Origin: Gammaproteobacteria bacterium
GTDB lineage: Bacteria > Pseudomonadota > Gammaproteobacteria > Pseudomonadales > JADFDG01
Length of the DNA stretch: 64,000 nt
NCBI GenBank assembly: GCA_018262975.1
Contig: JADFDG010000003.1
Coordinates: forward strand, 124,001 to 188,000
Reading direction: 5' to 3'
The translations under genes and the position numbers were made by a program. The notes below the pieces were generated by a model. It was not told the origin of the DNA. It searched no databases and worked only from the letters and a program-made list of their open reading frames with translations. Of this stretch, positions 1 through 64,000 are shown one piece after another; within the stretch, counting starts at the first letter, position 1; every line of letters starts with the position of its first letter.

Positions 1-8
1 GAATCCGT

Positions 9-19
9 CCCCTCGCTAC
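9..19 (-). repeat. possible truncated REP-like repeat end
   Basis: The 11 bases CCCCTCGCTAC match the head end of the repeat family found many times further on, in reverse orientation. The hairpin half is not recognisable here, so this may be a decayed copy or chance. The rest of positions 1-125 shows no convincing gene, only an AGGGGAT-like ribosome binding site just ahead of the first gene. Confidence 0.25.
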
Positions 20-125
20 GGGTGTGCCCGCTTGCTAGAGTAGGGCGCTACACCCACGGTGCCGTCCGGCCAGGGCAGGCCGTCACACAAGAGCACCGGG
101 GCAACCCATTGGCAGGGGATTTCCC

Positions 126-1700
126 ATGCTCGCCAACCTCCGTTTCCGCCGTCACCGCGAAAGACTCTATACGTGGCTGATCGTTCTGGCCGGCCTCGCC
201 GTCGCGCTGATCGCCGCGTGGCTCGCCCGTGACCATTCCATGCGCCAGGCCAGCGATGGCTTCCAGCGCGAGGTGAGCGCGCGCAGCGCGGCGTTCGATG
301 CCTCCGTCGCGCGGCATGTGCAGATGGTGCGCTCGCTGGCGGCGTTCGTTGCCACCCGTGACCAGTTGCAGGCGACAGACTTCCGCGCCTTCGTCGATTC
401 CATGCGTGGCGGCATCCCGGGCATGCAGGCCATGCAATGGATGCCGGTGGTGGGTGCCGCGCAGCGGCTGTCCTTCGAGCAGGCTGCGCAGTCCGACTAT
501 GCCAATTACCGGCTGACCGAGCAGGTGAGCCTGTGGGAGCTGGTGCAGGCGCACGAGCGCGAGCAGTACGTGCCGGTGCGGCTGGTCGAGCCGCTGGCCG
601 GCAACGAGCCGGTAGTCGGTTTCGATGCGCTGTCCGACCCGCTGCTGGCCGATGCGCTCGCGCGTGCCGCCGCCAGCGGCGACGTGGTGGCCACCGAGCG
701 GCTGGTGCTGGTGCAGGACGACGACGGCGTGCGCTACGGCGTCATGCTGGTGTCGGCGGTGCCGGGCCGGGATGGCAGCGTGCGCGGTTACGTGGCCGGC
801 GTGTTCCGCATCGGCGACTTGCTGCAGGCCGCGCTCGCCGGCCTGCCGCCGGTGGGGCTGCACTTCAGCGTGACCGATGCCAGCGGGCCGGGCGCCGAGC
901 GCGCGCTGCACGTGTTCAGCGATCGCCTCACCGATGTCGGCGACCTGCTGGAAACGCCGTTCGAGCCGCACGAAAAGTCGCCGGCCGATGCCCTGCTGGC
1001 CACCCATGACCTGCGCGTCGGCGATCGCCTGTGGCGTGTCTACTACGAGGCCGGTCCCGGCTATTTCGCACCGTTGCCGCCGGTGCCGGCATGGGCGGCC
1101 GCGCTGGTGGTGCTGCTGGTCACCGCCATGGTGACGGCGCTGTTGCTGCTGATGCAGAAACGCGCGCAGTTGCTGGCGCGTTCGAGCCTCGCCGACGGTC
1201 TCTCCGGCCTGGCCAACCGCGCCTTCTGCGACCGCATGCTGGCCGCCGAATGGGACCGCGCCATCCGTTTTGGCAAGCCCTTGTCGGTGGTGGTGGTCGA
1301 CATCGATCACTTCACCGATTACAACGCGCAGTTCGGCCCGCTCGCCGGTGATGATTGCCTGCGCCGCGTCGGCCATGTGCTGGCGGAGGTGCCGGCACGC
1401 TCCTCGGACTTCGTGTGTCGCTACAGTGGCGACCGCTTCGTGGTGATCCTGCCGGAGACCCCGCATGCCGGCGCCCATGCGCTGGCCGGGCGTGCTGCCC
1501 GGGCCGTGCAAGCCCTGGCCCTGGCCCACCCGGGGCGGACCCCGGAGCCGCTGGTGAGCGTGAGCGTGGTCGCCGCCACTGCGCAGCCGCAGCGTGGCGA
1601 TTCGCTGCCCGGTTTCATCGGCAAGGCCCTGGAGTTGCTCGATTCGGCAGAGCGCGGTGAGGGCAATGCGGTGCTCGGGCTTTCCGTGGCCGCGGGCTGA
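126..1700 (+). CDS. membrane CHASE-domain GGDEF protein with degenerate active site
   Basis: A 524-residue inner-membrane signalling protein. A membrane segment at about residues 15-34 is followed by a periplasmic region of about 280 residues resembling a CHASE sensor domain. A second membrane helix lies at about 321-342 and a C-terminal GGDEF domain at about 355-520. The signature loop reads SGDRF (residues 434-438) instead of GG[DE]EF, so diguanylate cyclase activity is doubtful. The RxxD inhibitory site just upstream is intact (RSSD, nine residues before the loop), so c-di-GMP binding is possible. By family knowledge such proteins can act as c-di-GMP receptors. The start has an AGGGGAT ribosome binding site at good spacing. 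The next gene follows 39 bases later on the same strand. Confidence 0.85.
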   Translation: MLANLRFRRHRERLYTWLIVLAGLAVALIAAWLARDHSMRQASDGFQREVSARSAAFDASVARHVQMVRSLAAFVATRDQLQATDFRAFVDSMRGGIPGMQAMQWMPVVGAAQRLSFEQAAQSDYANYRLTEQVSLWELVQAHEREQYVPVRLVEPLAGNEPVVGFDALSDPLLADALARAAASGDVVATERLVLVQDDDGVRYGVMLVSAVPGRDGSVRGYVAGVFRIGDLLQAALAGLPPVGLHFSVTDASGPGAERALHVFSDRLTDVGDLLETPFEPHEKSPADALLATHDLRVGDRLWRVYYEAGPGYFAPLPPVPAWAAALVVLLVTAMVTALLLLMQKRAQLLARSSLADGLSGLANRAFCDRMLAAEWDRAIRFGKPLSVVVVDIDHFTDYNAQFGPLAGDDCLRRVGHVLAEVPARSSDFVCRYSGDRFVVILPETPHAGAHALAGRAARAVQALALAHPGRTPEPLVSVSVVAATAQPQRGDSLPGFIGKALELLDSAERGEGNAVLGLSVAAG

Positions 1701-1739
1701 GCCGATAATCCGGCCATCCAGGCAATCAGGGTTTCCAGC

Positions 1740-2279
1740 ATGTCCATCCGCGTGGCCGCGTTCGCGCCGGCCCTGTTGTTCGCCAGCACCGTGCTGGTTG
1801 CCACGCCCGTCCTGGCCGTCGAGCCGATGGTGGGTGCCGAACTGACCTGGACGCACATCCGCGTGGCCGGCGAGACGTTCAATCCGCTGGGTGCACGTGC
1901 GCGCCTGGCGCTGGGCCTCACCGCCGACTGGGAAATCGGCGTGGTCGGTGGCAGCGGCATCGAGGACGACAGCGAGGTGGCGGTCAGTACCGCGCTCGGC
2001 GAGTTCTACGCCGGCTACGTGCGTTACAGCGCGTCGATCGACGACGATGCCCGGCTGGTGCTGACCGCCGGTTATGGCGAGACCACCCTCGACGTGACGT
2101 CCGCGCTGCCGGGCTTCCCCGGCGAGCAGACCTACAGCGGCCTGGTGTACGGCCTGTCGCTGCAGGAGCGCCTGTCGCGTCATCGCAACTGGATCGGCTC
2201 GCTGGACTTCGAGCGCTGGTACGACGACGAAGGCCTGACCATCACCACCGTCAGCTACGGTTTCCGCTATGCGTTCTGA
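1740..2279 (+). CDS. small outer-membrane beta-barrel-like protein
   Basis: A 179-residue protein with a clear signal peptide (hydrophobic to about residue 22, ending VLA) and alternating amphipathic strands separated by short turns. It ends in Phe (GFRYAF), the usual last residue of outer-membrane barrels recognised by the Bam machinery. No specific family is recognised and the function is unknown. Its 3' end overlaps the next lipoprotein gene by 11 bases, so the two are probably translated together and may both sit in the outer membrane. Confidence 0.65.
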   Translation: MSIRVAAFAPALLFASTVLVATPVLAVEPMVGAELTWTHIRVAGETFNPLGARARLALGLTADWEIGVVGGSGIEDDSEVAVSTALGEFYAGYVRYSASIDDDARLVLTAGYGETTLDVTSALPGFPGEQTYSGLVYGLSLQERLSRHRNWIGSLDFERWYDDEGLTITTVSYGFRYAF

Positions 2280-3456
2280 TGCCCTGCATCGCCTGGCGGT
2301 GCTGCTTTGCCTGCTGTCGCTGGCCGGCTGCTATGACGGCGATCCGTCCGATTTCCGCGAGGCGGTGGTGGTGGGTCGTGAAGGCGTCACGGCGCTGGCG
2401 ATCGATGGCGAGGTGCCGGTGCTGGAGGTCGGCGCAACGCTGCGGCTGCATGCCATGGCCACCACCGATGCCGGAACCGCCGACCTGTCGGGCGAAGCCA
2501 GCTGGCGCAGTTCCAATCCCGCGGCCGTGGTGGTCGATCGCAACGGCGTGATCACCGCCGTCGGCAATGGCAGTGCCGACATCACCGCCGAACTCGCGCA
2601 GTTCCGCGATACGGTCACCGTGCAGGCCTCCGATGCCGTGCTCACCGCCATCACCGTGAGCGGCGATGCGGCGGTCGACGAGTGTGGCACCGGCGATTAC
2701 ACCGCGAGCGGTCACTACGACGATGGCACCGACCGTGACATCACCAGCCTCGTACAATGGTCGGTGACCGACGCCACGGTGGCGCGCATGAGTACGCTGG
2801 CGACGGAGCGCCAGCGGTTGCTCAGCCTGCAGGCGGGCAGTACCGGCGTGCTGGCTACCCGTGGCGGCGTGGTGTCGCCGGCATTCATGGTTACCGTGGC
2901 GGACAACCTCGATGCCATCGACGTCACCCCCGACACGCTGGCCGACATCCCGATCGATGCCGACCGCCAGTTCACCGCCACCGGTACCTGGGGCGCCGTC
3001 AGCGGCGATATCACCCGCAACACGACCTGGTCGGTGGCCAGCGTTGATCCGGACGATACCGTTGCCACCATCCTCAATGGCGACAGCGGTGCGGGCCTGC
3101 TCACGGCGCGTGAAGGGGGTGACGGCACGGTGACCGGCGCTTGCGGCGGCCAGCAGGACAGCGTGCCCATCACCGTCGTGTACCTCGACAGCCTGGCCAT
3201 CACGAACGCCCGCCCCGTGACGGTGGTGCGCGGTGGCACCGTGCTGCTGGTGCTCGAGGGCACCTACTCCGACGGCAGCGTGCTGGCGCTCAACGAGCGC
3301 GCCACCTGGTCGACTACCGTCGGCAGTGGCGTGACCGTGAGCAACATCGCCGGCACGCGTGGCCTGGTCACCGCGGGCACGACCACCGGCGTATGGACGG
3401 TGACGGCAACCGTCGAGGGCCTCAGTGCCTCGGTGTCAGTGCAGGTCACCAACTGA
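2269..3456 (+). CDS. Ig-like (BIG2-type) domain lipoprotein
   Basis: A 395-residue predicted lipoprotein. The signal peptide ends in a lipobox, LAGC, with Cys21 as the lipidation site. The mature part is built of repeated beta-rich modules of about 85-95 residues with typical bacterial Ig-like wording, such as ASWRSSNPAAVVVD, AVGNGSADITA and GTYSDGS. These suggest three or four BIG2-like domains. Such proteins are usually surface or adhesion components; no enzymatic motif is visible. The start overlaps the preceding barrel gene by 11 bases, which suggests coupled expression. Its stop is one base from the convergent neighbour. Confidence 0.7.
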   Translation: MRSDALHRLAVLLCLLSLAGCYDGDPSDFREAVVVGREGVTALAIDGEVPVLEVGATLRLHAMATTDAGTADLSGEASWRSSNPAAVVVDRNGVITAVGNGSADITAELAQFRDTVTVQASDAVLTAITVSGDAAVDECGTGDYTASGHYDDGTDRDITSLVQWSVTDATVARMSTLATERQRLLSLQAGSTGVLATRGGVVSPAFMVTVADNLDAIDVTPDTLADIPIDADRQFTATGTWGAVSGDITRNTTWSVASVDPDDTVATILNGDSGAGLLTAREGGDGTVTGACGGQQDSVPITVVYLDSLAITNARPVTVVRGGTVLLVLEGTYSDGSVLALNERATWSTTVGSGVTVSNIAGTRGLVTAGTTTGVWTVTATVEGLSASVSVQVTN

Positions 3457-3457
3457 G

Positions 3458-4540
3458 TTAATTCCCCGGCGCCCAGCCACAGGGCGCCAGCACGGCTTTC
3501 CATGCCAGCGCATGGCGTCGCACGGCGCGGTCATGGGCCTTGAGCAGGGCATCGTCACTCTCCGGGGCCCAGACCCCGGCGCGGTAGCGCTGCATCGCCG
3601 CGGGTGGCGTGATCGACTGCGCCTGCCACAGTTTCTCCAGCGCGACGCCCAGCGACTCGCCCTCGCGCGCCACGACCGCCAGCCAGGGCTGCACGCGGCC
3701 AAGATAGATGGCGGTGAACACGTTGTGCAGGCGCTCGGCCTCACGGCGTGGCTTGCCGCCGGGACATAGCCTGGCACTGCCGGCCGCCTGTTCCAGCAAC
3801 CGCGAGGAGCGGTCCAGTTCGCGGATTGCCAGGTCCAGGCTCAACCAGGTGCGTCCGCCGCGGCGATTGCCGCTCAACTGGAAATAGCGCCTTTCCATTT
3901 CCTCGGCCGACGGCAGCGGCGCGTCGGCGGGCAAGCGACCCAGCGGTGCCAGCCACGCGAGTGCCTCGGCCGGCTCGGACAGGCTCGCGGCATCGCGCAC
4001 GCGCAGCGGCAGCACGCCCACCGAGAAGAACTCGCGCAGCTCCGGTGCGCCGAACGTGGCGTTCCAGTATACCGCCGGCAGGTTGCCCTGCTTGGTCTGC
4101 AGCACCTCGCGCACACGGCCGGCGAATTCGCGTGCTTCGCTGTCCTGGCCGGCGAGGTCGCCGGCGGTCAGTGCGGCACACTGGCGCAGTGCGCGCAGCA
4201 GCCGCATCTCGTAGAGCAGTCGTTGCGACGGCGTGTGCACGCGGCCAAGCAGGCTGTTGCGCTCGCTGATCTCCCGCAACATGCCGCAGCGTCCGAAATC
4301 GAGGAACGCGAAGACGCCCACGCGCACGTCGGCAGGCGTCTGCACGACATCGCGGCTGGCCGGCCAGGTCGGTACGCGCGTGGCGGCCGCCGGCGGCAGT
4401 GGCGTGTCCAGCACGCGCGCCAGCCGGGCGTTGTAATCGGCGAGGATTTCCGCGGGATCGTCGGGTGACGTGCAGCCGCCCAGCAGCAGGGCGGGCAACA
4501 GTAGCAGGCAGGCCCGAAGGCGTTCGGCAAGGTGGCGCAT
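3458..4540 (-). CDS. DUF3080-type lipoprotein
   Basis: A 360-residue predicted lipoprotein with signal peptide and lipobox LLGGC (Cys23). After the lipobox comes a mostly helical protein starting PDDPAEILADYNARLARVLD, which recalls the gammaproteobacterial DUF3080 family. That family has no established function. No catalytic motif is seen. It stands alone on the minus strand and is divergent from the PDC-like gene across a 128-bp gap. Confidence 0.65.
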   Translation of the reverse strand: MRHLAERLRACLLLLPALLLGGCTSPDDPAEILADYNARLARVLDTPLPPAAATRVPTWPASRDVVQTPADVRVGVFAFLDFGRCGMLREISERNSLLGRVHTPSQRLLYEMRLLRALRQCAALTAGDLAGQDSEAREFAGRVREVLQTKQGNLPAVYWNATFGAPELREFFSVGVLPLRVRDAASLSEPAEALAWLAPLGRLPADAPLPSAEEMERRYFQLSGNRRGGRTWLSLDLAIRELDRSSRLLEQAAGSARLCPGGKPRREAERLHNVFTAIYLGRVQPWLAVVAREGESLGVALEKLWQAQSITPPAAMQRYRAGVWAPESDDALLKAHDRAVRRHALAWKAVLAPCGWAPGN

Positions 4541-4579
4541 GGCCAGACAGTAACAAATGTCGGGCGCATGCGTCGGGCC

Positions 4580-4608
4580 TTGACAGTGCCACCCGTCGCG
4601 CGGGAAAT
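4580..4608 (+). promoter_or_regulatory. possible promoter for the PDC-like gene
   Basis: A perfect TTGACA hexamer lies at 4580-4585 in the divergent gap, but no good -10 follows at standard spacing (GAAATA at 4604-4610 is poor). It is recorded because the hexamer is exact and the gene 4669 onward needs a promoter here. Confidence 0.25.
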
Positions 4609-4668
4609 AGACGGTTGGCTACGCGCAACGGCCATCCAGGACCGTGCGCCGTCCGGAGGAGCCTGTCC

Positions 4669-5250
4669 ATGCGCGTGCTGCTTGCGTTGCTGATGTTGTT
4701 CGCAACCGCGTCGGTGTCCGCCGCGGATGCCCTTCAGGCAGTGCTCGAGCGTCACCTGCGCGAGGACGTGGCCTGGTGGCTGGACGAACCGCGCATGGCG
4801 ACGCTGCTGCGCGACAACAGTGCCCGCAATGCCGTGCTGGACGCCGATGCCATCGCCGCCTTCGAGCAGCGCTGGCAGGCCGAACTCGAGCAGGGGGACG
4901 GTGAACTCACCGGCCACGTGATGAGCCGCTTCGCGTCCAAGTACCTGGCGGAGGTGGTGCTGCGCATGGACGGTGCCTACGGCAACCTCGTGGCGCTGGA
5001 TGCGCGGGGACTGGTGGCGGCGGCCGCCGAGTTGCCGGAACGTTCATATCTCGGCGATGACCGCCTGGTGCAGGCGCTGGACGGCGCCCCCTGGTTGCTG
5101 GAGGGGCGGGTGGAGTCCGGCGTGTTCACGCGCGTGGCCATGCCGGTGGAAGATCCGCAATCCGGCGCGCGCATCGGTACCCTGTTGCTTGAGGTCGATG
5201 CCGCGAAGCTGGCCAGTGCCGGCAGCCTGCGTCCCGCCAAGCGCAACTGA
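4669..5250 (+). CDS. free-standing periplasmic PDC/Cache-like protein
   Basis: A 193-residue secreted protein. The ATG at 4669 is chosen because GGAGGA lies eight bases upstream and it opens a clean signal peptide ending VSAA. The mature part has a helical N-terminal half. It is followed by a section reading AYGNLVALDARG, then YLGDD, then FTRVAMPVEDP and RIGTLLLEVD. That order matches the PDC/single-Cache fold of chemoreceptor and kinase sensor domains. Here it is not fused to any membrane or output domain, so it may be a periplasmic ligand-binding partner of another receptor. This assignment rests on pattern resemblance only. The stop abuts the stop of rlmJ with no gap. Confidence 0.55.
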   Translation: MRVLLALLMLFATASVSAADALQAVLERHLREDVAWWLDEPRMATLLRDNSARNAVLDADAIAAFEQRWQAELEQGDGELTGHVMSRFASKYLAEVVLRMDGAYGNLVALDARGLVAAAAELPERSYLGDDRLVQALDGAPWLLEGRVESGVFTRVAMPVEDPQSGARIGTLLLEVDAAKLASAGSLRPAKRN

Positions 5251-6111
5251 TCAGTCCGGGCGGCGCGAGATCCATTTCAGCGCGTGGTGCCCGAGGCCCT
5301 CGCTGCTCAGCTGCCGCCACAGCCACGGCAACTCCGCTGCCAGTTGCGCGTCCAGTTGCCAGGGCGGATTCACCACCAGCATGCCGGTGCCATTCAGGTG
5401 CAGGCGCGCATCATCCGGCCACACGCAGATTTCCGCGGCGAGCACGTTGCCCAGCGCCAGGCGCGCCACCTGCTGGTGGAAGCGGTTGATCACCGCGCGT
5501 TCCTTGATCGGGTACCATAGCGCCAGCACCCCGTTGGGGAACTTGCGCTGCGCGTCCTTCAGCGCCTCGCCCGCCTGCGTCAGTTCCGCTTCCTGCGCCT
5601 CGTAGGGCGGATCGATCAGCACCAGCCCGCGCTTTTCCTTGGGCGGCAGCAGGGCGCCGAGTGCTTCCCAGCCGTCACGCGCATGCACGGCCACCTGGCG
5701 GTCGCCGCGGAACTCCGCCTTCAGCAGCGCGTTCTCCTCCGGGTGCAACTCGCAGCACACCAGGCGGTCCTGCGCGCGCATGGCCATGCGTGCCAGCCGC
5801 GGCGAGCCGGGGTAGGCCGCCAGCGCGTCGGCACCGGTGCGCTCGTGGTTGAAGGCGTGCACCCGCTCCAGGTAGCGCCGGGTCAGCGGCGGTACACCGG
5901 CGGCATCCCACAGGCGGGCGATGCCCTCCGCGTACTCGCGCGTGCGCTCCGCCTGGCCGGTGGTCAGGTCGTAGCTGCCGCGCCCGGCGTGGGTGTCCAG
6001 CACGCAGAAGGCGCTGTCCTTCTGCGCGAGGTAGTCGAGGATGGCGAGCATCACCACGTGCTTCTGCACGTCGGCGAAGTTGCCCGCGTGGAAGCCGTGG
6101 CGGTAGTTCAT
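5251..6111 (-). CDS. rlmJ: 23S rRNA (adenine2030-N6)-methyltransferase
   Basis: A 286-residue RlmJ, which methylates N6 of A2030 in 23S rRNA using S-adenosylmethionine. The protein begins MNYRHGFHAGNFADVQKH, the characteristic RlmJ N-terminus, and this fixes the start at 6111 rather than an upstream ATG. The SAM-binding segment VLDTHAGRGSYDL follows, and the catalytic motif is DPPYE in the second half. The start codon overlaps the stop of the upstream flavin oxidoreductase by one base (TGATG), so translation is likely coupled. The functional link between the two genes is unknown. Confidence 0.93.
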   Translation of the reverse strand: MNYRHGFHAGNFADVQKHVVMLAILDYLAQKDSAFCVLDTHAGRGSYDLTTGQAERTREYAEGIARLWDAAGVPPLTRRYLERVHAFNHERTGADALAAYPGSPRLARMAMRAQDRLVCCELHPEENALLKAEFRGDRQVAVHARDGWEALGALLPPKEKRGLVLIDPPYEAQEAELTQAGEALKDAQRKFPNGVLALWYPIKERAVINRFHQQVARLALGNVLAAEICVWPDDARLHLNGTGMLVVNPPWQLDAQLAAELPWLWRQLSSEGLGHHALKWISRRPD

Positions 6112-7223
6112 CAGTAGTAAACGGCTTCCGATCCCTTGGTGTAGACCTGCACCTGGTCCCAGTGGCCGGCGCGGATCTTGCTCGCCCACGCCGGGTCGGC
6201 CAGCAGGGCGCGGCCGACGCTGACCAGGTCGAATTCACCGGCGTTGAAGCGGGTGATCAGCGGATCGATGTCGCTGACCTGCTGCACCGGCGCGCTGGTG
6301 GCCATGGTCATGGTGAACTCGGTGTCGAGGCCGACCGAGCCCACCGTCATCACCGGCTTGCCGGTGAGCTGCTTCGTCCAGCCGGCGAGGTTGAGCGTCG
6401 AGCCGTCGAACTCGGGCAGGAAATAGCGGCGCGTGCTGCAGTGGAAGATGTCCACGCCGGCGTCATTGAGCGGCTTGAGGAACTGCGCGAGTTCCTCGGG
6501 CGTCGGCGCCAGGCGCGCGGTGTACTCCTGCTGCTTCCACTGCGACCAGCGCAGCATCACCGGGAAGTCGTCGCCCACGGCCTTGCGCACCGCCTCGATC
6601 ACTTCCACGGCAAAGCGCGTGCGCTTGACCAGCGAGCCGCCGTACTCGTCGGTGCGGCGGTTGGTGCCTTCCCAGAAGAACTGGTCGATCAGGTAGCCGT
6701 GCGCGCCGTGCAGTTCCACGCCGTCCATGCCGATGTCCTTCGCGGCGCGCGCGGCGTCGCCGAAGGCCTTCACCACCGCGCGGATGTCGTCTTTCGTCAT
6801 CTCGTGGCAGACCACCTTGCCGCCGGCCTTGGCCAGGCCGCTCGGCGAGTAGCCCGGCACCGTCGGATCGGGCGGCGTGCCGGCCTTGCGCACCGAACCC
6901 ACGTGCCACAGTTGCGGGAAAATCTTGCCGCCGGCGCCGTGCACGGCCTTCACCACGTTCGCCCAGCCGGCCAGCGATTTGTCGCCGTGGAAATACGGGA
7001 TGCCCGGGTAGCCGTTGGCCGCCGGGTGGTCCACCACCGTGCCCTCGGTGATGATCAGCCCGACCTGGTTCTCCGCGCGCCGGCGGTAGTAATCCGCCAC
7101 GTCCTGCCCCGGCACCCCGTCCGGCGAGCGCATCCGCGTCATCGGCGCCATCGCGATGCGGTTCTTCAGGGTCAGCTTCGGCGACTCGAACGGCGTGAAC
7201 AACGGCTCCGGCGACAACGACAT
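6111..7223 (-). CDS. NADH:flavin oxidoreductase, old yellow enzyme family
   Basis: A 370-residue FMN-dependent ene-reductase of the OYE/NemA family, single TIM-barrel type. It shows the FMN-binding N-terminus APMTRMRS, the segment GGKIFPQLWHVGS and the conserved HGAHGYLIDQF with NRRTDEYGGS. Members reduce activated alkenes, nitro compounds or nitrate esters with NAD(P)H; the natural substrate cannot be read from sequence. An AGGAGA ribosome binding site precedes the ATG. It is first in a two-gene unit with rlmJ. Confidence 0.88.
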   Translation of the reverse strand: MSLSPEPLFTPFESPKLTLKNRIAMAPMTRMRSPDGVPGQDVADYYRRRAENQVGLIITEGTVVDHPAANGYPGIPYFHGDKSLAGWANVVKAVHGAGGKIFPQLWHVGSVRKAGTPPDPTVPGYSPSGLAKAGGKVVCHEMTKDDIRAVVKAFGDAARAAKDIGMDGVELHGAHGYLIDQFFWEGTNRRTDEYGGSLVKRTRFAVEVIEAVRKAVGDDFPVMLRWSQWKQQEYTARLAPTPEELAQFLKPLNDAGVDIFHCSTRRYFLPEFDGSTLNLAGWTKQLTGKPVMTVGSVGLDTEFTMTMATSAPVQQVSDIDPLITRFNAGEFDLVSVGRALLADPAWASKIRAGHWDQVQVYTKGSEAVYY

Positions 7224-7282
7224 GCAAAATCTCCTGGTTACTGTTTACGTATCACTACAACCTTGCCCCGGCGCGCCCGGGC

Positions 7283-7335
7283 GGGGTGATCCACCTCCCG
7301 AGCGGTAGCGAGCGGAGGGTGGACACCCCACCCGA
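7283..7335. repeat. imperfect inverted repeat with GTAGCGAG head
   Basis: The stretch from GGGGTG (7283) to CACCCC (7329) folds into an imperfect hairpin of about 20 pairs. Its right half, 7305-7335, reads GTAGCGAG, then a small hairpin GGGTG/CACCC, then CCGA. This has the same head and foot as the REP family elsewhere in the window but a different stem sequence. It may be a diverged REP subtype or the terminator of trhP. Confidence 0.4.
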
Positions 7336-7361
7336 GGCAGCCGGCGCTCACCTGTCCAGTA

Positions 7362-8792
7362 TCACGAACACCCGCCGGCTTTCGGCACGCCCGCGACCTC
7401 CCGCATCACCAACCCCATCGCATAGTCCGCCTTCACATCCGGCATCGGGATGCGCACCACCCAGCCGTCGCCCGGCGCCACGTCCACCCGCGCGCCGTCC
7501 TTCGCGTTCTCCAGCGCATTGAGCTTCACCCGGTAATTGCCGCGCGGCGTCATGATCTCGATGTCGTCGCCGCGGGCAAACCTGTTCTTCACCTGCACGG
7601 TCAGCAGGCCGCGTTGTGTGTCGGCATCGATGATGTCGCCGACGAACTGCTGCGTGCCCGAACTGGAGGTGCCGCCCTCGTAGTGCTGCATGTCCTGCGG
7701 CAGGTGGCGGCGGTAGAAGCCCTCGGTGAAGCCGCGGCTGGCCATCTTCTCGAGGTCTTCCATCAGTGCCATGTCGAAGGCGCGGCCGGCCACGGCATCG
7801 TCGATGGCGCGGCGGTACACCTGCGCGGTGCGCGCGACGTAGTAGTGCGACTTGGTGCGGCCCTCGATCTTCAGCGAATGCACGCCCATCTGCGTGAGCG
7901 CGTTGACGTGCTGCACCGCGCGCAGGTCGCGCGAGTTCATGATGTAGGTGCCGTGCTCGTCCTCGTAGGCCGGCATGTACTCGCCGGGGCGCTCGTCCTG
8001 CTGCAGCAGGAACACCTGGTGGGCCAGGCCGCGCTCGTCCCACACCGCGTCGTTCACTTCCTGCGGCGTCGGGTCGGCCGGCGTCCAGCGGCCGAGGCCG
8101 GCGCCGTTGGTGGCCAGCACCGCGCGCTGCACGTCCGGGCGCACGGCGACGATGTCGCCGGTTTCCGTCTCCGCCGCGTCGTGCACCTGGTAGGGCCAGC
8201 GGCAGGAGTTGGTACAGGCGCCCTGGTTGGAGTCGCGGTGGTTCATGTAGCCGGACAGCAGGCAGCGGCCGGAATAGGCAATGCACAGCGCCCCGTGCAC
8301 GAACACTTCCAGTTCCATCTCCGGCACCTTGTCGCGGATGTCGGCGATCTCCTCCAGCGACAGCTCGCGCGACAGGATCACGCGGGTGAGTCCCATGCGC
8401 TGCCAGAACTTCACCGTCGCCCAGTTCACCGCGTTGGCCTGCACCGACAGGTGCACCGGCAGGTCCGGCCAGCGGTCGCGCACCATCATGATCAGGCCCG
8501 GGTCGGACATGATCAGTGCGTCGGGCTTCATGTCCACCACCGGCGCCATGTCGCGCTCGAAGGAGCGCAGCTTGTCGTTGTGCGGGGCCAGGTTCACCGC
8601 CAGGTAGAACTGCTTGCCCAGCCGGTGCGCCTCGCCGATGGCCTCGGCCAGGTGCTCCTCGCGGTTGAACTCGTTGTTGCGCACCCGCAGCGAGTAGCGC
8701 GGCTGGCCGGCGTAGACCGCGTCGGCGCCGTAGGCGAAGGCATAGTTCATGTGCCTGCGGCTGCCGGCGGGGGAGAGGAGTTCGGGCTTCAT
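7362..8792 (-). CDS. trhP: tRNA 5-hydroxyuridine synthesis protein, U32 peptidase-like
   Basis: A 476-residue member of the U32 family closest to TrhP (YegQ). TrhP takes part in prephenate-dependent hydroxylation of U34 in certain tRNAs. Landmarks are the N-terminus MKPELLSPAGS, the segment HLSVQANAVNW, and the Cys-rich stretch CIAYSGRCLLSGY followed by GACTNSCRWPY. These cysteines are expected to bind an iron-sulfur cluster. The C-terminal beta-barrel holds the DIEIMTPRGNY segment. Earlier annotation as a collagenase-like protease is a family misnomer. The gene is divergent from the TRAP operon. Confidence 0.9.
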   Translation of the reverse strand: MKPELLSPAGSRRHMNYAFAYGADAVYAGQPRYSLRVRNNEFNREEHLAEAIGEAHRLGKQFYLAVNLAPHNDKLRSFERDMAPVVDMKPDALIMSDPGLIMMVRDRWPDLPVHLSVQANAVNWATVKFWQRMGLTRVILSRELSLEEIADIRDKVPEMELEVFVHGALCIAYSGRCLLSGYMNHRDSNQGACTNSCRWPYQVHDAAETETGDIVAVRPDVQRAVLATNGAGLGRWTPADPTPQEVNDAVWDERGLAHQVFLLQQDERPGEYMPAYEDEHGTYIMNSRDLRAVQHVNALTQMGVHSLKIEGRTKSHYYVARTAQVYRRAIDDAVAGRAFDMALMEDLEKMASRGFTEGFYRRHLPQDMQHYEGGTSSSGTQQFVGDIIDADTQRGLLTVQVKNRFARGDDIEIMTPRGNYRVKLNALENAKDGARVDVAPGDGWVVRIPMPDVKADYAMGLVMREVAGVPKAGGCS

Positions 8793-8849
8793 CGGGTACC
8801 GGCGGGAACGTTAAATGTTCGTGAATTCAATGGGTTGTGGGTGCTTCGA

Positions 8850-8878
8850 TTGTGTTCGGGGGGCGCAGTTGCTATAAA
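8850..8878 (+). promoter_or_regulatory. probable promoter of the TRAP transporter operon
   Basis: TTGTGT at 8850-8855 and TATAAA at 8873-8878 are separated by 17 bases. This gives a good -10 with a weak -35, and a leader of about 75 bases before the GTG start of the first operon gene. Confidence 0.5.
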
Positions 8879-8959
8879 AGCCCGACTTTCCGCGCCGGTA
8901 CGCCGGTACGGGTTGCCACCTTTGTCCGGCCGCCGTGCCGGGGTGTCCAGGGGATCCGT

Positions 8960-9811
8960 GTGCGTTCACTCTACCGCAGCCTTGCCGCCGGCGCCCTCGT
9001 TGTCCTGTCGGGCAGCCTGACCACCGGCTGCGCCCTCTCGCGGGTCGGCGACAACCTGCCGTACGGCCTGCTCGACAGCGACGACCCCCAACTGGTGGGT
9101 GAGGCGCTGCCGGCCTACATGGTCACGGTCGACGGCCTGCTGGCTACCTGGCCGGACGATGCCGACCTGCTGCGCACCGCGGCCTCGCTCTCCGGGGCCT
9201 ACGCCACGCTGGAGGTCGATGACCCGGCGCGCGCGAAGAAGTACAGCGCCCGCGCCCTCGACTTCGCCCTGCGCTCCGCCTGTGCCGACAACGGGGACGC
9301 CTGCAACCTGCGGGCGGCAAGTTTCCCCGAGTTCGAGGCGGTGGTAAAGGACACGGATGATGGGGATTTGCCGATGCTTTTTGCGGTCGGCGGTGCCTGG
9401 GCCGGCTATATCCAGCAGCACAGCGACGACTGGAACGCGGTGGCCGAACTGGCCCGCGTTCAGCTGATCTTCGAGCGCATCCTCGCGCTCGATCCGGGCT
9501 TCGAGCAGGGCATGCCGCAGCTGTACCTCGGGGTCATGAACAGCCTGCTGCCCCCCTCGCTGGGCGGCAAGCCGGAGGTCGCCAGGGCCCATTTCGAGGA
9601 CGCCATCGCCCGCTCCGGGGGACGCAACCTCTACGCGAAGATGCTCTACGCCAAACAATTCGCGCGCCTGCTGTACGATCGGGAACTCCATGACCGCCTG
9701 CTCAACGAAGTACTGGCGGCCAGCCCCGGGGCGCACGGCCTGACGCTGGTCAACGTGTTTGCCCAGGAAGAAGCGCGCCGCCTGCTGGCCGGCGCCGACG
9801 ACTATTTCTAG
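8960..9811 (+). CDS. tatT: TRAP transporter TatT-type lipoprotein
   Basis: A 283-residue lipoprotein of the TatT family, first described as the partner of a TRAP substrate-binding protein in Treponema pallidum. There it forms a trimer of helical TPR-like repeats. The GTG at 8960 is chosen because it yields a compact signal peptide with lipobox TTGC (Cys24) and has AGGGGAT upstream; the frame stays open further upstream without a likely start. The mature protein is all helical and contains paired-helix repeats. It lies 50 bases ahead of the DctP-like gene, in the order T-P-Q-M. Confidence 0.8.
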   Translation: MRSLYRSLAAGALVVLSGSLTTGCALSRVGDNLPYGLLDSDDPQLVGEALPAYMVTVDGLLATWPDDADLLRTAASLSGAYATLEVDDPARAKKYSARALDFALRSACADNGDACNLRAASFPEFEAVVKDTDDGDLPMLFAVGGAWAGYIQQHSDDWNAVAELARVQLIFERILALDPGFEQGMPQLYLGVMNSLLPPSLGGKPEVARAHFEDAIARSGGRNLYAKMLYAKQFARLLYDRELHDRLLNEVLAASPGAHGLTLVNVFAQEEARRLLAGADDYF

Positions 9812-9861
9812 CCCGCGGCCGGCCGGTGAGGCCGGCGCCGTGGCACAACCGGAGTACGCGC

Positions 9862-10923
9862 ATGTCGAAGTTGCAGTCCACCCTTGCCCGCGCCGGCGTC
9901 GTGCTGGCCGGCCTGCTTGCCTGCGGCATCGCGGCCGCCGCACCGTTCACCTTCAAGATCTCCACGCTGTACCCCGATGGCACCGCCGCGGTGAACCGCA
10001 TCAAGCAGGCCGGCGCCGAGATCGAACAGAAGACCGGCGGCCAGGTGAAGTTGAAGATCTACGCCGGCGGCGTCCAGGGTGACGACGCCACCGTGCTGCG
10101 CAAGATCCGCACCGGCCAGCTGCATGGCGCCTTGACCCAGGCCGGCGCCGTGTCGCAGTTCTACAAGGACATCCAGGTCTACAACGTGCCGCTGGCCTTC
10201 CACTCCTTCGACGAAGTGGACTACGTGCGCGCGCGCATGGACGCCCCGTTGAAGGCAGAACTCGAGAAGGCCGGCTGGGTGTCGTTCGGCTTCATCGAGG
10301 GTGGCTTCGCCAACGTGATGTCCAACGCGCCGGTGGCCACCGTCGACGAGTTGCGCAGGCAGAAACTGTGGATCCCCGCCAACGACCCGGCCTCCGAGCA
10401 GGCGGCGAAGAGCTGGGGCATCGCGCCCATCGTGCTGCCCATCGGCGACGTGCTGACCTCGTTGCAGACCGGTGCGATCAATGCCATTGCCGCGCCGCCC
10501 ACCGCGGCCATCGCGCTGCAGTGGTACTCGCGGGTGAAATACCGTACCGACGTGCCACTGCTCTACACGTTTGCCCTGCTGAGCATCAATGACAAGCACT
10601 TCGCGAAACTCGACGCTGCGCAGCAGAAGGTCGTGCGCGAGGCCTTCGCGGCCGCCATGGCCGACATGGACCGTGCCAGCCGCAAGGACAACATCGCCGC
10701 CCTGGCCACCCTGGAAAAGCAGGGCATCAAGGCGGTCAAGCCGGACACCGCGCAGTTCGCCCAGTGGGAACAGCTGGCCGGCAAGGCTACCGACGAGGTG
10801 GTGGCGCGCGGTGAACTGTCGCCGGCGGCGCTGGCGCAGTTGCGCAAGCTGCTCGGCGAGGCGCGCGCGGCGGCCGGCAAGGCCGCGGCCAGGCCTGCTG
10901 CCGCTCCGGCCGCGAAGAAGTGA
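9862..10923 (+). CDS. TRAP transporter substrate-binding protein (DctP type)
   Basis: A 353-residue periplasmic binding protein with a signal peptide ending AAAA. The mature start, PFTFKISTLYPDGT, is typical of the DctP/TatP family. GGAGTA lies before the ATG at 9862. The segments TGAINAIAAPP and WYSRVKYRTDVP match the conserved ligand-binding and hinge regions. The C-terminus ends in an Ala-rich low-complexity tail. It delivers ligand to the QM membrane complex; the ligand is unknown and could be a carboxylate or a hydrophobic molecule passed through TatT. Confidence 0.88.
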   Translation: MSKLQSTLARAGVVLAGLLACGIAAAAPFTFKISTLYPDGTAAVNRIKQAGAEIEQKTGGQVKLKIYAGGVQGDDATVLRKIRTGQLHGALTQAGAVSQFYKDIQVYNVPLAFHSFDEVDYVRARMDAPLKAELEKAGWVSFGFIEGGFANVMSNAPVATVDELRRQKLWIPANDPASEQAAKSWGIAPIVLPIGDVLTSLQTGAINAIAAPPTAAIALQWYSRVKYRTDVPLLYTFALLSINDKHFAKLDAAQQKVVREAFAAAMADMDRASRKDNIAALATLEKQGIKAVKPDTAQFAQWEQLAGKATDEVVARGELSPAALAQLRKLLGEARAAAGKAAARPAAAPAAKK

Positions 10924-10930
10924 CCGCCCG

Positions 10931-11440
10931 ATGACTGCAACGGGTCCTTTCGCGCGCCTGTGGCGTGCCCTGCACGTCATCGAGGACGCCGCGCTGGTCT
11001 CGTTGCTGCTGGTGATGATCCTGCTGGCGGTGGCGCAGATCTTCCTGCGCAACGTCGCCGACCAGTCGCTGGTGTGGGCCGATCCCTTCCTGCGCGTGGC
11101 GGTGCTGTGGATCGGCATGCTCGGTGCCACCATCGCCGCCCGCGAGAACTCCCACATCGCCATCGACATTGCCACGCGCTACCTGCCGGAGAAGCTGGCG
11201 CGTGCCTCCGGCGTGGTGCTGGCGCTGTTCACCGCCGGTGTCTGTGCGGTGGTGGCCTGGTACGCCTGGCTGTTCGTGCGTGACGAGCAGGGCTACGGCA
11301 CGGTGGCCTTTGCCGCGGTGCCGGCCTGGCTGTGCGAGGCGATCATGCCGGTGGCGTTCGCGCTGATTGCGCTGCGTTACGTGCTGATTGCCGTCGGCGT
11401 GGCCACCGGTCGCCGCCCGGTGCGCAAGGAGGGCGTGTGA
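10931..11440 (+). CDS. TRAP transporter small permease (DctQ type)
   Basis: A 169-residue inner-membrane protein with four predicted helices, at about residues 19-39, 57-73, 94-115 and 137-156. The segment ENSHIAIDI in the second-third loop is a hallmark of DctQ subunits. It pairs with the large permease to form the sodium-driven TRAP membrane complex. It starts seven bases after the binding-protein stop and overlaps the large permease gene by four bases (GTGA). Confidence 0.9.
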   Translation: MTATGPFARLWRALHVIEDAALVSLLLVMILLAVAQIFLRNVADQSLVWADPFLRVAVLWIGMLGATIAARENSHIAIDIATRYLPEKLARASGVVLALFTAGVCAVVAWYAWLFVRDEQGYGTVAFAAVPAWLCEAIMPVAFALIALRYVLIAVGVATGRRPVRKEGV

Positions 11441-12714
11441 ACGCCGTCCTCACCGCCGCGATCGTTGTCTTCGCGCTCATCGGTGCCCCGCTGTTCGCGG
11501 TGATCGCCGCCGGCACCATGCTTGGCTTCAACAGCACCGGCGTCGACCTGCAGACGGTGGCCATCGAGCTGTACCGTCTGACCGACACCTCCGTGCTGCT
11601 GGCGCTGCCGCTGTTCACCTTTGCCGGCTACCTGCTGTCGGAGAGCAACACCTCGCACCGCCTGGTGCGCGTAACCCAGGCGTTCATGGGCTGGATGCCC
11701 GGCGGGCTGGCGCTGGTGGCGCTGCTCACCTGTGCGCTGTTCACCGCGTTCACCGGCGCCTCGGGCGTCACCATCGTGGCCATCGGCGCCATGCTGCTGC
11801 CGGCCTTGCGCGAGGCGGGTTACCAGGAGCGCTTCTCGCTCGGGCTGGTGACCACCTCCGGATCGCTGGGCCTGCTGCTGCCGCCGGCACTGCCGCTCAT
11901 CATCTTCGGCGTGGTGGCGCAGCAGATGGGCATCGAGGGCGTCACCCTCGAGGCGCTGTTCGTCGCCGGTATCCTGCCGGCACTGCTGATGGTCCTGGCG
12001 CTGTGGGGCTGGAGCCTGTGGGCCAACCGCGCGCAGCAGATTCCCCTGCAGCGATTCAACTGGCAGGAAGCGAAGGCGGCCTTGTGGGAGGCGAAGTGGG
12101 AGCTGCCGCTGCCGCTGGTCATCCTCGGCGGCATCTACAGCGGCACCTTCGTGATCTCCGAGGCCGCGGCGGTCACTGCCCTCTACGCGCTGATCGTCGA
12201 GGTGTTCGTCTACCGCGAGATCCCGCTGCGCAAGTTGCCGGAAATCATGCGTGACGCCATGGTGATGGTGGGCGGCGTGCTCATCATCATGGGCATGGCC
12301 ATGGCCTTCACCAACTTCCTGGTGGATGCCGAGGTGCCGGCGCAGCTGTTCGACTTCATCCGCGCGCACATCGACAGCAAGATCACCTTCCTGCTGCTGC
12401 TGAACGTGCTGTTGTTGCTGCTCGGCTGCATGCTCGACATCTTCGCGGCGCTGATCATCATGATCCCGCTGCTGCTGCCGGTGGCGCTCGGCTACGGCAT
12501 CGACCCGGTGCACCTCGGGATCATCTTCCTGGCCAACATGCAGATCGGCTACTTCACGCCGCCGGTGGGGATGAACCTGTTCATCGCCTCCATCCGCTTC
12601 CGCAAGCCGATCGCCGAGCTGTGGGCGGCGTCCATGCCGTTCTTCCTGGTGTTGCTGGCGGCGGTACTGGTGATCACCTACGTGCCGTGGCTGAGCCTGG
12701 TGTTCGTCAGGTAG
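11437..12714 (+). CDS. TRAP transporter large permease (DctM type)
   Basis: A 425-residue membrane protein with about 12 hydrophobic segments, the transport subunit of the TRAP system. The GTG start at 11437 overlaps the stop of the small permease by four bases; this and the protein start VNAVLTAAIVVF decide the start. The motifs SGSLGLLLPPALPLIIFG and QIGYFTPPVGMNLF are the paired hairpin regions of DctM. It is the last gene of the four-gene operon. Confidence 0.92.
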   Translation: MNAVLTAAIVVFALIGAPLFAVIAAGTMLGFNSTGVDLQTVAIELYRLTDTSVLLALPLFTFAGYLLSESNTSHRLVRVTQAFMGWMPGGLALVALLTCALFTAFTGASGVTIVAIGAMLLPALREAGYQERFSLGLVTTSGSLGLLLPPALPLIIFGVVAQQMGIEGVTLEALFVAGILPALLMVLALWGWSLWANRAQQIPLQRFNWQEAKAALWEAKWELPLPLVILGGIYSGTFVISEAAAVTALYALIVEVFVYREIPLRKLPEIMRDAMVMVGGVLIIMGMAMAFTNFLVDAEVPAQLFDFIRAHIDSKITFLLLLNVLLLLLGCMLDIFAALIIMIPLLLPVALGYGIDPVHLGIIFLANMQIGYFTPPVGMNLFIASIRFRKPIAELWAASMPFFLVLLAAVLVITYVPWLSLVFVR

Positions 12715-12730
12715 GTGCCGGCCAGGGGCA

Positions 12731-13405
12731 TCACAGCAGGTCGCGGGTGTGCGCCAGCAGGTCGGGTTCCTCGTCGCCCAACTGGCGCAGTGCGGCGCTG
12801 AGTGCGGCGTCCGCCTTCACCGGGCCGATGTATTCGCACAGTCCCACGTACGCCAGGTTCACCAGCCGTTGCAGATCCTGCGGGTCGGCGCTGTCCAGCA
12901 CCAGCCGGGTCTGGTCGTTCATCCAGTTGCGCACGGCGTCGCGGGTTGCTGCCGGCAGCTTGCTGCGGTCCACGCTCTCCAGGATGAACAGGCGCATGCG
13001 CAGGCGCGTGTCGTTGTCCATGTTGCGCAACAACCGCGCCAGCAGGCTGGCGCAGGCTGCCACGCGCGGGTCGCGGCTGACCGCGGCATTGCTGGCGGTC
13101 TTGCCACGTTTCATGCGGTAGACCAGCAGCTGTTCGCGCGGGTCCGGTAGCAATGTGTGCGGTGGCGCGGCCATCGCCTTCACAAGGCTCTGCAGGATGC
13201 GCGAGCGCTTGCCGCGCATCTCCGGGGTCACCAGGATATCGGACAGGAAACGGTGGCCGGAAAAGGTCGCCTCGGCGGCGTGCGCATCCTCCCAGTGCAC
13301 CAGTGATTCCCACAGTTCGTCGCCCGACAGGTGCTCGATCAGGGCGGTGTAAACGGCACGGCGGCGGTTCTCGAGTGATGGCGTCATGCGCAGGACCTGG
13401 CTCAT
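12731..13405 (-). CDS. hypothetical protein co-transcribed with amtB
   Basis: A 224-residue soluble, mostly helical protein without signal peptide or membrane helix. I do not recognise its family. It starts only eight bases after the amtB stop, with GAGGA as ribosome binding site. It therefore occupies the position where a P-II regulator (glnK) gene often lies next to amtB, but shows none of the GlnK features such as the T-loop tyrosine motif. The sequence is rich in Arg, Leu and Asp. Confidence 0.7.
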   Translation of the reverse strand: MSQVLRMTPSLENRRRAVYTALIEHLSGDELWESLVHWEDAHAAEATFSGHRFLSDILVTPEMRGKRSRILQSLVKAMAAPPHTLLPDPREQLLVYRMKRGKTASNAAVSRDPRVAACASLLARLLRNMDNDTRLRMRLFILESVDRSKLPAATRDAVRNWMNDQTRLVLDSADPQDLQRLVNLAYVGLCEYIGPVKADAALSAALRQLGDEEPDLLAHTRDLL

Positions 13406-13413
13406 GGATTTCC

Positions 13414-14748
13414 TCAGCGGTTGATGCGGTTCAGCGTGTCGCTGTCATAGGCGTTCTGGCGGGCGAATTCCGGGTAGCCGATCTCGGCGTGCTCGGTGAT
13501 GTCCAGGCCGCGCTGTTCGTGCAGGGGGTCGGCGCGCAGTCCGAAGAAGGCGGCAATCAGGATGTACATGAGCAGCGCGCTCAGGAATGCCCACAGGAAG
13601 CAGGCGACGATGCCGGTGACCTGCACCATCACCCGGTAGGTGTTGAACGGGTCCTCGGCGAAGAACAACCCGGCGGCCAGCGTGCCCCAGGCGCCGGCAA
13701 AGCCGTGCACGGCCACCGCGCCGACCACGTCGTCGAGGCGGAATGCGTCGAGCAGTTTCATGCCGAGGATGGCGATGAAGCCGCCGATCGCGCCGGTGAG
13801 GATGGCGTAGTCGGGCGTGGTGGTGGCGCAGCCGGCGGTGATGGCCACCAGTCCACCCAGCACGCCGTTGATGATGCCGGTGAGCAGCATCGGCTGGCCA
13901 CTCAGGCGCAGTGCCAGCAGCGCGCCGAGCGCGCCGGCGCAGGCGGCCAGCTGCGTGTTCAGGTTGATCAGGCCGATGTTCACGTTGGCCTGCGCGGTGG
14001 AGCCGCCGTTGAAACCGAACCAGCCGAACCACAGGATGAAGCCGCCCAGCGTCACCAGGTTGAGGTTGTGGCCGGGCAGCGCGTGCGGCTTTTCGTTGCG
14101 CGGGAAGCGGCCGAGGCGCGGACCGACCACCAGGATGCCGGCCAGCGCGCACCAGGCGCCGACGCTGTGCACCACCGTTGAACCGGCGAAATCGATGAAG
14201 CCGAGCTCGGCGAGCCAGCCCTTGCCGCCGTGGAAACCGCCCCACACCCAGCTGCCCGATACCGGGTAGATCACCGCGGTGATGATCGCTGCCCCCAGCA
14301 GGTAGCCGCCGAAGCGCGTGCGCTCGGCCATCGCGCCACTGGCAATGGTGGCTGCGGTGGCGGCGAACATCATCTGGAACAGCAGGAAGCTGTAGCCCCA
14401 GGCTTCCATCTGTACCGGCATGAAATGCGAGGTGCCGAACAGGCCGCCTTCGTTCAGTCCGAACATCAGGCCGTAACCGACGCACCAGAACAGCAGCGAG
14501 CCCACGCAGCAGTCCATCAGGTTCTTCATCAGCACGTTCACCGCGTTCTTCGAGCGCGACATGCCGCTTTCCAGGAAGGCGAAGCCGGCCTGCATCAGGA
14601 AGACCAGCGCGGCGGCGATCATCAGCCAGGTGGTGTCGGCGCTGGCCTGGGTCGCATAGGTGATGCCGGCGGCTTCGTCCGCGACGGCGACGCCGGGAAA
14701 CAACAGGGGCACGGCCATGGAGGCCGCGGCGGAGAGGAGTCGATGCAT
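13414..14748 (-). CDS. amtB: ammonium transporter
   Basis: A 444-residue AmtB-type ammonium channel with a cleavable signal peptide (ending AVADEA) and eleven predicted helices. The twin-His pore residues lie in the segments GSTVVHSVGAWCALAG and VAVHGFAGAWGTL. The motif PHALPGHNLNLVTLGG is the usual cytoplasmic loop signature. The cytoplasmic C-terminal tail keeps the conserved glycine-containing part (GLDITEHAEIGYPEF) that contacts P-II proteins in relatives. A near-perfect sigma-54 promoter lies upstream, so nitrogen control is expected. Confidence 0.95.
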   Translation of the reverse strand: MHRLLSAAASMAVPLLFPGVAVADEAAGITYATQASADTTWLMIAAALVFLMQAGFAFLESGMSRSKNAVNVLMKNLMDCCVGSLLFWCVGYGLMFGLNEGGLFGTSHFMPVQMEAWGYSFLLFQMMFAATAATIASGAMAERTRFGGYLLGAAIITAVIYPVSGSWVWGGFHGGKGWLAELGFIDFAGSTVVHSVGAWCALAGILVVGPRLGRFPRNEKPHALPGHNLNLVTLGGFILWFGWFGFNGGSTAQANVNIGLINLNTQLAACAGALGALLALRLSGQPMLLTGIINGVLGGLVAITAGCATTTPDYAILTGAIGGFIAILGMKLLDAFRLDDVVGAVAVHGFAGAWGTLAAGLFFAEDPFNTYRVMVQVTGIVACFLWAFLSALLMYILIAAFFGLRADPLHEQRGLDITEHAEIGYPEFARQNAYDSDTLNRINR

Positions 14749-14803
14749 GGCAGGCGTTCCGGTGTGTCGATGCGCCTCCCTGCGCCGTGGTCCACCGGAG
14801 GAA

Positions 14804-14821
14804 TAGCAAGTGCCGTGCCAG
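14804..14821 (-). promoter_or_regulatory. sigma-54 (RpoN) promoter of amtB
   Basis: Reading the minus strand, the site is CTGGCACGGCACTTGCTA. It has the -24 element TGGCAC, a five-base spacer and the -12 element TTGC, a full match to the RpoN consensus. The predicted start of transcription is near 14794, about 46 bases ahead of the amtB start codon. RpoN control of ammonium transporters is well established. Confidence 0.85.
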
Positions 14822-14900
14822 CACGTGCGGTGCGGTCTGCAGCCGCGAAACCCGCTCTTGCGTGACGCGCGCTGGTGCGCGGGATGCGGTGCGCGTCGGG

Positions 14901-14925
14901 CCGGCGCACCGGTGCGGTGCGCCGG
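14901..14925. promoter_or_regulatory. NtrC-like enhancer site within a perfect hairpin
   Basis: A perfect 10-base-pair inverted repeat (CCGGCGCACC and GGTGCGCCGG around a GGTGC loop) begins one base after the stop of the Kef-type gene. Positions 14906-14920 contain GCACC-N5-GGTGC, the core of the NtrC binding site, centred about 119 bases upstream of the predicted amtB start point. The element may be an NtrC enhancer, a transcription-stopping hairpin for the antiporter gene, or both. No T tract follows. Confidence 0.6.
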
Positions 14926-16914
14926 TCAGCCGCCCAGCAGGCGATCTTCTGCGGCGGCGATGGCCTGCTCGTTGCCGGCGAGGATGACGATGTCGCCGGC
15001 GGCGAGGATCCAGCCGGACAGCGGCGCCTGCCGGGTGGCGTCATCGCGACGGATGGCGCGCACCTGTGCATCGCCGAGTTCGAGGCTGGCGGCATCGCGA
15101 CCGATGCACGCGGCGCGCGCCGGCAGCACCACCGCGTGCAGCAACTCGCTGGCGGCGCCGTCGCGCTGCAGGCGGTCGTAGGTGCCGTCGAAATAGCCGT
15201 GCAGCAACTGGTAGCGCTGGCGGCGTGCCTGCTCGAGCAACACCTGGACGTCGCGCGGTGCGGCGCCCAGCAGCGCGAAGACGTGCGATACCAGCATCAG
15301 CCCGGCTTCCAGCGTTTCCGGCACCACCTCGGTGGCGCCGGCGGCCTGCAACTCGGCCAGCCCGTGGTCGTCGCGGGTGCGCACCAGGATCGGTACGTCC
15401 GGGCACAACTCGCGGGCCTCGGCGATGATGCGCAGCGCGCTGGGCAGGTGGTCGAAGCTGACGATCAGCAGCGCGGTGCGGTCGATGCCGGCGGCATGCA
15501 GGATGTCGCGGCGCACCGGGTCACCGAAGAACACGTTGTCGCCGGCGGCAGTGGCCTCGCGCACCCGCACGACGTCGGTGTCGAGGGCAATGAACGGCAC
15601 TTGCTGCAGGCGCAGGAAGCGGGCGATGGTCTGCCCGACGCGGCCGTAGCCGAGGATTACCACGTGGCGCTCCAGCCCGGCAGTGGCCGCGCTGATGTGG
15701 CCGGCTTCCACCACGTCCGCGGCCGTGGCCCGGTGGCCGGGCAGGCGAGGCAGCAGCCAGCGGGTGATGGCCTCGCTGTTGTTGAGCAGCAAGGGCGTGA
15801 GCGCCATGCTCACCACCGTCACCGCGATCATGAACGAGGCGACGTCGGCCGGTACCACTTTTTCGCGCGCGGCCAGTGCCATCAGCGCGAAGAAGAATTC
15901 GCCGCCCTGGGCCAGCGCCAGGCCGGTCTTGATCGCCGTCTCGCGCGTCTCGCGCAGGGCGCGCGTCATCACCGCCACCAGCACGCCCTTCACCAGCAGC
16001 AGTCCGATGCCGAGCAGGATGATGCGCGCCCAGTATTCGCGCAGCATCGCCAGGTCGAGCATCATGCCCACGCTGATGAAGAACAGGCCCAGCAGCAGGT
16101 CGCGGAAGGGCCGGATGTCGGCCTCGATCTGGTGGCGGAAGCGGCTTTCTCCCAGCACCATGCCGGCCAGGAAGGCGCCCAGCGCCATGCTGAGTCCCGC
16201 CAGCTGGGTGATCCACGCCGCGAACAGCGCCACCAGCAGCGCGGTGAGCATCAGGAGTTCCTGCGAGCGCGTGCCGGCGGTTTCCTCGAACAGGCGCGGC
16301 AGGATCCAGCGTCCCGCGGCCAGCATGCCGATGAACAGCAGCGTGCCGCGCAGCAGCGGGTCGGCGACGCTGGCGACGAGCCCGGTGCTGCCGGCGCCGG
16401 CCAGTACCGGCAGCAGGATCAGCAGGAATACCGCGGCGATGTCCTGGAACAGCAGGATGCCGATGCTCACCTGCCCGTGGCGGGTGTGCAGCTGGCCGCT
16501 GCTGACCAGTTCGCGGGATACGATGGCGGTGGACGACAACGCGAGGCCACCGGCCACCGCGACGCTGGCGGCGACACCCAGGCCCCACGCCCACAGTGCC
16601 AGGAAGAACACGGCGCCGCACAGCAGCACCTGCATTGAGCCGATGCCGAACACGGTGCCGCGCAAGGCCACCAGGCGTGGCAGCGAGAACTCCAGGCCGA
16701 GCGTGAACAGCAGGAACACCACGCCGAATTCGGCGAGGGTGTGCACGCTGTCCGGCGAATGGACGATGGCGAACCCGCCGGGGCCGGCCGCCATGCCGAT
16801 CGCCATGAAGGCAAGCAGCGACGGCGCGTGCAGGCGGTGCAGCAGGACGATCAGGCCGACCGATGCCCCGAGCAGGAGCAGCAGGTCGGTGAAGTGGCTG
16901 GTATGCGAGGTCAC
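14926..16914 (-). CDS. Kef-type monovalent cation:proton antiporter (CPA2) with RCK domain
   Basis: A 662-residue membrane antiporter. The first 380 residues hold about 12 helices of the CPA2 sodium/proton exchanger fold, including LALSSTAIV and ALSMALGAFLAGMVLGES-like segments. From about residue 415 a TrkA-N/RCK nucleotide-binding domain follows (VVILGYGRVGQTIARFL, with GxGxxG), then a TrkA-C domain at the end. The layout matches KefB/KefC/YbaL, which are glutathione- or nucleotide-gated potassium efflux systems. The GTG start at 16914 is fixed by a four-base overlap (GTGA) with the upstream coiled-coil gene. Confidence 0.88.
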   Translation of the reverse strand: MTSHTSHFTDLLLLLGASVGLIVLLHRLHAPSLLAFMAIGMAAGPGGFAIVHSPDSVHTLAEFGVVFLLFTLGLEFSLPRLVALRGTVFGIGSMQVLLCGAVFFLALWAWGLGVAASVAVAGGLALSSTAIVSRELVSSGQLHTRHGQVSIGILLFQDIAAVFLLILLPVLAGAGSTGLVASVADPLLRGTLLFIGMLAAGRWILPRLFEETAGTRSQELLMLTALLVALFAAWITQLAGLSMALGAFLAGMVLGESRFRHQIEADIRPFRDLLLGLFFISVGMMLDLAMLREYWARIILLGIGLLLVKGVLVAVMTRALRETRETAIKTGLALAQGGEFFFALMALAAREKVVPADVASFMIAVTVVSMALTPLLLNNSEAITRWLLPRLPGHRATAADVVEAGHISAATAGLERHVVILGYGRVGQTIARFLRLQQVPFIALDTDVVRVREATAAGDNVFFGDPVRRDILHAAGIDRTALLIVSFDHLPSALRIIAEARELCPDVPILVRTRDDHGLAELQAAGATEVVPETLEAGLMLVSHVFALLGAAPRDVQVLLEQARRQRYQLLHGYFDGTYDRLQRDGAASELLHAVVLPARAACIGRDAASLELGDAQVRAIRRDDATRQAPLSGWILAAGDIVILAGNEQAIAAAEDRLLGG

Positions 16915-17180
16915 TTGCCCGACTTGAGCTTCTTGATCTCTTCCTGCAACTGCTTCAGGTAGGCGTCCTTCTCGGCGGTGAGCTTCTGGCTGGTCTCCAG
17001 TTGCTTCGTGAGCAGTGCCTCGCGCTCCTTCAGCTCCTTCTGCTCGCGCGCAAGACGATCCTTCTCCTCGGCGATGAGCGCCTTGCGGTCCGCATTGGCC
17101 TTGCCTTTCGCATCGGCGGCGTGGACGGGGGCGGCGGCGAGGATGGCGGTGCTGAGCAGGGCGATGATGACGTGCTTCAT
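16911..17180 (-). CDS. small secreted coiled-coil protein coupled to Kef-type antiporter
   Basis: An 89-residue protein with a signal peptide of 22 residues ending VHAA. The remaining 67 residues are a highly charged, Glu/Lys-rich coiled coil with heptad-like spacing (KEREALLTKQLETSQKLTAE). No family is recognised. Its stop overlaps the start of the antiporter gene by four bases, so both proteins should be made together. A periplasmic accessory or oligomerisation role is possible but unproven. Confidence 0.65.
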   Translation of the reverse strand: MKHVIIALLSTAILAAAPVHAADAKGKANADRKALIAEEKDRLAREQKELKEREALLTKQLETSQKLTAEKDAYLKQLQEEIKKLKSGK

Positions 17181-17342
17181 GCTGGCGTACCTGGACTGTG
17201 CAGGGGAAAGTGCCCGCCACGCGGCGGCGCGGGAAAGGCCCGGGGTCTGTGGCCCCTTGGCCGCGCGGCGCGCGGCCTGGCCGGGGCCGATGTTACCATG
17301 CCGGCATGACCCCGGAATCCGTGCCGGGACGCGAGGATACAG

Positions 17343-18743
17343 ATGGCCAAGATCACCTTCGTCGGTGCCGCCCAGGAAGTCACCGGCTCCTGCTATCTCA
17401 TCGAGACCGGCAAGACCCGCGTGTTGCTCGACTGCGGGATGCGCCAGGGCGAAGACGACGTCAAGCACCTGCGCAAGCAGCGCTTCCCGTTCTCGCCGCG
17501 CGCCATCGACGCGGTGGTGCTGTCGCACGCGCACCTGGACCACTCGGGCATGTTGCCGCGCCTGGTGCACGAGGGCTTCAAGGGTCCGATCTTCTGCACC
17601 CCGGCCACGCGCAACCTTCTGGCCATCATGCTGGAGGATGCCGCCAACCTGTACCTGCGCGACCTCGAGTGGGACAACAAGCGGGCCCGCCGCGCCGGCC
17701 GCCGCGAAGAGGCACCGCTGTACGAGATGGAGGACGTGCTGCGCGTGCTGGAGTTGTGCGAACCGGTCGACTACCACGAGTGCCGGCCCGTGCGCGACGA
17801 CATCAAGGCGTGCTTCTACGATGCCGGGCACATCCTCGGCTCCGCCATCGTCGAGCTGACCATGAACGGCAACGGCAAGGTCCACACGCTGGTGTTTTCC
17901 GGCGACCTCGGTTCGCGCGACGCCGTGCTGATGCAGGAGCCGGAGACGCTGGAGAAGGCCGACGTGCTGCTGATGGAAGGAACCTACGGCAATCGCAACC
18001 ACCGCGGGCACGCCGAAACCTACGAGGAATTCGCGCAGGTGCTCGCGCAGGCCTGGAAGCAGCGCGGCACCGTGCTGATCCCGTCGTTTGCCGTGGGTCG
18101 AACCCAGGAAGTGCTGTTCTACCTGGGCAAGCTCTACCACGAGGGGCGTCTCGATGGCTGGCAGGTGTTCCTCGATTCGCCCATGGCCATCGAGGTGACG
18201 CGGCTGTACGAGCAATACCTGGACACGCTCGACCAGCAGGACGTCGGACTGATGGAGAAGCACCGCGGCGCCTCGTTCGAATCCTTCCTGCCGGTGCTCA
18301 AGCTCTCGCAGGGCACCGAGGATTCCATGGCCATCAACCGCATTTCCGGCGGCGCGATCATCATCGCCGGCAGCGGCATGTGCTCGGGCGGGCGTATCCG
18401 CCACCACCTCAAGCACCGCATCTGGCAGCAGAACACCCACCTGGTGTTCGTGGGCTTCCAGGCGCGTGGCACCCTCGGTCGCCAGCTGGTGGATGGTGCG
18501 AAATACGTGAAGATATTCGGCGAGCGCTACGCGGTGAACGCGCACGTGCATACGCTGGGTGGTTTCTCCGCGCACGCCGGCCAGAACGAGCTGGTGGCGT
18601 GGGCCGCGAACTTCAACAGCAGTCCGCGCGTGCAGCTGGTGCACGGTGAACCGGAGGCCCTGGGTGCGCTGTCCGAGAAGCTGTGGAAGGACAAGGGCAT
18701 CGTCGCCGATATCCCGGCGCCCGGTTCCACCCTGCACCTGTAG
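17343..18743 (+). CDS. beta-CASP family metallo-hydrolase (RNA-processing type)
   Basis: A 466-residue MBL-fold protein of the beta-CASP group, which includes RNA endonucleases and 3'-end processing factors. The metal-binding motif HAHLDHSG is at residues 62-69, and further conserved pieces are DAGHILGS, VFSGDLGS and the segment SGMCSGGRIRHHL. The C-terminal part (VHTLGGFSAHAGQNEL, then VHGE) completes the RMMBL domain. The cellular role of the proteobacterial members is uncertain. It is followed six bases later by a Usp-like gene. Confidence 0.88.
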   Translation: MAKITFVGAAQEVTGSCYLIETGKTRVLLDCGMRQGEDDVKHLRKQRFPFSPRAIDAVVLSHAHLDHSGMLPRLVHEGFKGPIFCTPATRNLLAIMLEDAANLYLRDLEWDNKRARRAGRREEAPLYEMEDVLRVLELCEPVDYHECRPVRDDIKACFYDAGHILGSAIVELTMNGNGKVHTLVFSGDLGSRDAVLMQEPETLEKADVLLMEGTYGNRNHRGHAETYEEFAQVLAQAWKQRGTVLIPSFAVGRTQEVLFYLGKLYHEGRLDGWQVFLDSPMAIEVTRLYEQYLDTLDQQDVGLMEKHRGASFESFLPVLKLSQGTEDSMAINRISGGAIIIAGSGMCSGGRIRHHLKHRIWQQNTHLVFVGFQARGTLGRQLVDGAKYVKIFGERYAVNAHVHTLGGFSAHAGQNELVAWAANFNSSPRVQLVHGEPEALGALSEKLWKDKGIVADIPAPGSTLHL

Positions 18744-18749
18744 CGCATC

Positions 18750-19184
18750 ATGGCCACCCTGATGCCGTGCCGTCGCGTCCTGGTGCTGGTGCCGCCGGGC
18801 GTGCACGGTGCGCCGGTATCGTCGGCGGTGGCGCGTGCCGTGGAAGCGGCGTTGCCGGCCGGCGCGGGCGCGGTGTCGGTGGATGCGACCGTGGCGCCGC
18901 TGGTGCACGTGGTGGCCTGCGAGGCGGATATCGATACCGACGTGGTACTGCGCGAGGCGCGGCTGGCGGATGCCGCCAGCTGGTTGCAGGCGGCGGTGGC
19001 CCGCATCGACAGTCGTGGTGTCGATATCACCTGGGAGGCCGTGCCGGCCCCGGATGTGGCCGACTGGGCCATCACCTGCGTGACGTCCGGCCGCTTCGAT
19101 GCGCTGGTACTGGCAGGCGACGATGCCGGCATGGCGTCGTCGCTGCGAGCCGCACTGGCGGTGCCGGTACTGGCCGGCGGTTGA
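18750..19184 (+). CDS. possible universal-stress-protein-like domain protein
   Basis: A 144-residue soluble protein. It begins with a beta strand (RRVLVLVPPG) and later has a helix, the strand DITWEAVP, the segment GRFDALVLAGDDAGM and a final strand with LAVPVLAGG. This order resembles the alpha/beta UspA fold, but the ATP-binding GxxG-S/T motif is not clear. It lies six bases after the metallo-hydrolase gene and is probably co-transcribed with it. The assignment is tentative. Confidence 0.5.
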   Translation: MATLMPCRRVLVLVPPGVHGAPVSSAVARAVEAALPAGAGAVSVDATVAPLVHVVACEADIDTDVVLREARLADAASWLQAAVARIDSRGVDITWEAVPAPDVADWAITCVTSGRFDALVLAGDDAGMASSLRAALAVPVLAGG

Positions 19185-19209
19185 AATCCGCGCGCCGGCG
19201 ACGGCCTGC

Positions 19210-22200
19210 TCAGGCCCGTGGGTCGTGCGCGCGTTCTTCCGCGGCCAGGCGCGCCGCGGTGGCGCCCGGCGAACTCGCCTGCCGGCACAGCAACGCATAG
19301 GCCGCCGGCACCACGAACAGCGTGAGCGCGGTGGCGAAACTCACGCCCCAGAACACCACCACCCCGAGGTTGGCACGCGCTTCCGCGCCCGCGCCGCTGG
19401 CCAGCAGCAACGGCACCGCGCCGGCCACGGTGGCGATGGACGTCATCAGGATCGGGCGCAGGCGGATGCGGGCCGCGTCGAGCAGGGCATCACGGAACGC
19501 CAGTCCGGCGTCGCGGCGCTGGTTGGCGAACTCGACGATCAGGATGCCGTTCTTGGCCACCAGCCCGATCAGCATCACGATGCCGATCTGCGAGTAGATG
19601 TTCAGTGAATAACCACCGGCAAACAGGGCGGCGAGCGCACCGAACACCGCCAGCGGCACGGTGGTGAGGATGGCTGCCGGTTGCACGAAGCTCTCGAACT
19701 GCGCGGCCAGCACCAGGAACACCACCAGCAGGGCCACCGCGAAGGTGATGTACAGGGCGGTGCCGGATTCCTTCAGCTCGCGCGAATCGCCCTTGTACGA
19801 CAGGCGTGCGGTGGCCGGCAGTTCCTCGGCGGCGATGCCCTCGATGTACGCCAGCGCTTCGCCCAGCGTATAGCCCGGCGCCAGGCCGGCGGTGATGGTG
19901 ATGCTGCGCAGGCGGTCGTAGCGGTTGTAGGTGGCGGCGCTCGATGATTCGCGCGTGGTGACGAGGCTGGCCAGCGGGACCAGCGCGCCGTTGCCGGCAC
20001 GCACGTGGATGCCGGACACGTCCTGCGGCGAGCTGCGCTGGTCCGCGGGTGCCTGCAGCAGCACGTCGTACTCCTCGCCGCCGTCCTGCCAGGTGGTGAC
20101 GCGGCGGCCGGCGAGCAGCGTTTCCAGTGCGCGGGCCACGGTGTCCACCCGCACGCCAAGGTCGGCGGCGCGATCGAGGTCCACCGCCAGTTCCAGGGTC
20201 GGCTTGGTGTCCTTGAAGTCGGAGTCGACGCGGGTGATGCGCGGGTTCTCCGCGTTGATGCGCGCCACCAGCCGGTCGCGCCATTGCACCAGTTCCGCGT
20301 AGCTGCTGCCGCCCAGCACCACCTGTACCGGCTGGCCATAGCCGGTGCCGAAACCCGAGCGTTGCACGGTGACCGCGCGGATGCCCGGCAGTGCCGCCAG
20401 TTCACGGCCGATGTCGTCGGCGATGGCGTCGGCCGGTCGCTCGCGGTCGCGCCAGTCCACCAGCGACACCATGGCGTTGCCGGTGTTCACCGCGTTGCCG
20501 CCGCCGAAGCCCGGCACGCGCACCAGCATGCGATCGATCTCGCCGGCGCCGACGTGACCAAGCAGGATGCGCTCGACTTCGTCCATGTAGCGCGTGGTGT
20601 AGGCGAAGCTGGCGCCTTCCGGCGCGGTGGCCTGCACCATGAATTGCCCGCGGTCCTCGCGTGGCGTGAATTCACGCGGCAGCCACAGGAACAGCAGCAC
20701 CGCGCCGGCCACCAGCGCCAGCATCAGCGCGCCGGTCAACCACGGCCGGTCCACTACCGCACCCAGGCGACGGCCATAAGCACCTGACAGCGCGCTCATG
20801 CCGCGGTCGATGCCGCGCGCCAGCGCGCCCTGTCCGCCGTGCGCGCGCAGCAGCCAGGCACACAGCACCGGCGACAAGGTCAGGGCCACCAGCGCCGAGC
20901 AGAACACCGACGCCGCCAGGGCCAGCGCGAACTCGCTGAACAGGCGGCCGACGTTGCCCTCGAGGAAGGCCAGCGGGGTGAACACCGCGATCAGCACCGC
21001 GGTGGTGGCCACCACCGCGAAACCCACTTCGCGGGTGCCGCGGAACGCCGCCAGCAATGGCGGTTCGCCGTCCACCAGCCGGCGGTGGATGTTCTCGACC
21101 ACCACGATGGTGTCGTCCACCACCAGGCCGATGGCCAGCACCAGCGCCAGCAGCGTGAGGATGTTGATCGAGAATCCGAAGGCGTCGAGGAAGATGAACG
21201 AGGCGATGAGCGACACCGGCACCGTTGCCGCCGGCACCAGCGTGGCGCGCCAGTCGCCGAGGAACAGGAAGATCACCGCCACCACCAGCAGGCCTGCCAC
21301 CAGCAGCGTCAGCACCACCTCGTTGAGCGACGCCTCGATGAACAGCGAGAAGTCGGAGTTCACGCGGATGCGCATGCCGTCCGGCAGCGTGGCGGCGATG
21401 CGCTCCATTTCCGCCTTGGCGCCGCGCGTCACGTCCAGGGTGTTGGCGGTGGACTGCTTGATGATGCCGAGGCCGACCGCCGGCTGGCCGTTGGCGCGGA
21501 ACAGCGTGCGTGCTTCGGCCGGTGCCACCTCGATGCGCGCGATGTCGCCCAGCCGCACCGGGTAGCCGTTGGCGCCGCGGCTGATGACCAGGCGGGCGAA
21601 GTCCTCGGCATTGCGGAAGGCCCGCGCGGTGCGCAGCGTGTATTCGCGGTCCACCGATTCCAGCAGGCCGGCCGGGCGCTCGACGTTCTGTGCCGCCAGC
21701 GCCTGTTCGACATCGTCGACGGTGAGGTTGCGCGCGGCGAGCGCGCGCGGGTCCAGCCAGACGCGCATGGCCGGGCTGCGATCGCCGCCGATGCGTACCG
21801 CCGATACACCGTCGAGCGTGCCGAAGCGGTCGACCAGGTAGCGCTCGGCGTAGGCGGTGAGCTGCATGGGCGTCAGCGTGTCGCTGGACAGCACCATCCA
21901 GATCACCGGGTTGGCATCGACGTCGGCCTTGGAGACCTCGGGCGGTTCGGCCTCGTCGGGCAGGTCGTTGAGCACGCGTGACACGCGATCGCGCACGTCG
22001 TTGGCGGCGGCATCGATGTCGCGCGCGAGGCTGAACTCGATGGTGATGGTGGAACGGCCGTCGCGGCTGGTGGATGCCAGCGAACGGATGCCCTCGATGC
22101 CGGCGATCTGGTCTTCCAGCACCTGCGTGACCTTGGTCTCGACGATCTCCGCCGAGGCGCCCGGGTAATCGGTGTTCACCGACACCACCGGTGGATCGAT

Positions 22201-22314
22201 GTCCGGGTATTCGCGCACCGGGATGCCGCCGAGGGCGAACAGGCCGAACACCAGCAGCAACAGGTTGGCCACCACCGCCATCACCGGGCGGCGCACGGCC
22301 AGGTCGGAGAGCAT
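19210..22314 (-). CDS. RND efflux transporter, inner-membrane pump subunit
   Basis: A 1034-residue HAE1-type RND pump related to AcrB/MexB. It starts MLSDLAVRRPVMAVVANLLL, has the long periplasmic loop beginning REYPDIDPPVVSV, and carries the proton-relay segment GLVVDDTIVVVENIHR near residue 400. A second set of membrane helices comes after about residue 850. The ATG at 22314 overlaps the stop of the adaptor gene by one base (TGATG). Together with the adaptor it would export toxic compounds; an outer-membrane channel gene is not in the window. Confidence 0.92.
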   Translation of the reverse strand: MLSDLAVRRPVMAVVANLLLLVFGLFALGGIPVREYPDIDPPVVSVNTDYPGASAEIVETKVTQVLEDQIAGIEGIRSLASTSRDGRSTITIEFSLARDIDAAANDVRDRVSRVLNDLPDEAEPPEVSKADVDANPVIWMVLSSDTLTPMQLTAYAERYLVDRFGTLDGVSAVRIGGDRSPAMRVWLDPRALAARNLTVDDVEQALAAQNVERPAGLLESVDREYTLRTARAFRNAEDFARLVISRGANGYPVRLGDIARIEVAPAEARTLFRANGQPAVGLGIIKQSTANTLDVTRGAKAEMERIAATLPDGMRIRVNSDFSLFIEASLNEVVLTLLVAGLLVVAVIFLFLGDWRATLVPAATVPVSLIASFIFLDAFGFSINILTLLALVLAIGLVVDDTIVVVENIHRRLVDGEPPLLAAFRGTREVGFAVVATTAVLIAVFTPLAFLEGNVGRLFSEFALALAASVFCSALVALTLSPVLCAWLLRAHGGQGALARGIDRGMSALSGAYGRRLGAVVDRPWLTGALMLALVAGAVLLFLWLPREFTPREDRGQFMVQATAPEGASFAYTTRYMDEVERILLGHVGAGEIDRMLVRVPGFGGGNAVNTGNAMVSLVDWRDRERPADAIADDIGRELAALPGIRAVTVQRSGFGTGYGQPVQVVLGGSSYAELVQWRDRLVARINAENPRITRVDSDFKDTKPTLELAVDLDRAADLGVRVDTVARALETLLAGRRVTTWQDGGEEYDVLLQAPADQRSSPQDVSGIHVRAGNGALVPLASLVTTRESSSAATYNRYDRLRSITITAGLAPGYTLGEALAYIEGIAAEELPATARLSYKGDSRELKESGTALYITFAVALLVVFLVLAAQFESFVQPAAILTTVPLAVFGALAALFAGGYSLNIYSQIGIVMLIGLVAKNGILIVEFANQRRDAGLAFRDALLDAARIRLRPILMTSIATVAGAVPLLLASGAGAEARANLGVVVFWGVSFATALTLFVVPAAYALLCRQASSPGATAARLAAEERAHDPRA

Positions 22315-23423
22315 CACGGCGTGTTGCCCCCGCCGGAGCCCTCGGCCGCGCTGCGTGCCACGACGGCGCGGCCTTCGCGCAGGTTGCCCTGGCCCTCCAC
22401 CACCACGCGGTCGCCGGCCGCCAGCCCGGCAATGATCTCCACTTCGCCGTCGCGGCGCACGCCGGTGGACACCTCCACGCGCGCGGCCTGACCGGCCTCG
22501 TTGACGCGCCACGCGTACTGGCGGGCGTTTTCCGGCAGCAGCGCGGCTTCCGGCACGAACAGCGCGCTGCGCGGGCGCGCTGGCGCGTTCACGGTGAGCA
22601 GCATGCCCGGCTTGAGCTTGCGGTCGCGGTTGTCGATGCGTGCCTGCACGGTGACCGCGCGCGTGCCCGGGTCCACGCGCGTGTCCACCAGCGTGATGGT
22701 GCCGCTGAAGGCCTGCTGCGGCCAGGCCGCCGAGTGCGCGCTGACCTGCGAGCCCGGGGCGAGCAGGCCGGCCAGCGTTTCCGGCACGGCGAAGTCGGCG
22801 CGCAGGCTGTCGATGGCGTCGAGCGTGACGATCGGATTGCCCGGTTGCACCAGTGCGCCCTCGCTCACCTGGCGGAAGCCGAGTACGCCGGCGAACGGCG
22901 CGCGCAGCGTGCGCAGCTCCAGGCGCACTTGCGCCAGCCGCAGGCGCGCCTCGGCGGCGGCCAGCGCCTGCGCGGCGGTGTCGTGTTCCTCGCGGGACAC
23001 CAGGCCCTTGCCGAGCAGGTCGCGCACGCGTTCGAAGCGCGTGCGCTCGATGCCGGCATTGGCCTGGGCGGCGGCCAGTTCGGCGCGCTCCTCGTCATCC
23101 TCCAGGCGCAGCAGCACCGCGCCGGCCGGGGTGTGGGCGCCTTCGCGGAAAAGGATCGCGCGCACGCGGCCGCTGGCCGGGGCGGTGAGGGTGACCGCCT
23201 CGCGGGCACGCAGGGTGGCGATGCCGTCCACCGGTTGGGCGAAGTCGCGGGCGGTGACCGTGGCCATCACCACGGTGGCCGGGCCGTCCTTGCCGGCGGG
23301 TCCCTTGCTGGCCGGCGGTGGTTCGGCGGAGCAGGCGGCCAGCATGCTGGCCACCAGGCCAGCCGCCACGCCAGCCATCAGGCCGGCAGCCAGCTGCCGC
23401 CGGGATTTTTCCATGACGCTCAT
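22314..23423 (-). CDS. RND efflux periplasmic adaptor lipoprotein
   Basis: A 369-residue membrane-fusion protein. The start MSVMEKSRRQ at 23423 has GGAG about 13 bases upstream; a second ATG three codons later is too far from it. The signal peptide ends with lipobox LAAC (Cys31). The order lipoyl half (TLTAPASGRVRAILFREG), coiled coil (about residues 110-160), second lipoyl half (LRAPFAGVLGFRQVSEGALV) and beta-barrel is that of MexA/AcrA relatives. It is the first gene of a two-gene unit with the RND pump. Confidence 0.9.
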   Translation of the reverse strand: MSVMEKSRRQLAAGLMAGVAAGLVASMLAACSAEPPPASKGPAGKDGPATVVMATVTARDFAQPVDGIATLRAREAVTLTAPASGRVRAILFREGAHTPAGAVLLRLEDDEERAELAAAQANAGIERTRFERVRDLLGKGLVSREEHDTAAQALAAAEARLRLAQVRLELRTLRAPFAGVLGFRQVSEGALVQPGNPIVTLDAIDSLRADFAVPETLAGLLAPGSQVSAHSAAWPQQAFSGTITLVDTRVDPGTRAVTVQARIDNRDRKLKPGMLLTVNAPARPRSALFVPEAALLPENARQYAWRVNEAGQAARVEVSTGVRRDGEVEIIAGLAAGDRVVVEGQGNLREGRAVVARSAAEGSGGGNTP

Positions 23424-23495
23424 GGGGGTACTCGCTCCGTTGCGTATCCGCCTATAGACCACGGGCACGGTGAAAGTTGCAACGGGCAATTGCGC

Positions 23496-23540
23496 AAGAA
23501 AAAAGAAGGGCGGCACCTCCTCGTACGAAGAGGGCCGCCC
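23496..23540 (-). terminator. terminator downstream of nrdB
   Basis: On the minus strand GGGCGGC pairs with GCCGCCC around an inner stem CCTC/GAGG, followed by TTCTTTTTTCTT. It lies 35 bases after the nrdB stop and ends the nrdA-nrdB transcript. Confidence 0.8.
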
Positions 23541-23574
23541 CCGCGTGCTACCCGCACGTCGAACCGTTAAAGCA

Positions 23575-24918
23575 TCACTCCCAGGTCAGCGCGCCACCGG
23601 TCTGGTACTCGGTGACCCGGGTCTCGAAGAAGTTCTTCTCCTTGCGCAGGTCCATCACTTCGCTCATCCACGGGAACGGGTTCTGCGCGCCCGGGAATTG
23701 CTCCTTGAGGCCCAGCTGCGCCAGGCGCCTGTTGGCGATGAACTGCAGGTACTCCTCCATCATTGCCGCGTTCATGCCCAGCACGCCGCGCGGCATGGTG
23801 TCGCGCGCGTACTGGATCTCGAGCTCGGTGCCCTCGAGGATCATCTGGGTGGCCTTGTCCTGCATCTCGGCGTCCCACAGGTGCGGGTTCTCGAGCTTGA
23901 TCTGGTTGATCATGTCCACGCCGAAGTTCACGTGCATGGATTCGTCGCGCAGGATGTACTGGAACTGCTCGGCCACGCCGGTCATCTTGTTGCGGCGGCC
24001 CATGGACAGGATCTGGGTGAAGCCGCAGTAGAAGAAGATGCCTTCCAGCACGCAGTAGAACGCGATCAGGTTCTGCAGCAGCTGCTTGTCGGTCTCCACC
24101 GTGCCGGTGGTGAACTGCGGGTCGGAGATCTCGCGGGTGTACTGGATGCCCCACTGCGCCTTTTTCGCGACGGCCGGGATCTCGTGGTACATGTTGAAGA
24201 TCTCGCCCTCGTCCATGCCCAGCGACTCGATGCAGTACTGGTAGGCGTGGGTGTGGATCGCCTCCTCGAAGGACTGGCGCAGGATGTACTGGCGGCACTC
24301 CGGGTTGGTGATCAGGCGGTAGGTCGCCAGCACCAGGTTGTTCGCCACCAGCGAGTCGGCGGTGGAGAAGAAGCCCAGCGAGCGCTTGACGATGCGGCGC
24401 TCGTCATCGGAGAGGCCTTCCGGCGTCTTCCACATGGCGATGTCCGCGCTCATGTTCACTTCCTGCGGCATCCAGTGGTTGGCGCAGCCGTCGAGGTACT
24501 TCTGCCAGGCCCAGTCGTACTTGAACGGCACCAGCTGGTTGAGGTCGGCGCGGCAGTTGATCATGCGCTTGTCGTCCACGCGCACGCGGGTGGACTTGCC
24601 GGTGATCTCGGCCTCGCCCTCGCGCACGTCCATGTTCTCCACCGCGGCGCGCGCACGCTCCAGCGGCGAGCCGGACGGCTGCGTCCACGGCTGCTTCGGT
24701 GCCGCCGGGCGGGCGGCCGGCGCCGGGGCTACCGCTCGCTCGGCGTGCCCGGCTCGGGCGGGAGCAGCCACTGCTGCTGCCGGTGCCGGCGCTGCAGGCG
24801 CTGGTGCCTTTTCTGCAACAGGCGGCGCTGGCGGCTGTGCGCGCGGCATGACCTTTTCGTCGGCATTGAAATCATCCCAGCTGAGCATCGGTTCGTCCTC
24901 GTACTTCTGGTCACTCAT
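23575..24918 (-). CDS. nrdB: class Ia ribonucleotide reductase beta subunit
   Basis: A 447-residue small subunit that carries the diiron-tyrosyl radical. The segment [13 protein letters not shown] contains the metal ligands and, four residues after His, the radical tyrosine; DESMH supplies further ligands. The C-terminus [18 protein letters not shown] ends in the tail that binds NrdA. The first 90 residues are an Ala/Pro-rich extension beginning with MLSWDD after ten residues; Pseudomonas NrdB has a similar extension, while E. coli NrdB lacks it. It lies 93 bases after nrdA, with two REP copies between. Confidence 0.95.
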
Positions 24919-24945
24919 GTCTGTTCAGTCCTGCGTCCCGGTGGG

Positions 24946-24969
24946 TCGGGGGCATGGCCCCCTCGCTAC
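24946..24969 (-). repeat. REP element, canonical copy between nrdA and nrdB
   Basis: A perfect 24-base copy of the repeat family, GTAGCGA head form, read on the minus strand: head, GGGGGC, CAT, GCCCCC, GA. It sits between two co-transcribed genes and may shape mRNA stability there. Confidence 0.8.
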
Positions 24970-24979
24970 AGGTGAGCGG

Positions 24980-25005
24980 TCGGGGGCAGGGCCCCCGGTC
25001 GCTAC
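24980..25005 (-). repeat. REP element, variant copy between nrdA and nrdB
   Basis: A 26-base variant in the same orientation as its neighbour ten bases away. The hairpin GGGGGC/GCCCCC is kept, with two or three extra bases between stem and head. Confidence 0.65.
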
Positions 25006-25011
25006 GGGGGA

Positions 25012-27903
25012 TTACTGGCAGGCTTCGCAGTCCGGGTTGTCGATCGAGCAGGCCTTGGGCACCTCGGCCGCCTGGCCGAGCTCCGCCGGGGCTTCCTCCA
25101 CCGTGTTCTTCACGCGGTTGAGGCGGCTGTCGTTGATGGTCGACTTCTCGGTGGCCGTGGCCGCGATGGCGCGCAGGTAATAGGTGGTCTTCAGGCCGGA
25201 CAGCCACGCCATCTTGTAGGTGATGTCGAGCTTCTTGCCGTTGGCCTGCGCGATGTACAGGTTCAGCGACTGCGCCTGGTCGATCCACTTCTGGCGACGG
25301 CTCGCAGCCTCCACCAGCCAGCGCGGCTCCACCTCGAACGCCGTGCGGAACAGCTCCTTGAGGTCGTCCGGCACGCGGTCGATGTTCTGCACCGAGCCAT
25401 CGAAGTACTTGAGGTCGTTGACCATCACGTTGTCCCACAGGCCGCGGTTCTTCAGCTCGCGGACCAGGTACGGGTTCACCACGGTGAACTCGCCGGACAG
25501 GTTCGACTTCACGTACAGGTTCTGGAAGGTCGGCTCGATCGACTGGTTAACGCCGGTGATGTTGGAGATCGTCGCGGTCGGCGCGATCGCCATCACGTTG
25601 GAGTTGCGCATGCCGACGGTCTGCACGCGGGCGCGCAGCTTCTTCCAGTCCAGCGTCTGCGAGCGGTCCATCTTCAGGTACTTCTCGCCGCGCTCGCGGG
25701 CGAGGATGTCGATGGAGTCGATCGGCAGGACGCCCTTGCTCCACAGCGAGCCCTCGTAGGAGGCGTAGGTGCCGCGCTCCTCGGCCAGCTCGGTCGACGC
25801 CTGGATGGCGAAGTAGGAGATGGCTTCCATCGAGCGGTCGGCGAACTCCACGGCCTTCTCGGAGGCGTACGGGATCTTCTGCACGTACAGCGCGTCCTGG
25901 AAGCCCATGATGCCCAGGCCCACCGGCCGGTGCTTCAGGTTGGACTTGCGGGCCTGCGGTACGGCGTAGAAGTTGATGTCGATGACGTTGTCGAGCATGC
26001 GCACGGCGGTACGGATGGTCTTCTCGAGCTTGGCGAGGTCGAGGCCGCCTTCCGCGGTGACATGGTTCTCCAGCGAGATCGAGCCGAGGTTGCACACGGC
26101 GATCTCGTCATCGGACGTGTTCAGGGTGATCTCGGTGCACAGGTTGGACGAGTGCACGACACCGCAGTGCTGCTGCGGCGAGCGCAGGTTGCACGGGTCC
26201 TTGAACGTCACCCACGGGTGGCCGGTTTCGAACAGCATCGACAGCATCTTGCGCCACAGGTTCTCGGCCTTCACCACCTTGTGCGGCTTGATCTTGCCTT
26301 CGCGGGCCAGCTGCTCGTACTCGGTGTACTTCTTCTCGAAGGCGGCGCCGGTCAGGTCGTGCAGTTCCGGCACGTTCGACGGCGAGAACAGCGTCCAGTC
26401 GGCGCCTTCCATCACGCGCTTCATGAACAGGTCCGGGATCCAGTTGGCGGTGTTCATGTCGTGCGTGCGGCGACGGTCGTCACCGGTGTTCTTGCGCAGC
26501 TCGAGGAATTCCTCGATGTCCAGGTGCCAGGTCTCCAGGTAGGCGCACACCGCGCCCTTGCGCTTGCCACCCTGGTTCACCGCCACGGCGGTGTCGTTGG
26601 CCACCTTGAGGAACGGCACCACGCCCTGCGACTTGCCGTTGGTGCCCTTGATGTAGGCGCCCAGTGAACGCACGCGGGTCCAGTCGTTGCCCAGGCCGCC
26701 GGCCCACTTGGACAGCATGGCGTTGTCGCGGATGGCGCTGTAGATGCCGTGCAGGTCGTCCGGCACCGTGGTCAGGTAGCAGGAGGACAGCTGCGAGAAC
26801 AGCGTGCCGGCGTTGAACAGCGTCGGCGTGGACGCCATGTAGTCGAAGCTCGACAGCAGGTTGTAGAACTCGATGGCGCGGCCTTCGCGGTCGGACTCGC
26901 GGATGGCGAGACCCATGGCCACGCGCATGAAGAACGTCTGCGGCAGCTCGAAGCGGACTTCGTTGCTGTGGATGAAGTAGCGGTCGTACAGCGTCTGCAG
27001 GCCGAGGTAGGTGAACTGCATGTCGCGCTCGGGCTTGAGCGCGCGGGCGAGGCGCTCGAGGTCGAACTCGGCCAGTTCCGGGGCGACCAGCTCGAGCTGG
27101 ATGCCACGCTTGATGTACACCGGGAACGACTCGACGTAGTAGCGCGCCATGTCGGCCTGGGTGGCGCGCTGCGCCACGCCGAGGAACGACAGCGCCTCGC
27201 TGCGCAGGTGGTCCAGCAGCAGGCGGGCGGTGACGAACGAGTAGTTCGGGTCCTGCTCGATGAGCGTGCGGGCGGTGATCACCATGGAGGTGTTCAGGTC
27301 GTCCTCTGACACGCCGTCGTACAGGTTCTTGATGGTCTCGTTGAGGATCTTCTGCGCATCGACCTCGGTCAGGCCGGCGCAGGCCTCGGCGATTACCGTC
27401 TCCAGGCGGTTCAGGTCGACCGGCGCCAGCGAGCCGTCGCTGAGCTTCATCTTGATGTCGATCTTCTGCTCGGCACGCGGGCGGTTGGCCTGCTCGGCGG
27501 CGCGCTTCTGCGCCTGCGCCTCGCGGTACAGCACGTAGGCACGGGCGATCTTCTGCTCGCCGTTGCGCATCAGCGCCAGTTCGACCTGGTCCTGGATTTC
27601 CTCGATGTGCACCGTGCCGCCGGAGGGCATGCGGCGCTTGAAGATGGCCACCACCTGGTCGGTGAGGTTGGCCACCGTCTCGTGGATGCGGCTGGAGGCG
27701 GCGGCGCTGCCACCTTCCACGGCCAGGAATGCCTTGGTCATCGCCACCGCGATCTTGTCGGCGTCGAACGGCACGACCGTGCCATTGCGCTTGATGATGC
27801 GCAGCTGGCCCGGGGCCGTGGCGCTGAGGGTGCTGGCCGCCGTGGCCGGGCGTGCGGCCGGCTGGGTGTTGTCGCCGGCCTGGGTGCCGAGTTCCGTGTG
27901 CAT
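25012..27903 (-). CDS. nrdA: class Ia ribonucleotide reductase alpha subunit
   Basis: A 963-residue catalytic subunit that reduces ribonucleoside diphosphates. The second of two adjacent ATGs (27903) is preferred because GGGGA ends five bases before it; the first ATG, at 27909, overlaps that site. The N-terminal ATP-cone is at about residues 35-125 (RIIKRNGTVVPFDADK). A second cone-like segment is at about 140-235, as in Pseudomonas NrdA. The catalytic barrel contains the conserved SSCYLTTVPDDL and the segment NLCTEITLNT. The C-terminus carries the cysteine pair DCEACQ for re-reduction. Confidence 0.95.
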   Translation of the reverse strand: MHTELGTQAGDNTQPAARPATAASTLSATAPGQLRIIKRNGTVVPFDADKIAVAMTKAFLAVEGGSAAASSRIHETVANLTDQVVAIFKRRMPSGGTVHIEEIQDQVELALMRNGEQKIARAYVLYREAQAQKRAAEQANRPRAEQKIDIKMKLSDGSLAPVDLNRLETVIAEACAGLTEVDAQKILNETIKNLYDGVSEDDLNTSMVITARTLIEQDPNYSFVTARLLLDHLRSEALSFLGVAQRATQADMARYYVESFPVYIKRGIQLELVAPELAEFDLERLARALKPERDMQFTYLGLQTLYDRYFIHSNEVRFELPQTFFMRVAMGLAIRESDREGRAIEFYNLLSSFDYMASTPTLFNAGTLFSQLSSCYLTTVPDDLHGIYSAIRDNAMLSKWAGGLGNDWTRVRSLGAYIKGTNGKSQGVVPFLKVANDTAVAVNQGGKRKGAVCAYLETWHLDIEEFLELRKNTGDDRRRTHDMNTANWIPDLFMKRVMEGADWTLFSPSNVPELHDLTGAAFEKKYTEYEQLAREGKIKPHKVVKAENLWRKMLSMLFETGHPWVTFKDPCNLRSPQQHCGVVHSSNLCTEITLNTSDDEIAVCNLGSISLENHVTAEGGLDLAKLEKTIRTAVRMLDNVIDINFYAVPQARKSNLKHRPVGLGIMGFQDALYVQKIPYASEKAVEFADRSMEAISYFAIQASTELAEERGTYASYEGSLWSKGVLPIDSIDILARERGEKYLKMDRSQTLDWKKLRARVQTVGMRNSNVMAIAPTATISNITGVNQSIEPTFQNLYVKSNLSGEFTVVNPYLVRELKNRGLWDNVMVNDLKYFDGSVQNIDRVPDDLKELFRTAFEVEPRWLVEAASRRQKWIDQAQSLNLYIAQANGKKLDITYKMAWLSGLKTTYYLRAIAATATEKSTINDSRLNRVKNTVEEAPAELGQAAEVPKACSIDNPDCEACQ

Positions 27904-28137
27904 GGTCATCCCCGCGTGTGTTCGAAGAAGTCTGTCTGGCGGTCGCCGCCCGTTTGGCGCGGGCGTGGCGACCGGTGTCCGGTTTACTGCTGCTGGCGGC
28001 GAATCGCGACGCCAAAAGCCGGCTGGCAACCTCCGGGGGTGCGGGCCGGTCTCTCGGTCAAGGTCGGAAATTCGCCAGGGATGCGCAGACGGGGCGCCGG
28101 TCGCCGGTCAGGGTGGCGCGGGCCAACATCCGTGCGG

Positions 28138-28153
28138 ACACAAGATGTTGTGG
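28138..28153. promoter_or_regulatory. NrdR-box-like palindrome 1
   Basis: The 16 bases ACACAAGATGTTGTGG resemble the NrdR operator (ACAC-W-ATATCTTGTGT type). It lies about 235 bases upstream of the nrdA start codon. Confidence 0.5.
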
Positions 28154-28273
28154 CGGTGCCAACGTGACCATGCATGCCGGGGCGCTCCTTCGAACCGCCG
28201 TCGCTCCTGTACCGGAACGTACCGCGGCCGCCTGTCGTTGTTATTCTGCGCTGTGTCCCTGCACCCGTCCCGT

Positions 28274-28289
28274 ACCCAATATCTTGGGG
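28274..28289. promoter_or_regulatory. NrdR-box-like palindrome 2
   Basis: ACCCAATATCTTGGGG has the central AATATCTT of the NrdR box and symmetric outer changes (CCC/GGG) that keep the palindrome. It is 32 bases, three helical turns, from box 3, the spacing expected for paired NrdR sites. Confidence 0.6.
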
Positions 28290-28305
28290 GTGACGAGGGC
28301 GCGGA

Positions 28306-28321
28306 ACACAAGATAGACCCG
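28306..28321. promoter_or_regulatory. NrdR-box-like half palindrome 3
   Basis: ACACAAGATAGACCCG keeps the left half of the NrdR box; the right half is poor. It overlaps the predicted -10 of the nrdA promoter, which fits repression by occlusion. Confidence 0.5.
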
Positions 28322-28338
28322 CTATTCAGGCATTGCAA
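28310..28338 (-). promoter_or_regulatory. probable nrdA promoter
   Basis: On the minus strand TTGCAA (28338-28333) and TATCTT (28315-28310) are 17 bases apart, each matching four of six consensus bases. The -10 lies inside NrdR-like box 3 and box 2 is just downstream. Confidence 0.45.
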
Positions 28339-28360
28339 GCCGCCACGCCTGTGGGCTGCC

Positions 28361-28369
28361 TGTGGATAG
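28361..28369. promoter_or_regulatory. possible DnaA box
   Basis: TGTGGATAG differs by one base from the DnaA box TGTGGATAA. DnaA control of nrd genes is known in E. coli. A single near-match could be chance. Confidence 0.3.
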
Positions 28370-28431
28370 GCTGGGGGTCATCCGGAGGTTGGTGTCCACT
28401 CACCCGGGAGCCCCCCTGCGGCATTTACTTA

Positions 28432-28447
28432 CCACTACATCTTGTGT
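28432..28447. promoter_or_regulatory. NrdR-box-like palindrome 4
   Basis: CCACTACATCTTGTGT matches 14 of 16 bases of an ACACTATATCTTGTGT-type NrdR box, the best single match in the gap. It has no partner at 32 bases and lies closer to the response-regulator gene. Confidence 0.5.
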
Positions 28448-28590
28448 GTTGTCCGACAAGCCGTCGGTCGGTTGGCCGTGCCATGCCGCCCGCGTGCGTC
28501 CGGTTACACAACCGATACCGCCGGTCGCTGCCGGCCATGGCGGCCTTCACGCTAAGATGGCCCACCGATTTCCTTCGTCATATCAATGCC

Positions 28591-29316
28591 ATGCAAACCG
28601 CCGATGCCCGCCCGCGCGTCCTCATTGTCGAGGACGACGAACGCCTGGCCGCCCTGACCCAGGAATACCTGTCCGCCAACGGGCTGGCCGTCTCGGTGGT
28701 CAACGACGGCCTGACCGCCATCCAGCGCATCCGCGACGAGCAGCCGGACCTGGTGGTGCTCGACCTCATGCTGCCGGGTGCCGACGGCCTGACCGTATGC
28801 CGGGAGGTGCGCGCCACCTTCAAGAACCCGATCCTGATGCTCACCGCCCGTACCGATGACATGGACCAGGTCCTCGGCCTGGAGATGGGCGCCGACGACT
28901 ACGTGGCCAAGCCGGTCAAGCCGCGCGTGTTGCTGGCGCGCATCCGTGCGCTGATGCGGCGCGTGGAGGGCGACGCCGAGGTAACGCCCGTCGCCGCCGG
29001 CCAGCGCCGCCTGGAGTTCGGTGACCTGGTGATCGACGACGCCTCCCGCGCGGTGTTGCTGGCCGGTGCCCCGGTCGACCTCACCAGCGCGGAATACGAC
29101 CTGCTGTGGCTGCTGGCGTCGAATGCCGGCAAGATCCTGTCGCGCGAGGAGATCTTCGAGCGCCTGCGCGGCATTCCCTACGACGGACAGGATCGTTCCA
29201 TCGACGTGCGCATCTCGCGCATCCGCCCGAAGATCGGCGACGACCCCGAGAATCCGCGCCGCATCAAGACCGTGCGCAGCAAGGGTTACCTGTTCGTGCG
29301 CGACGCGCTCGCCTGA
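28591..29316 (+). CDS. OmpR-family response regulator, RstA-like
   Basis: A 241-residue two-component regulator. The receiver domain (residues 8-120) has acidic residues E14/D15/D16, phospho-acceptor Asp58 (VVLDLMLP) and the conserved lysine in DDYVAKP. The C-terminal winged helix (about 140-235) has SAEYDLLWLL and DVRISRIRPKIGDD. The ATG at 28591 is used because it directly precedes the receiver domain; upstream in-frame ATGs would add unrelated residues. A histidine kinase gene follows after 15 bases and resembles RstB, so the pair is RstAB-like. Confidence 0.9.
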   Translation: MQTADARPRVLIVEDDERLAALTQEYLSANGLAVSVVNDGLTAIQRIRDEQPDLVVLDLMLPGADGLTVCREVRATFKNPILMLTARTDDMDQVLGLEMGADDYVAKPVKPRVLLARIRALMRRVEGDAEVTPVAAGQRRLEFGDLVIDDASRAVLLAGAPVDLTSAEYDLLWLLASNAGKILSREEIFERLRGIPYDGQDRSIDVRISRIRPKIGDDPENPRRIKTVRSKGYLFVRDALA

Positions 29317-29331
29317 GCACAAGCGGCGCGC

Positions 29332-30951
29332 ATGCACTCCATATTCCTGCGCATCTACGGCGGCATGCTGGTGGCCATGCTGCTGGTGTCGGCGCTGGTC
29401 TACGGCGTCGTGCAACTGGTCAATGCGCAGCGCGCCGATGCCTACCGCGAGGAAATGGCACGCGGCACGTTCACGCTGCTCGCCGAGGGCACCAGCCGTT
29501 ACCAGGGCGCCGAGCGCGACAAGTGGGTGCAGGTGATGTCTGCCCTGCTGGGCGCGAAAATCGAGCTGCGCGACGAGCGCGAGGTACAGCTCGACGGTGA
29601 CGAGCAGGCACGCCTGCGCGCCGGGCGCGTGGTGTTCCGCGTCGCCGACGACGAGCAGACCGCCGAAATCTATCGCCGCCTGCCGGCCGAGCCCATGGTG
29701 CTGGTCACCCGCATGACCAAGGTGTCCGAGCAGCAGGCGCGGGCCACCGTGCTGCTGATCCTCGATGCGCTGGGCCAGCACCCGCGTGCCGAGTGGGACC
29801 GCGTGTTCCGCGCCATCCAGGGCAAGTTCGGTTTCCCGCTGGCGCGCGTGCCGCTGGCGGAGGTGCGGCTGGACAAGGAGCAGCAGGAACGCCTGGAGCG
29901 CCGCGAAGTCGTGATTTCGCTGTCCGACAGTTCGCCGGCGACGCAATCGGGCGTGCGTGTCTACGCGCGGATCGGTGACACCGGCGAGGTGCTGGTGCTC
30001 GGGCCACTGGTGCTGTTCGAGTGGCTGCCGCTGCCGATCGTGCTCGTGCTGGGCGCGCTGGCACTGTTCCTGATGGGCCTGGCCGCCTACCTGCTGGTGC
30101 GGCCGCTGGAGCGTCGCCTCAAGGGCCTGGAGCGCGCCGTGCAGCAGGTGACGGCCGGCAACCTCGCGGTGCGCGCCGAGGCGCGCGGCAAGGACGCCGT
30201 CGGCCAGCTGGCTGCCAGTTTCAACGGCATGACCGAGCATATCCAGCGCCTGATCCAGTCGCAGCGCGAAATGACGCGCGCGGTATCCCACGAGTTGCGC
30301 ACGCCGGTCGCGCGCATCCGTTTCGGCCTGGAAATGGTGGCGGAAATCGACGACGCCGCGGCGCGCACCCACAAGGTCGCGCAGATCGACCAGGACATCG
30401 ACGAACTCGATGACCTGATCGACGAGATACTCACCTATGCTCGCCTCGAGGAAGGCACGCCGGCCCTGCGCTGGGAAACGGTGGACCTGGCCGGCCTGGC
30501 CCGCCAGGTGCAGCGCGAACTGCAACCCATCGCCGGTGCGCTGGTCGTGCAGGTCGAGGCGCCGGCCGAGCTGGGGGTCGACGGCGAGGAGCGCTGGTTG
30601 CACCGCGTGCTGCAGAACCTGGTGACCAATGCCATCCGCTACGCACGCTCGGCCATCGTGGTGCGGGTGTTCACCGACGGCGACTGGGTCGAGCTGGCGG
30701 TGGACGACGACGGCCCGGGCATCCCCGAGGCCGACCGCGAGCGGGTGTTCAAGCCGTTCGCGCGCCTCGACGACAGCCGCCACCGCGCCTCCGGCGGCTA
30801 TGGCCTGGGCCTGTCCATCGTGCAGCGCATCGCCGAATGGCACGGTGGCCGTGCCTGGGTGGAGCGGGCAGCGGCCGGCGGGGCCTCCTTCCACCTGCGT
30901 TGGCCGCGGCGCCGGCCCGGTGCCCACGTGCTGGCCGGCCAGGACGCCTGA
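29332..30951 (+). CDS. sensor histidine kinase, RstB-like
   Basis: A 539-residue membrane kinase that should phosphorylate the adjacent regulator. A first membrane helix lies at residues 5-27 and the periplasmic domain extends to about 225. The second helix is at about 228-255, then HAMP, then HisKA with AVSHELRTPVARIRF (His320). The HATPase domain carries VTNAIRYA, DDDGPGIP and GYGLGLSIVQ. Length and layout match RstB. The signal is unknown. A strong terminator lies 160 bases after the stop, behind a structured stretch listed as a possible small RNA. Confidence 0.9.
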   Translation: MHSIFLRIYGGMLVAMLLVSALVYGVVQLVNAQRADAYREEMARGTFTLLAEGTSRYQGAERDKWVQVMSALLGAKIELRDEREVQLDGDEQARLRAGRVVFRVADDEQTAEIYRRLPAEPMVLVTRMTKVSEQQARATVLLILDALGQHPRAEWDRVFRAIQGKFGFPLARVPLAEVRLDKEQQERLERREVVISLSDSSPATQSGVRVYARIGDTGEVLVLGPLVLFEWLPLPIVLVLGALALFLMGLAAYLLVRPLERRLKGLERAVQQVTAGNLAVRAEARGKDAVGQLAASFNGMTEHIQRLIQSQREMTRAVSHELRTPVARIRFGLEMVAEIDDAAARTHKVAQIDQDIDELDDLIDEILTYARLEEGTPALRWETVDLAGLARQVQRELQPIAGALVVQVEAPAELGVDGEERWLHRVLQNLVTNAIRYARSAIVVRVFTDGDWVELAVDDDGPGIPEADRERVFKPFARLDDSRHRASGGYGLGLSIVQRIAEWHGGRAWVERAAAGGASFHLRWPRRRPGAHVLAGQDA

Positions 30952-31025
30952 CGGATTACAGTCGGTAACAGCCCGGCGACAGGCCTTCTACAGACGCCCC
31001 GGGATCCGCCGGGGATACTGGTCCC

Positions 31026-31140
31026 GTGTTACAGAGGGCAGTGCCACCGGCGACCCCGGTGGCGGTTTACGAAGGTCATCTCCAGCTTCTTCGTGGTTTT
31101 CTGAACTTTCTCCAGCCGGCGCAAGCCGGCTTTTCTTTTT
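31026..31140 (+). ncRNA. candidate small RNA or structured 3' UTR
   Basis: About 115 bases hold three consecutive hairpins. The first is perfect and eight pairs long (GCCACCGG/CCGGTGGC, 31043-31063). The second has six pairs (ACGAAG/CTTCGT, 31069-31094). The third is a terminator hairpin with a GCAA loop. GATACT at 31014-31019 could be a -10, with a weak CAGACG 17 bases upstream. A pyrimidine-rich single-stranded stretch (TTTTCTGAACTTTCTCC) precedes the terminator. It is located 3' of the kinase gene, so it could instead be that mRNA's 3' end. Confidence 0.35.
31114..31140 (+). terminator. Rho-independent terminator after the kinase gene
   Basis: AGCCGGC pairs with GCCGGCT around a GCAA tetraloop, followed by TTTTCTTTTT. 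A clear plus-strand terminator. Confidence 0.9.
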
Positions 31141-31170
31141 GTGGCCCGCGGTTGTGGCCCGGGGCCGTGT

Positions 31171-31938
31171 TCAGCCGGCTGCCACCACCAGCCGCTTGCG
31201 CTCGCGTTCCATCAGCGCGCTGATGGCCGCCGGCGGCGGCGCGTCGGTGAACAGCGTGTGCACGTCGGCCAGGGTACCCATGCGGATCATCGCCTTGCGG
31301 CCGAACTTGGTGTGGTCGGCGGCCAGGTAGACGCGGCGCGCATTGGCGCACATGGCCTGCGACACCCGTACCTCGTGGTAGTCGAAGTCCAGCAGGGTGC
31401 CGTCCTCGTCGATGCCGCTGATGCCGATCAGCGCGAAATCCACCTTGAATTGCCGCACCAGGTCCAGCGTGGCCTCGCCGATGATGCCGCCGTCGCCGGG
31501 GCGCACCTGGCCGCCGGCGATGATCACCTCGAAGTCCTCGCGCGGGCCCAGCGTGTTGGCGACGTGCAGGTTGTTGGTGATCACCTTCAGGCCGCGGCGG
31601 GCCAGCAGCGCGTGGGCGATGGTGTCGTTGGTGGTGCCGATGTTGATGAACAGCGAGGCGTTGTCGGGCACGTGGTCGGCCACGGCCCGGGCGATGCGCT
31701 GCTTTTCCTCGGCCTGCAGGACCTGGCGTTGCTGGTAGGCGGTATTGGCGGTGCTGCTGCCGATCGCGCCGGCGCCGCCGTGGTAGCGGCGCAACAGGTT
31801 CTGCTCGTGCAGGATGTTGAGGTCGCGGCGGACGGTCTGCGGCGTCACGCCGAAGGCCTGCACCAGTTCCTCGATGGTGACGAAACCCTGGCGGTTGACC
31901 TGCTCGAGGATCTGCTCGTGGCGCGACTGCTGGACCAT
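31171..31938 (-). CDS. glpR: DeoR-family repressor of glycerol metabolism
   Basis: A 255-residue DeoR-type regulator. The N-terminal winged helix contains [26 protein letters not shown], and the effector domain holds [28 protein letters not shown] and [11 protein letters not shown], the sugar-phosphate-binding region. It closely resembles GlpR, which represses glycerol genes and is relieved by glycerol 3-phosphate. It is divergent from glpK across 79 bases, where I see no obvious classical GlpR operator. Confidence 0.88.
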
Positions 31939-32017
31939 GCGTCGTTTCCCGCGGGATGGAGGCGGGCCTATTATTGCGGTTTGCCACCGACCGTGCGCAC
32001 CCGGGGAAGGAATGCCG

Positions 32018-33505
32018 ATGAATCGTTACCTGCTGGCCATCGACCAGGGCACCACCAGCTCGCGGGCCATCGTCTTCGATGCACGTGGCGTGCGCGTCAG
32101 CACCGGCCAGCAGGAATTCCGCCAGCACTACCCGGCCGACGGTTGGGTCGAGCACGACCCGGAGGAAATCTGGGCAAGCACGCTGGCGGTGTGCCGCGAG
32201 GCCATCGCGAAGGCGGGCATCACGGCCGCCGATATCGCCGGCATCGGCATCACCAACCAGCGCGAGACCACCGTGGTGTGGGAGCGCGCCACCGGCAAGC
32301 CCTTGTACAACGCCATCGTCTGGCAGGACCGGCGCACCGCCGACGAGTGCCAGCAACTGCGCGCCGGTGGCCACGAGGCCATGGTGAAGCAGAAGACCGG
32401 CCTGCTGCTTGACCCGTATTTCTCCGCCACCAAGATCGCCTGGATCCTCGATAACGTGCCGGGCGCCCGCGCGCGTGCCGAGCGTGGCGAACTGGCCTTC
32501 GGCACCATCGACACCTTCCTGCTGTGGCGCCTGACCGGCGGTGCCAGCCACCTCACCGACGCCACCAACGCCTCGCGCACGCTGCTGTTCGATATCCATG
32601 CCCAGCAGTGGGACCCGGAGTTGCTGGCGCTGCTGCGCGTGCCGGCGGCGGTGCTGCCCCAGGTGCGTGACTGCGCCAGTGATTTCGGCCTGACCCGCGC
32701 CGAGTGGTTCGGCGGGCAGGTGCCGGTACTGGGCATGGCCGGCGACCAGCAGGCCGCGCTGATCGGCCAGAGCTGCTTCGAGCCGGGCATGGTCAAGAGC
32801 ACCTACGGCACCGGCTGCTTCATGGTCATGAACACCGGCGACAAGGTGGTGTCCTCGCAGAACCGCCTGCTGTCGACCGTGGGCTATCGCCTGGGCGGCA
32901 AGACCACCTACGCACTGGAAGGCAGCATCTTCGTGGCCGGTGCCGCCGTGCAGTGGCTGCGCGACGGCCTGCAACTGATCCGCAGCGCCTCCGAGACCGA
33001 GGCGCTGGCGCGGGCCACCGGCGACGCCGGCGGCGTCTACCTGGTGCCGGCCTTCACCGGCCTGGGCGCCCCCTACTGGGACCCGCGCGCGCGCGGCGCC
33101 ATCTTCGGCCTCACCCGCGACACCGGCATCGGCCAGATCGTCACCGCCGGCCTGCAATCGGTGTGCTACCAGACCGCCGACCTGATGGCCGCCATGGAGG
33201 CCGATGGTGCGCAGAAGCCGCGTGCCCTGCGGGTGGACGGCGGCATGGTGGTCAACAGCTGGCTGGTGCAGTTCCTGGCGGACATTCTCGGGGTGGAGGT
33301 GGACCGGCCGGTGGTCACCGAGACCACGGCGCTGGGGGCTGCTTACCTGGCCGGCCTGTCGGCGGGCCTGTTCGCCTCGCCGGCGGCCATTGCCGGCCTG
33401 TGGCAGTGCGAGCGCCAGTTCCTGCCGGAAATGCCGGCCGGCCGGCGCGACCAGCTGTATCGCGGCTGGCTGGATGCCGTGCGCCGGGTGCGGGTGGACG
33501 GCTGA
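32018..33505 (+). CDS. glpK: glycerol kinase
   Basis: A 495-residue FGGY kinase that phosphorylates glycerol to glycerol 3-phosphate. It starts [20 protein letters not shown] with the phosphate-binding DQGTTSSR motif. GGGGAAGGA lies seven bases before this ATG, which is chosen over an ATG two codons earlier. Other landmarks are [28 protein letters not shown] and the C-terminal signature [11 protein letters not shown]. Length equals typical GlpK. No glpF or glpD gene is in the window. Confidence 0.95.
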
Positions 33506-33561
33506 ACCGACCGCTGGTCACCCCCAAACGCGCCATCCGTCACTCTCATAATGAGAAAAGG

Positions 33562-33591
33562 CTCACATTAATTTCGTACTAAGGCTATATT
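33562..33591 (+). promoter_or_regulatory. possible promoter of the diguanylate cyclase pair
   Basis: CTCACA (33562-33567) and TATATT (33586-33591) are 18 bases apart in an unusually AT-rich stretch. The -10 matches five of six bases. The gene start is about 165 bases further on. Confidence 0.45.
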
Positions 33592-33603
33592 TCCTCATAC
33601 GAA
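33573..33603. promoter_or_regulatory. inverted repeat TTCGTA...TACGAA over the promoter
   Basis: TTCGTA (33573-33578) and TACGAA (33598-33603) form a six-base inverted repeat whose arms bracket the predicted -10. A second small palindrome, CTCATAATGAG, is at 33545-33555. They may be regulator binding sites; no known operator is recognised. Confidence 0.35.
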
Positions 33604-33758
33604 AGCATTAGCAGTATGGGGTTGCCGGTGCGTCCACGGGTCTTCTCAAAAAGTGACGCACGGCATGTACCGGCCGGGAATCGGCCGATAATCTGTCGCG
33701 TTTTCACCGGACTGCCTTCCGAGGGCTACCTGGTGGCGCGTCGCAAGGGAGGGGGCCC

Positions 33759-34859
33759 ATGACGGGTCTGGCGGCAACACACAAGGACGATGACGAGCAG
33801 CGCCAGCACATCCGCCGCGTGGTGTGGGCTGGCCTGGTGGGTTCCGTTGCCCACCTGGTGCTGCTGTTCCTGACCCATGAGCTCGGCTTCTTTCGCGGTG
33901 ACTTCGACACCCTGACCGGCCTGGTCATCTTCCAGGCGTCCGGCTACATCGTGTTCTTCGCCTACATGCGCTCCGGCCGCAACCGCACGCATGCCGATCC
34001 GTCCATGACCATGCCCCTGCTGGTGTGGGCGACCACCGCCATCCTGGTGTCGGCCTACTTCGTCGACCAGGTGCGGCTGTGCGTGATGATCATGTTCTTC
34101 GTGTTCATGGTGGAAGGTGCCTTCCGCCTGCGGCTGCTCGACTTCGTGCTGCTGTCGGTCTACTGCGTGCTCGGTTACCTGTCGATCCTGTTCGTGGTCA
34201 AGGAACAGTTCCCGGAAAACATCGACCGCACGGCCGAACTGATCCAGTGGTTCGCGTTCACCCTGCTGACGGTCGGCTCGGTGGTGATGACGGCCGAGAT
34301 CAGCAGCATCCGTCACCAGCTCGAGCGCCGCAAGAAGCAGAACGAGACCGCCAAGGCGCGCATGGAGGAGCTGGCGATCAAGGACGAGCTGACCCAGCTG
34401 TTCAATCGTCGCCATGCCATGGAGTTGTTGCGCCACCACAAGGGCCTGGCGGACCGCGGTGCCTACGGATTCGCCGTGTGCTACGTCGACCTCGACCATT
34501 TCAAGCAGATCAACGACAACTTCGGCCACCACGTGGGCGACCTGGTCCTCAAGCGCTTCGCCCAGGCGGCGCTGGCCACGGTGTCGGACGTGGACCATGT
34601 CGCGCGCCTGGGTGGCGAGGAATTCGTGGTCATCTACGTGAAGACCGACCTGGATGCCGCCCTGCGCGCCTCCGAGCGCCTGCGCGAGGCCGTGTCCTCG
34701 ATCGATTTTGCCGACGTTGCCCCGCGCCTGCGCGTGTCGGCGTCGCTGGGTCTGACCCTCTACCGGCCCTCGGAGAAGCCCGAGGCGCTGCTGTCGCGGG
34801 CGGACGAGGCGCTGTATGCCTCCAAGCAGGGCGGAAGGAACCGCGTGACGGTCATCTGA
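33759..34859 (+). CDS. membrane diguanylate cyclase, first of a tandem pair
   Basis: A 366-residue protein with about six predicted helices in the first 190 residues and no recognised named sensor domain. A short coiled linker is followed by a GGDEF domain. The active-site loop is GGEEF at residues 285-289, so cyclase activity (two GTP to c-di-GMP) is expected. The inhibitory site is degraded: the position of the RxxD arginine is Ser (SDVD). The linker motif IKDELTQLFNRRH is nearly identical in the next gene, with which it forms an operon (13-base gap). Confidence 0.88.
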   Translation: MTGLAATHKDDDEQRQHIRRVVWAGLVGSVAHLVLLFLTHELGFFRGDFDTLTGLVIFQASGYIVFFAYMRSGRNRTHADPSMTMPLLVWATTAILVSAYFVDQVRLCVMIMFFVFMVEGAFRLRLLDFVLLSVYCVLGYLSILFVVKEQFPENIDRTAELIQWFAFTLLTVGSVVMTAEISSIRHQLERRKKQNETAKARMEELAIKDELTQLFNRRHAMELLRHHKGLADRGAYGFAVCYVDLDHFKQINDNFGHHVGDLVLKRFAQAALATVSDVDHVARLGGEEFVVIYVKTDLDAALRASERLREAVSSIDFADVAPRLRVSASLGLTLYRPSEKPEALLSRADEALYASKQGGRNRVTVI

Positions 34860-34872
34860 GGAGAACAGGGAC

Positions 34873-36018
34873 TTGAATGCCGAGGCGCTGGCGCGCGCAG
34901 AAGAAAGCAGGACATGGTTCCGGCACGGGCTGTTCGCCGCGTCCGGGAACCTGGTGCTCACGCTCATCTGCGTGGGCTACCTGGTGGGCGGTTATTTCCG
35001 CACGTCGCTGCCCGAGTTCGCGCTGCTGTTCGGCAGCGCCTGGATCGGGCAGGGGGTGTTGCTGTGGTTGATCGCCACCGGCCGCAGCCGTCGCTTCAGC
35101 GACCCGGCACTCACCGCCCCGCTGATGGTCTGGTCGACGGTGTTCATCCTCATTGCCGCCTATTACGTCGATGTCGGCGAACTGGCCGGCGGTACGCGGC
35201 TGTCCATCATGATGATGTTCTTCGCCGTGCTGCTGCTCGGTTCCTTCCGGCTGCGCACGCGCTGGTTCTACACCATCTCCACGCTCACCAACATAGGCTA
35301 TGCGTACGTGCTGTTCCTGGCGTTCACCGACCCGGAGATCTCCAAGGGGGTGACCGAGTCGGTGGAACTGGTGCAGTTGCTGATGTTCGCGTTCCTCACC
35401 ACGGTGTTCGCCCGCACCGGCGCGGCCATTGCCGCCCTGCAGCGCGGGCTGCACGACGAGAACGCCGCGCTGGAGGCCAACACGGCGCGCATCCGTGACC
35501 TCGCCATCCGCGACGAACTGACGCAGCTGTACAACCGGCGCCACGTCATGGAAGTGCTGCGCGAGCAGAAGTCGCTGGCGGATTCGGGTGGCTACGATTT
35601 CGTGGTCGGCTACATCGACCTCGACCACTTCAAGCGCATCAACGACACCTGGGGCCACGGCATCGGCGACATCGTGCTCAAGCGCTTCGCCGACATCCTG
35701 CGCAACAACGTGCGCGAGGTGGACTATGCTGGTCGCCTGGGCGGCGAGGAGTTCGTGGTGGTGCTGACGCGTACCCGGCTGGCCGACGCGCTGGTGGTCA
35801 CCGAGCGTATCCGCAAGGCCATCGAGACCGCTGATTTCAGCGACGTGCAGGACGGTCTGAAGGTCACCACGTCGGTGGGGGTCACCGCCTACGCGCGCGG
35901 GGAAACGCTGGAGGATGTGCTCGGCCGCGCCGACGCCTTCCTGTACCAGGCCAAGCAGGGCGGCCGGAACCGCGTGATGCACGGCGAGGCGACGCCCAGC
36001 AGGGTCGTCGCCCCGTAG
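34873..36018 (+). CDS. membrane diguanylate cyclase, second of a tandem pair, TTG start
   Basis: A 381-residue paralog of the previous gene with the same layout: about six helices, linker IRDELTQLYNRRH, then a GGDEF domain with GGEEF at residues 290-294. Unlike its neighbour it keeps the inhibitory site REVD, so product inhibition is expected. The frame has no ATG near its start; TTG at 34873 is used because GAGGAG lies eight bases before it. Its TAG stop codon is the TAG of a REP-like head (GTAG at 36015). Confidence 0.85.
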   Translation: MNAEALARAEESRTWFRHGLFAASGNLVLTLICVGYLVGGYFRTSLPEFALLFGSAWIGQGVLLWLIATGRSRRFSDPALTAPLMVWSTVFILIAAYYVDVGELAGGTRLSIMMMFFAVLLLGSFRLRTRWFYTISTLTNIGYAYVLFLAFTDPEISKGVTESVELVQLLMFAFLTTVFARTGAAIAALQRGLHDENAALEANTARIRDLAIRDELTQLYNRRHVMEVLREQKSLADSGGYDFVVGYIDLDHFKRINDTWGHGIGDIVLKRFADILRNNVREVDYAGRLGGEEFVVVLTRTRLADALVVTERIRKAIETADFSDVQDGLKVTTSVGVTAYARGETLEDVLGRADAFLYQAKQGGRNRVMHGEATPSRVVAP

Positions 36019-36041
36019 CCGGGGTGGGGGCGATGCCCCCG
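36015..36041 (+). repeat. REP element, variant overlapping a stop codon
   Basis: GTAG head, then a lengthened spacer and a GGGGGC-type hairpin (GGGGGC, GAT, GCCCCC). The head provides the TAG stop of the upstream diguanylate cyclase. Orientation is plus, reading away from the gene. Confidence 0.55.
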
Positions 36042-36065
36042 GGCCGGCGTTGGCGTCCGGACGGA

Positions 36066-36389
36066 TCAGTTGGCCGGCTTGGCCGCGCCCTTGAGGATCC
36101 CGTTCAGGTCGCCGGAGCGCGACAATTCCATCACGATGTCGCAGCCACCGACCAGTTCACCGTTGACCCACAGTTGCGGGAAGGTCGGCCAGTTGGCGTA
36201 TTTCGGCAGGTTGGCGCGGATTTCCGGCGCTTCCAGCACGTTGACGTAGGCGAACGGCTCGCCCACCGCCATCAGTGCCTGTACCGTCTGCGCGGAAAAA
36301 CCGCACTGCGGGAACTGCGGCGTGCCCTTCATGTAAAGGATGATCGGGTTTTCCTTAATCTGCTGCTCGATGACCTGCATGATGTCCAT
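36066..36389 (-). CDS. grxD: monothiol glutaredoxin, Grx4 type
   Basis: A 107-residue glutaredoxin with the monothiol active site CGFS (Cys29), preceded by MKGTPQFP and followed by the GSH-binding TFPQLWV and GGCDIV segments. Such proteins bind and transfer [2Fe-2S] clusters with glutathione. The start MDIMQVIEQQIKENP is the usual N-terminus; the frame is open upstream but without family similarity. It lies alone between the diguanylate cyclases and argD. Confidence 0.93.
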   Translation of the reverse strand: MDIMQVIEQQIKENPIILYMKGTPQFPQCGFSAQTVQALMAVGEPFAYVNVLEAPEIRANLPKYANWPTFPQLWVNGELVGGCDIVMELSRSGDLNGILKGAAKPAN

Positions 36390-36487
36390 GCGCTCGGGTT
36401 CCCGGGGCTGGTTGCGGAGGATGCCGATTCTACCAAGCACCCCCTGCCGCCACACGCAAAACAAGGCCCCAGCCCGCATGAGGCCAT

Positions 36488-36516
36488 TTGCACCCCCGGC
36501 CCCCGGTGGTTATTAT
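36488..36516 (+). promoter_or_regulatory. probable promoter of argD
   Basis: TTGCAC (36488-36493) and TATTAT (36511-36516) are exactly 17 bases apart. The start point would be near 36523, immediately ahead of the hairpin described next. No clear ArgR box is seen. Confidence 0.5.
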
Positions 36517-36527
36517 TCGTCCTCCTT

Positions 36528-36555
36528 CGGCAGCCTTGGCTGCCGTTTCTTTTTT
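36528..36555 (+). terminator. terminator-like hairpin in the argD leader
   Basis: CGGCAGC pairs with GCTGCCG around CTTG, followed by TTTCTTTTTT. It would begin about five bases into the predicted argD transcript and ends 36 bases before the start codon. It could be an attenuator, a 5' stabilising hairpin, or a terminator for a transcript from upstream. Confidence 0.6.
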
Positions 36556-36591
36556 GGCGAGGCGGCAACGGGCCGCCCGGGACGGTGAAAG

Positions 36592-37782
36592 ATGGCCGGT
36601 GAGCACCTGATGCCGACGTACGCGCGGCAGGCGGTCGGGTTTGCGCAGGGCGAAGGCGCCTGGCTGACGGACACCGACGGCAAGCGCTACCTCGATGCCA
36701 TCGCCGGCATCGCCGTGTGCAACCTCGGCCATGCCCACCCGGGCGTCACCGCCGCCATTACCCGCCAGGCCGCCACGTTGCTGCACACCTCCAACGTCTA
36801 CCGCATTCCGCTGCAGGAACAGGCGGCCGACGCGCTGTGCGCGGTGTCGGGCATGGAGAAGGTGTTCTTCTGCAATTCCGGCGCCGAAGCCAACGAGGCG
36901 GCGATCAAGATCGCGCGCCTGTACGGGCACAAGCGGGACATCGCGGTGCCGACGATCATCGTCATGGAAGGCGCCTTCCATGGCCGCACCATGGCCACGC
37001 TCACCGCCACCGGCAACCGCAAGGTGCAGGCCGGCTTCGAGCCGCTGGTGCAGGGCTTCGTGCGCGCGCCCTACAACGACCTCGAGGCCGTGCGGCAGAT
37101 CGCGAAGCACAACCGCGAAGTGGTCGCGGTGCTGGTGGAGCCGGTGCAGGGCGAGGGCGGCGTGGTGATTCCCTCGGACGATTACCTTGCCGGCTTGCGT
37201 GCCATCTGCGACGAGCACGGCTGGTTGCTGATGCTCGACGAGATCCAGACCGGCAACGGCCGTCTCGGTACCTACTTCGCCTACCAGCAGCAGGGCGTGC
37301 AGCCGGACGTGGTGACCACCGCCAAGGGGCTGGGCAACGGCGTGCCGGTGGGCGCCTGCCTGGCGCGCGGCAAGGCGGCGGATATCTTCGCGCCGGGCAA
37401 CCACGGCAGCACGTTCGGTGGCAACCCGCTGGCGTGCGCCGCGGCGCTGGCCGTCATCGAAGCGTTGCAGAAGGAAGGTGTGATGGCGCGCGTGCCGGCC
37501 CTGTCGGCACGCATCGCCGGTGGCCTGCGCGAGCACTTGGCCGGCGAGCCGGGCGTCACCGAGGTGCGCAACAAGGGCATGATGATCGGCGTGGTGCTCG
37601 ATCGTCCTTGCGGCGTGCTGGTGGCCAGGGCCAAGGATGCGGGCCTGTTGATCAACGTCACGGCGGACAAGGTGATCCGCTTGCTGCCGCCCCTGGTGTT
37701 CACCGATGCCGACGCCGACCTGCTGGTCGCCAAACTGTCGGCGCTGGTGCGCGAATTCCTGGCCGAACCGGTCGCGGCGTAA
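36592..37782 (+). CDS. argD: acetylornithine/succinyldiaminopimelate aminotransferase
   Basis: A 396-residue class-III PLP aminotransferase. It begins [17 protein letters not shown] and shows [15 protein letters not shown], the cofactor segment [15 protein letters not shown] and the PLP lysine in TTAKGLGNG (Lys245). It converts N-acetylglutamate semialdehyde to N-acetylornithine in arginine synthesis and usually also serves lysine synthesis. argF follows 35 bases later, so the two form an arginine operon; argG lies 1.8 kb further on. Confidence 0.93.
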
Positions 37783-37817
37783 GCCGCCGCGCCGCGCTGT
37801 TTACGGAGACGTTGCCC

Positions 37818-38726
37818 ATGGCCGTCCGTCACTTCCTCACGCTGCTCGACCTGTCGCCCGCCGAACTCGAGGCGCTGATCGCGCGCGCGATCGAGTTGAA
37901 GAGCATGCAGCGCCGCGGCGAGATCTACGAACCGCTGAAGAACCGCGTGCTGGGCATGATCTTCGAGAAGTCCTCCACGCGCACCCGCGTGTCCTTCGAG
38001 GCGGCGATGATCCAGTTCGGCGGCGGCTCCATCTTCCTTTCGCCGCGCGACACCCAGCTCGGCCGCGGCGAGCCCATCGAGGACTCGGCGCGCGTGATGT
38101 CGCGCATGGTCGATGCGGTGATGATCCGCACCTTCGGCCACGACAAGGTGGAAACCTTCGCGAAATACTCGCGGGTGCCGGTGATCAATGCGCTCACCGA
38201 CGACCACCACCCCTGCCAGTTGCTGGCCGACATCCAGGCCTACGTGGAACACCGCGGCAGCATCCGCGGCAAGACCGTGGCCTGGATCGGCGACGGCAAC
38301 AACATGTGCAACTCGTTCATCCATGCCGCCGCGCAGTTCGACTTCCACCTGAACATCGCCTGCCCGGCCGGTTTCGAGCCCAACGGCGAGCTGCTGCTCA
38401 CGTACCGTGACCGCATCACGCTGACGCATGACCCGAAGGCGGCCGTGAAGGGCGCGCATCTGGTGGTGACCGACGTGTGGGCGAGCATGGGCCAGGAAGA
38501 GGAAGCCGAGGACCGCGCCGCGAAGTTCCGCGATTTCCAGGTGTCGCCGGCGCTGATGGACCTGGCGGCGAAGGACGCCCTGTTCATGCACTGCCTGCCG
38601 GCGCACCGCGGCGAGGAAGTCAGCGAGGACATGCTCGACGACCCGCGCTCGGTGGTGTGGGACGAGGCGGAGAACCGCCTGCACGCGCAGAAGGCGTTGC
38701 TGGAGTTCCTGCTGGTCAGCCGTTGA
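37818..38726 (+). CDS. argF: ornithine carbamoyltransferase
   Basis: A 302-residue enzyme that makes citrulline from ornithine and carbamoyl phosphate. The carbamoyl-phosphate site STRTR is at residues 53-57, the Zn/ornithine site is [10 protein letters not shown] near the C-terminus, and [11 protein letters not shown] matches the conserved HPxQ loop. ACGGAGA lies upstream of the ATG. It follows argD closely. Xanthomonads use an acetylornithine-specific variant; this sequence looks like the ordinary ornithine type, though specificity cannot be proved by eye. Confidence 0.93.
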
Positions 38727-38739
38727 CCGCCACGCGCAT

Positions 38740-38763
38740 GTAGAGAGGGGGCCATGCCCCCGA
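38740..38763 (+). repeat. REP element, canonical copy (left of inverted pair)
   Basis: A perfect copy with GTAGAGA head, 13 bases after the argF stop. It faces the next copy 24 bases away, a BIME-like inverted pair between convergent argF and rnt. Confidence 0.85.
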
Positions 38764-38787
38764 TTCATGCGGAGACGGGCAGAAGCA

Positions 38788-38811
38788 TCGGGGGCATGGC
38801 CCCCTCTCTAC
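38788..38811 (-). repeat. REP element, canonical copy providing the rnt stop codon
   Basis: A perfect copy on the minus strand. Its GTAG head contains the TAG stop codon of rnt (38810-38808). It pairs with the preceding copy as an inverted repeat. Confidence 0.85.
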
Positions 38812-39440
38812 AAAGAGCTTGGCGGCCAGCCGCCGAGCTCCTTCCACCGATTGACGATCCCGCAGAACAGCTCCGCCGTGCGTTCCGCATCGTAGGCGGC
38901 GCTGTGCGCGTGCGCGTTGTCGAAGGGAATGCCGGCCGCCTCGCAGGCTTTCGCCAGCACCGTCTGCCCGTAGGCCAGGCCCGCCAGCGTGGCGGTGTCG
39001 AAGCAGCTGAACGGGTGGAACGGGTCGCGCTTGATGGCGCAGCGATCCACCGCCGCGCGCACGAACCCCAGGTCGAAGAACGCGTTGTGCCCCACCAGGA
39101 TGGCGCGCTTGCAGCCTTCCTCGCGCACCCGCTGGCGCACCGGCTGGAAGATGGCTGCCAGTGCCTCGGCCTCCGGCACGGCGTTGCGTGCCGGGTCGTC
39201 GGGGTTGATGCCGGTGAAGGCCAGTGCCGAGGCCTCGAGGTTGGCCCCGGGGAACGGCTGCACGTTGCAGGCCACCACCGGTTCCGGCACCAGCAGGCCG
39301 TCGTCGGTCATGCGCAGGGTGACGGCGGCGATTTCCAGCAGGGCGTCGCGGCGGTTGTCGAAGCCGCCGGTTTCCACGTCGACGATGACCGGCAGGAAGC
39401 CGCGGAAGCGCTCGGCAAGGGGGCGGGGCTGGTCGGTCAT
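38808..39440 (-). CDS. rnt: ribonuclease T
   Basis: A 210-residue DEDD-family 3'-5' exonuclease that trims tRNA and other stable RNA ends. Catalytic motifs are [21 protein letters not shown] and the later [14 protein letters not shown]. Conserved phenylalanines in [14 protein letters not shown] fit RNase T rather than other DEDD enzymes. The stop TAG lies inside a REP element, so the last codons may have been altered by the insertion. It is divergent from argG. Confidence 0.92.
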
Positions 39441-39533
39441 GGCGGGCCTCGGTGGGGGACGGGCATCCTAGGCCATATCGGCCCCCGAGTGAATTTCCGC
39501 CGGGCCGGCCACGCCGCTGCCGCGGCCCGCGGG

Positions 39534-39539
39534 TAGAAT
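39534..39539 (+). promoter_or_regulatory. possible -10 of argG
   Basis: TAGAAT in GGGTAGAATACGCG, a common -10 context in GC-rich gammaproteobacteria, 38 bases before the start codon. No good -35 is seen. Confidence 0.35.
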
Positions 39540-39576
39540 ACGCGCCGTCCGGAACCCCCCTGATACGGAGACCCCC

Positions 39577-40793
<1,217 letters not shown>

Positions 40794-40797
<4 letters not shown>

Positions 40798-41180
40798 CCC
40801 GCCTGCTCCACACCATGCTGCGCGTGGGCGACCTTGACCGGTCGCTGGATTTCTACACGCGCGTGCTCGGCATGAAACTGCTGCGGCGCAAGGACTACCC
40901 GGAAGGGAAGTTCACGCTCGCCTTCGTCGGTTACGGCGAGGAGAGCGACACGGCGGTGATCGAGCTGACGCATAACTGGGGCGTGGAGAAGTACGAGCTC
41001 GGCACGGCTTACGGCCACATCGCGCTGGGCGTCGACGACGTGTATGCGACGGTGGAACGGATCCGCGCCGCCGGTGGCAAGGTGGTGCGCGAGCCGGGCC
41101 CGATGAAGCACGGCACCACCGTGCTGGCCTTCGTCGAGGACCCGGACGGTTACCGCATCGAACTGCTTGGCAACCGCTGA
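40794..41180 (+). CDS. gloA: lactoylglutathione lyase (glyoxalase I)
   Basis: A 128-residue VOC-fold enzyme that converts the methylglyoxal-glutathione adduct to lactoylglutathione. Landmarks are [18 protein letters not shown], the metal-binding His in YGHIALGV and Glu in GYRIELL, and [11 protein letters not shown]. The ATG overlaps the argG stop (ATGA), so it is co-translated with an arginine gene, an unusual pairing without an obvious metabolic link. A bidirectional terminator lies 44 bases downstream. Confidence 0.93.
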
Positions 41181-41198
41181 ACCGCCTGTCACGCTCTT

Positions 41199-41222
41199 GT
41201 AGAGAGGGGGCCATGCCCCCGA
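41199..41222 (+). repeat. REP element, canonical copy after gloA
   Basis: A perfect 24-base copy with GTAGAGA head. It abuts the terminator that follows, so both hairpins lie in the gloA 3' end. Confidence 0.85.
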
Positions 41223-41224
41223 CA

Positions 41225-41252
41225 AAAAAGCCCCGGCATGCCGGGGCTTTTT
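41225..41252. terminator. bidirectional terminator between gloA and the lipoprotein gene
   Basis: AAAAAGCCCCGGC and GCCGGGGCTTTTT form a long stem around a two-base centre, with T runs on both strands. It serves the two convergent genes. Confidence 0.92.
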
Positions 41253-41270
41253 CGTTTCAGGACGCGTGGC

Positions 41271-42956
41271 TCAGGGCGTGACCACGTCGATGCTGTAGAT
41301 CGCCGTGGTGCCGCTGATCTCGTTGCCCACCAGCAGCAACGGATTGCCGTTCGGGCTCTGCGCGGCCGGCACGAACTGCATGCCTTCCGGGCCGAGGTCG
41401 CCGGCGTCCGCGGAGTCGACCGCCACCGTGAAGTCGCGGTCCAGCACGTACTGCACGAAGCGCGGGCTCTCCGGGTTGGTGATGTCGTAGATCATGATGC
41501 CGCCGATGCGCTCCAGGCCGATGAAGGCGAAGGTGCGGCCGTTGATCTCGCCCAGTGCCAGCGCTTCCGGCTCCGGCCCCTTGTTGTCGGAACGGTTGTC
41601 GAAGTCGTTGTTGTCGTTGCTGGCGTTGAAGTGCAGCGGCTCGCGCAGCGCGGTGATCACCTCGAAGTCGTCGCCGCTGTCCCATACCAGCTTGCCGTGG
41701 GCATCGCGGATGGAGAAGGAACGCGCGCCCGGTACGTACAGGGCGTCGTAATCACCATCGACGTCGCTGTCGCCGAGCGTGGTGGTGACGGTCAGGCGAC
41801 CGATGGCGTCCTTGAGGTTGTTGCCCGCCAGGTCCTTCCACTGGTCGAGGATGGGGTCGAGCGACAGCGAACTGACGCGCGCTTCCTCGCTGAAGCCGTC
41901 GTAATCGCGGGTGTCACCTTCGTTGGCCATCACCAGGTATGTCTGGCCGTTGAAGGTGTAGTTGGCGATGGTGTCCGGCTGGTACATGCCCAGCACCGGC
42001 CAGTTGAGGATGCGGATGGCCGGGTCGTCGCCGGCGGTGCCGAACGGGGCATCGTCGTCGATGTCGCGGTCGCTGGCATCCAGGCCGTAGCCGGGAATCA
42101 TGTGGTCCTTGAAGCCCAGCGTACTGATGGCCGCGACGTTGGCCGCGGCGATGTCGATGCGCGCGATGGCGTTGGCTTCCTGCAGCGTGACCCACGCGGT
42201 GGTGCTGTCGGCGGAAACGGTGATGTATTCAGGCTCCAGGTCCATGGCCACGGTGGCGCCCGGGCCATAGATGCGCACGCCGGCAGGCAGTTCGGCGTTG
42301 CGCGGGCCACCTGCGTTGAAGTCGGTGAAGGTGGCGGTGGCGACGGTGGGCGCGGCGGCGCCGGTGCTGATGTTGATGATGCTCACCGAGCCTTCCGGGT
42401 CGACGGTGTAGGCGTCGTTCGGCTCGCCCTCATTGGCGGTGAGCACGTACTTGCCGTCCGGCGTGAAGGTGACCATGTCCGGCAGCGCGCCGACTTCCAC
42501 CGCGTTGATGAACGCCAGGGTGGTGGCGTTGTAGAAGGCCACGTAGCCGTTGTCCTGTTTCACGGCGGCTTCGATGGCCACGGCGATCAGGTCGCCACGC
42601 ACCGCGACGCTGTTGGCAGCGCCGAGGTCGGCTGCCGGGATGCCCTGGTCGATGGCGACGTCGGCCGCCACGTCAAACGTCGAGGCCAGCACCGGTGCGG
42701 CCACGTCGGCGAGGTTCAGCACGTCGATGGTGCCGGCGAAGGCGTTCACCACGAAGGCGCGCTTGCTGGCCGGGTGAAAGCTGACGATTTCCGCGGCGCC
42801 TTCGGCGAATACGCCGGACGCATAGCGGCCGGCCAGGCTGGCGCGGATGTCGAAACTTTCGTAAGTGGTGACCTTGGTCACCTCGGTGGTTTCCTCGCAG
42901 CCGGCGAGGGCGGCAAGGGAGAGGGCGGCGACCAGGGGGCGGAAGGCAAAACGCAT
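41271..42956 (-). CDS. choice-of-anchor I family lipoprotein
   Basis: A 561-residue exported protein with lipobox LAGC (Cys20). The mature part starts with SLAGRYASGVFAEGAAEIVSFHP, typical of the choice-of-anchor I (alkaline-phosphatase-like beta-propeller) family. Further blade-like repeats include ALPDMVTFTPDGKYVLTANE and YLVMANEGDTRDYDGF. Family members are linked to phosphate scavenging, but the enzymatic activity is not settled. It is transcribed alone toward a shared terminator. Confidence 0.8.
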   Translation of the reverse strand: MRFAFRPLVAALSLAALAGCEETTEVTKVTTYESFDIRASLAGRYASGVFAEGAAEIVSFHPASKRAFVVNAFAGTIDVLNLADVAAPVLASTFDVAADVAIDQGIPAADLGAANSVAVRGDLIAVAIEAAVKQDNGYVAFYNATTLAFINAVEVGALPDMVTFTPDGKYVLTANEGEPNDAYTVDPEGSVSIINISTGAAAPTVATATFTDFNAGGPRNAELPAGVRIYGPGATVAMDLEPEYITVSADSTTAWVTLQEANAIARIDIAAANVAAISTLGFKDHMIPGYGLDASDRDIDDDAPFGTAGDDPAIRILNWPVLGMYQPDTIANYTFNGQTYLVMANEGDTRDYDGFSEEARVSSLSLDPILDQWKDLAGNNLKDAIGRLTVTTTLGDSDVDGDYDALYVPGARSFSIRDAHGKLVWDSGDDFEVITALREPLHFNASNDNNDFDNRSDNKGPEPEALALGEINGRTFAFIGLERIGGIMIYDITNPESPRFVQYVLDRDFTVAVDSADAGDLGPEGMQFVPAAQSPNGNPLLLVGNEISGTTAIYSIDVVTP

Positions 42957-43055
42957 GGCAGAGCTCCGTGATGCGTGCGGAGCGACAACCTTGCGTCGGT
43001 ATCATGCCGGCGGCATGACGCGGACATGTCGATTGCGTGACGGCAGAGCCGACCC

Positions 43056-43079
43056 GTAGAGAGGGGGCCATGCCCCCGA
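43056..43079 (+). repeat. REP element, canonical copy
   Basis: Perfect copy with GTAGAGA head. It forms an inverted pair with the copy at 43134 and encloses a terminator between them. Confidence 0.85.
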
Positions 43080-43100
43080 TGCTCTTGCCGCGTCGCACAA

Positions 43101-43127
43101 AAAAGCCCCGGGGATACCGGGGCTTTT
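43101..43127. terminator. bidirectional terminator inside a REP pair
   Basis: AAAAGCCCCGG pairs with CCGGGGCTTTT around GGATA, an 11-pair stem with T runs on both strands. It ends the minus-strand pdxH-yidB transcript. Confidence 0.9.
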
Positions 43128-43133
43128 CTTTTG

Positions 43134-43157
43134 TCGGGGGCATGGCCCCCTCGCTAC
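43134..43157 (-). repeat. REP element, canonical copy
   Basis: Perfect copy with GTAGCGA head, ten bases after the yidB stop; the right partner of the pair around the terminator. Confidence 0.85.
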
Positions 43158-43166
43158 ATGGGCGGC

Positions 43167-43577
43167 TTACTTCAGGAAGCCCTTGAGCAGCGAGGCGCCC
43201 TGCGCGAGCAGGTCCTGCGGGTTGCCGGACAGCGCGCCATTGGGTGACAGCTTGTCCACCAGGCCCGGCAGGTTCTGCGCGACCAGGTTCGACACCTGTT
43301 GCGGGTCGACGCCGAACTGTTTCGCCACCGCGGCGATCTGCGGGTTGCCCAGCGCCTTGGTGATCTGCTCGGCGGTCACCTGCACGTTCTGGCCGTTGCC
43401 CAGCCAGCTTTTCACGGCATCGCCCAGCCCGCCCTGCTGCAATTTCGCCAGCAGGCCGTCCAGGCCGCCGTTCTGCTGCATCAGTGCCTGCACGATCTGC
43501 AGCACGTTCGGCTGGCCGCCGCCGGCGCCACCGAGCGCGCCGCCGAGTTGCTTGCCCATTTCGTCGAGGAATCCCAT
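43167..43577 (-). CDS. yidB: YidB family (DUF937) protein
   Basis: A 136-residue small protein of the YidB/DUF937 family. It has a Gly-rich start (MGFLDEMGKQLGGALGG) and the segment GLGDAVKSWLGNGQN, plus AALGNP-like KALGNPQIAAVAKQFGVDPQQV. Its function is unknown in all bacteria. It lies 15 bases after pdxH on the same strand. Confidence 0.88.
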   Translation of the reverse strand: MGFLDEMGKQLGGALGGAGGGQPNVLQIVQALMQQNGGLDGLLAKLQQGGLGDAVKSWLGNGQNVQVTAEQITKALGNPQIAAVAKQFGVDPQQVSNLVAQNLPGLVDKLSPNGALSGNPQDLLAQGASLLKGFLK

Positions 43578-43592
43578 GGCACTCTCCTTGTC

Positions 43593-44192
43593 TTACGGGT
43601 TGAGGCGCTGGATGAACCAGTCGTCACCATCGCGCGTGTACTCGAAACGGTCGTGCAGGCGGTGCGCGCCGGCCTGCCAGAACTCGTAGCGCTCCGGGGT
43701 CACCCGGAAGCCGCCCCAGTAAGGCGGGCGCGGCACCGTGTCCGGATACTGCCGATCATACGCCGCGAAACGGTCCTCCAGCGTATCGCGTGCCGCCAGC
43801 GGGCGGCTCTGCTGCGAGGCCCACGCGCCCAGCTGGCTTTCGCGCGGGCGGCTGGCGAAGTAGGCGTCGTCCTCGGCGGCGGATGTCATTTCCACGCGGC
43901 CGTGGATCTGCACCTGGCGCGAGTTGTTCAGCCACTGGAAGTACAGTGCCGCGCGCTGCCCGGCCAGCAGGTGCCGGCCCTTGTTGCTCTCGCGGTTGGT
44001 GAAGAACACGAAGCCGTTGTCATCGAACTGCTTGAGCAGCACGGTGCGCGCCCACGGCTGCCCTTGCGGATCCACCGTGGCCACCACCATGGCGTTCACT
44101 TCCGGCGGCCGGGTGGCGGCCCACTCGTCGAACCAGAGGCGGAACTGCGCAACCGGATTGCGCTCAAGCCGGGAAATCAGGAGCGTGCTCAT
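43593..44192 (-). CDS. pdxH: pyridoxamine 5'-phosphate oxidase
   Basis: A 199-residue FMN-dependent oxidase producing pyridoxal 5'-phosphate. Conserved pieces are ARTVLLKQFDDNGFVFFTN, SNKGRHLLAGQRAALYF, RQVQIHGRVE, SRPRESQLGAWASQQS and the C-terminal FEYTRDGDDWFIQRLNP. Length is slightly short, with a brief N-terminus, as in several gammaproteobacteria. It probably forms a unit with yidB. Confidence 0.93.
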   Translation of the reverse strand: MSTLLISRLERNPVAQFRLWFDEWAATRPPEVNAMVVATVDPQGQPWARTVLLKQFDDNGFVFFTNRESNKGRHLLAGQRAALYFQWLNNSRQVQIHGRVEMTSAAEDDAYFASRPRESQLGAWASQQSRPLAARDTLEDRFAAYDRQYPDTVPRPPYWGGFRVTPERYEFWQAGAHRLHDRFEYTRDGDDWFIQRLNP

Positions 44193-44229
44193 GGAACCTG
44201 CGGTGGCCGGTGATGACGAGGCGTCCAGC

Positions 44230-46113
44230 CTAGCCGACGCGGCGGCGCAGGGCGAGTACGGCCAGTGAAAGCAACATGACCAGACATGGCGCGCCGAGCA
44301 GGTCGAACAACTGGAAGCGTCCGCCGCCCTCCTCGCTGGTGGTGTCGACGGGCGTGACGCTGTAGCGCACCACCGTGCGTGCCACCGCGGCCGGCTTGAC
44401 CACGTCGCGGGCTTCGATCAGGAAGCACACGTCGCCCTGGTAGGTGCCTGATGGCCAGGAGGGGGTGGCCGTGCTCCAGTCGGAGAGCAGCGTCCAGCCG
44501 CTGTCGGCGGGGGTCTTCACCTGCACGCGCAGTTCGTTGATGCCGGATCCACCGGCCAGCGTCGGTGTGATCGCCAGCGTCTCGCCGGGCAGCAGGTGCG
44601 CCGGGAATTCGAACGCGCCGCGGTCGAAGCGCAGCGTCGTCGCCGGGGCAGTATCGAGCGGCTCGAGGAACAGCGCCTGCGGCTGGCTGCCGCAGTCGCG
44701 GTAGCCGAAACCGACCAGTTTACCGTCGTTGTTCAGGTCGGTGATGGCACTGACTTCCCAGCCGGCACCGGTATCGGCGAGGTTGGCGAGCAGTTCGGCG
44801 GTGGGTGTGGCGGCAGCAACGTCCACCAGCATGGGGGTGCCGGTGCCGGCAGCGTTGTAGCCCAGATTGCCGGCCAGCAGTCCGTCGTCGTTCAGGGTGA
44901 AGCCCAGCACCGTGCCGGCGCGGATGCTGTGGTCGGCGCCGCCAAGCAGTACCAGCCCACCGATGCAATCCACCACGCCGTCGAGATTGGCATCCAGTGA
45001 TGCCGGATTGAATGCGCAGGACAGCAGGCGCTTGTCCAGCACGCTGTCGCCGATGCGCACGTCGCCGCGCAGGATGGCGCGGCTGCCGTTGATGGCCAGC
45101 GGAAACGCGTTGGAGAGGTCGTCGGTGCCGGTGACCGTTTGCGGGAACGTGTAGCGCACGGTGCTGCCGTCGGCGAGCAGGCGGATGAGCAGTGAACTGT
45201 TGGCCGGACCATCGGGATCTATCACGATGTCGCCAGGCGGGTTGTTGCCGTCTAAGCCAGCGCGCGGCTGCGGCTTGCGCTCGCCCATGCGCCGCGTGGC
45301 GCTGCTGCAGGTGCACTTGTCGTGGCCATAGCCATGCCCGCGGCCGTGCTCCTCGTGGCCGCGGCCGTGGCCACGGTGCCAGTGGCCGTGTTCATCGACG
45401 CAGGTTTCATCGCTGCCGTCGTCGCCATCGATCGGGCAGCCCTCGCCATACACCAGGCAATCGGCGTTGCTGCCGTTCCAGCCGAGTACCAGCGGTTCCG
45501 CAAGATCGTTGATGGCCACCAGCCAGGGGATGTCTTCCAGCAGCACGGTGCCGCCCGCGTGCAGCAGCACGCCGTGCTGGCCCAAGCCATCGACCTGCGT
45601 GCTGGCCACCACGCCGGCGGCATTCTCGTCCACGAAATTGCCGGGGTAGAGCGTGTACGGCAGCGAATCCTGCCCCACCGGGGCGCTGGGGGATGGATAC
45701 ACGAACGCGGTGATGCCGGTGGGCGTGCCGGCCGGATCCTCCGGCGGTATCACGCGGATGCCGAAGGCGTAATGACGACAGAAGAACCACACGCAGGTGA
45801 TGTCGTTGCCGGTCAGGCCGATGAAGTTCTCGGTGTGCAGCACGTTGCCCTGTGGGTTGCTGTCGAACTTTGCCTCGTAGGTGAGGAAGACGCCCGCGCT
45901 GTTCAGCCAGAAACCGAACAACTGGTCATCGTCGTTGACCGCGGTGGCGATGGACAGCACCTGGTCAGCGTAGTCGGCCTGGAGTTGCGAGGGCGGAATG
46001 GCGTCCTGCACGCTGCTGAAATGGTAGCCGGCGGGCAGGGCTGCCGGTGCGGCGGCGGGGATGGCCGCCAGCAGCAACAGGCCGGCGAGGCGGCGGGCGA
46101 GGGTGGCGAACAT
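44230..46113 (-). CDS. exported protein with His-rich loop and GlyGly-CTERM-like tail
   Basis: A protein of about 627 residues from the ATG at 46113, which opens directly on a signal peptide (MFATLARRLAGLLLLAAIPA); an ATG 12 codons earlier is possible. The main body is beta-rich with repeated pieces such as IATAVNDDDQLFGFW and LAGNLGYNAAGTG, loosely like DUF3466. Near the middle a loop holds many His residues (HGHWHRGHGRGHEEHGRG) between cysteines, suited to metal binding. The C-terminus is Gly-rich (EEGGGR), then a hydrophobic helix, then RRR. That matches a GlyGly-CTERM sorting signal cut by rhombosortase. The function is unknown. Confidence 0.65.
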   Translation of the reverse strand: MFATLARRLAGLLLLAAIPAAAPAALPAGYHFSSVQDAIPPSQLQADYADQVLSIATAVNDDDQLFGFWLNSAGVFLTYEAKFDSNPQGNVLHTENFIGLTGNDITCVWFFCRHYAFGIRVIPPEDPAGTPTGITAFVYPSPSAPVGQDSLPYTLYPGNFVDENAAGVVASTQVDGLGQHGVLLHAGGTVLLEDIPWLVAINDLAEPLVLGWNGSNADCLVYGEGCPIDGDDGSDETCVDEHGHWHRGHGRGHEEHGRGHGYGHDKCTCSSATRRMGERKPQPRAGLDGNNPPGDIVIDPDGPANSSLLIRLLADGSTVRYTFPQTVTGTDDLSNAFPLAINGSRAILRGDVRIGDSVLDKRLLSCAFNPASLDANLDGVVDCIGGLVLLGGADHSIRAGTVLGFTLNDDGLLAGNLGYNAAGTGTPMLVDVAAATPTAELLANLADTGAGWEVSAITDLNNDGKLVGFGYRDCGSQPQALFLEPLDTAPATTLRFDRGAFEFPAHLLPGETLAITPTLAGGSGINELRVQVKTPADSGWTLLSDWSTATPSWPSGTYQGDVCFLIEARDVVKPAAVARTVVRYSVTPVDTTSEEGGGRFQLFDLLGAPCLVMLLSLAVLALRRRVG

Positions 46114-46227
46114 GGCGGGGCCTGCCTGCGCGTCTGCGGCGCGCTTCATCGGACGGGAATTTCTTCAGGTTAGCAGCGCGCCACCCCTGCGCCACGCCGC
46201 CCCCGACCAGTGGCCCGCCTTGCCGTT

Positions 46228-46251
46228 GTAGCGAGGGGGCCATGCCCCCGA
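46228..46251 (+). repeat. REP element, canonical copy
   Basis: Perfect copy with GTAGCGA head; first of a cluster of three in the divergent gap ahead of the flavin reductase gene. Confidence 0.85.
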
Positions 46252-46260
46252 TACGGTGGA

Positions 46261-46284
46261 TCGGAGGCATGCTCCCCTCTCCAC
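46261..46284 (-). repeat. REP element, degenerate middle copy
   Basis: Four changes from the 24-base consensus in minus orientation. The hairpin is partly kept by a shifted pairing (GGAG with CTCC). Confidence 0.5.
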
Positions 46285-46293
46285 GCAGAGCGG

Positions 46294-46317
46294 TCGGGGG
46301 CATGGCCCCCTCTCTAC
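46294..46317 (-). repeat. REP element, canonical copy
   Basis: Perfect copy with GTAGAGA head on the minus strand, 42 bases before the flavin reductase start. It pairs with the copy at 46228 in opposite orientation. Confidence 0.85.
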
Positions 46318-46359
46318 AGGGCGGCGTATGTTCGACCCATCGACAGCCGAGGTGACCCC

Positions 46360-46944
46360 ATGCGCACGCTCAAGCTCGACAAGGCCTTCACCCTGCTCGA
46401 ACCCGGCCCGGTGGTGCTGGTGACCACCGGCGATGCCCGGCACCGCAACATCATGACCATCTCCTGGACGATGGTGATGGATTTCACGCCGCGCTTCGCC
46501 CTCACCACCGGCCCCTGGAACCACTCCTTCGCGATGCTGCGCAGGACGCGCGAGTGCGTGCTGGCCATCCCCGCCGCCGACCAGCTGGACACCGTGGTCG
46601 GCATCGGCACCTGTTCGGGCGCCGACACCGACAAGTTCGAGCGCTTCGGCCTGACGCCGCTGCCGGGCAAGGTGGTGGCCGCGCCGCTGGTGCGCGAGTG
46701 CCTGGCCAACATCGAGTGCCGGGTGGTGGAGATCATTCCCCGCCACAACCTCGTCGTGCTCGAGGGCGTGGCCGCCCATGTCGATGCGGCGCGCAAGGAG
46801 CGGCGCATGCTGCACGCGGTGGGGGACGGCACCTTCGTCGCCGATGGCCGCCGCTACGATCGCCGGCGGATGATGGCGGCGAAGCTGCCGCCCGGCGTCC
46901 GAGCGGCCCCGCCACCGTTGGTAACAACTCCGCTGTCCAGGTGA
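46360..46944 (+). CDS. flavin reductase family protein
   Basis: A 194-residue FMN-binding split-barrel protein of the flavin reductase/DIM6 group. It starts MRTLKLDKAFTLLEPGPVVLVTTGDA, has NIMTISWTMVMDFTPRF and ALTTGPWNHSF, the flavin-contacting region, and IPAADQLDTVVGIGTCSG. GAGGTGA precedes the ATG. Relatives supply reduced FMN or act on small quinones; the specific role is unknown. The gene ends 90 bases ahead of the DapB-like pair. Confidence 0.82.
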   Translation: MRTLKLDKAFTLLEPGPVVLVTTGDARHRNIMTISWTMVMDFTPRFALTTGPWNHSFAMLRRTRECVLAIPAADQLDTVVGIGTCSGADTDKFERFGLTPLPGKVVAAPLVRECLANIECRVVEIIPRHNLVVLEGVAAHVDAARKERRMLHAVGDGTFVADGRRYDRRRMMAAKLPPGVRAAPPPLVTTPLSR

Positions 46945-47034
46945 CCGCCCGGTCAGGATAATGCCGCTTCCGCCTGCCGCCGCACCGCCGGCCGCGGGCA
47001 TACCAAGACCTGATTCATGCCAGGGGAGGCACCG

Positions 47035-48327
47035 GTGTCACGTCCGTACCGCATCATCATCTGGAGTCCCGGCGACATGGGCGGCCGCGCCCTGCGCACG
47101 GCCCTGCTCGCGCCCGACCGCTTCGAGGTCGTCGGCGTCAAGGTGTTCAGCCCGCACAAGCACGGCAAGGACATCGGCGAACTGGTCGGCCTGCCGCCGG
47201 TAGGCGTGAAGGCCACCACCTCCAAGGCCGAGATCCTCGCGCTCGACGCCGACTGCGTGGTGCACACGCCCACCACCCCGGCGCTGCTCCAGGGTTCCGA
47301 CCAGGACGTGCTGGACCTGCTGGCGTCCGGCAAGAACGTGGTGTCCGGCGCTTCGCACCACAACCCGTCCATGCACAACTGGTTGTCCGAGGGGCAACCG
47401 GCGCTCGACGTGCTGCGCACCGTCGGCAAGATGAAAGTGACGGGCAACATCTTCAAGCCGCAGGAGAAGCAGGCGCTGGCGGCACTGAAGCAGATCGTGC
47501 GCGCGATCGATTCGAAACCAGCGCAACGCCTGCATCCGTTGCTGGAGAAACTCGCCGGGCGCGTGCTCGAGCGCGTTCTGCCGCGGCGCGCTTCCGGTGC
47601 ACGCTTCCAGCAGGCCTGCGTGGAAGGTGGCGCCTCGCTGTTCGGTACCGGTCTGCATCCGGGCATCATGGTGGAGCAGGTGGTGTTGCGCCTGGCCGGC
47701 TTGATGGACGAGGTGGAGCGCGTGCACTTCCTCGAGGTGGGTGACCTGTCCGCGGCGCCGGACGGCATGTGGGGCGGCCTGGAGAGCCTCGGCTTCGGCA
47801 CCTCGCTGGATTCGGTGGATTCCAACCACGCCATCGCGTTGATGCAGCATTTCTATTTCAACGACGTGCTGGGCCACGTCGCGCACGCGCTGTTCGGCGC
47901 CACGCCGGATCGCGTGCGCGTCGAGCGCACCGTCTACCCGGTGGCGGCGCGCGTCGAGGTGAAGGCCGGTGGCACGGTGATCAAACCGGGCACCGTCGGC
48001 GCCATCCACATGACCTACCGCGGTTACATCGACGACCGCCTGTTCATGACCAACGAGGAGTGCTGGCACGTCGGTGGCGGCAACGCGCACCTCGGGCCGG
48101 ACCACCCGGACAGCCTGGCCGGCGGCCACCTGATCACCCTCGAGGGCAAGCCGGGCCGCATCGAGTTCCGCTCGGTGCCCGACGATGATTCGTTCAAGGC
48201 CGACTGGTCGGCGGTCACCGACATTTCGGTGAAGGCCATCCTCGACTCCATTCCCGCGGTGTGTGCCGCGCCGCCGGGCTTGCTTATGCCCGACCTGTCG
48301 CCCCGCTATCGCCTGGAGGAGGTGTGA
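47035..48327 (+). CDS. DapB-like NAD(P)-dependent oxidoreductase, long paralog
   Basis: A 430-residue protein of the dihydrodipicolinate reductase-like/amine dehydrogenase group. The N-terminal Rossmann start is YRIIIWSPGDMGGRAL and the catalytic-core piece is FGTGLHPGIMVEQVVLRLAG. The GTG at 47035 is chosen over the ATG at 47017 because GGGGAGG sits six bases before it. It is unlike true DapB in lacking the usual HHxxKxDxPSGT motif. The next gene, three bases later, is a shorter paralog. The substrate is unknown. Confidence 0.75.
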   Translation: MSRPYRIIIWSPGDMGGRALRTALLAPDRFEVVGVKVFSPHKHGKDIGELVGLPPVGVKATTSKAEILALDADCVVHTPTTPALLQGSDQDVLDLLASGKNVVSGASHHNPSMHNWLSEGQPALDVLRTVGKMKVTGNIFKPQEKQALAALKQIVRAIDSKPAQRLHPLLEKLAGRVLERVLPRRASGARFQQACVEGGASLFGTGLHPGIMVEQVVLRLAGLMDEVERVHFLEVGDLSAAPDGMWGGLESLGFGTSLDSVDSNHAIALMQHFYFNDVLGHVAHALFGATPDRVRVERTVYPVAARVEVKAGGTVIKPGTVGAIHMTYRGYIDDRLFMTNEECWHVGGGNAHLGPDHPDSLAGGHLITLEGKPGRIEFRSVPDDDSFKADWSAVTDISVKAILDSIPAVCAAPPGLLMPDLSPRYRLEEV

Positions 48328-48329
48328 CC

Positions 48330-49217
48330 ATGAGCAGGAAACGCATTGCCGTGACCGTGTGTGGCACCGGCGTGGTCGCCGAGCGCGTGGCCGCGCAGGT
48401 CCGCGCGCGCAAGGACCTGAAACTGGCTGGCTTGATTGCGGCAGATGATGCCGTGCCGGCGGGCACCGATTGCATCGTCCACGTGCCGGCCGCCGGCGAA
48501 CTGCTTGATGACAGCGCGGCCGCCCGCATCGGTGCCTGGCTGCGCGCCGGCATCGACGTGGTGTCCACCGCGCCGGCAGAGGCGCTGCCGGATGCCGACC
48601 TGCGCGGCGCCTGCCGTGCCGGCGGCACCACCTACCACGGCACCGGCGGCCATCCGTCGCGGCTGGTGTCGCGCTTCAACCGCGCGTTTTCCGCCATCAC
48701 CCGCAACATCCGTGACGTGGAGCTGGTGGAAGAGCGCGAAGTGGCGCAGTTGCCGTCGGCCGACGATGCGCGCGCCGTCGCCGATTACTACGTGGCCGGC
48801 CTGCACACGCTGGCCGACGCGGTGTTCGGCAATGCCCTGCCCGGCGTGCCGGTGAAGGCGCGCGTGCGCCACGTGGCCGCCGGGAGCGAGCCGCCTTCGC
48901 GGGTCGGCAAGGCGCCTGCGCCGGCCGAGCAACTGGTCGTGCGCCGCTCGCTCGGCGAGCACCTGGCCTACGACACCGTGTGGCGCCAGCGCGACGGCAG
49001 CGACGTGCCGCTGCGTTACCGCCTGAACACGCAGAGCAGCGATGCCATCGGCCACGTCACCATCGAGTTCCATGCCGGCGGCGACGTGGACCCGGCCGAC
49101 CACCTGGCCTGTGGCGCGTTGCTGGATGCCATCCGGCCGGTGTTCGAGAGCGCGCCGGGGATCCTGCGCCATGACCTCGACATCAACCACGTGCAACTGA
49201 ACGACTGCCTGGCGTGA
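48330..49217 (+). CDS. DapB-like NAD(P)-binding protein, short diverged paralog
   Basis: A 295-residue homolog of the upstream protein. Shared pieces include TDCIVHVPA with the partner's ADCVVHTPT, YHGTGGHPSRLVSRF with FGTGLHPGIMVEQV, and LLDAIRPVFESAPGILRHDL with ILDSIPAVCAAPPGLLMPDL. The nucleotide loop is altered (VCGTGVVAE) and the middle third of the partner is missing. GGAGGAGG precedes the ATG at 48330. It may be a second subunit or a partner enzyme. It overlaps the MFS gene by four bases. Confidence 0.7.
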   Translation: MSRKRIAVTVCGTGVVAERVAAQVRARKDLKLAGLIAADDAVPAGTDCIVHVPAAGELLDDSAAARIGAWLRAGIDVVSTAPAEALPDADLRGACRAGGTTYHGTGGHPSRLVSRFNRAFSAITRNIRDVELVEEREVAQLPSADDARAVADYYVAGLHTLADAVFGNALPGVPVKARVRHVAAGSEPPSRVGKAPAPAEQLVVRRSLGEHLAYDTVWRQRDGSDVPLRYRLNTQSSDAIGHVTIEFHAGGDVDPADHLACGALLDAIRPVFESAPGILRHDLDINHVQLNDCLA

Positions 49218-50641
49218 CCCCCGACACCCGCCGGCGCTGGCTGGCACTGGTCATCCTGTGCCTGGGCGACCTCATGATCGTGCTCGATTCGACGATCGTG
49301 AACGTCGCCTTGCCGTCGATCGGCAACGAGCTGGCGTTCTCGCCGACGGCGCTGGTGTGGGTGATCAACGCCTACCTCCTCACCTACGGTGGCTTCCTGC
49401 TGCTCGGTGGCCGGCTGGGCGATCTCTACGGGCACCGCCGGCTCTACCTGGCCGGCATCGTGCTGTTCACGCTCGCCTCACTGGCTTGCGGTGTGGCCGA
49501 AAGCCGGGAAACGCTGGTGATCGCCCGCGCGGTACAGGGCATCGGTGGTGCCGTGGTGTCGGCGGTGGCGATGGCGCTGATCATGAACCTGTTCCCGGAG
49601 CCGGCCGAACGCGCGAAGGCCATGGGCGTGTTCGGTTTCGTGATGGCCGGTGGCGGTTCGCTGGGCGTGCTGCTCGGCGGTGTGCTGACCGACGCCTTCC
49701 ACTGGCACTGGGTATTCCTCGTCAACATCCCGGTCGGCGTGGTGGTGTGCGCGCTGGTGCTGGCGTTGTTGCCGGCCGGCGTGCACATCGCCGGCGAGCG
49801 GCGTATCGACGTCGCCGGCGCCGTGACCATCACCTTGTCGCTGATGCTCGCGGTGTACGCCATCGTCAACGGCAACGAGTGGGGCTGGGCATCGGCGGCG
49901 ACGCTGGGTCTGCTGGGCAGTGCGGCGGCACTGTTGCTGCTGTTCCTGTTCATCGAGTGGCGCATCGCGACGCCGCTGGTGCCGCTGTCGTTGTTCCGCC
50001 TGCACAACCTGTCCGTGGCCAATGCCGCCGCGGTGCTGTGGGCGGCCGCGATGTTCGCGTGGTTCTTCCTCTCGGCGTTGTACCTGCAACGCGTGCTCGG
50101 CTACACGCCGATGCAGGTTGGCCTGGCCTTCCTGCCGTCCAACCTGATCATGGCGGTGTTCTCGCTGGGCCTGTCGGCGTGGATGGTGACGCGCTACGGC
50201 CTGCGCCTGCCGCTGGTGGCCGGCCTGCTGCTGGTGGCCGTCGGTTTGTTGCTGTTCGCGCTGGCGCCGGTGGACGGTGATTTCTGGTGGCACGTGCTGC
50301 CGGGCATGCTGCTGTCCGGGCTCGGCACCGGCATGGCCTTCAATCCGTTGTTGCTGGCGGCCATGGACGGCGTGGACGAGCGGGACTCCGGGCTGGCGTC
50401 GGGCGTGGTGAACACTTCGTTCATGATGGGCGGCGCGCTGGGGTTGGCGGTGCTGGTGAGCGTTGCCGCCGCGCGCACCGATGCGCTGCAGGTCGCCGGT
50501 GCGGGATCGCTGGCGGCGCTCAACGGCGGTTACCAGCTCGCCTTCCTGGTGGCCGCCGTGGCGGCGGCGCTGGCGGCCCTGCTGGCGCTGTGGCTGAAGC
50601 CGTCGGCGGCGGCCGGGCAGGGTGTGGCGGTCGTGCACTGA
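49214..50641 (+). CDS. DHA2-family MFS drug/metabolite exporter
   Basis: A 475-residue transporter with about 14 membrane segments (EmrB/QacA type). Motif A is GGRLGDLYGHRRL, motif C-like GGSLGVLLGGVL, and DLMIVLDSTIVNVALPSI is the usual first helix. The GTG start overlaps the stop of the paralog gene by four bases (GTGA), so the two are coupled. The exporter may discharge a product of the DapB-like pair, but that is inference from position only. A strong terminator follows. Confidence 0.88.
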   Translation: MTPDTRRRWLALVILCLGDLMIVLDSTIVNVALPSIGNELAFSPTALVWVINAYLLTYGGFLLLGGRLGDLYGHRRLYLAGIVLFTLASLACGVAESRETLVIARAVQGIGGAVVSAVAMALIMNLFPEPAERAKAMGVFGFVMAGGGSLGVLLGGVLTDAFHWHWVFLVNIPVGVVVCALVLALLPAGVHIAGERRIDVAGAVTITLSLMLAVYAIVNGNEWGWASAATLGLLGSAAALLLLFLFIEWRIATPLVPLSLFRLHNLSVANAAAVLWAAAMFAWFFLSALYLQRVLGYTPMQVGLAFLPSNLIMAVFSLGLSAWMVTRYGLRLPLVAGLLLVAVGLLLFALAPVDGDFWWHVLPGMLLSGLGTGMAFNPLLLAAMDGVDERDSGLASGVVNTSFMMGGALGLAVLVSVAAARTDALQVAGAGSLAALNGGYQLAFLVAAVAAALAALLALWLKPSAAAGQGVAVVH

Positions 50642-50661
50642 CGGTGCCGCGCGCGCACATG

Positions 50662-50690
50662 AAAAAGCCCGGCATTTGCCGGGCTTTTTC
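50662..50690. terminator. bidirectional terminator between the MFS and fadA genes
   Basis: AAAAAGCCCGGC and GCCGGGCTTTTT around a short ATTT centre, with T runs on both strands between convergent genes. Confidence 0.92.
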
Positions 50691-50712
50691 TTTCACGCGG
50701 AGCTTGGTGCGG

Positions 50713-51912
<1,200 letters not shown>

Positions 51913-51917
51913 TCAGG

Positions 51918-54065
<2,148 letters not shown>

Positions 54066-54082
54066 GGGGATTCCTCAAAGAA

Positions 54083-54106
54083 GTAGCGAGGGGGCCATGC
54101 CCCCGA
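54083..54106 (+). repeat. REP element, canonical copy
   Basis: Perfect copy with GTAGCGA head, just upstream of the fadB start codon and therefore likely in its 5' leader. Confidence 0.85.
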
Positions 54107-54131
54107 CGGCGCGCCATGCAGGATGGCAGGG

Positions 54132-54152
54132 TCGAGGGCAGGACCCTCTGGC
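54132..54152 (-). repeat. REP element, degenerate copy
   Basis: TCGAGGGCAGGACCCTC keeps the hairpin (GAGGG/CCCTC) but the head has decayed. It is inverted relative to the copy at 54083. Confidence 0.4.
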
Positions 54153-54319
54153 GGCGGGGAAAACGGTGGCGGCGGGAGTATAGGCGAGCGGTCTGCCCGG
54201 CCGGAGCACGATGTGTGACCCGGGGGTCGGCGGCTGCCGCCACTTGAGGTGGGAACGGACGGGTTCCGTTCTTGGTGTGACCGGCCCCACAAAGTCACGA
54301 ACTGGTGGGTGGCGGGCGA

Positions 54320-54347
54320 TTGCTAAGCCGAACTTCTGATCTATGCT
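54320..54347 (+). promoter_or_regulatory. possible promoter of the hypothetical gene at 54391
   Basis: TTGCTA (54320-54325) and TATGCT (54342-54347) with a 16-base spacer, each matching four of six consensus bases. A GAGGA-like ribosome binding site follows before the ATG. Confidence 0.4.
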
Positions 54348-54390
54348 GGCCCCGTCGATAAGAACAACTACCTAGCCGAGGACCGCCGCC

Positions 54391-55035
54391 ATGAACCTGC
54401 CTGCCCTGACGGCCCGCGTCGCACTGCCCGCCACCCATGCGCTGGAATGGGACCTGCGTGACCTGCGCTCGCTCGGTGATGCCGTGGACCTGGTCTGGGA
54501 CGTGGCAGCCTGCCTGCCGTTCTTCGTGCCCGCCACCGGCCTGCTGCTGCTCGACTGGCGCTGCGTGGACGACGGCAGCGGCCGCCTGGGCGTGCGCCCG
54601 CGGATCGATATGCACAGTGAACCCTGGCTGACGCTCCCGGTGGCGGCGGTGCGCCCCACCGGCGCTGCCATCCACGTCGGCACCGACGCCGACGGCGAGC
54701 GCCAGCTGTCCCTGCAGATGCCGGCCCGGCGAGGGCGCGCGGGAGCCCGCTTGCCGCTCGCGACCGGCCTCATGCGCATGTCCATGCAGGCACACGACGA
54801 GCACCTGCGCTTCCTGCCGGTGGTGCTGCGCAGCGACCTCGCCGAGGACCACCGCGGCGGCGTGTCCCTGCACCTGCACAGCATCGACCTCGCCACGCTG
54901 GTGGCCAAGGGCACCCTCGATGCCGCCGCCCGCAAGCGCCTGTCGTCTTGCATCGCCGAGCGCGTGCTGGCGCTGATGAGCCTGCCCGGCGCGGGACTGG
55001 CCCGCGACGTACCGATGATCATCGACGTGCCGTGA
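54391..55035 (+). CDS. hypothetical protein
   Basis: A 214-residue soluble protein without signal peptide or membrane helix. I do not recognise the family. The first two thirds look beta-rich with hydrophobic strands (GLLLLDWRC, WLTLPVAAVRP, LRFLPVVLRS), and the end is helical. It has its own terminator 25 bases after the stop and a plausible promoter, so it is a single-gene unit. Coding bias matches its neighbours, which supports it as real. Confidence 0.7.
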   Translation: MNLPALTARVALPATHALEWDLRDLRSLGDAVDLVWDVAACLPFFVPATGLLLLDWRCVDDGSGRLGVRPRIDMHSEPWLTLPVAAVRPTGAAIHVGTDADGERQLSLQMPARRGRAGARLPLATGLMRMSMQAHDEHLRFLPVVLRSDLAEDHRGGVSLHLHSIDLATLVAKGTLDAAARKRLSSCIAERVLALMSLPGAGLARDVPMIIDVP

Positions 55036-55059
55036 TCCGTTGAACGCGTTGTCACAGGG

Positions 55060-55084
55060 GCCCGGCATTGCCGGGCTTTTTTTT
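55060..55084 (+). terminator. Rho-independent terminator
   Basis: GCCCGGC pairs with GCCGGGC around ATT, followed by eight T. It ends the hypothetical gene just upstream of recJ. Confidence 0.92.
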
Positions 55085-55110
55085 CGCGTGGCTCGCCGTG
55101 CGTGGTGGCG

Positions 55111-56892
55111 ATGCCGGATACTGTGCGTGTCCGTCCTGCCGCGAGCCCGTTGTCTTCCGTGACCCCGCCGTCCCGCCGTCTTGTCCGCCGTGTCACGCCC
55201 GCCGCTGCCGCGACCACCTCGTCGTCCGTGCACCCCGTGCTGGCGCGCGTGCTGGCCTCGCGCGGCGTCGGCATCGACGAGGCCATGGCGCTGGAGTTGT
55301 CGCGCCTGGCGCCGGCCTCGCAACTCAAGGACATCGAGCGCGCCACCGCGGTGCTGGCCGACGCGGTGCTCGCCGGCGGCATGATCCTGGTGGTGGGCGA
55401 TTACGACGCCGACGGCGCCACCAGCACGGCGCTGTGCGTGTCGTTGCTCAAGGCCATGGGCGCGCACGCCGACTTCCTGGTGCCGGACCGTTTCCGCTAC
55501 GGCTACGGACTGTCGCCGGAGATCGTCGAGGTGGCGGCGCAGCGCCGGCCGGCGGTCATCCTCACCGTCGACAACGGCATCTCCAGTCTGGAGGGCGTGG
55601 CGCGCGCCCGCGCACACGGCATCCGCGTGGTCATCTCCGACCACCACCTGCCCGGTGCGCAATTGCCGGACGCCGACGCCATCGTCAACCCGAACCAGCC
55701 CGGTTGCCCGTTCCCGAGCAAGGCCATCGCCGGTGTCGGCGTGGCCTTCCTGCTGATGGGCGCGCTGCGGGGCGAGCTGCGCGCGCGCGGCTGGTTCGGC
55801 GCGGCGCGACCGGAACCGAACATCGCCGATGCCCTCGACCTGGTGGCGCTGGGCACGGTGGCCGACGTGGTGCCGCTCGATGCCAACAACCGCATCCTCG
55901 TCGAGCAGGGCTTGCGCCGCATCCGTGCCGGCCGGGTGCGCCCGGGCATCGCCGCGCTCATCACCGTGGCGCGGCGCAACCGCGAGCGACTGGTGGCCGC
56001 CGATCTCGGCTTCGCGGTCGGCCCGCGCCTCAATGCCGCCGGTCGCCTGGACGACATGTCGCACGGCATCCGTTGCCTGCTCGCCGCCGATGATGCCGAG
56101 GCACAACGGCTGGCCGCCGAGCTCGATGCGCTCAACCGCGACCGCCGCGCCATCGAGGGCAACATGCAGCAGGAGGCGCTGGCGGCGCTGGCGCGCATTC
56201 GCCTGGACGACGGCGACTTGCCCAGCGGTATCTGTCTGTTCGATGCCGGCTGGCACCAGGGCGTGGTCGGTATCGTCGCCTCGCGCATCAAGGAGCGTTG
56301 CCATCGCCCGGTGATCGCCTTCGCGCCGGCCGAGGCCGGCAGCGACGAACTGCGCGGGTCCGCGCGTTCGATCGAGGGCGTGCACGTGCGCGACGTGCTG
56401 GACGCGGTCGCCGCCCGCCATCCGCAGCTGGTGCGCCGCTTCGGCGGCCACGCCATGGCCGCCGGCCTGACGCTGGCGCGCGGGCACTACGAGGCCTTCG
56501 CCCGTGCCTTTGACGCCGAGGTGGCGCGGGTGCTGCCGGACTCGGCGCGCAATCCCGTGCTGGTGACCGACGGCGAGCTGGCGCCCGGTGACATCACCCT
56601 GGCGCTGGCCGACACCCTGCGCTACGCACTGCCCTGGGGCCAGGCGTTTCCCGAACCGGTATTCGATGGCGAGTTCGAAGTGCTCGAGCAGCGGGTGGTC
56701 GGCGAGAAGCACCTGAAGCTGGTGCTGTCGGTGGGCAACAGCCGTGTCATCGATGCCATCGCCTTCAATGTCGATGCCGGCCAGTGGCCCAACCGCAGCC
56801 GGCGGGCGCGGCTGGCCTACCGGCTGGACGTCAACGACTACCGCGGCGTACGCACACCGCAACTGGTGGTGGAGCAGCTCGAGCCGCTGTGA
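55111..56892 (+). CDS. recJ: single-stranded-DNA-specific exonuclease RecJ
   Basis: A 593-residue DHH-family 5'-3' exonuclease used in recombination and mismatch repair. Motifs are VVGDYDADGATSTAL, ILTVDNGISS, VVISDHHLPG (DHH) and VGPRLNAAGRLDDM. The C-terminal DHHA1 domain has GWHQGVVGIVASRIKER and FGGHAMAAGLTL. The start is uncertain: ATG at 55111 is used, and a GTG three codons earlier is possible; neither has a strong ribosome binding site. The first 40 residues are Ser/Ala/Arg-rich and probably disordered. Confidence 0.93.
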   Translation: MPDTVRVRPAASPLSSVTPPSRRLVRRVTPAAAATTSSSVHPVLARVLASRGVGIDEAMALELSRLAPASQLKDIERATAVLADAVLAGGMILVVGDYDADGATSTALCVSLLKAMGAHADFLVPDRFRYGYGLSPEIVEVAAQRRPAVILTVDNGISSLEGVARARAHGIRVVISDHHLPGAQLPDADAIVNPNQPGCPFPSKAIAGVGVAFLLMGALRGELRARGWFGAARPEPNIADALDLVALGTVADVVPLDANNRILVEQGLRRIRAGRVRPGIAALITVARRNRERLVAADLGFAVGPRLNAAGRLDDMSHGIRCLLAADDAEAQRLAAELDALNRDRRAIEGNMQQEALAALARIRLDDGDLPSGICLFDAGWHQGVVGIVASRIKERCHRPVIAFAPAEAGSDELRGSARSIEGVHVRDVLDAVAARHPQLVRRFGGHAMAAGLTLARGHYEAFARAFDAEVARVLPDSARNPVLVTDGELAPGDITLALADTLRYALPWGQAFPEPVFDGEFEVLEQRVVGEKHLKLVLSVGNSRVIDAIAFNVDAGQWPNRSRRARLAYRLDVNDYRGVRTPQLVVEQLEPL

Positions 56893-56895
56893 CGC

Positions 56896-57531
56896 TCAGG
56901 GCGTCTCGAACAGGCCGTGCTCGATGATGGTCAGCAGCACCTGCGCATGCCGGTCGACCACCACCGGGTCGGTGGCGTCGATGCCGTAGGCGTCCTTCCA
57001 GAAGTCGCCCACCGCGAAGAAGGCGGTTGCCGCACCGGTGACCACCGACACCACGTGGGCGGGCGGCAGCGGGCGCATGCCGGCGGTGCCGGCGAAGCCC
57101 TCCAGCATCGCGGTGACCTGGGTTACCACCGGCTTCACCCAGGTTTCCATCAGCCAGGCCGAGCGGCTGCTGGGCACCGGCAGTTCGGTGTAGATCAGCC
57201 GGGGGAACTGGGGGTAGCGGGCGCAGAAGCCGATGAATTCCCGCAACAAGGCCAGGAAGGTGGCGCGCGGGTCTGTCACCGGGATGTTGGCCTGCACCAC
57301 GCCGAAGAATTCCGTGCCGAGGCGTCGGAAAGCCTCGTCGACGGTGGCTCGCCACAGGCCTTCCTTGCTGCCGAAGTGGTAGTGGATGAGCGGCTGGGTC
57401 ACGCCTGAACGGCGGGCGATGGCGGTGGTCGAGGCGCCGTCGTATCCGTGGACGGCAAATTCCTCGAGGGCTGCGAGCAGAATGCGTTCCTTGCCGTCGC
57501 CTGTCCGTGTCTGATCAGGTGTCGGGGTCAC
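56896..57531 (-). CDS. TetR/AcrR-family transcriptional regulator
   Basis: A 211-residue repressor-type protein. The N-terminal helix-turn-helix is at about residues 15-61 (ASTTAIARRSGVTQPLIHYHFGSKEGLW). The ligand-binding half is hydrophobic and not diagnostic. It is divergent from prfB across 168 bases and convergent with recJ (three-base gap). The target genes are unknown. Confidence 0.88.
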   Translation of the reverse strand: MTPTPDQTRTGDGKERILLAALEEFAVHGYDGASTTAIARRSGVTQPLIHYHFGSKEGLWRATVDEAFRRLGTEFFGVVQANIPVTDPRATFLALLREFIGFCARYPQFPRLIYTELPVPSSRSAWLMETWVKPVVTQVTAMLEGFAGTAGMRPLPPAHVVSVVTGAATAFFAVGDFWKDAYGIDATDPVVVDRHAQVLLTIIEHGLFETP

Positions 57532-57612
57532 GTCGTATGGTCCGGGGGTTGGCGCACGTCGTGTGCACGACGGGCAATGCTAGCAGACCGTTCGTCGGAA
57601 GGTGCGGCAAAA

Positions 57613-57641
57613 TCGACGCGGGGGGCGAATTTCTCTAGAAT
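57613..57641 (+). promoter_or_regulatory. probable promoter of prfB-lysS
   Basis: TCGACG (57613-57618) and TAGAAT (57636-57641), 17 bases apart. The leader to the prfB start codon would be about 50 bases. Confidence 0.55.
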
Positions 57642-57699
57642 CCGCGGCTTTTGCGGCCCGCGCCATCCCGGGGCGGCCCGCCCCCAGCCGGCGGTACCC

Positions 57700-58795
57700 A
57701 TGGAAATCAACCCGATCACCAACAAGATCAGCGACCTCGCCGAGCGAAGCACTTCGCTCCGGGGGTATCTTTGACTTCGATGGCAAGCGCGAGCGCCTCG
57801 AGGAAGTCAGCAAGGAACTGGAAGACCCCAACGTCTGGAACAACCCGGAGCGGGCCCAGGCACTCGGCAAGGAACGCGCCACGCTCGACAACATCGTCGG
57901 CACCCTGACGAAGATCACCGCCGGCCTGGCCGACGCGCGCGACCTGCTGGAGATGGCGGTCGCCGAGAACGACGAGTCCACCGTGGCCGACGTGGCCGCC
58001 GAGGTGGACAAGCTCGAGAAGGACGTCGCCCAGCTGGAATTCCAGCGCATGTTCTCCGGGCAGAACGATCCCAACAGCGCCTTCATGGATATCCAGGCCG
58101 GCGCCGGTGGCACCGAGGCGCAGGACTGGGCCTCCATGCTGCTGCGCATGTACCTGAAGTGGGGCGAGAAGCACGGCTTCAAGACCGAGTTGCAGGAATG
58201 CACCGACGGCGAGGTAGCCGGCGTGAAATCCGCCACCATCTACTTCGAGGGCCCGTACGCCTACGGCTGGCTGCGCAGCGAAACCGGCGTGCACCGCCTG
58301 GTGCGCAAGAGCCCGTTCGATTCCGGCGGCGCGCGCCACACCTCGTTCGCCTCGGTGTTCGTGTCGCCGGAAATCGACGACAGCTTCGAGATCGACATCA
58401 ACCCGGCAGACCTGCGCACCGACGTGTACCGCGCGTCCGGCGCCGGTGGCCAGCACGTGAACCGCACGGAATCGGCAGTGCGCATCACGCACATCCCGAC
58501 CAACACCGTGGCGGCCTGCCAGTCCGGCCGCTCGCAGCACCAGAACCGCGACACCGCGATGAAGATGCTGAAGGCGAAACTGTGGGAACTGGAGATGCAG
58601 AAGCGCAACGCCGAGAAGGCGGTGCTGGAAGCCTCCAAGGCCGACGTGGGCTGGGGCAGCCAGATCCGCTCCTACGTGCTCGACCAGTCGCGCATCAAGG
58701 ACCTGCGCACCGGCATGGAAACCAGCAACACCGGCAAGTTCCTCGACGGTGACATTGACGAGTTCATCGAAGCCAGCCTCAAGGCCGGTCTCTGA
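57700..58795 (+). CDS. prfB: peptide chain release factor 2 (programmed +1 frameshift)
   Basis: Release factor 2, 364 residues after frameshifting, recognises UAA and UGA stop codons. The first frame, 57700-57774, encodes 24 residues ([17 protein letters not shown], then TSLRGYL) and stops at TGA. A +1 shift at CTT-TGA-C (57769-57775) continues into the main frame at 57773. A Shine-Dalgarno-like GGGGG lies just before the slip site. The main part has the SPF-type selector ([13 protein letters not shown]) and catalytic GGQ at residues 249-251. lysS follows after 34 bases, the usual prfB-lysS order. It is not a pseudogene. Confidence 0.97.
57742..57775 (+). promoter_or_regulatory. RF2 frameshift signal with an upstream hairpin
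   Basis: The slip site CTTTGAC is at 57769-57775 with GGGGG at 57761-57765 as stimulator. Directly ahead, GAGCGAAG (57742-57749) and CTTCGCTC (57752-57759) are a perfect eight-base inverted repeat with a two-base centre. Known RF2 signals do not require such a hairpin. Confidence 0.85.
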
Positions 58796-58829
58796 ACCCT
58801 CCGCCCGCGACCACACACACGGCAGACCC

Positions 58830-60347
58830 ATGACCGACCAGACCCCCGACAGCACCCCGATCACCGCCGAGGAAGCCGCGCAGGAAGAGAACCGCCTCGT
58901 CGCCGAGCGCCGCGCCAAGCTGGCGAAGCTGCGCGAGAATGGCAACGCCTTCCCCAACGATTTCCGCCGCGAGCAGTACTGCGCCGACCTGCAGGCGCAC
59001 TACGCCGACAAGTCGAAGGAAGAGATCGAGGCGCTCCAGGTGCGTGCCAGCGTGGCCGGCCGCGTGATGCTCAACCGCGGTGCGTTCATCGTCATCCAGG
59101 ACATGACCGGCCGCATCCAGCTGTACGTGAACCGCAAGACGCTCACGCCGGAGCAGCTGGACAACATCAAGGGCTGGGACCTCGGCGACATCGTCGGTAC
59201 CGAGGGCCTGCTGTGCAAGTCGGGCAAGGGCGACCTGTACATCGACATGGACAACCCGCGCCTGCTGGTGAAGTCGCTGCGCCCGCTGCCGGACAAGCAC
59301 AAGGGCCTGACCGATACCGAGATGAAGTATCGCCAGCGCTACGTGGACCTGATCGTCAGCGAGGAAACCCGCAAGACCTTCCGCATCCGCTCGAAGATCG
59401 TCGAGGGCATCCGCCACTACCTGGCGCAGCGCGACTTCATCGAGGCGGAGACGCCGATGCTGCAGGTCATTCCCGGCGGCGCCACCGCGCGTCCGTTCGT
59501 GACCTTCCACAACGCGCTGGACATCGAGATGTACCTGCGCATCGCCCCGGAGCTGTACCTCAAGCGCCTGGTGGTGGGCGGCTTCGAGAAGGTGTTCGAG
59601 ATCAACCGCAACTTCCGCAACGAGGGGCTCTCCACGCGCCACAACCCCGAGTTCACCATGATCGAGTTCTACCAGGCCTACGCCACCTACCTGGACCTGA
59701 TGGACCTCACCGAGGACATGCTGCGCACGCTGGCGCAGGACGTGCTGGGCACCACGAAGCTGGTCTACCAGGGCGAGGAGATCGACTTCGGCACGCCGTT
59801 CACCCGCATGAGCGTGTTCGACTCCATCCTCGACCGCAACCCGGACATCAGCCGCGAGCAGCTGGCCACGCCGGAAGGCGCGCGCGCCGCCGCGAAGAAG
59901 CTCGGTATCCCGCTCAAGGATTCCTACGGCCTGGGCAAGGTGCAGATCGAGATCTTCGAGAAGACCGTCGAGCACACGCTGCGCCAGCCGACCTTCATCA
60001 CCGAGTACCCCACCGAGGTGTCGCCGCTGGCGCGCCGCTCGGACAAGGACCCGTTCGTCACCGACCGCTTCGAGTTCTTCGTGGGCGGCCGTGAAGTGGC
60101 CAACGGCTTCTCCGAGCTGAACGACCCGGAAGACCAGGCCGAGCGCTTCCGCGCCCAGGTGGCCGAGAAGGAATCCGGCGACGACGAGGCGATGTTCTAC
60201 GACGAGGACTACATCACCGCGCTGGAGCACGGCCTGCCGCCCACGGCCGGCGAGGGCATCGGCATCGACCGCCTCGTCATGCTGTTTACCGATTCACCGT
60301 CGATCCGCGATGTGATCTTGTTCCCGCACATGCGCCCGAACCGCTGA
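58830..60347 (+). CDS. lysS: lysyl-tRNA synthetase, class II
   Basis: A 505-residue class-II synthetase that charges tRNA-Lys. It has an N-terminal OB-fold anticodon domain ([21 protein letters not shown]) and catalytic motif 1 near [22 protein letters not shown]. Motif 2 is [26 protein letters not shown], and motif 3 is [26 protein letters not shown]. Length equals typical LysS. It is likely co-transcribed with prfB; a TetR-family gene follows after 36 bases. Confidence 0.96.
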
Positions 60348-60383
60348 CCGGCGGCACCGGCCATGGATGGAGGTAGGTAACCG

Positions 60384-61088
60384 ATGACGGACACGAACAC
60401 CCGCAAGACTGCCGCCGGCGAAGAGTCGGTGGCCTACCGCGGTCGCCGCGCGGCGCGCAGCGGCAGCGAGCAGCGCCGCCGGGCGATCCTCGAGGCCACC
60501 CTGCGCATCATCATCCGCGACGGCATCCGTGCGGTGCGGCATCGCGCGGTGGCGAAGGAAGCGGGGGTGCCACTGTCGGCCACCACCTATTACTTCAAGG
60601 ACATCCACGACCTCATCGCCGACACCTTCACGCTGTTCGTCGAAAGCACGATGGGTCAGCTCATCGACCCGGTGTGGGTCGAGATCTACCAGTTCACCTC
60701 GCGCTATACCCCCGAGCAGTTGCGCGAGGAGAGCCGGCGGCTGGAACTGATCGCCGGCCTGGCGAAGCTGTCGGCCGATTTCATCGAGCGCGAACTGACG
60801 CTGCACCGCGAGCACCTGCTGGCCGAACGTGCCTTCATGCAGGCCGCCGTGGGTGACGAACGGCTGCGCGAGCAGGCGTTGCGCTTCCGCGGCAAGGTCA
60901 TCGAGGGCCTGGTGGCGTTCTGCGCGCTGTTGGGCACGGTGGATCCGGAGCTCGATGCAGAGATGATCTACGACACCTTCCTCATGCTCGAGCTGGAGAA
61001 CCTGCTCGGCCCGGAAGGCAGTTTCGACCGTGCGCGTGCCGAGCGCGTGATGGCGCACCGCATGCGCCTCGTCGTGCAGGTGGCCTGA
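60384..61088 (+). CDS. TetR-family transcriptional regulator
   Basis: A 234-residue regulator. The helix-turn-helix is at about residues 30-77 (RAVRHRAVAKEAGVPLSATTYYFKDIHDLI); the first 25 residues are Arg-rich. The C-terminal domain is helical with no known ligand signature. GGAGGTAGG precedes the ATG. It lies six bases ahead of ung and may control or simply share its transcript. Confidence 0.87.
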   Translation: MTDTNTRKTAAGEESVAYRGRRAARSGSEQRRRAILEATLRIIIRDGIRAVRHRAVAKEAGVPLSATTYYFKDIHDLIADTFTLFVESTMGQLIDPVWVEIYQFTSRYTPEQLREESRRLELIAGLAKLSADFIERELTLHREHLLAERAFMQAAVGDERLREQALRFRGKVIEGLVAFCALLGTVDPELDAEMIYDTFLMLELENLLGPEGSFDRARAERVMAHRMRLVVQVA

Positions 61089-61094
61089 GCAGGC

Positions 61095-61808
61095 ATGGCG
61101 GGCGAATCCGTGCCGTCCACCGGCGACCGCGTGGCGCTGGAGCCGGGCTGGAAGCACGAGCTGTCGGCGGAATTCGCCAGCTCCTACATGGCGGAACTGC
61201 GCGCCTTCCTGCTCGCCGAGAAACAGGCCGGCGTGCGCGTGTTTCCTCCGGGTCCGGATATCTTCAACGCGCTGAACTTCACCCCGTTCGACCAGGTGAA
61301 GGTGGTGATCCTCGGCCAGGATCCCTACCACGGCCCTGACCAGGCGCACGGCCTGTGCTTTTCCGTGCGTCCGGGCATCGACGTGCCGCCGTCGCTGGTG
61401 AACATCTTCAAGGAAATCCGCGCAGACCTCGGCATCGAGCCGCCGTCGCACGGCCACCTCGAGAAGTGGGCGCGCCAGGGCGTGCTGCTGCTCAACGCCG
61501 TGCTCACCGTGCGCGCGCACAACGCCGCCTCGCATGCCGGCCGCGGCTGGGAAAAGTTCACCGACGCGGTGATTGACCGCCTGAACCGCGACCGCGAGCA
61601 CCTGGTGTTCATGCTGTGGGGCAGCTACGCGCAGAAGAAGGGCGCCATCATCGACCGCTCGCGCCACCTGGTGCTGACGGCGCCGCACCCGTCGCCGCTG
61701 TCTGCCCACCGCGGCTTCTTCGGCTGCCGGCACTTCTCGCAGGCCAACGCCTACCTGGCCAGCCACGGCATGACGCCCATCGACTGGAACCTCAGCACCC
61801 CCCTGTAG
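61095..61808 (+). CDS. ung: uracil-DNA glycosylase
   Basis: A 237-residue family-1 glycosylase that removes uracil from DNA. The water-activating motif GQDPYHG has Asp76, the uracil-binding loop is [21 protein letters not shown], and the C-terminal Leu/His loop is [21 protein letters not shown]. Length and motifs are standard. The stop codon TAG (61806-61808) is the TAG of a REP head that begins at 61805. Confidence 0.96.
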
Positions 61809-61828
61809 AGAGGGGGCCACGCCCCCGA
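61805..61828 (+). repeat. REP element providing the ung stop codon
   Basis: A 24-base copy with a single change in the hairpin loop (CAT to CAC). Its GTAG head overlaps the ung stop codon. First of three copies before the acetyltransferase gene. Confidence 0.85.
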
Positions 61829-61842
61829 TATCATCGCCGCCA

Positions 61843-61866
61843 TCGGGCGCATGGCGCCCTCGCTAC
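61843..61866 (-). repeat. REP element with a compensatory stem change
   Basis: The stem is GGGCGC/GCGCCC instead of GGGGGC/GCCCCC: both arms changed so that the base pair is kept. Head GTAGCGA, minus orientation. Confidence 0.8.
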
Positions 61867-61868
61867 CA

Positions 61869-61892
61869 TCGGGGGCATGGCCCCCTCGCTAC
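61869..61892 (-). repeat. REP element, canonical copy
   Basis: Perfect copy, GTAGCGA head on the minus strand, two bases after the preceding copy and in tandem with it. Its end (CTAC) joins AGGAG to form the ribosome binding site of the next gene. Confidence 0.85.
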
Positions 61893-61903
61893 AGGAGCGT
61901 TCC

Positions 61904-62503
61904 GTGGCCATCGTGATCAAGCCTGTCTGCGGCCCCGACATCGCGCCCTACATCGACGATCTCGCGGCCTTGCGCATCCGCGTCTTCCGCGACTTTCCCT
62001 ACCTCTACGACGGCACGCCCGACTACGAGCGCAAGTACATCCAGACCTACGCCCGTTCGCCCCGGAGCCTGTTCGTGCTCGCACTCGACGGCGCGCGCGT
62101 GGTGGGTGTTTCCACCGGGATCCCCATGCGCGACGAGACGGACGAGTTCAAGGCGCCGTTCCTCGCGCACGGCTATGACCCGGAGCAGGTGTTCTATTTC
62201 GGCGAGTCGGTGCTGCTGGCCGACTACCGCGGGCACGGCCTCGGCGTGCGTTTCTTTGAAGAGCGCGAAGCTTACGCGCGCACGCTCAGCGGCGTTCGCT
62301 GGACCGCCTTCTGCGCGGTGGAACGGCCGGCCGACCATCCGCTGCGGCCGGCGGACTACGTACCGCTCGATGTTTTCTGGACGAAGCGCGGTTACCGCAA
62401 GGTGCCGGCGCTGCAGTCGGTGTACCGCTGGAAGGACATCGACCAGGCCGTCGAGTCCGACCACGTCATGACCTACTGGCTGAAGGACTGGGCAGCCGCC
62501 TGA
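61904..62503 (+). CDS. GNAT-family acetyltransferase
   Basis: A 199-residue protein of the acetyltransferase fold. It has an N-terminal strand-helix (IALRIRVFRDFPYLYDG-like region DLAALRIRVFRDFPYLYDG), the strand LFVLALDGARVVGVSTG, and the acetyl-CoA loop DYRGHGLGVRFFEERE. The GTG at 61904 is chosen because CAGGAG lies ten bases before it; an ATG inside the REP element upstream would add nonsense residues. The substrate is unknown. A strong hairpin follows the stop directly. Confidence 0.8.
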   Translation: MAIVIKPVCGPDIAPYIDDLAALRIRVFRDFPYLYDGTPDYERKYIQTYARSPRSLFVLALDGARVVGVSTGIPMRDETDEFKAPFLAHGYDPEQVFYFGESVLLADYRGHGLGVRFFEEREAYARTLSGVRWTAFCAVERPADHPLRPADYVPLDVFWTKRGYRKVPALQSVYRWKDIDQAVESDHVMTYWLKDWAAA

Positions 62504-62504
62504 C

Positions 62505-62527
62505 GCGCACCGGCATTGCCGGTGCGC
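62505..62527. terminator. perfect 10-pair hairpin between convergent genes
   Basis: GCGCACCGGC pairs with GCCGGTGCGC around ATT. It sits one base after the acetyltransferase stop and three before the uup stop. No T run follows on either strand, so termination efficiency is uncertain. Confidence 0.6.
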
Positions 62528-62530
62528 CCG

Positions 62531-64000
<1,470 letters not shown>

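Follow-up and report, generated by a model that had tools for sequence, protein, structure and literature searches.

Introduction

In the excerpts available of PMC4987338 and PMC8743547, glnK-amtB is listed as a target of NtrC, and the latter describes 19 NtrC sites that fall in spacers between the end of one gene and the start of the next. A second known arrangement is that of enterobacterial glnA, whose 3' UTR carries a Rho-independent terminator upstream of glnLp, a promoter repressed by NtrC. Deletion of this terminator slightly lowered GlnA, and one of the two readings offered by the authors is that it stabilises the glnA mRNA (PMC9731577, in excerpt), so that a stem of this kind has a precedent as a stabiliser. 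Among literature titles and the opening lines of abstracts, no description of an element combining an NtrC site with a terminator was found, which is no proof of absence.

Here we analyse an ammonium transporter (amt) locus in a stretch of 64 kb, called the window throughout. Like glnK-amtB of E. coli and Salmonella, as far as the excerpts describe it, the locus presents a −24/−12 promoter of an ammonium transporter operon accompanied by a candidate NtrC site; unlike it, amt stands here without glnK and is followed by a gene that we call orf224, and the spacer of the site is GC-rich and its dyad extended. Like enterobacterial glnA-glnL(ntrB), it places the 3' hairpin of one gene beside a promoter of the next gene that would be controlled by NtrC. 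The glnA terminator has 6 U, and the excerpted text does not state that it overlaps an NtrC site, whereas the window hairpin has no T tract and contains an NtrC core. Judged from its sequence, the region looks like an ordinary NtrC/sigma-54 amt promoter carrying a hairpin of hypothetical dual use.

Organization of the amt locus

The genes of the locus are all read from the minus strand, in the order antiporter, gap, amt and orf224:

14926..16914, minus strand: antiporter gene of the CPA2 type (KefB/KefC-like) with TrkA_N and TrkA_C domains (PF00999, PF02254, PF02080)
14926-14928, minus strand: stop codon of the antiporter gene
177 bp: gap between the antiporter gene and amt
13414..14748, minus strand: amt, ammonium transporter of 444 amino acids (PF00909, 377.9 bits; TIGR00836, 397.7 bits)
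12731..13405, minus strand: orf224, uncharacterised all-helical protein with homologues behind amt, second gene of the presumed amt operon

Profile searches placed the transporter in the Amt family, with PF00909 and TIGR00836 both above cut-off. Against the marine-subtype model TIGR03644 it reached 347.4 bits, compared with 204 and 190 for the two glnK-linked AmtB proteins of the genome; this is below the curated cut-off of 514, and the protein was not assigned to the marine subtype. Two of the three amt genes of the genome sit behind P-II genes and the window copy does not: no glnK adjoins it, and both P-II genes are on other contigs. No antiporter was matched beside amt at E 1e-3 in 62 amt loci, most of which span only about 1500 nt upstream, so that the pairing is, as far as seen, local to this genome.

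Of 41 amt loci, 34 have an orf224 homologue behind amt; 15 of these homologues overlap amt by 4 nt. The AlphaFold2 model of orf224 is all-helical, with a mean pLDDT of 91.6 and a pTM of 0.59. The protein has no Pfam or NCBIfam match, no Pfam family occurs in more than two of the 28 members of its own family at E 0.1, Foldseek returned no match at E 0.001, and the best PDB sequence match reached only E 0.026. We regard orf224 as a conserved, uncharacterised partner of the window type of amt.

A probable sigma-54 promoter upstream of amt

An earlier note on this DNA had claimed a full RpoN match, TGGCAC-N5-TTGC, as the promoter of amt. The match was borne out and defines the following features:

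14806..14820 (14805-14821 with flanks), minus strand: sigma-54 (−24/−12) core TGGCACGGCACTTGC, 13/13 with flanks
14749..14794, minus strand: predicted leader of 46 nt, with a start near 14794 deduced from the −12 C at 14806

The core agrees with GG-N10-GC and with TGGCACG-N4-TTGC, the sigma-54 consensus as given in PMC3224663, in the excerpt of which a mapped sigma-54 promoter of Xylella glnA is also reported. It scored 13/13 on YTGGCACGN4TTGCW, and no other site of the window reached 12. Transcription would thus start 12 nt downstream of the −12 C, near 14794, leaving a leader of 46 nt before amt and an NtrC-site centre near −119. The earlier note had placed the promoter 46 bases upstream of the leader start; the figure is right but is the length of the leader, not that distance. 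No sigma-70 promoter was found in 12700-17300, where 0.3 were expected. Strict TGGCAC-N5-TTGC sites numbered 16 in the whole genome, compared with nine for the reversed control, and three of them scored 13/13: that of amt, one further site, and that of a reading frame whose start we take to be that of a nitrite reductase large subunit.

TGGCACGGCACTTGC was the sole strict sigma-54 match in the window, and an NtrC core described below was likewise the only one; 22 and 35 of 100 shuffled windows, respectively, contained at least one such match. Single motifs are therefore not significant in 64 kb, and the weight rests on their arrangement and on conservation. Of 390 genomes of the order, 56, among them that of the window, had an amt match at E 1e-115. 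The 57 orthologues examined comprised 29 of these matches (six rows of that search were left out of the set), 20 more loci, four from another search, and L049-L052, the only loci used from a wider Amt search in which the matches listed were mostly distant Amt proteins; none of the other genomes belonged to the window's own family. Of the 57, 48 had a sigma-54 site of at least 10/13 no more than 350 nt upstream of the start. On the opposite strand the count was 5 of 57, and at 350-750 nt upstream it was 6 of 36. Among the remaining nine, L162, L177 and L313 have sites of 9/13 and L159 has, by eye, a form ending in TTGT; L133 has no sigma-54 site, and L322-L325 have none of at least 9/13; these four come from f28 genomes, and in three of those genomes a closer copy is also present.

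NtrC motifs were also enriched upstream of these promoters. Cores with at most one mismatch occurred 40-160 nt upstream of the −24 motif in 8 of an initial set of 33 orthologues that carry a sigma-54 site, a number reached in none of 200 shuffling rounds (mean 0.26, maximum 3); control windows contained such cores in 0.5% of 198 upstream and 3% of 198 coding cases. With up to two mismatches, 18 of the 33 had a core, compared with 2.4 in shuffles, although coding windows also reached 23%. In the same 33 orthologues, the half-sites GCACCA/TGGTGC stood at 30 against 3.5. Of the other 15 orthologues that carry a sigma-54 site, 3 had a core with at most one mismatch. Exact cores were found upstream in only 3 of the 48 (L185, L308 and L311). 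Most cores with no or one mismatch were 76 to 117 nt from the −24 motif, on its upstream side; the extremes were 54 and 165.

Regulators and other members of the predicted regulon

The genome (3.3 Mb in 29 contigs) encodes one copy of rpoN (TIGR02395, 484.7 bits, above cut-off), as well as three proteins in which the sigma-54 activator domain is complete. One of these, L006, is a true NtrC, scoring above the cut-offs of both NtrC models. The second adjoins a kinase of 997 amino acids with a transporter-like N-terminal part, which we take to be CbrA-like and its neighbour CbrB-like; the third adjoins a membrane kinase, presumably PilS-like with a PilR-like partner. The presence of two further full activators leaves room for a sigma-54 promoter driven by another regulator, such as the CbrB-like one. 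Both the half-site enrichment among the orthologues and the NtrC core at enhancer distance in the window speak against this, and we consider it very improbable.

All 40 NtrC cores of the genome were placed; the reversed pattern occurred seven times. Codon composition flagged 30 of them as coding and 10 as not, a rough division that put the site upstream of glnK on contig C22 among the coding ones, and that counts as non-coding three cores lying in long reading frames. Six of the 10 non-coding cores, and none of the 30 coding ones, are followed within 200 nt by a sigma-54 site of at least 11/13; four of the coding cores have one at 10/13. Two of the six are at glnA, where the two cores are accompanied by TGGCACAGTATTTGC, and one each at ntrB, amt, a gene for a circularly permuted ATP-grasp protein and a Gcw_chp gene. 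The C22 glnK has an exact core together with a 10/13 sigma-54 site; the second glnK-amtB, on contig C11, has no exact core among the 40. The glnA and ntrB regions are of the same predicted build as the amt promoter region.

Orthologue conservation, together with rpoN, ntrC and the glnA context, strongly supports a sigma-54 promoter of amt, as the earlier note had proposed, and control of amt by NtrC and sigma-54 appears very probable. Sigma-54 RNA polymerase would transcribe amt and orf224 as one operon from 14806-14820, and phosphorylated NtrC would switch this operon on under nitrogen limitation. By conservation, a glnK-less amt of the order and its uncharacterised partner gene can be assigned to the NtrC/sigma-54 regulon.

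The candidate NtrC site between the antiporter gene and amt

The NtrC core of the window lies close to the end of the antiporter gene:

14906..14920, no strand assigned: NtrC core dyad GCACC-N5-GGTGC (GCACCGGTGCGGTGC), an exact core centred near −119, probable enhancer

The core begins 99 nt upstream of the −24 motif, that is, at enhancer distance. Both its sequence and the spacing of about 119 bases from the predicted start, as put forward earlier, were confirmed. The published consensus is TGCACCAnnnTGGTGCA, with GCAnnA and TnnTGC highly conserved (PMC8743547, in excerpt). The window site keeps the ten core bases, but its inner positions are G and C (minus strand) and its outer pair is C/G; it agrees with the full TGCACCA-N3-TGGTGCA, which has an inner A...T, at only 10 of 14 positions.

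A matrix built from 59 ntrB sites of relatives gave the window site 6.6 bits, the second-best value among 63,980 window positions. The rest of the antiporter–amt gap scored at least 21 bits lower. The six other regulon sites of the genome all scored higher, from 9.5 to 27.2 bits, and 10 of 16 coding cores reached 6.5 or more on the same matrix. The site is therefore a plausible NtrC site but the weakest of the regulon, and the strength with which NtrC would bind it is doubtful. NtrC control, as claimed earlier, is well supported for the orthologue group; at the window site it is plausible with a weak matrix score.

The match of GCACC to GGTGC might also be coincidental, the dyad being an RNA element of the antiporter 3' end (a stabilising stem or weak terminator) and NtrC binding degenerate half-sites elsewhere in the gap. 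The GC-rich spacer and low matrix score of the core fit this explanation, as do the repeats of CGCACCGCA elsewhere in the gap. It would also agree with the behaviour of the core in the order at large: GCACC-N5-GGTGC followed by T5 within 2-12 nt was found in 97 of 293 genomes, compared with 11 of 293 for the reversed control, and 10 of the 28 such loci listed are plain GGCACC/GGTGCC stems. The core thus recurs in ordinary terminators, and its occurrence within a stem can be a coincidence. Set against this, the distance of 99 nt falls within the range in which most orthologue cores lie, and 14906-14920 has the best NtrC score of the gap by 21 bits. We judge a coincidental match to be rather unlikely, and take 14906-14920 as probably the actual NtrC site of amt, with less assurance than for NtrC control itself. 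NtrC would then most likely bind this dyad some 119 bp upstream and reach the promoter by looping, possibly with the aid of additional GCACC half-sites in the gap, to which the CGCACCGCA repeats near the core may contribute.

The hairpin behind the antiporter gene

The proposed NtrC site sits in the 3' flank of the antiporter gene, where its dyad extends to 10-11 pairs:

14901..14925, minus strand: perfect hairpin with arms 14901-14911 and 14915-14925, containing the NtrC core, without a T tract

The arms are perfectly complementary; counted with a loop of 5 nt the stem has 10 pairs, and with a loop of 3 nt it has 11. A perfect 10-pair hairpin had been reported one base after the stop codon; the hairpin holds, and its distance from the stop codon is zero bases. 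With such a dyad at this position, the antiporter message would end in, or pass through, a stable hairpin.

The earlier note had suggested that one palindrome may both enhance amt transcription through NtrC and end the antiporter transcript; such an element would shield amt from read-through. The place of the hairpin right at the stop codon and its length, which is among the top four for perfect window stems with loops of 3-8 nt, agree with this, and stems of at least 9 pairs within 60 nt of the stop were found for only 4 of the 42 called window genes (0.55% of random 60-mers). The other three of these genes, with two terminators, one of them common to two genes, have A/T tracts. Eight stems of at least 9 pairs lie outside called genes, three with A/T tracts and five without, the amt hairpin included; since the gene caller misses genes, some of these five may be coding. 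Clear A/T-flanked, terminator-like stems of the window, at 41225-41252, 43101-43127 and 50661-50690, illustrate the usual terminator form of this genome.

For an intrinsic terminator, the hairpin has the GC-rich stem-loop (11 pairs); directly after the stem, the tail is CCCGACGCGC rather than a T tract, and the terminator scan does not list it. Its folding z-score was only −1.38, with 20 of 200 shuffles equally stable, and no known RNA family reached its gathering score in 14700-15000. A transcription end at the hairpin is thus unsupported, as a T tract is missing whereas the clear terminators of the window have one, and a terminator function looks unlikely. The hairpin may protect or pause the antiporter transcript, and is probably no terminator by itself. 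A reading of the dyad, GGCGCACC-N5-GGTGCGCC, as a member of a repeat family was rejected: it has one other perfect copy in the genome (C12:19796, flagged coding), and with up to two mismatches it occurs at 21 places, against 11 for the reversed control.

Longer dyads were found at ntrB. At the genome's own ntrB, the NtrC site (L041, C15, about 18750-18780) lies downstream of a DUF4124 gene, within a dyad of 13 pairs that has no T tract. In the related genome G001, the site upstream of ntrB (L237) is the tip of a 15-pair dyad, the last three pairs of which are A-T and run into TTTTTT; in this element, GCACCATTATGGTGC, loop and inner stem form a consensus NtrC site. It appears to have the textbook form of an intrinsic terminator with a consensus NtrC tip. 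Like the window site, it is a core within a stem-loop behind an upstream reading frame; unlike it, it has the T6 run and the consensus A...T spacer. Of two further genomes of this genus, G081 also has a 15-pair dyad at ntrB and G045 only 5 pairs. An exact core was present in 35 of 90 ntrB loci, made up of 12 in one set of 30, which included the genome's own locus, and 23 in a set of 60. Dyads at these 35 reach at least 9 pairs in seven cases and at least 13 in three. None of the 30 coding-flagged cores of the genome has a dyad of more than 8 pairs. The NtrC consensus itself favours 6-7 pairs, so that only the longest dyads are striking.

The G001 terminator with its NtrC tip and the 13-pair dyad at the genome's own ntrB make a shared element possible in principle. 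The missing T tract and modest folding score of the window hairpin argue against it at amt, as do the 5 pairs of G045 and the dyads measured at the NtrC cores of 11 amt orthologues, none of which exceeds 6 pairs. A double role here is in our opinion unlikely; of the original proposal, the NtrC site stays plausible, the transcription end is unsupported, and a true composite was seen, in sequence, only in a relative, at ntrB. More generally, NtrC enhancers in the 3' flank of an upstream gene could grow into long hairpins. A single dyad would then serve in the DNA as an enhancer and in the transcript as a stop or 3'-end signal, insulating the nitrogen-controlled gene, with the window amt, the genome's own ntrB and the G001 ntrB as three stages. 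We offer this as speculation of low probability; if true, sharing the palindrome would tie the nitrogen control of a gene to its protection from transcription arriving from upstream.

Other sites in the window and the genome

The best position of the window on the NtrC matrix was 52142-52162, with 14.6 bits; it falls within a predicted gene and is probably a chance match. Elsewhere in the genome, the circularly permuted ATP-grasp gene is preceded, at L027 (C1:93579), by an NtrC core together with a 12/13 sigma-54 site. At L202 (C27:27066), upstream of the Gcw_chp gene, an NtrC core lies 2 nt past a TAA stop codon and is followed 125 nt on by a 12/13 sigma-54 site.
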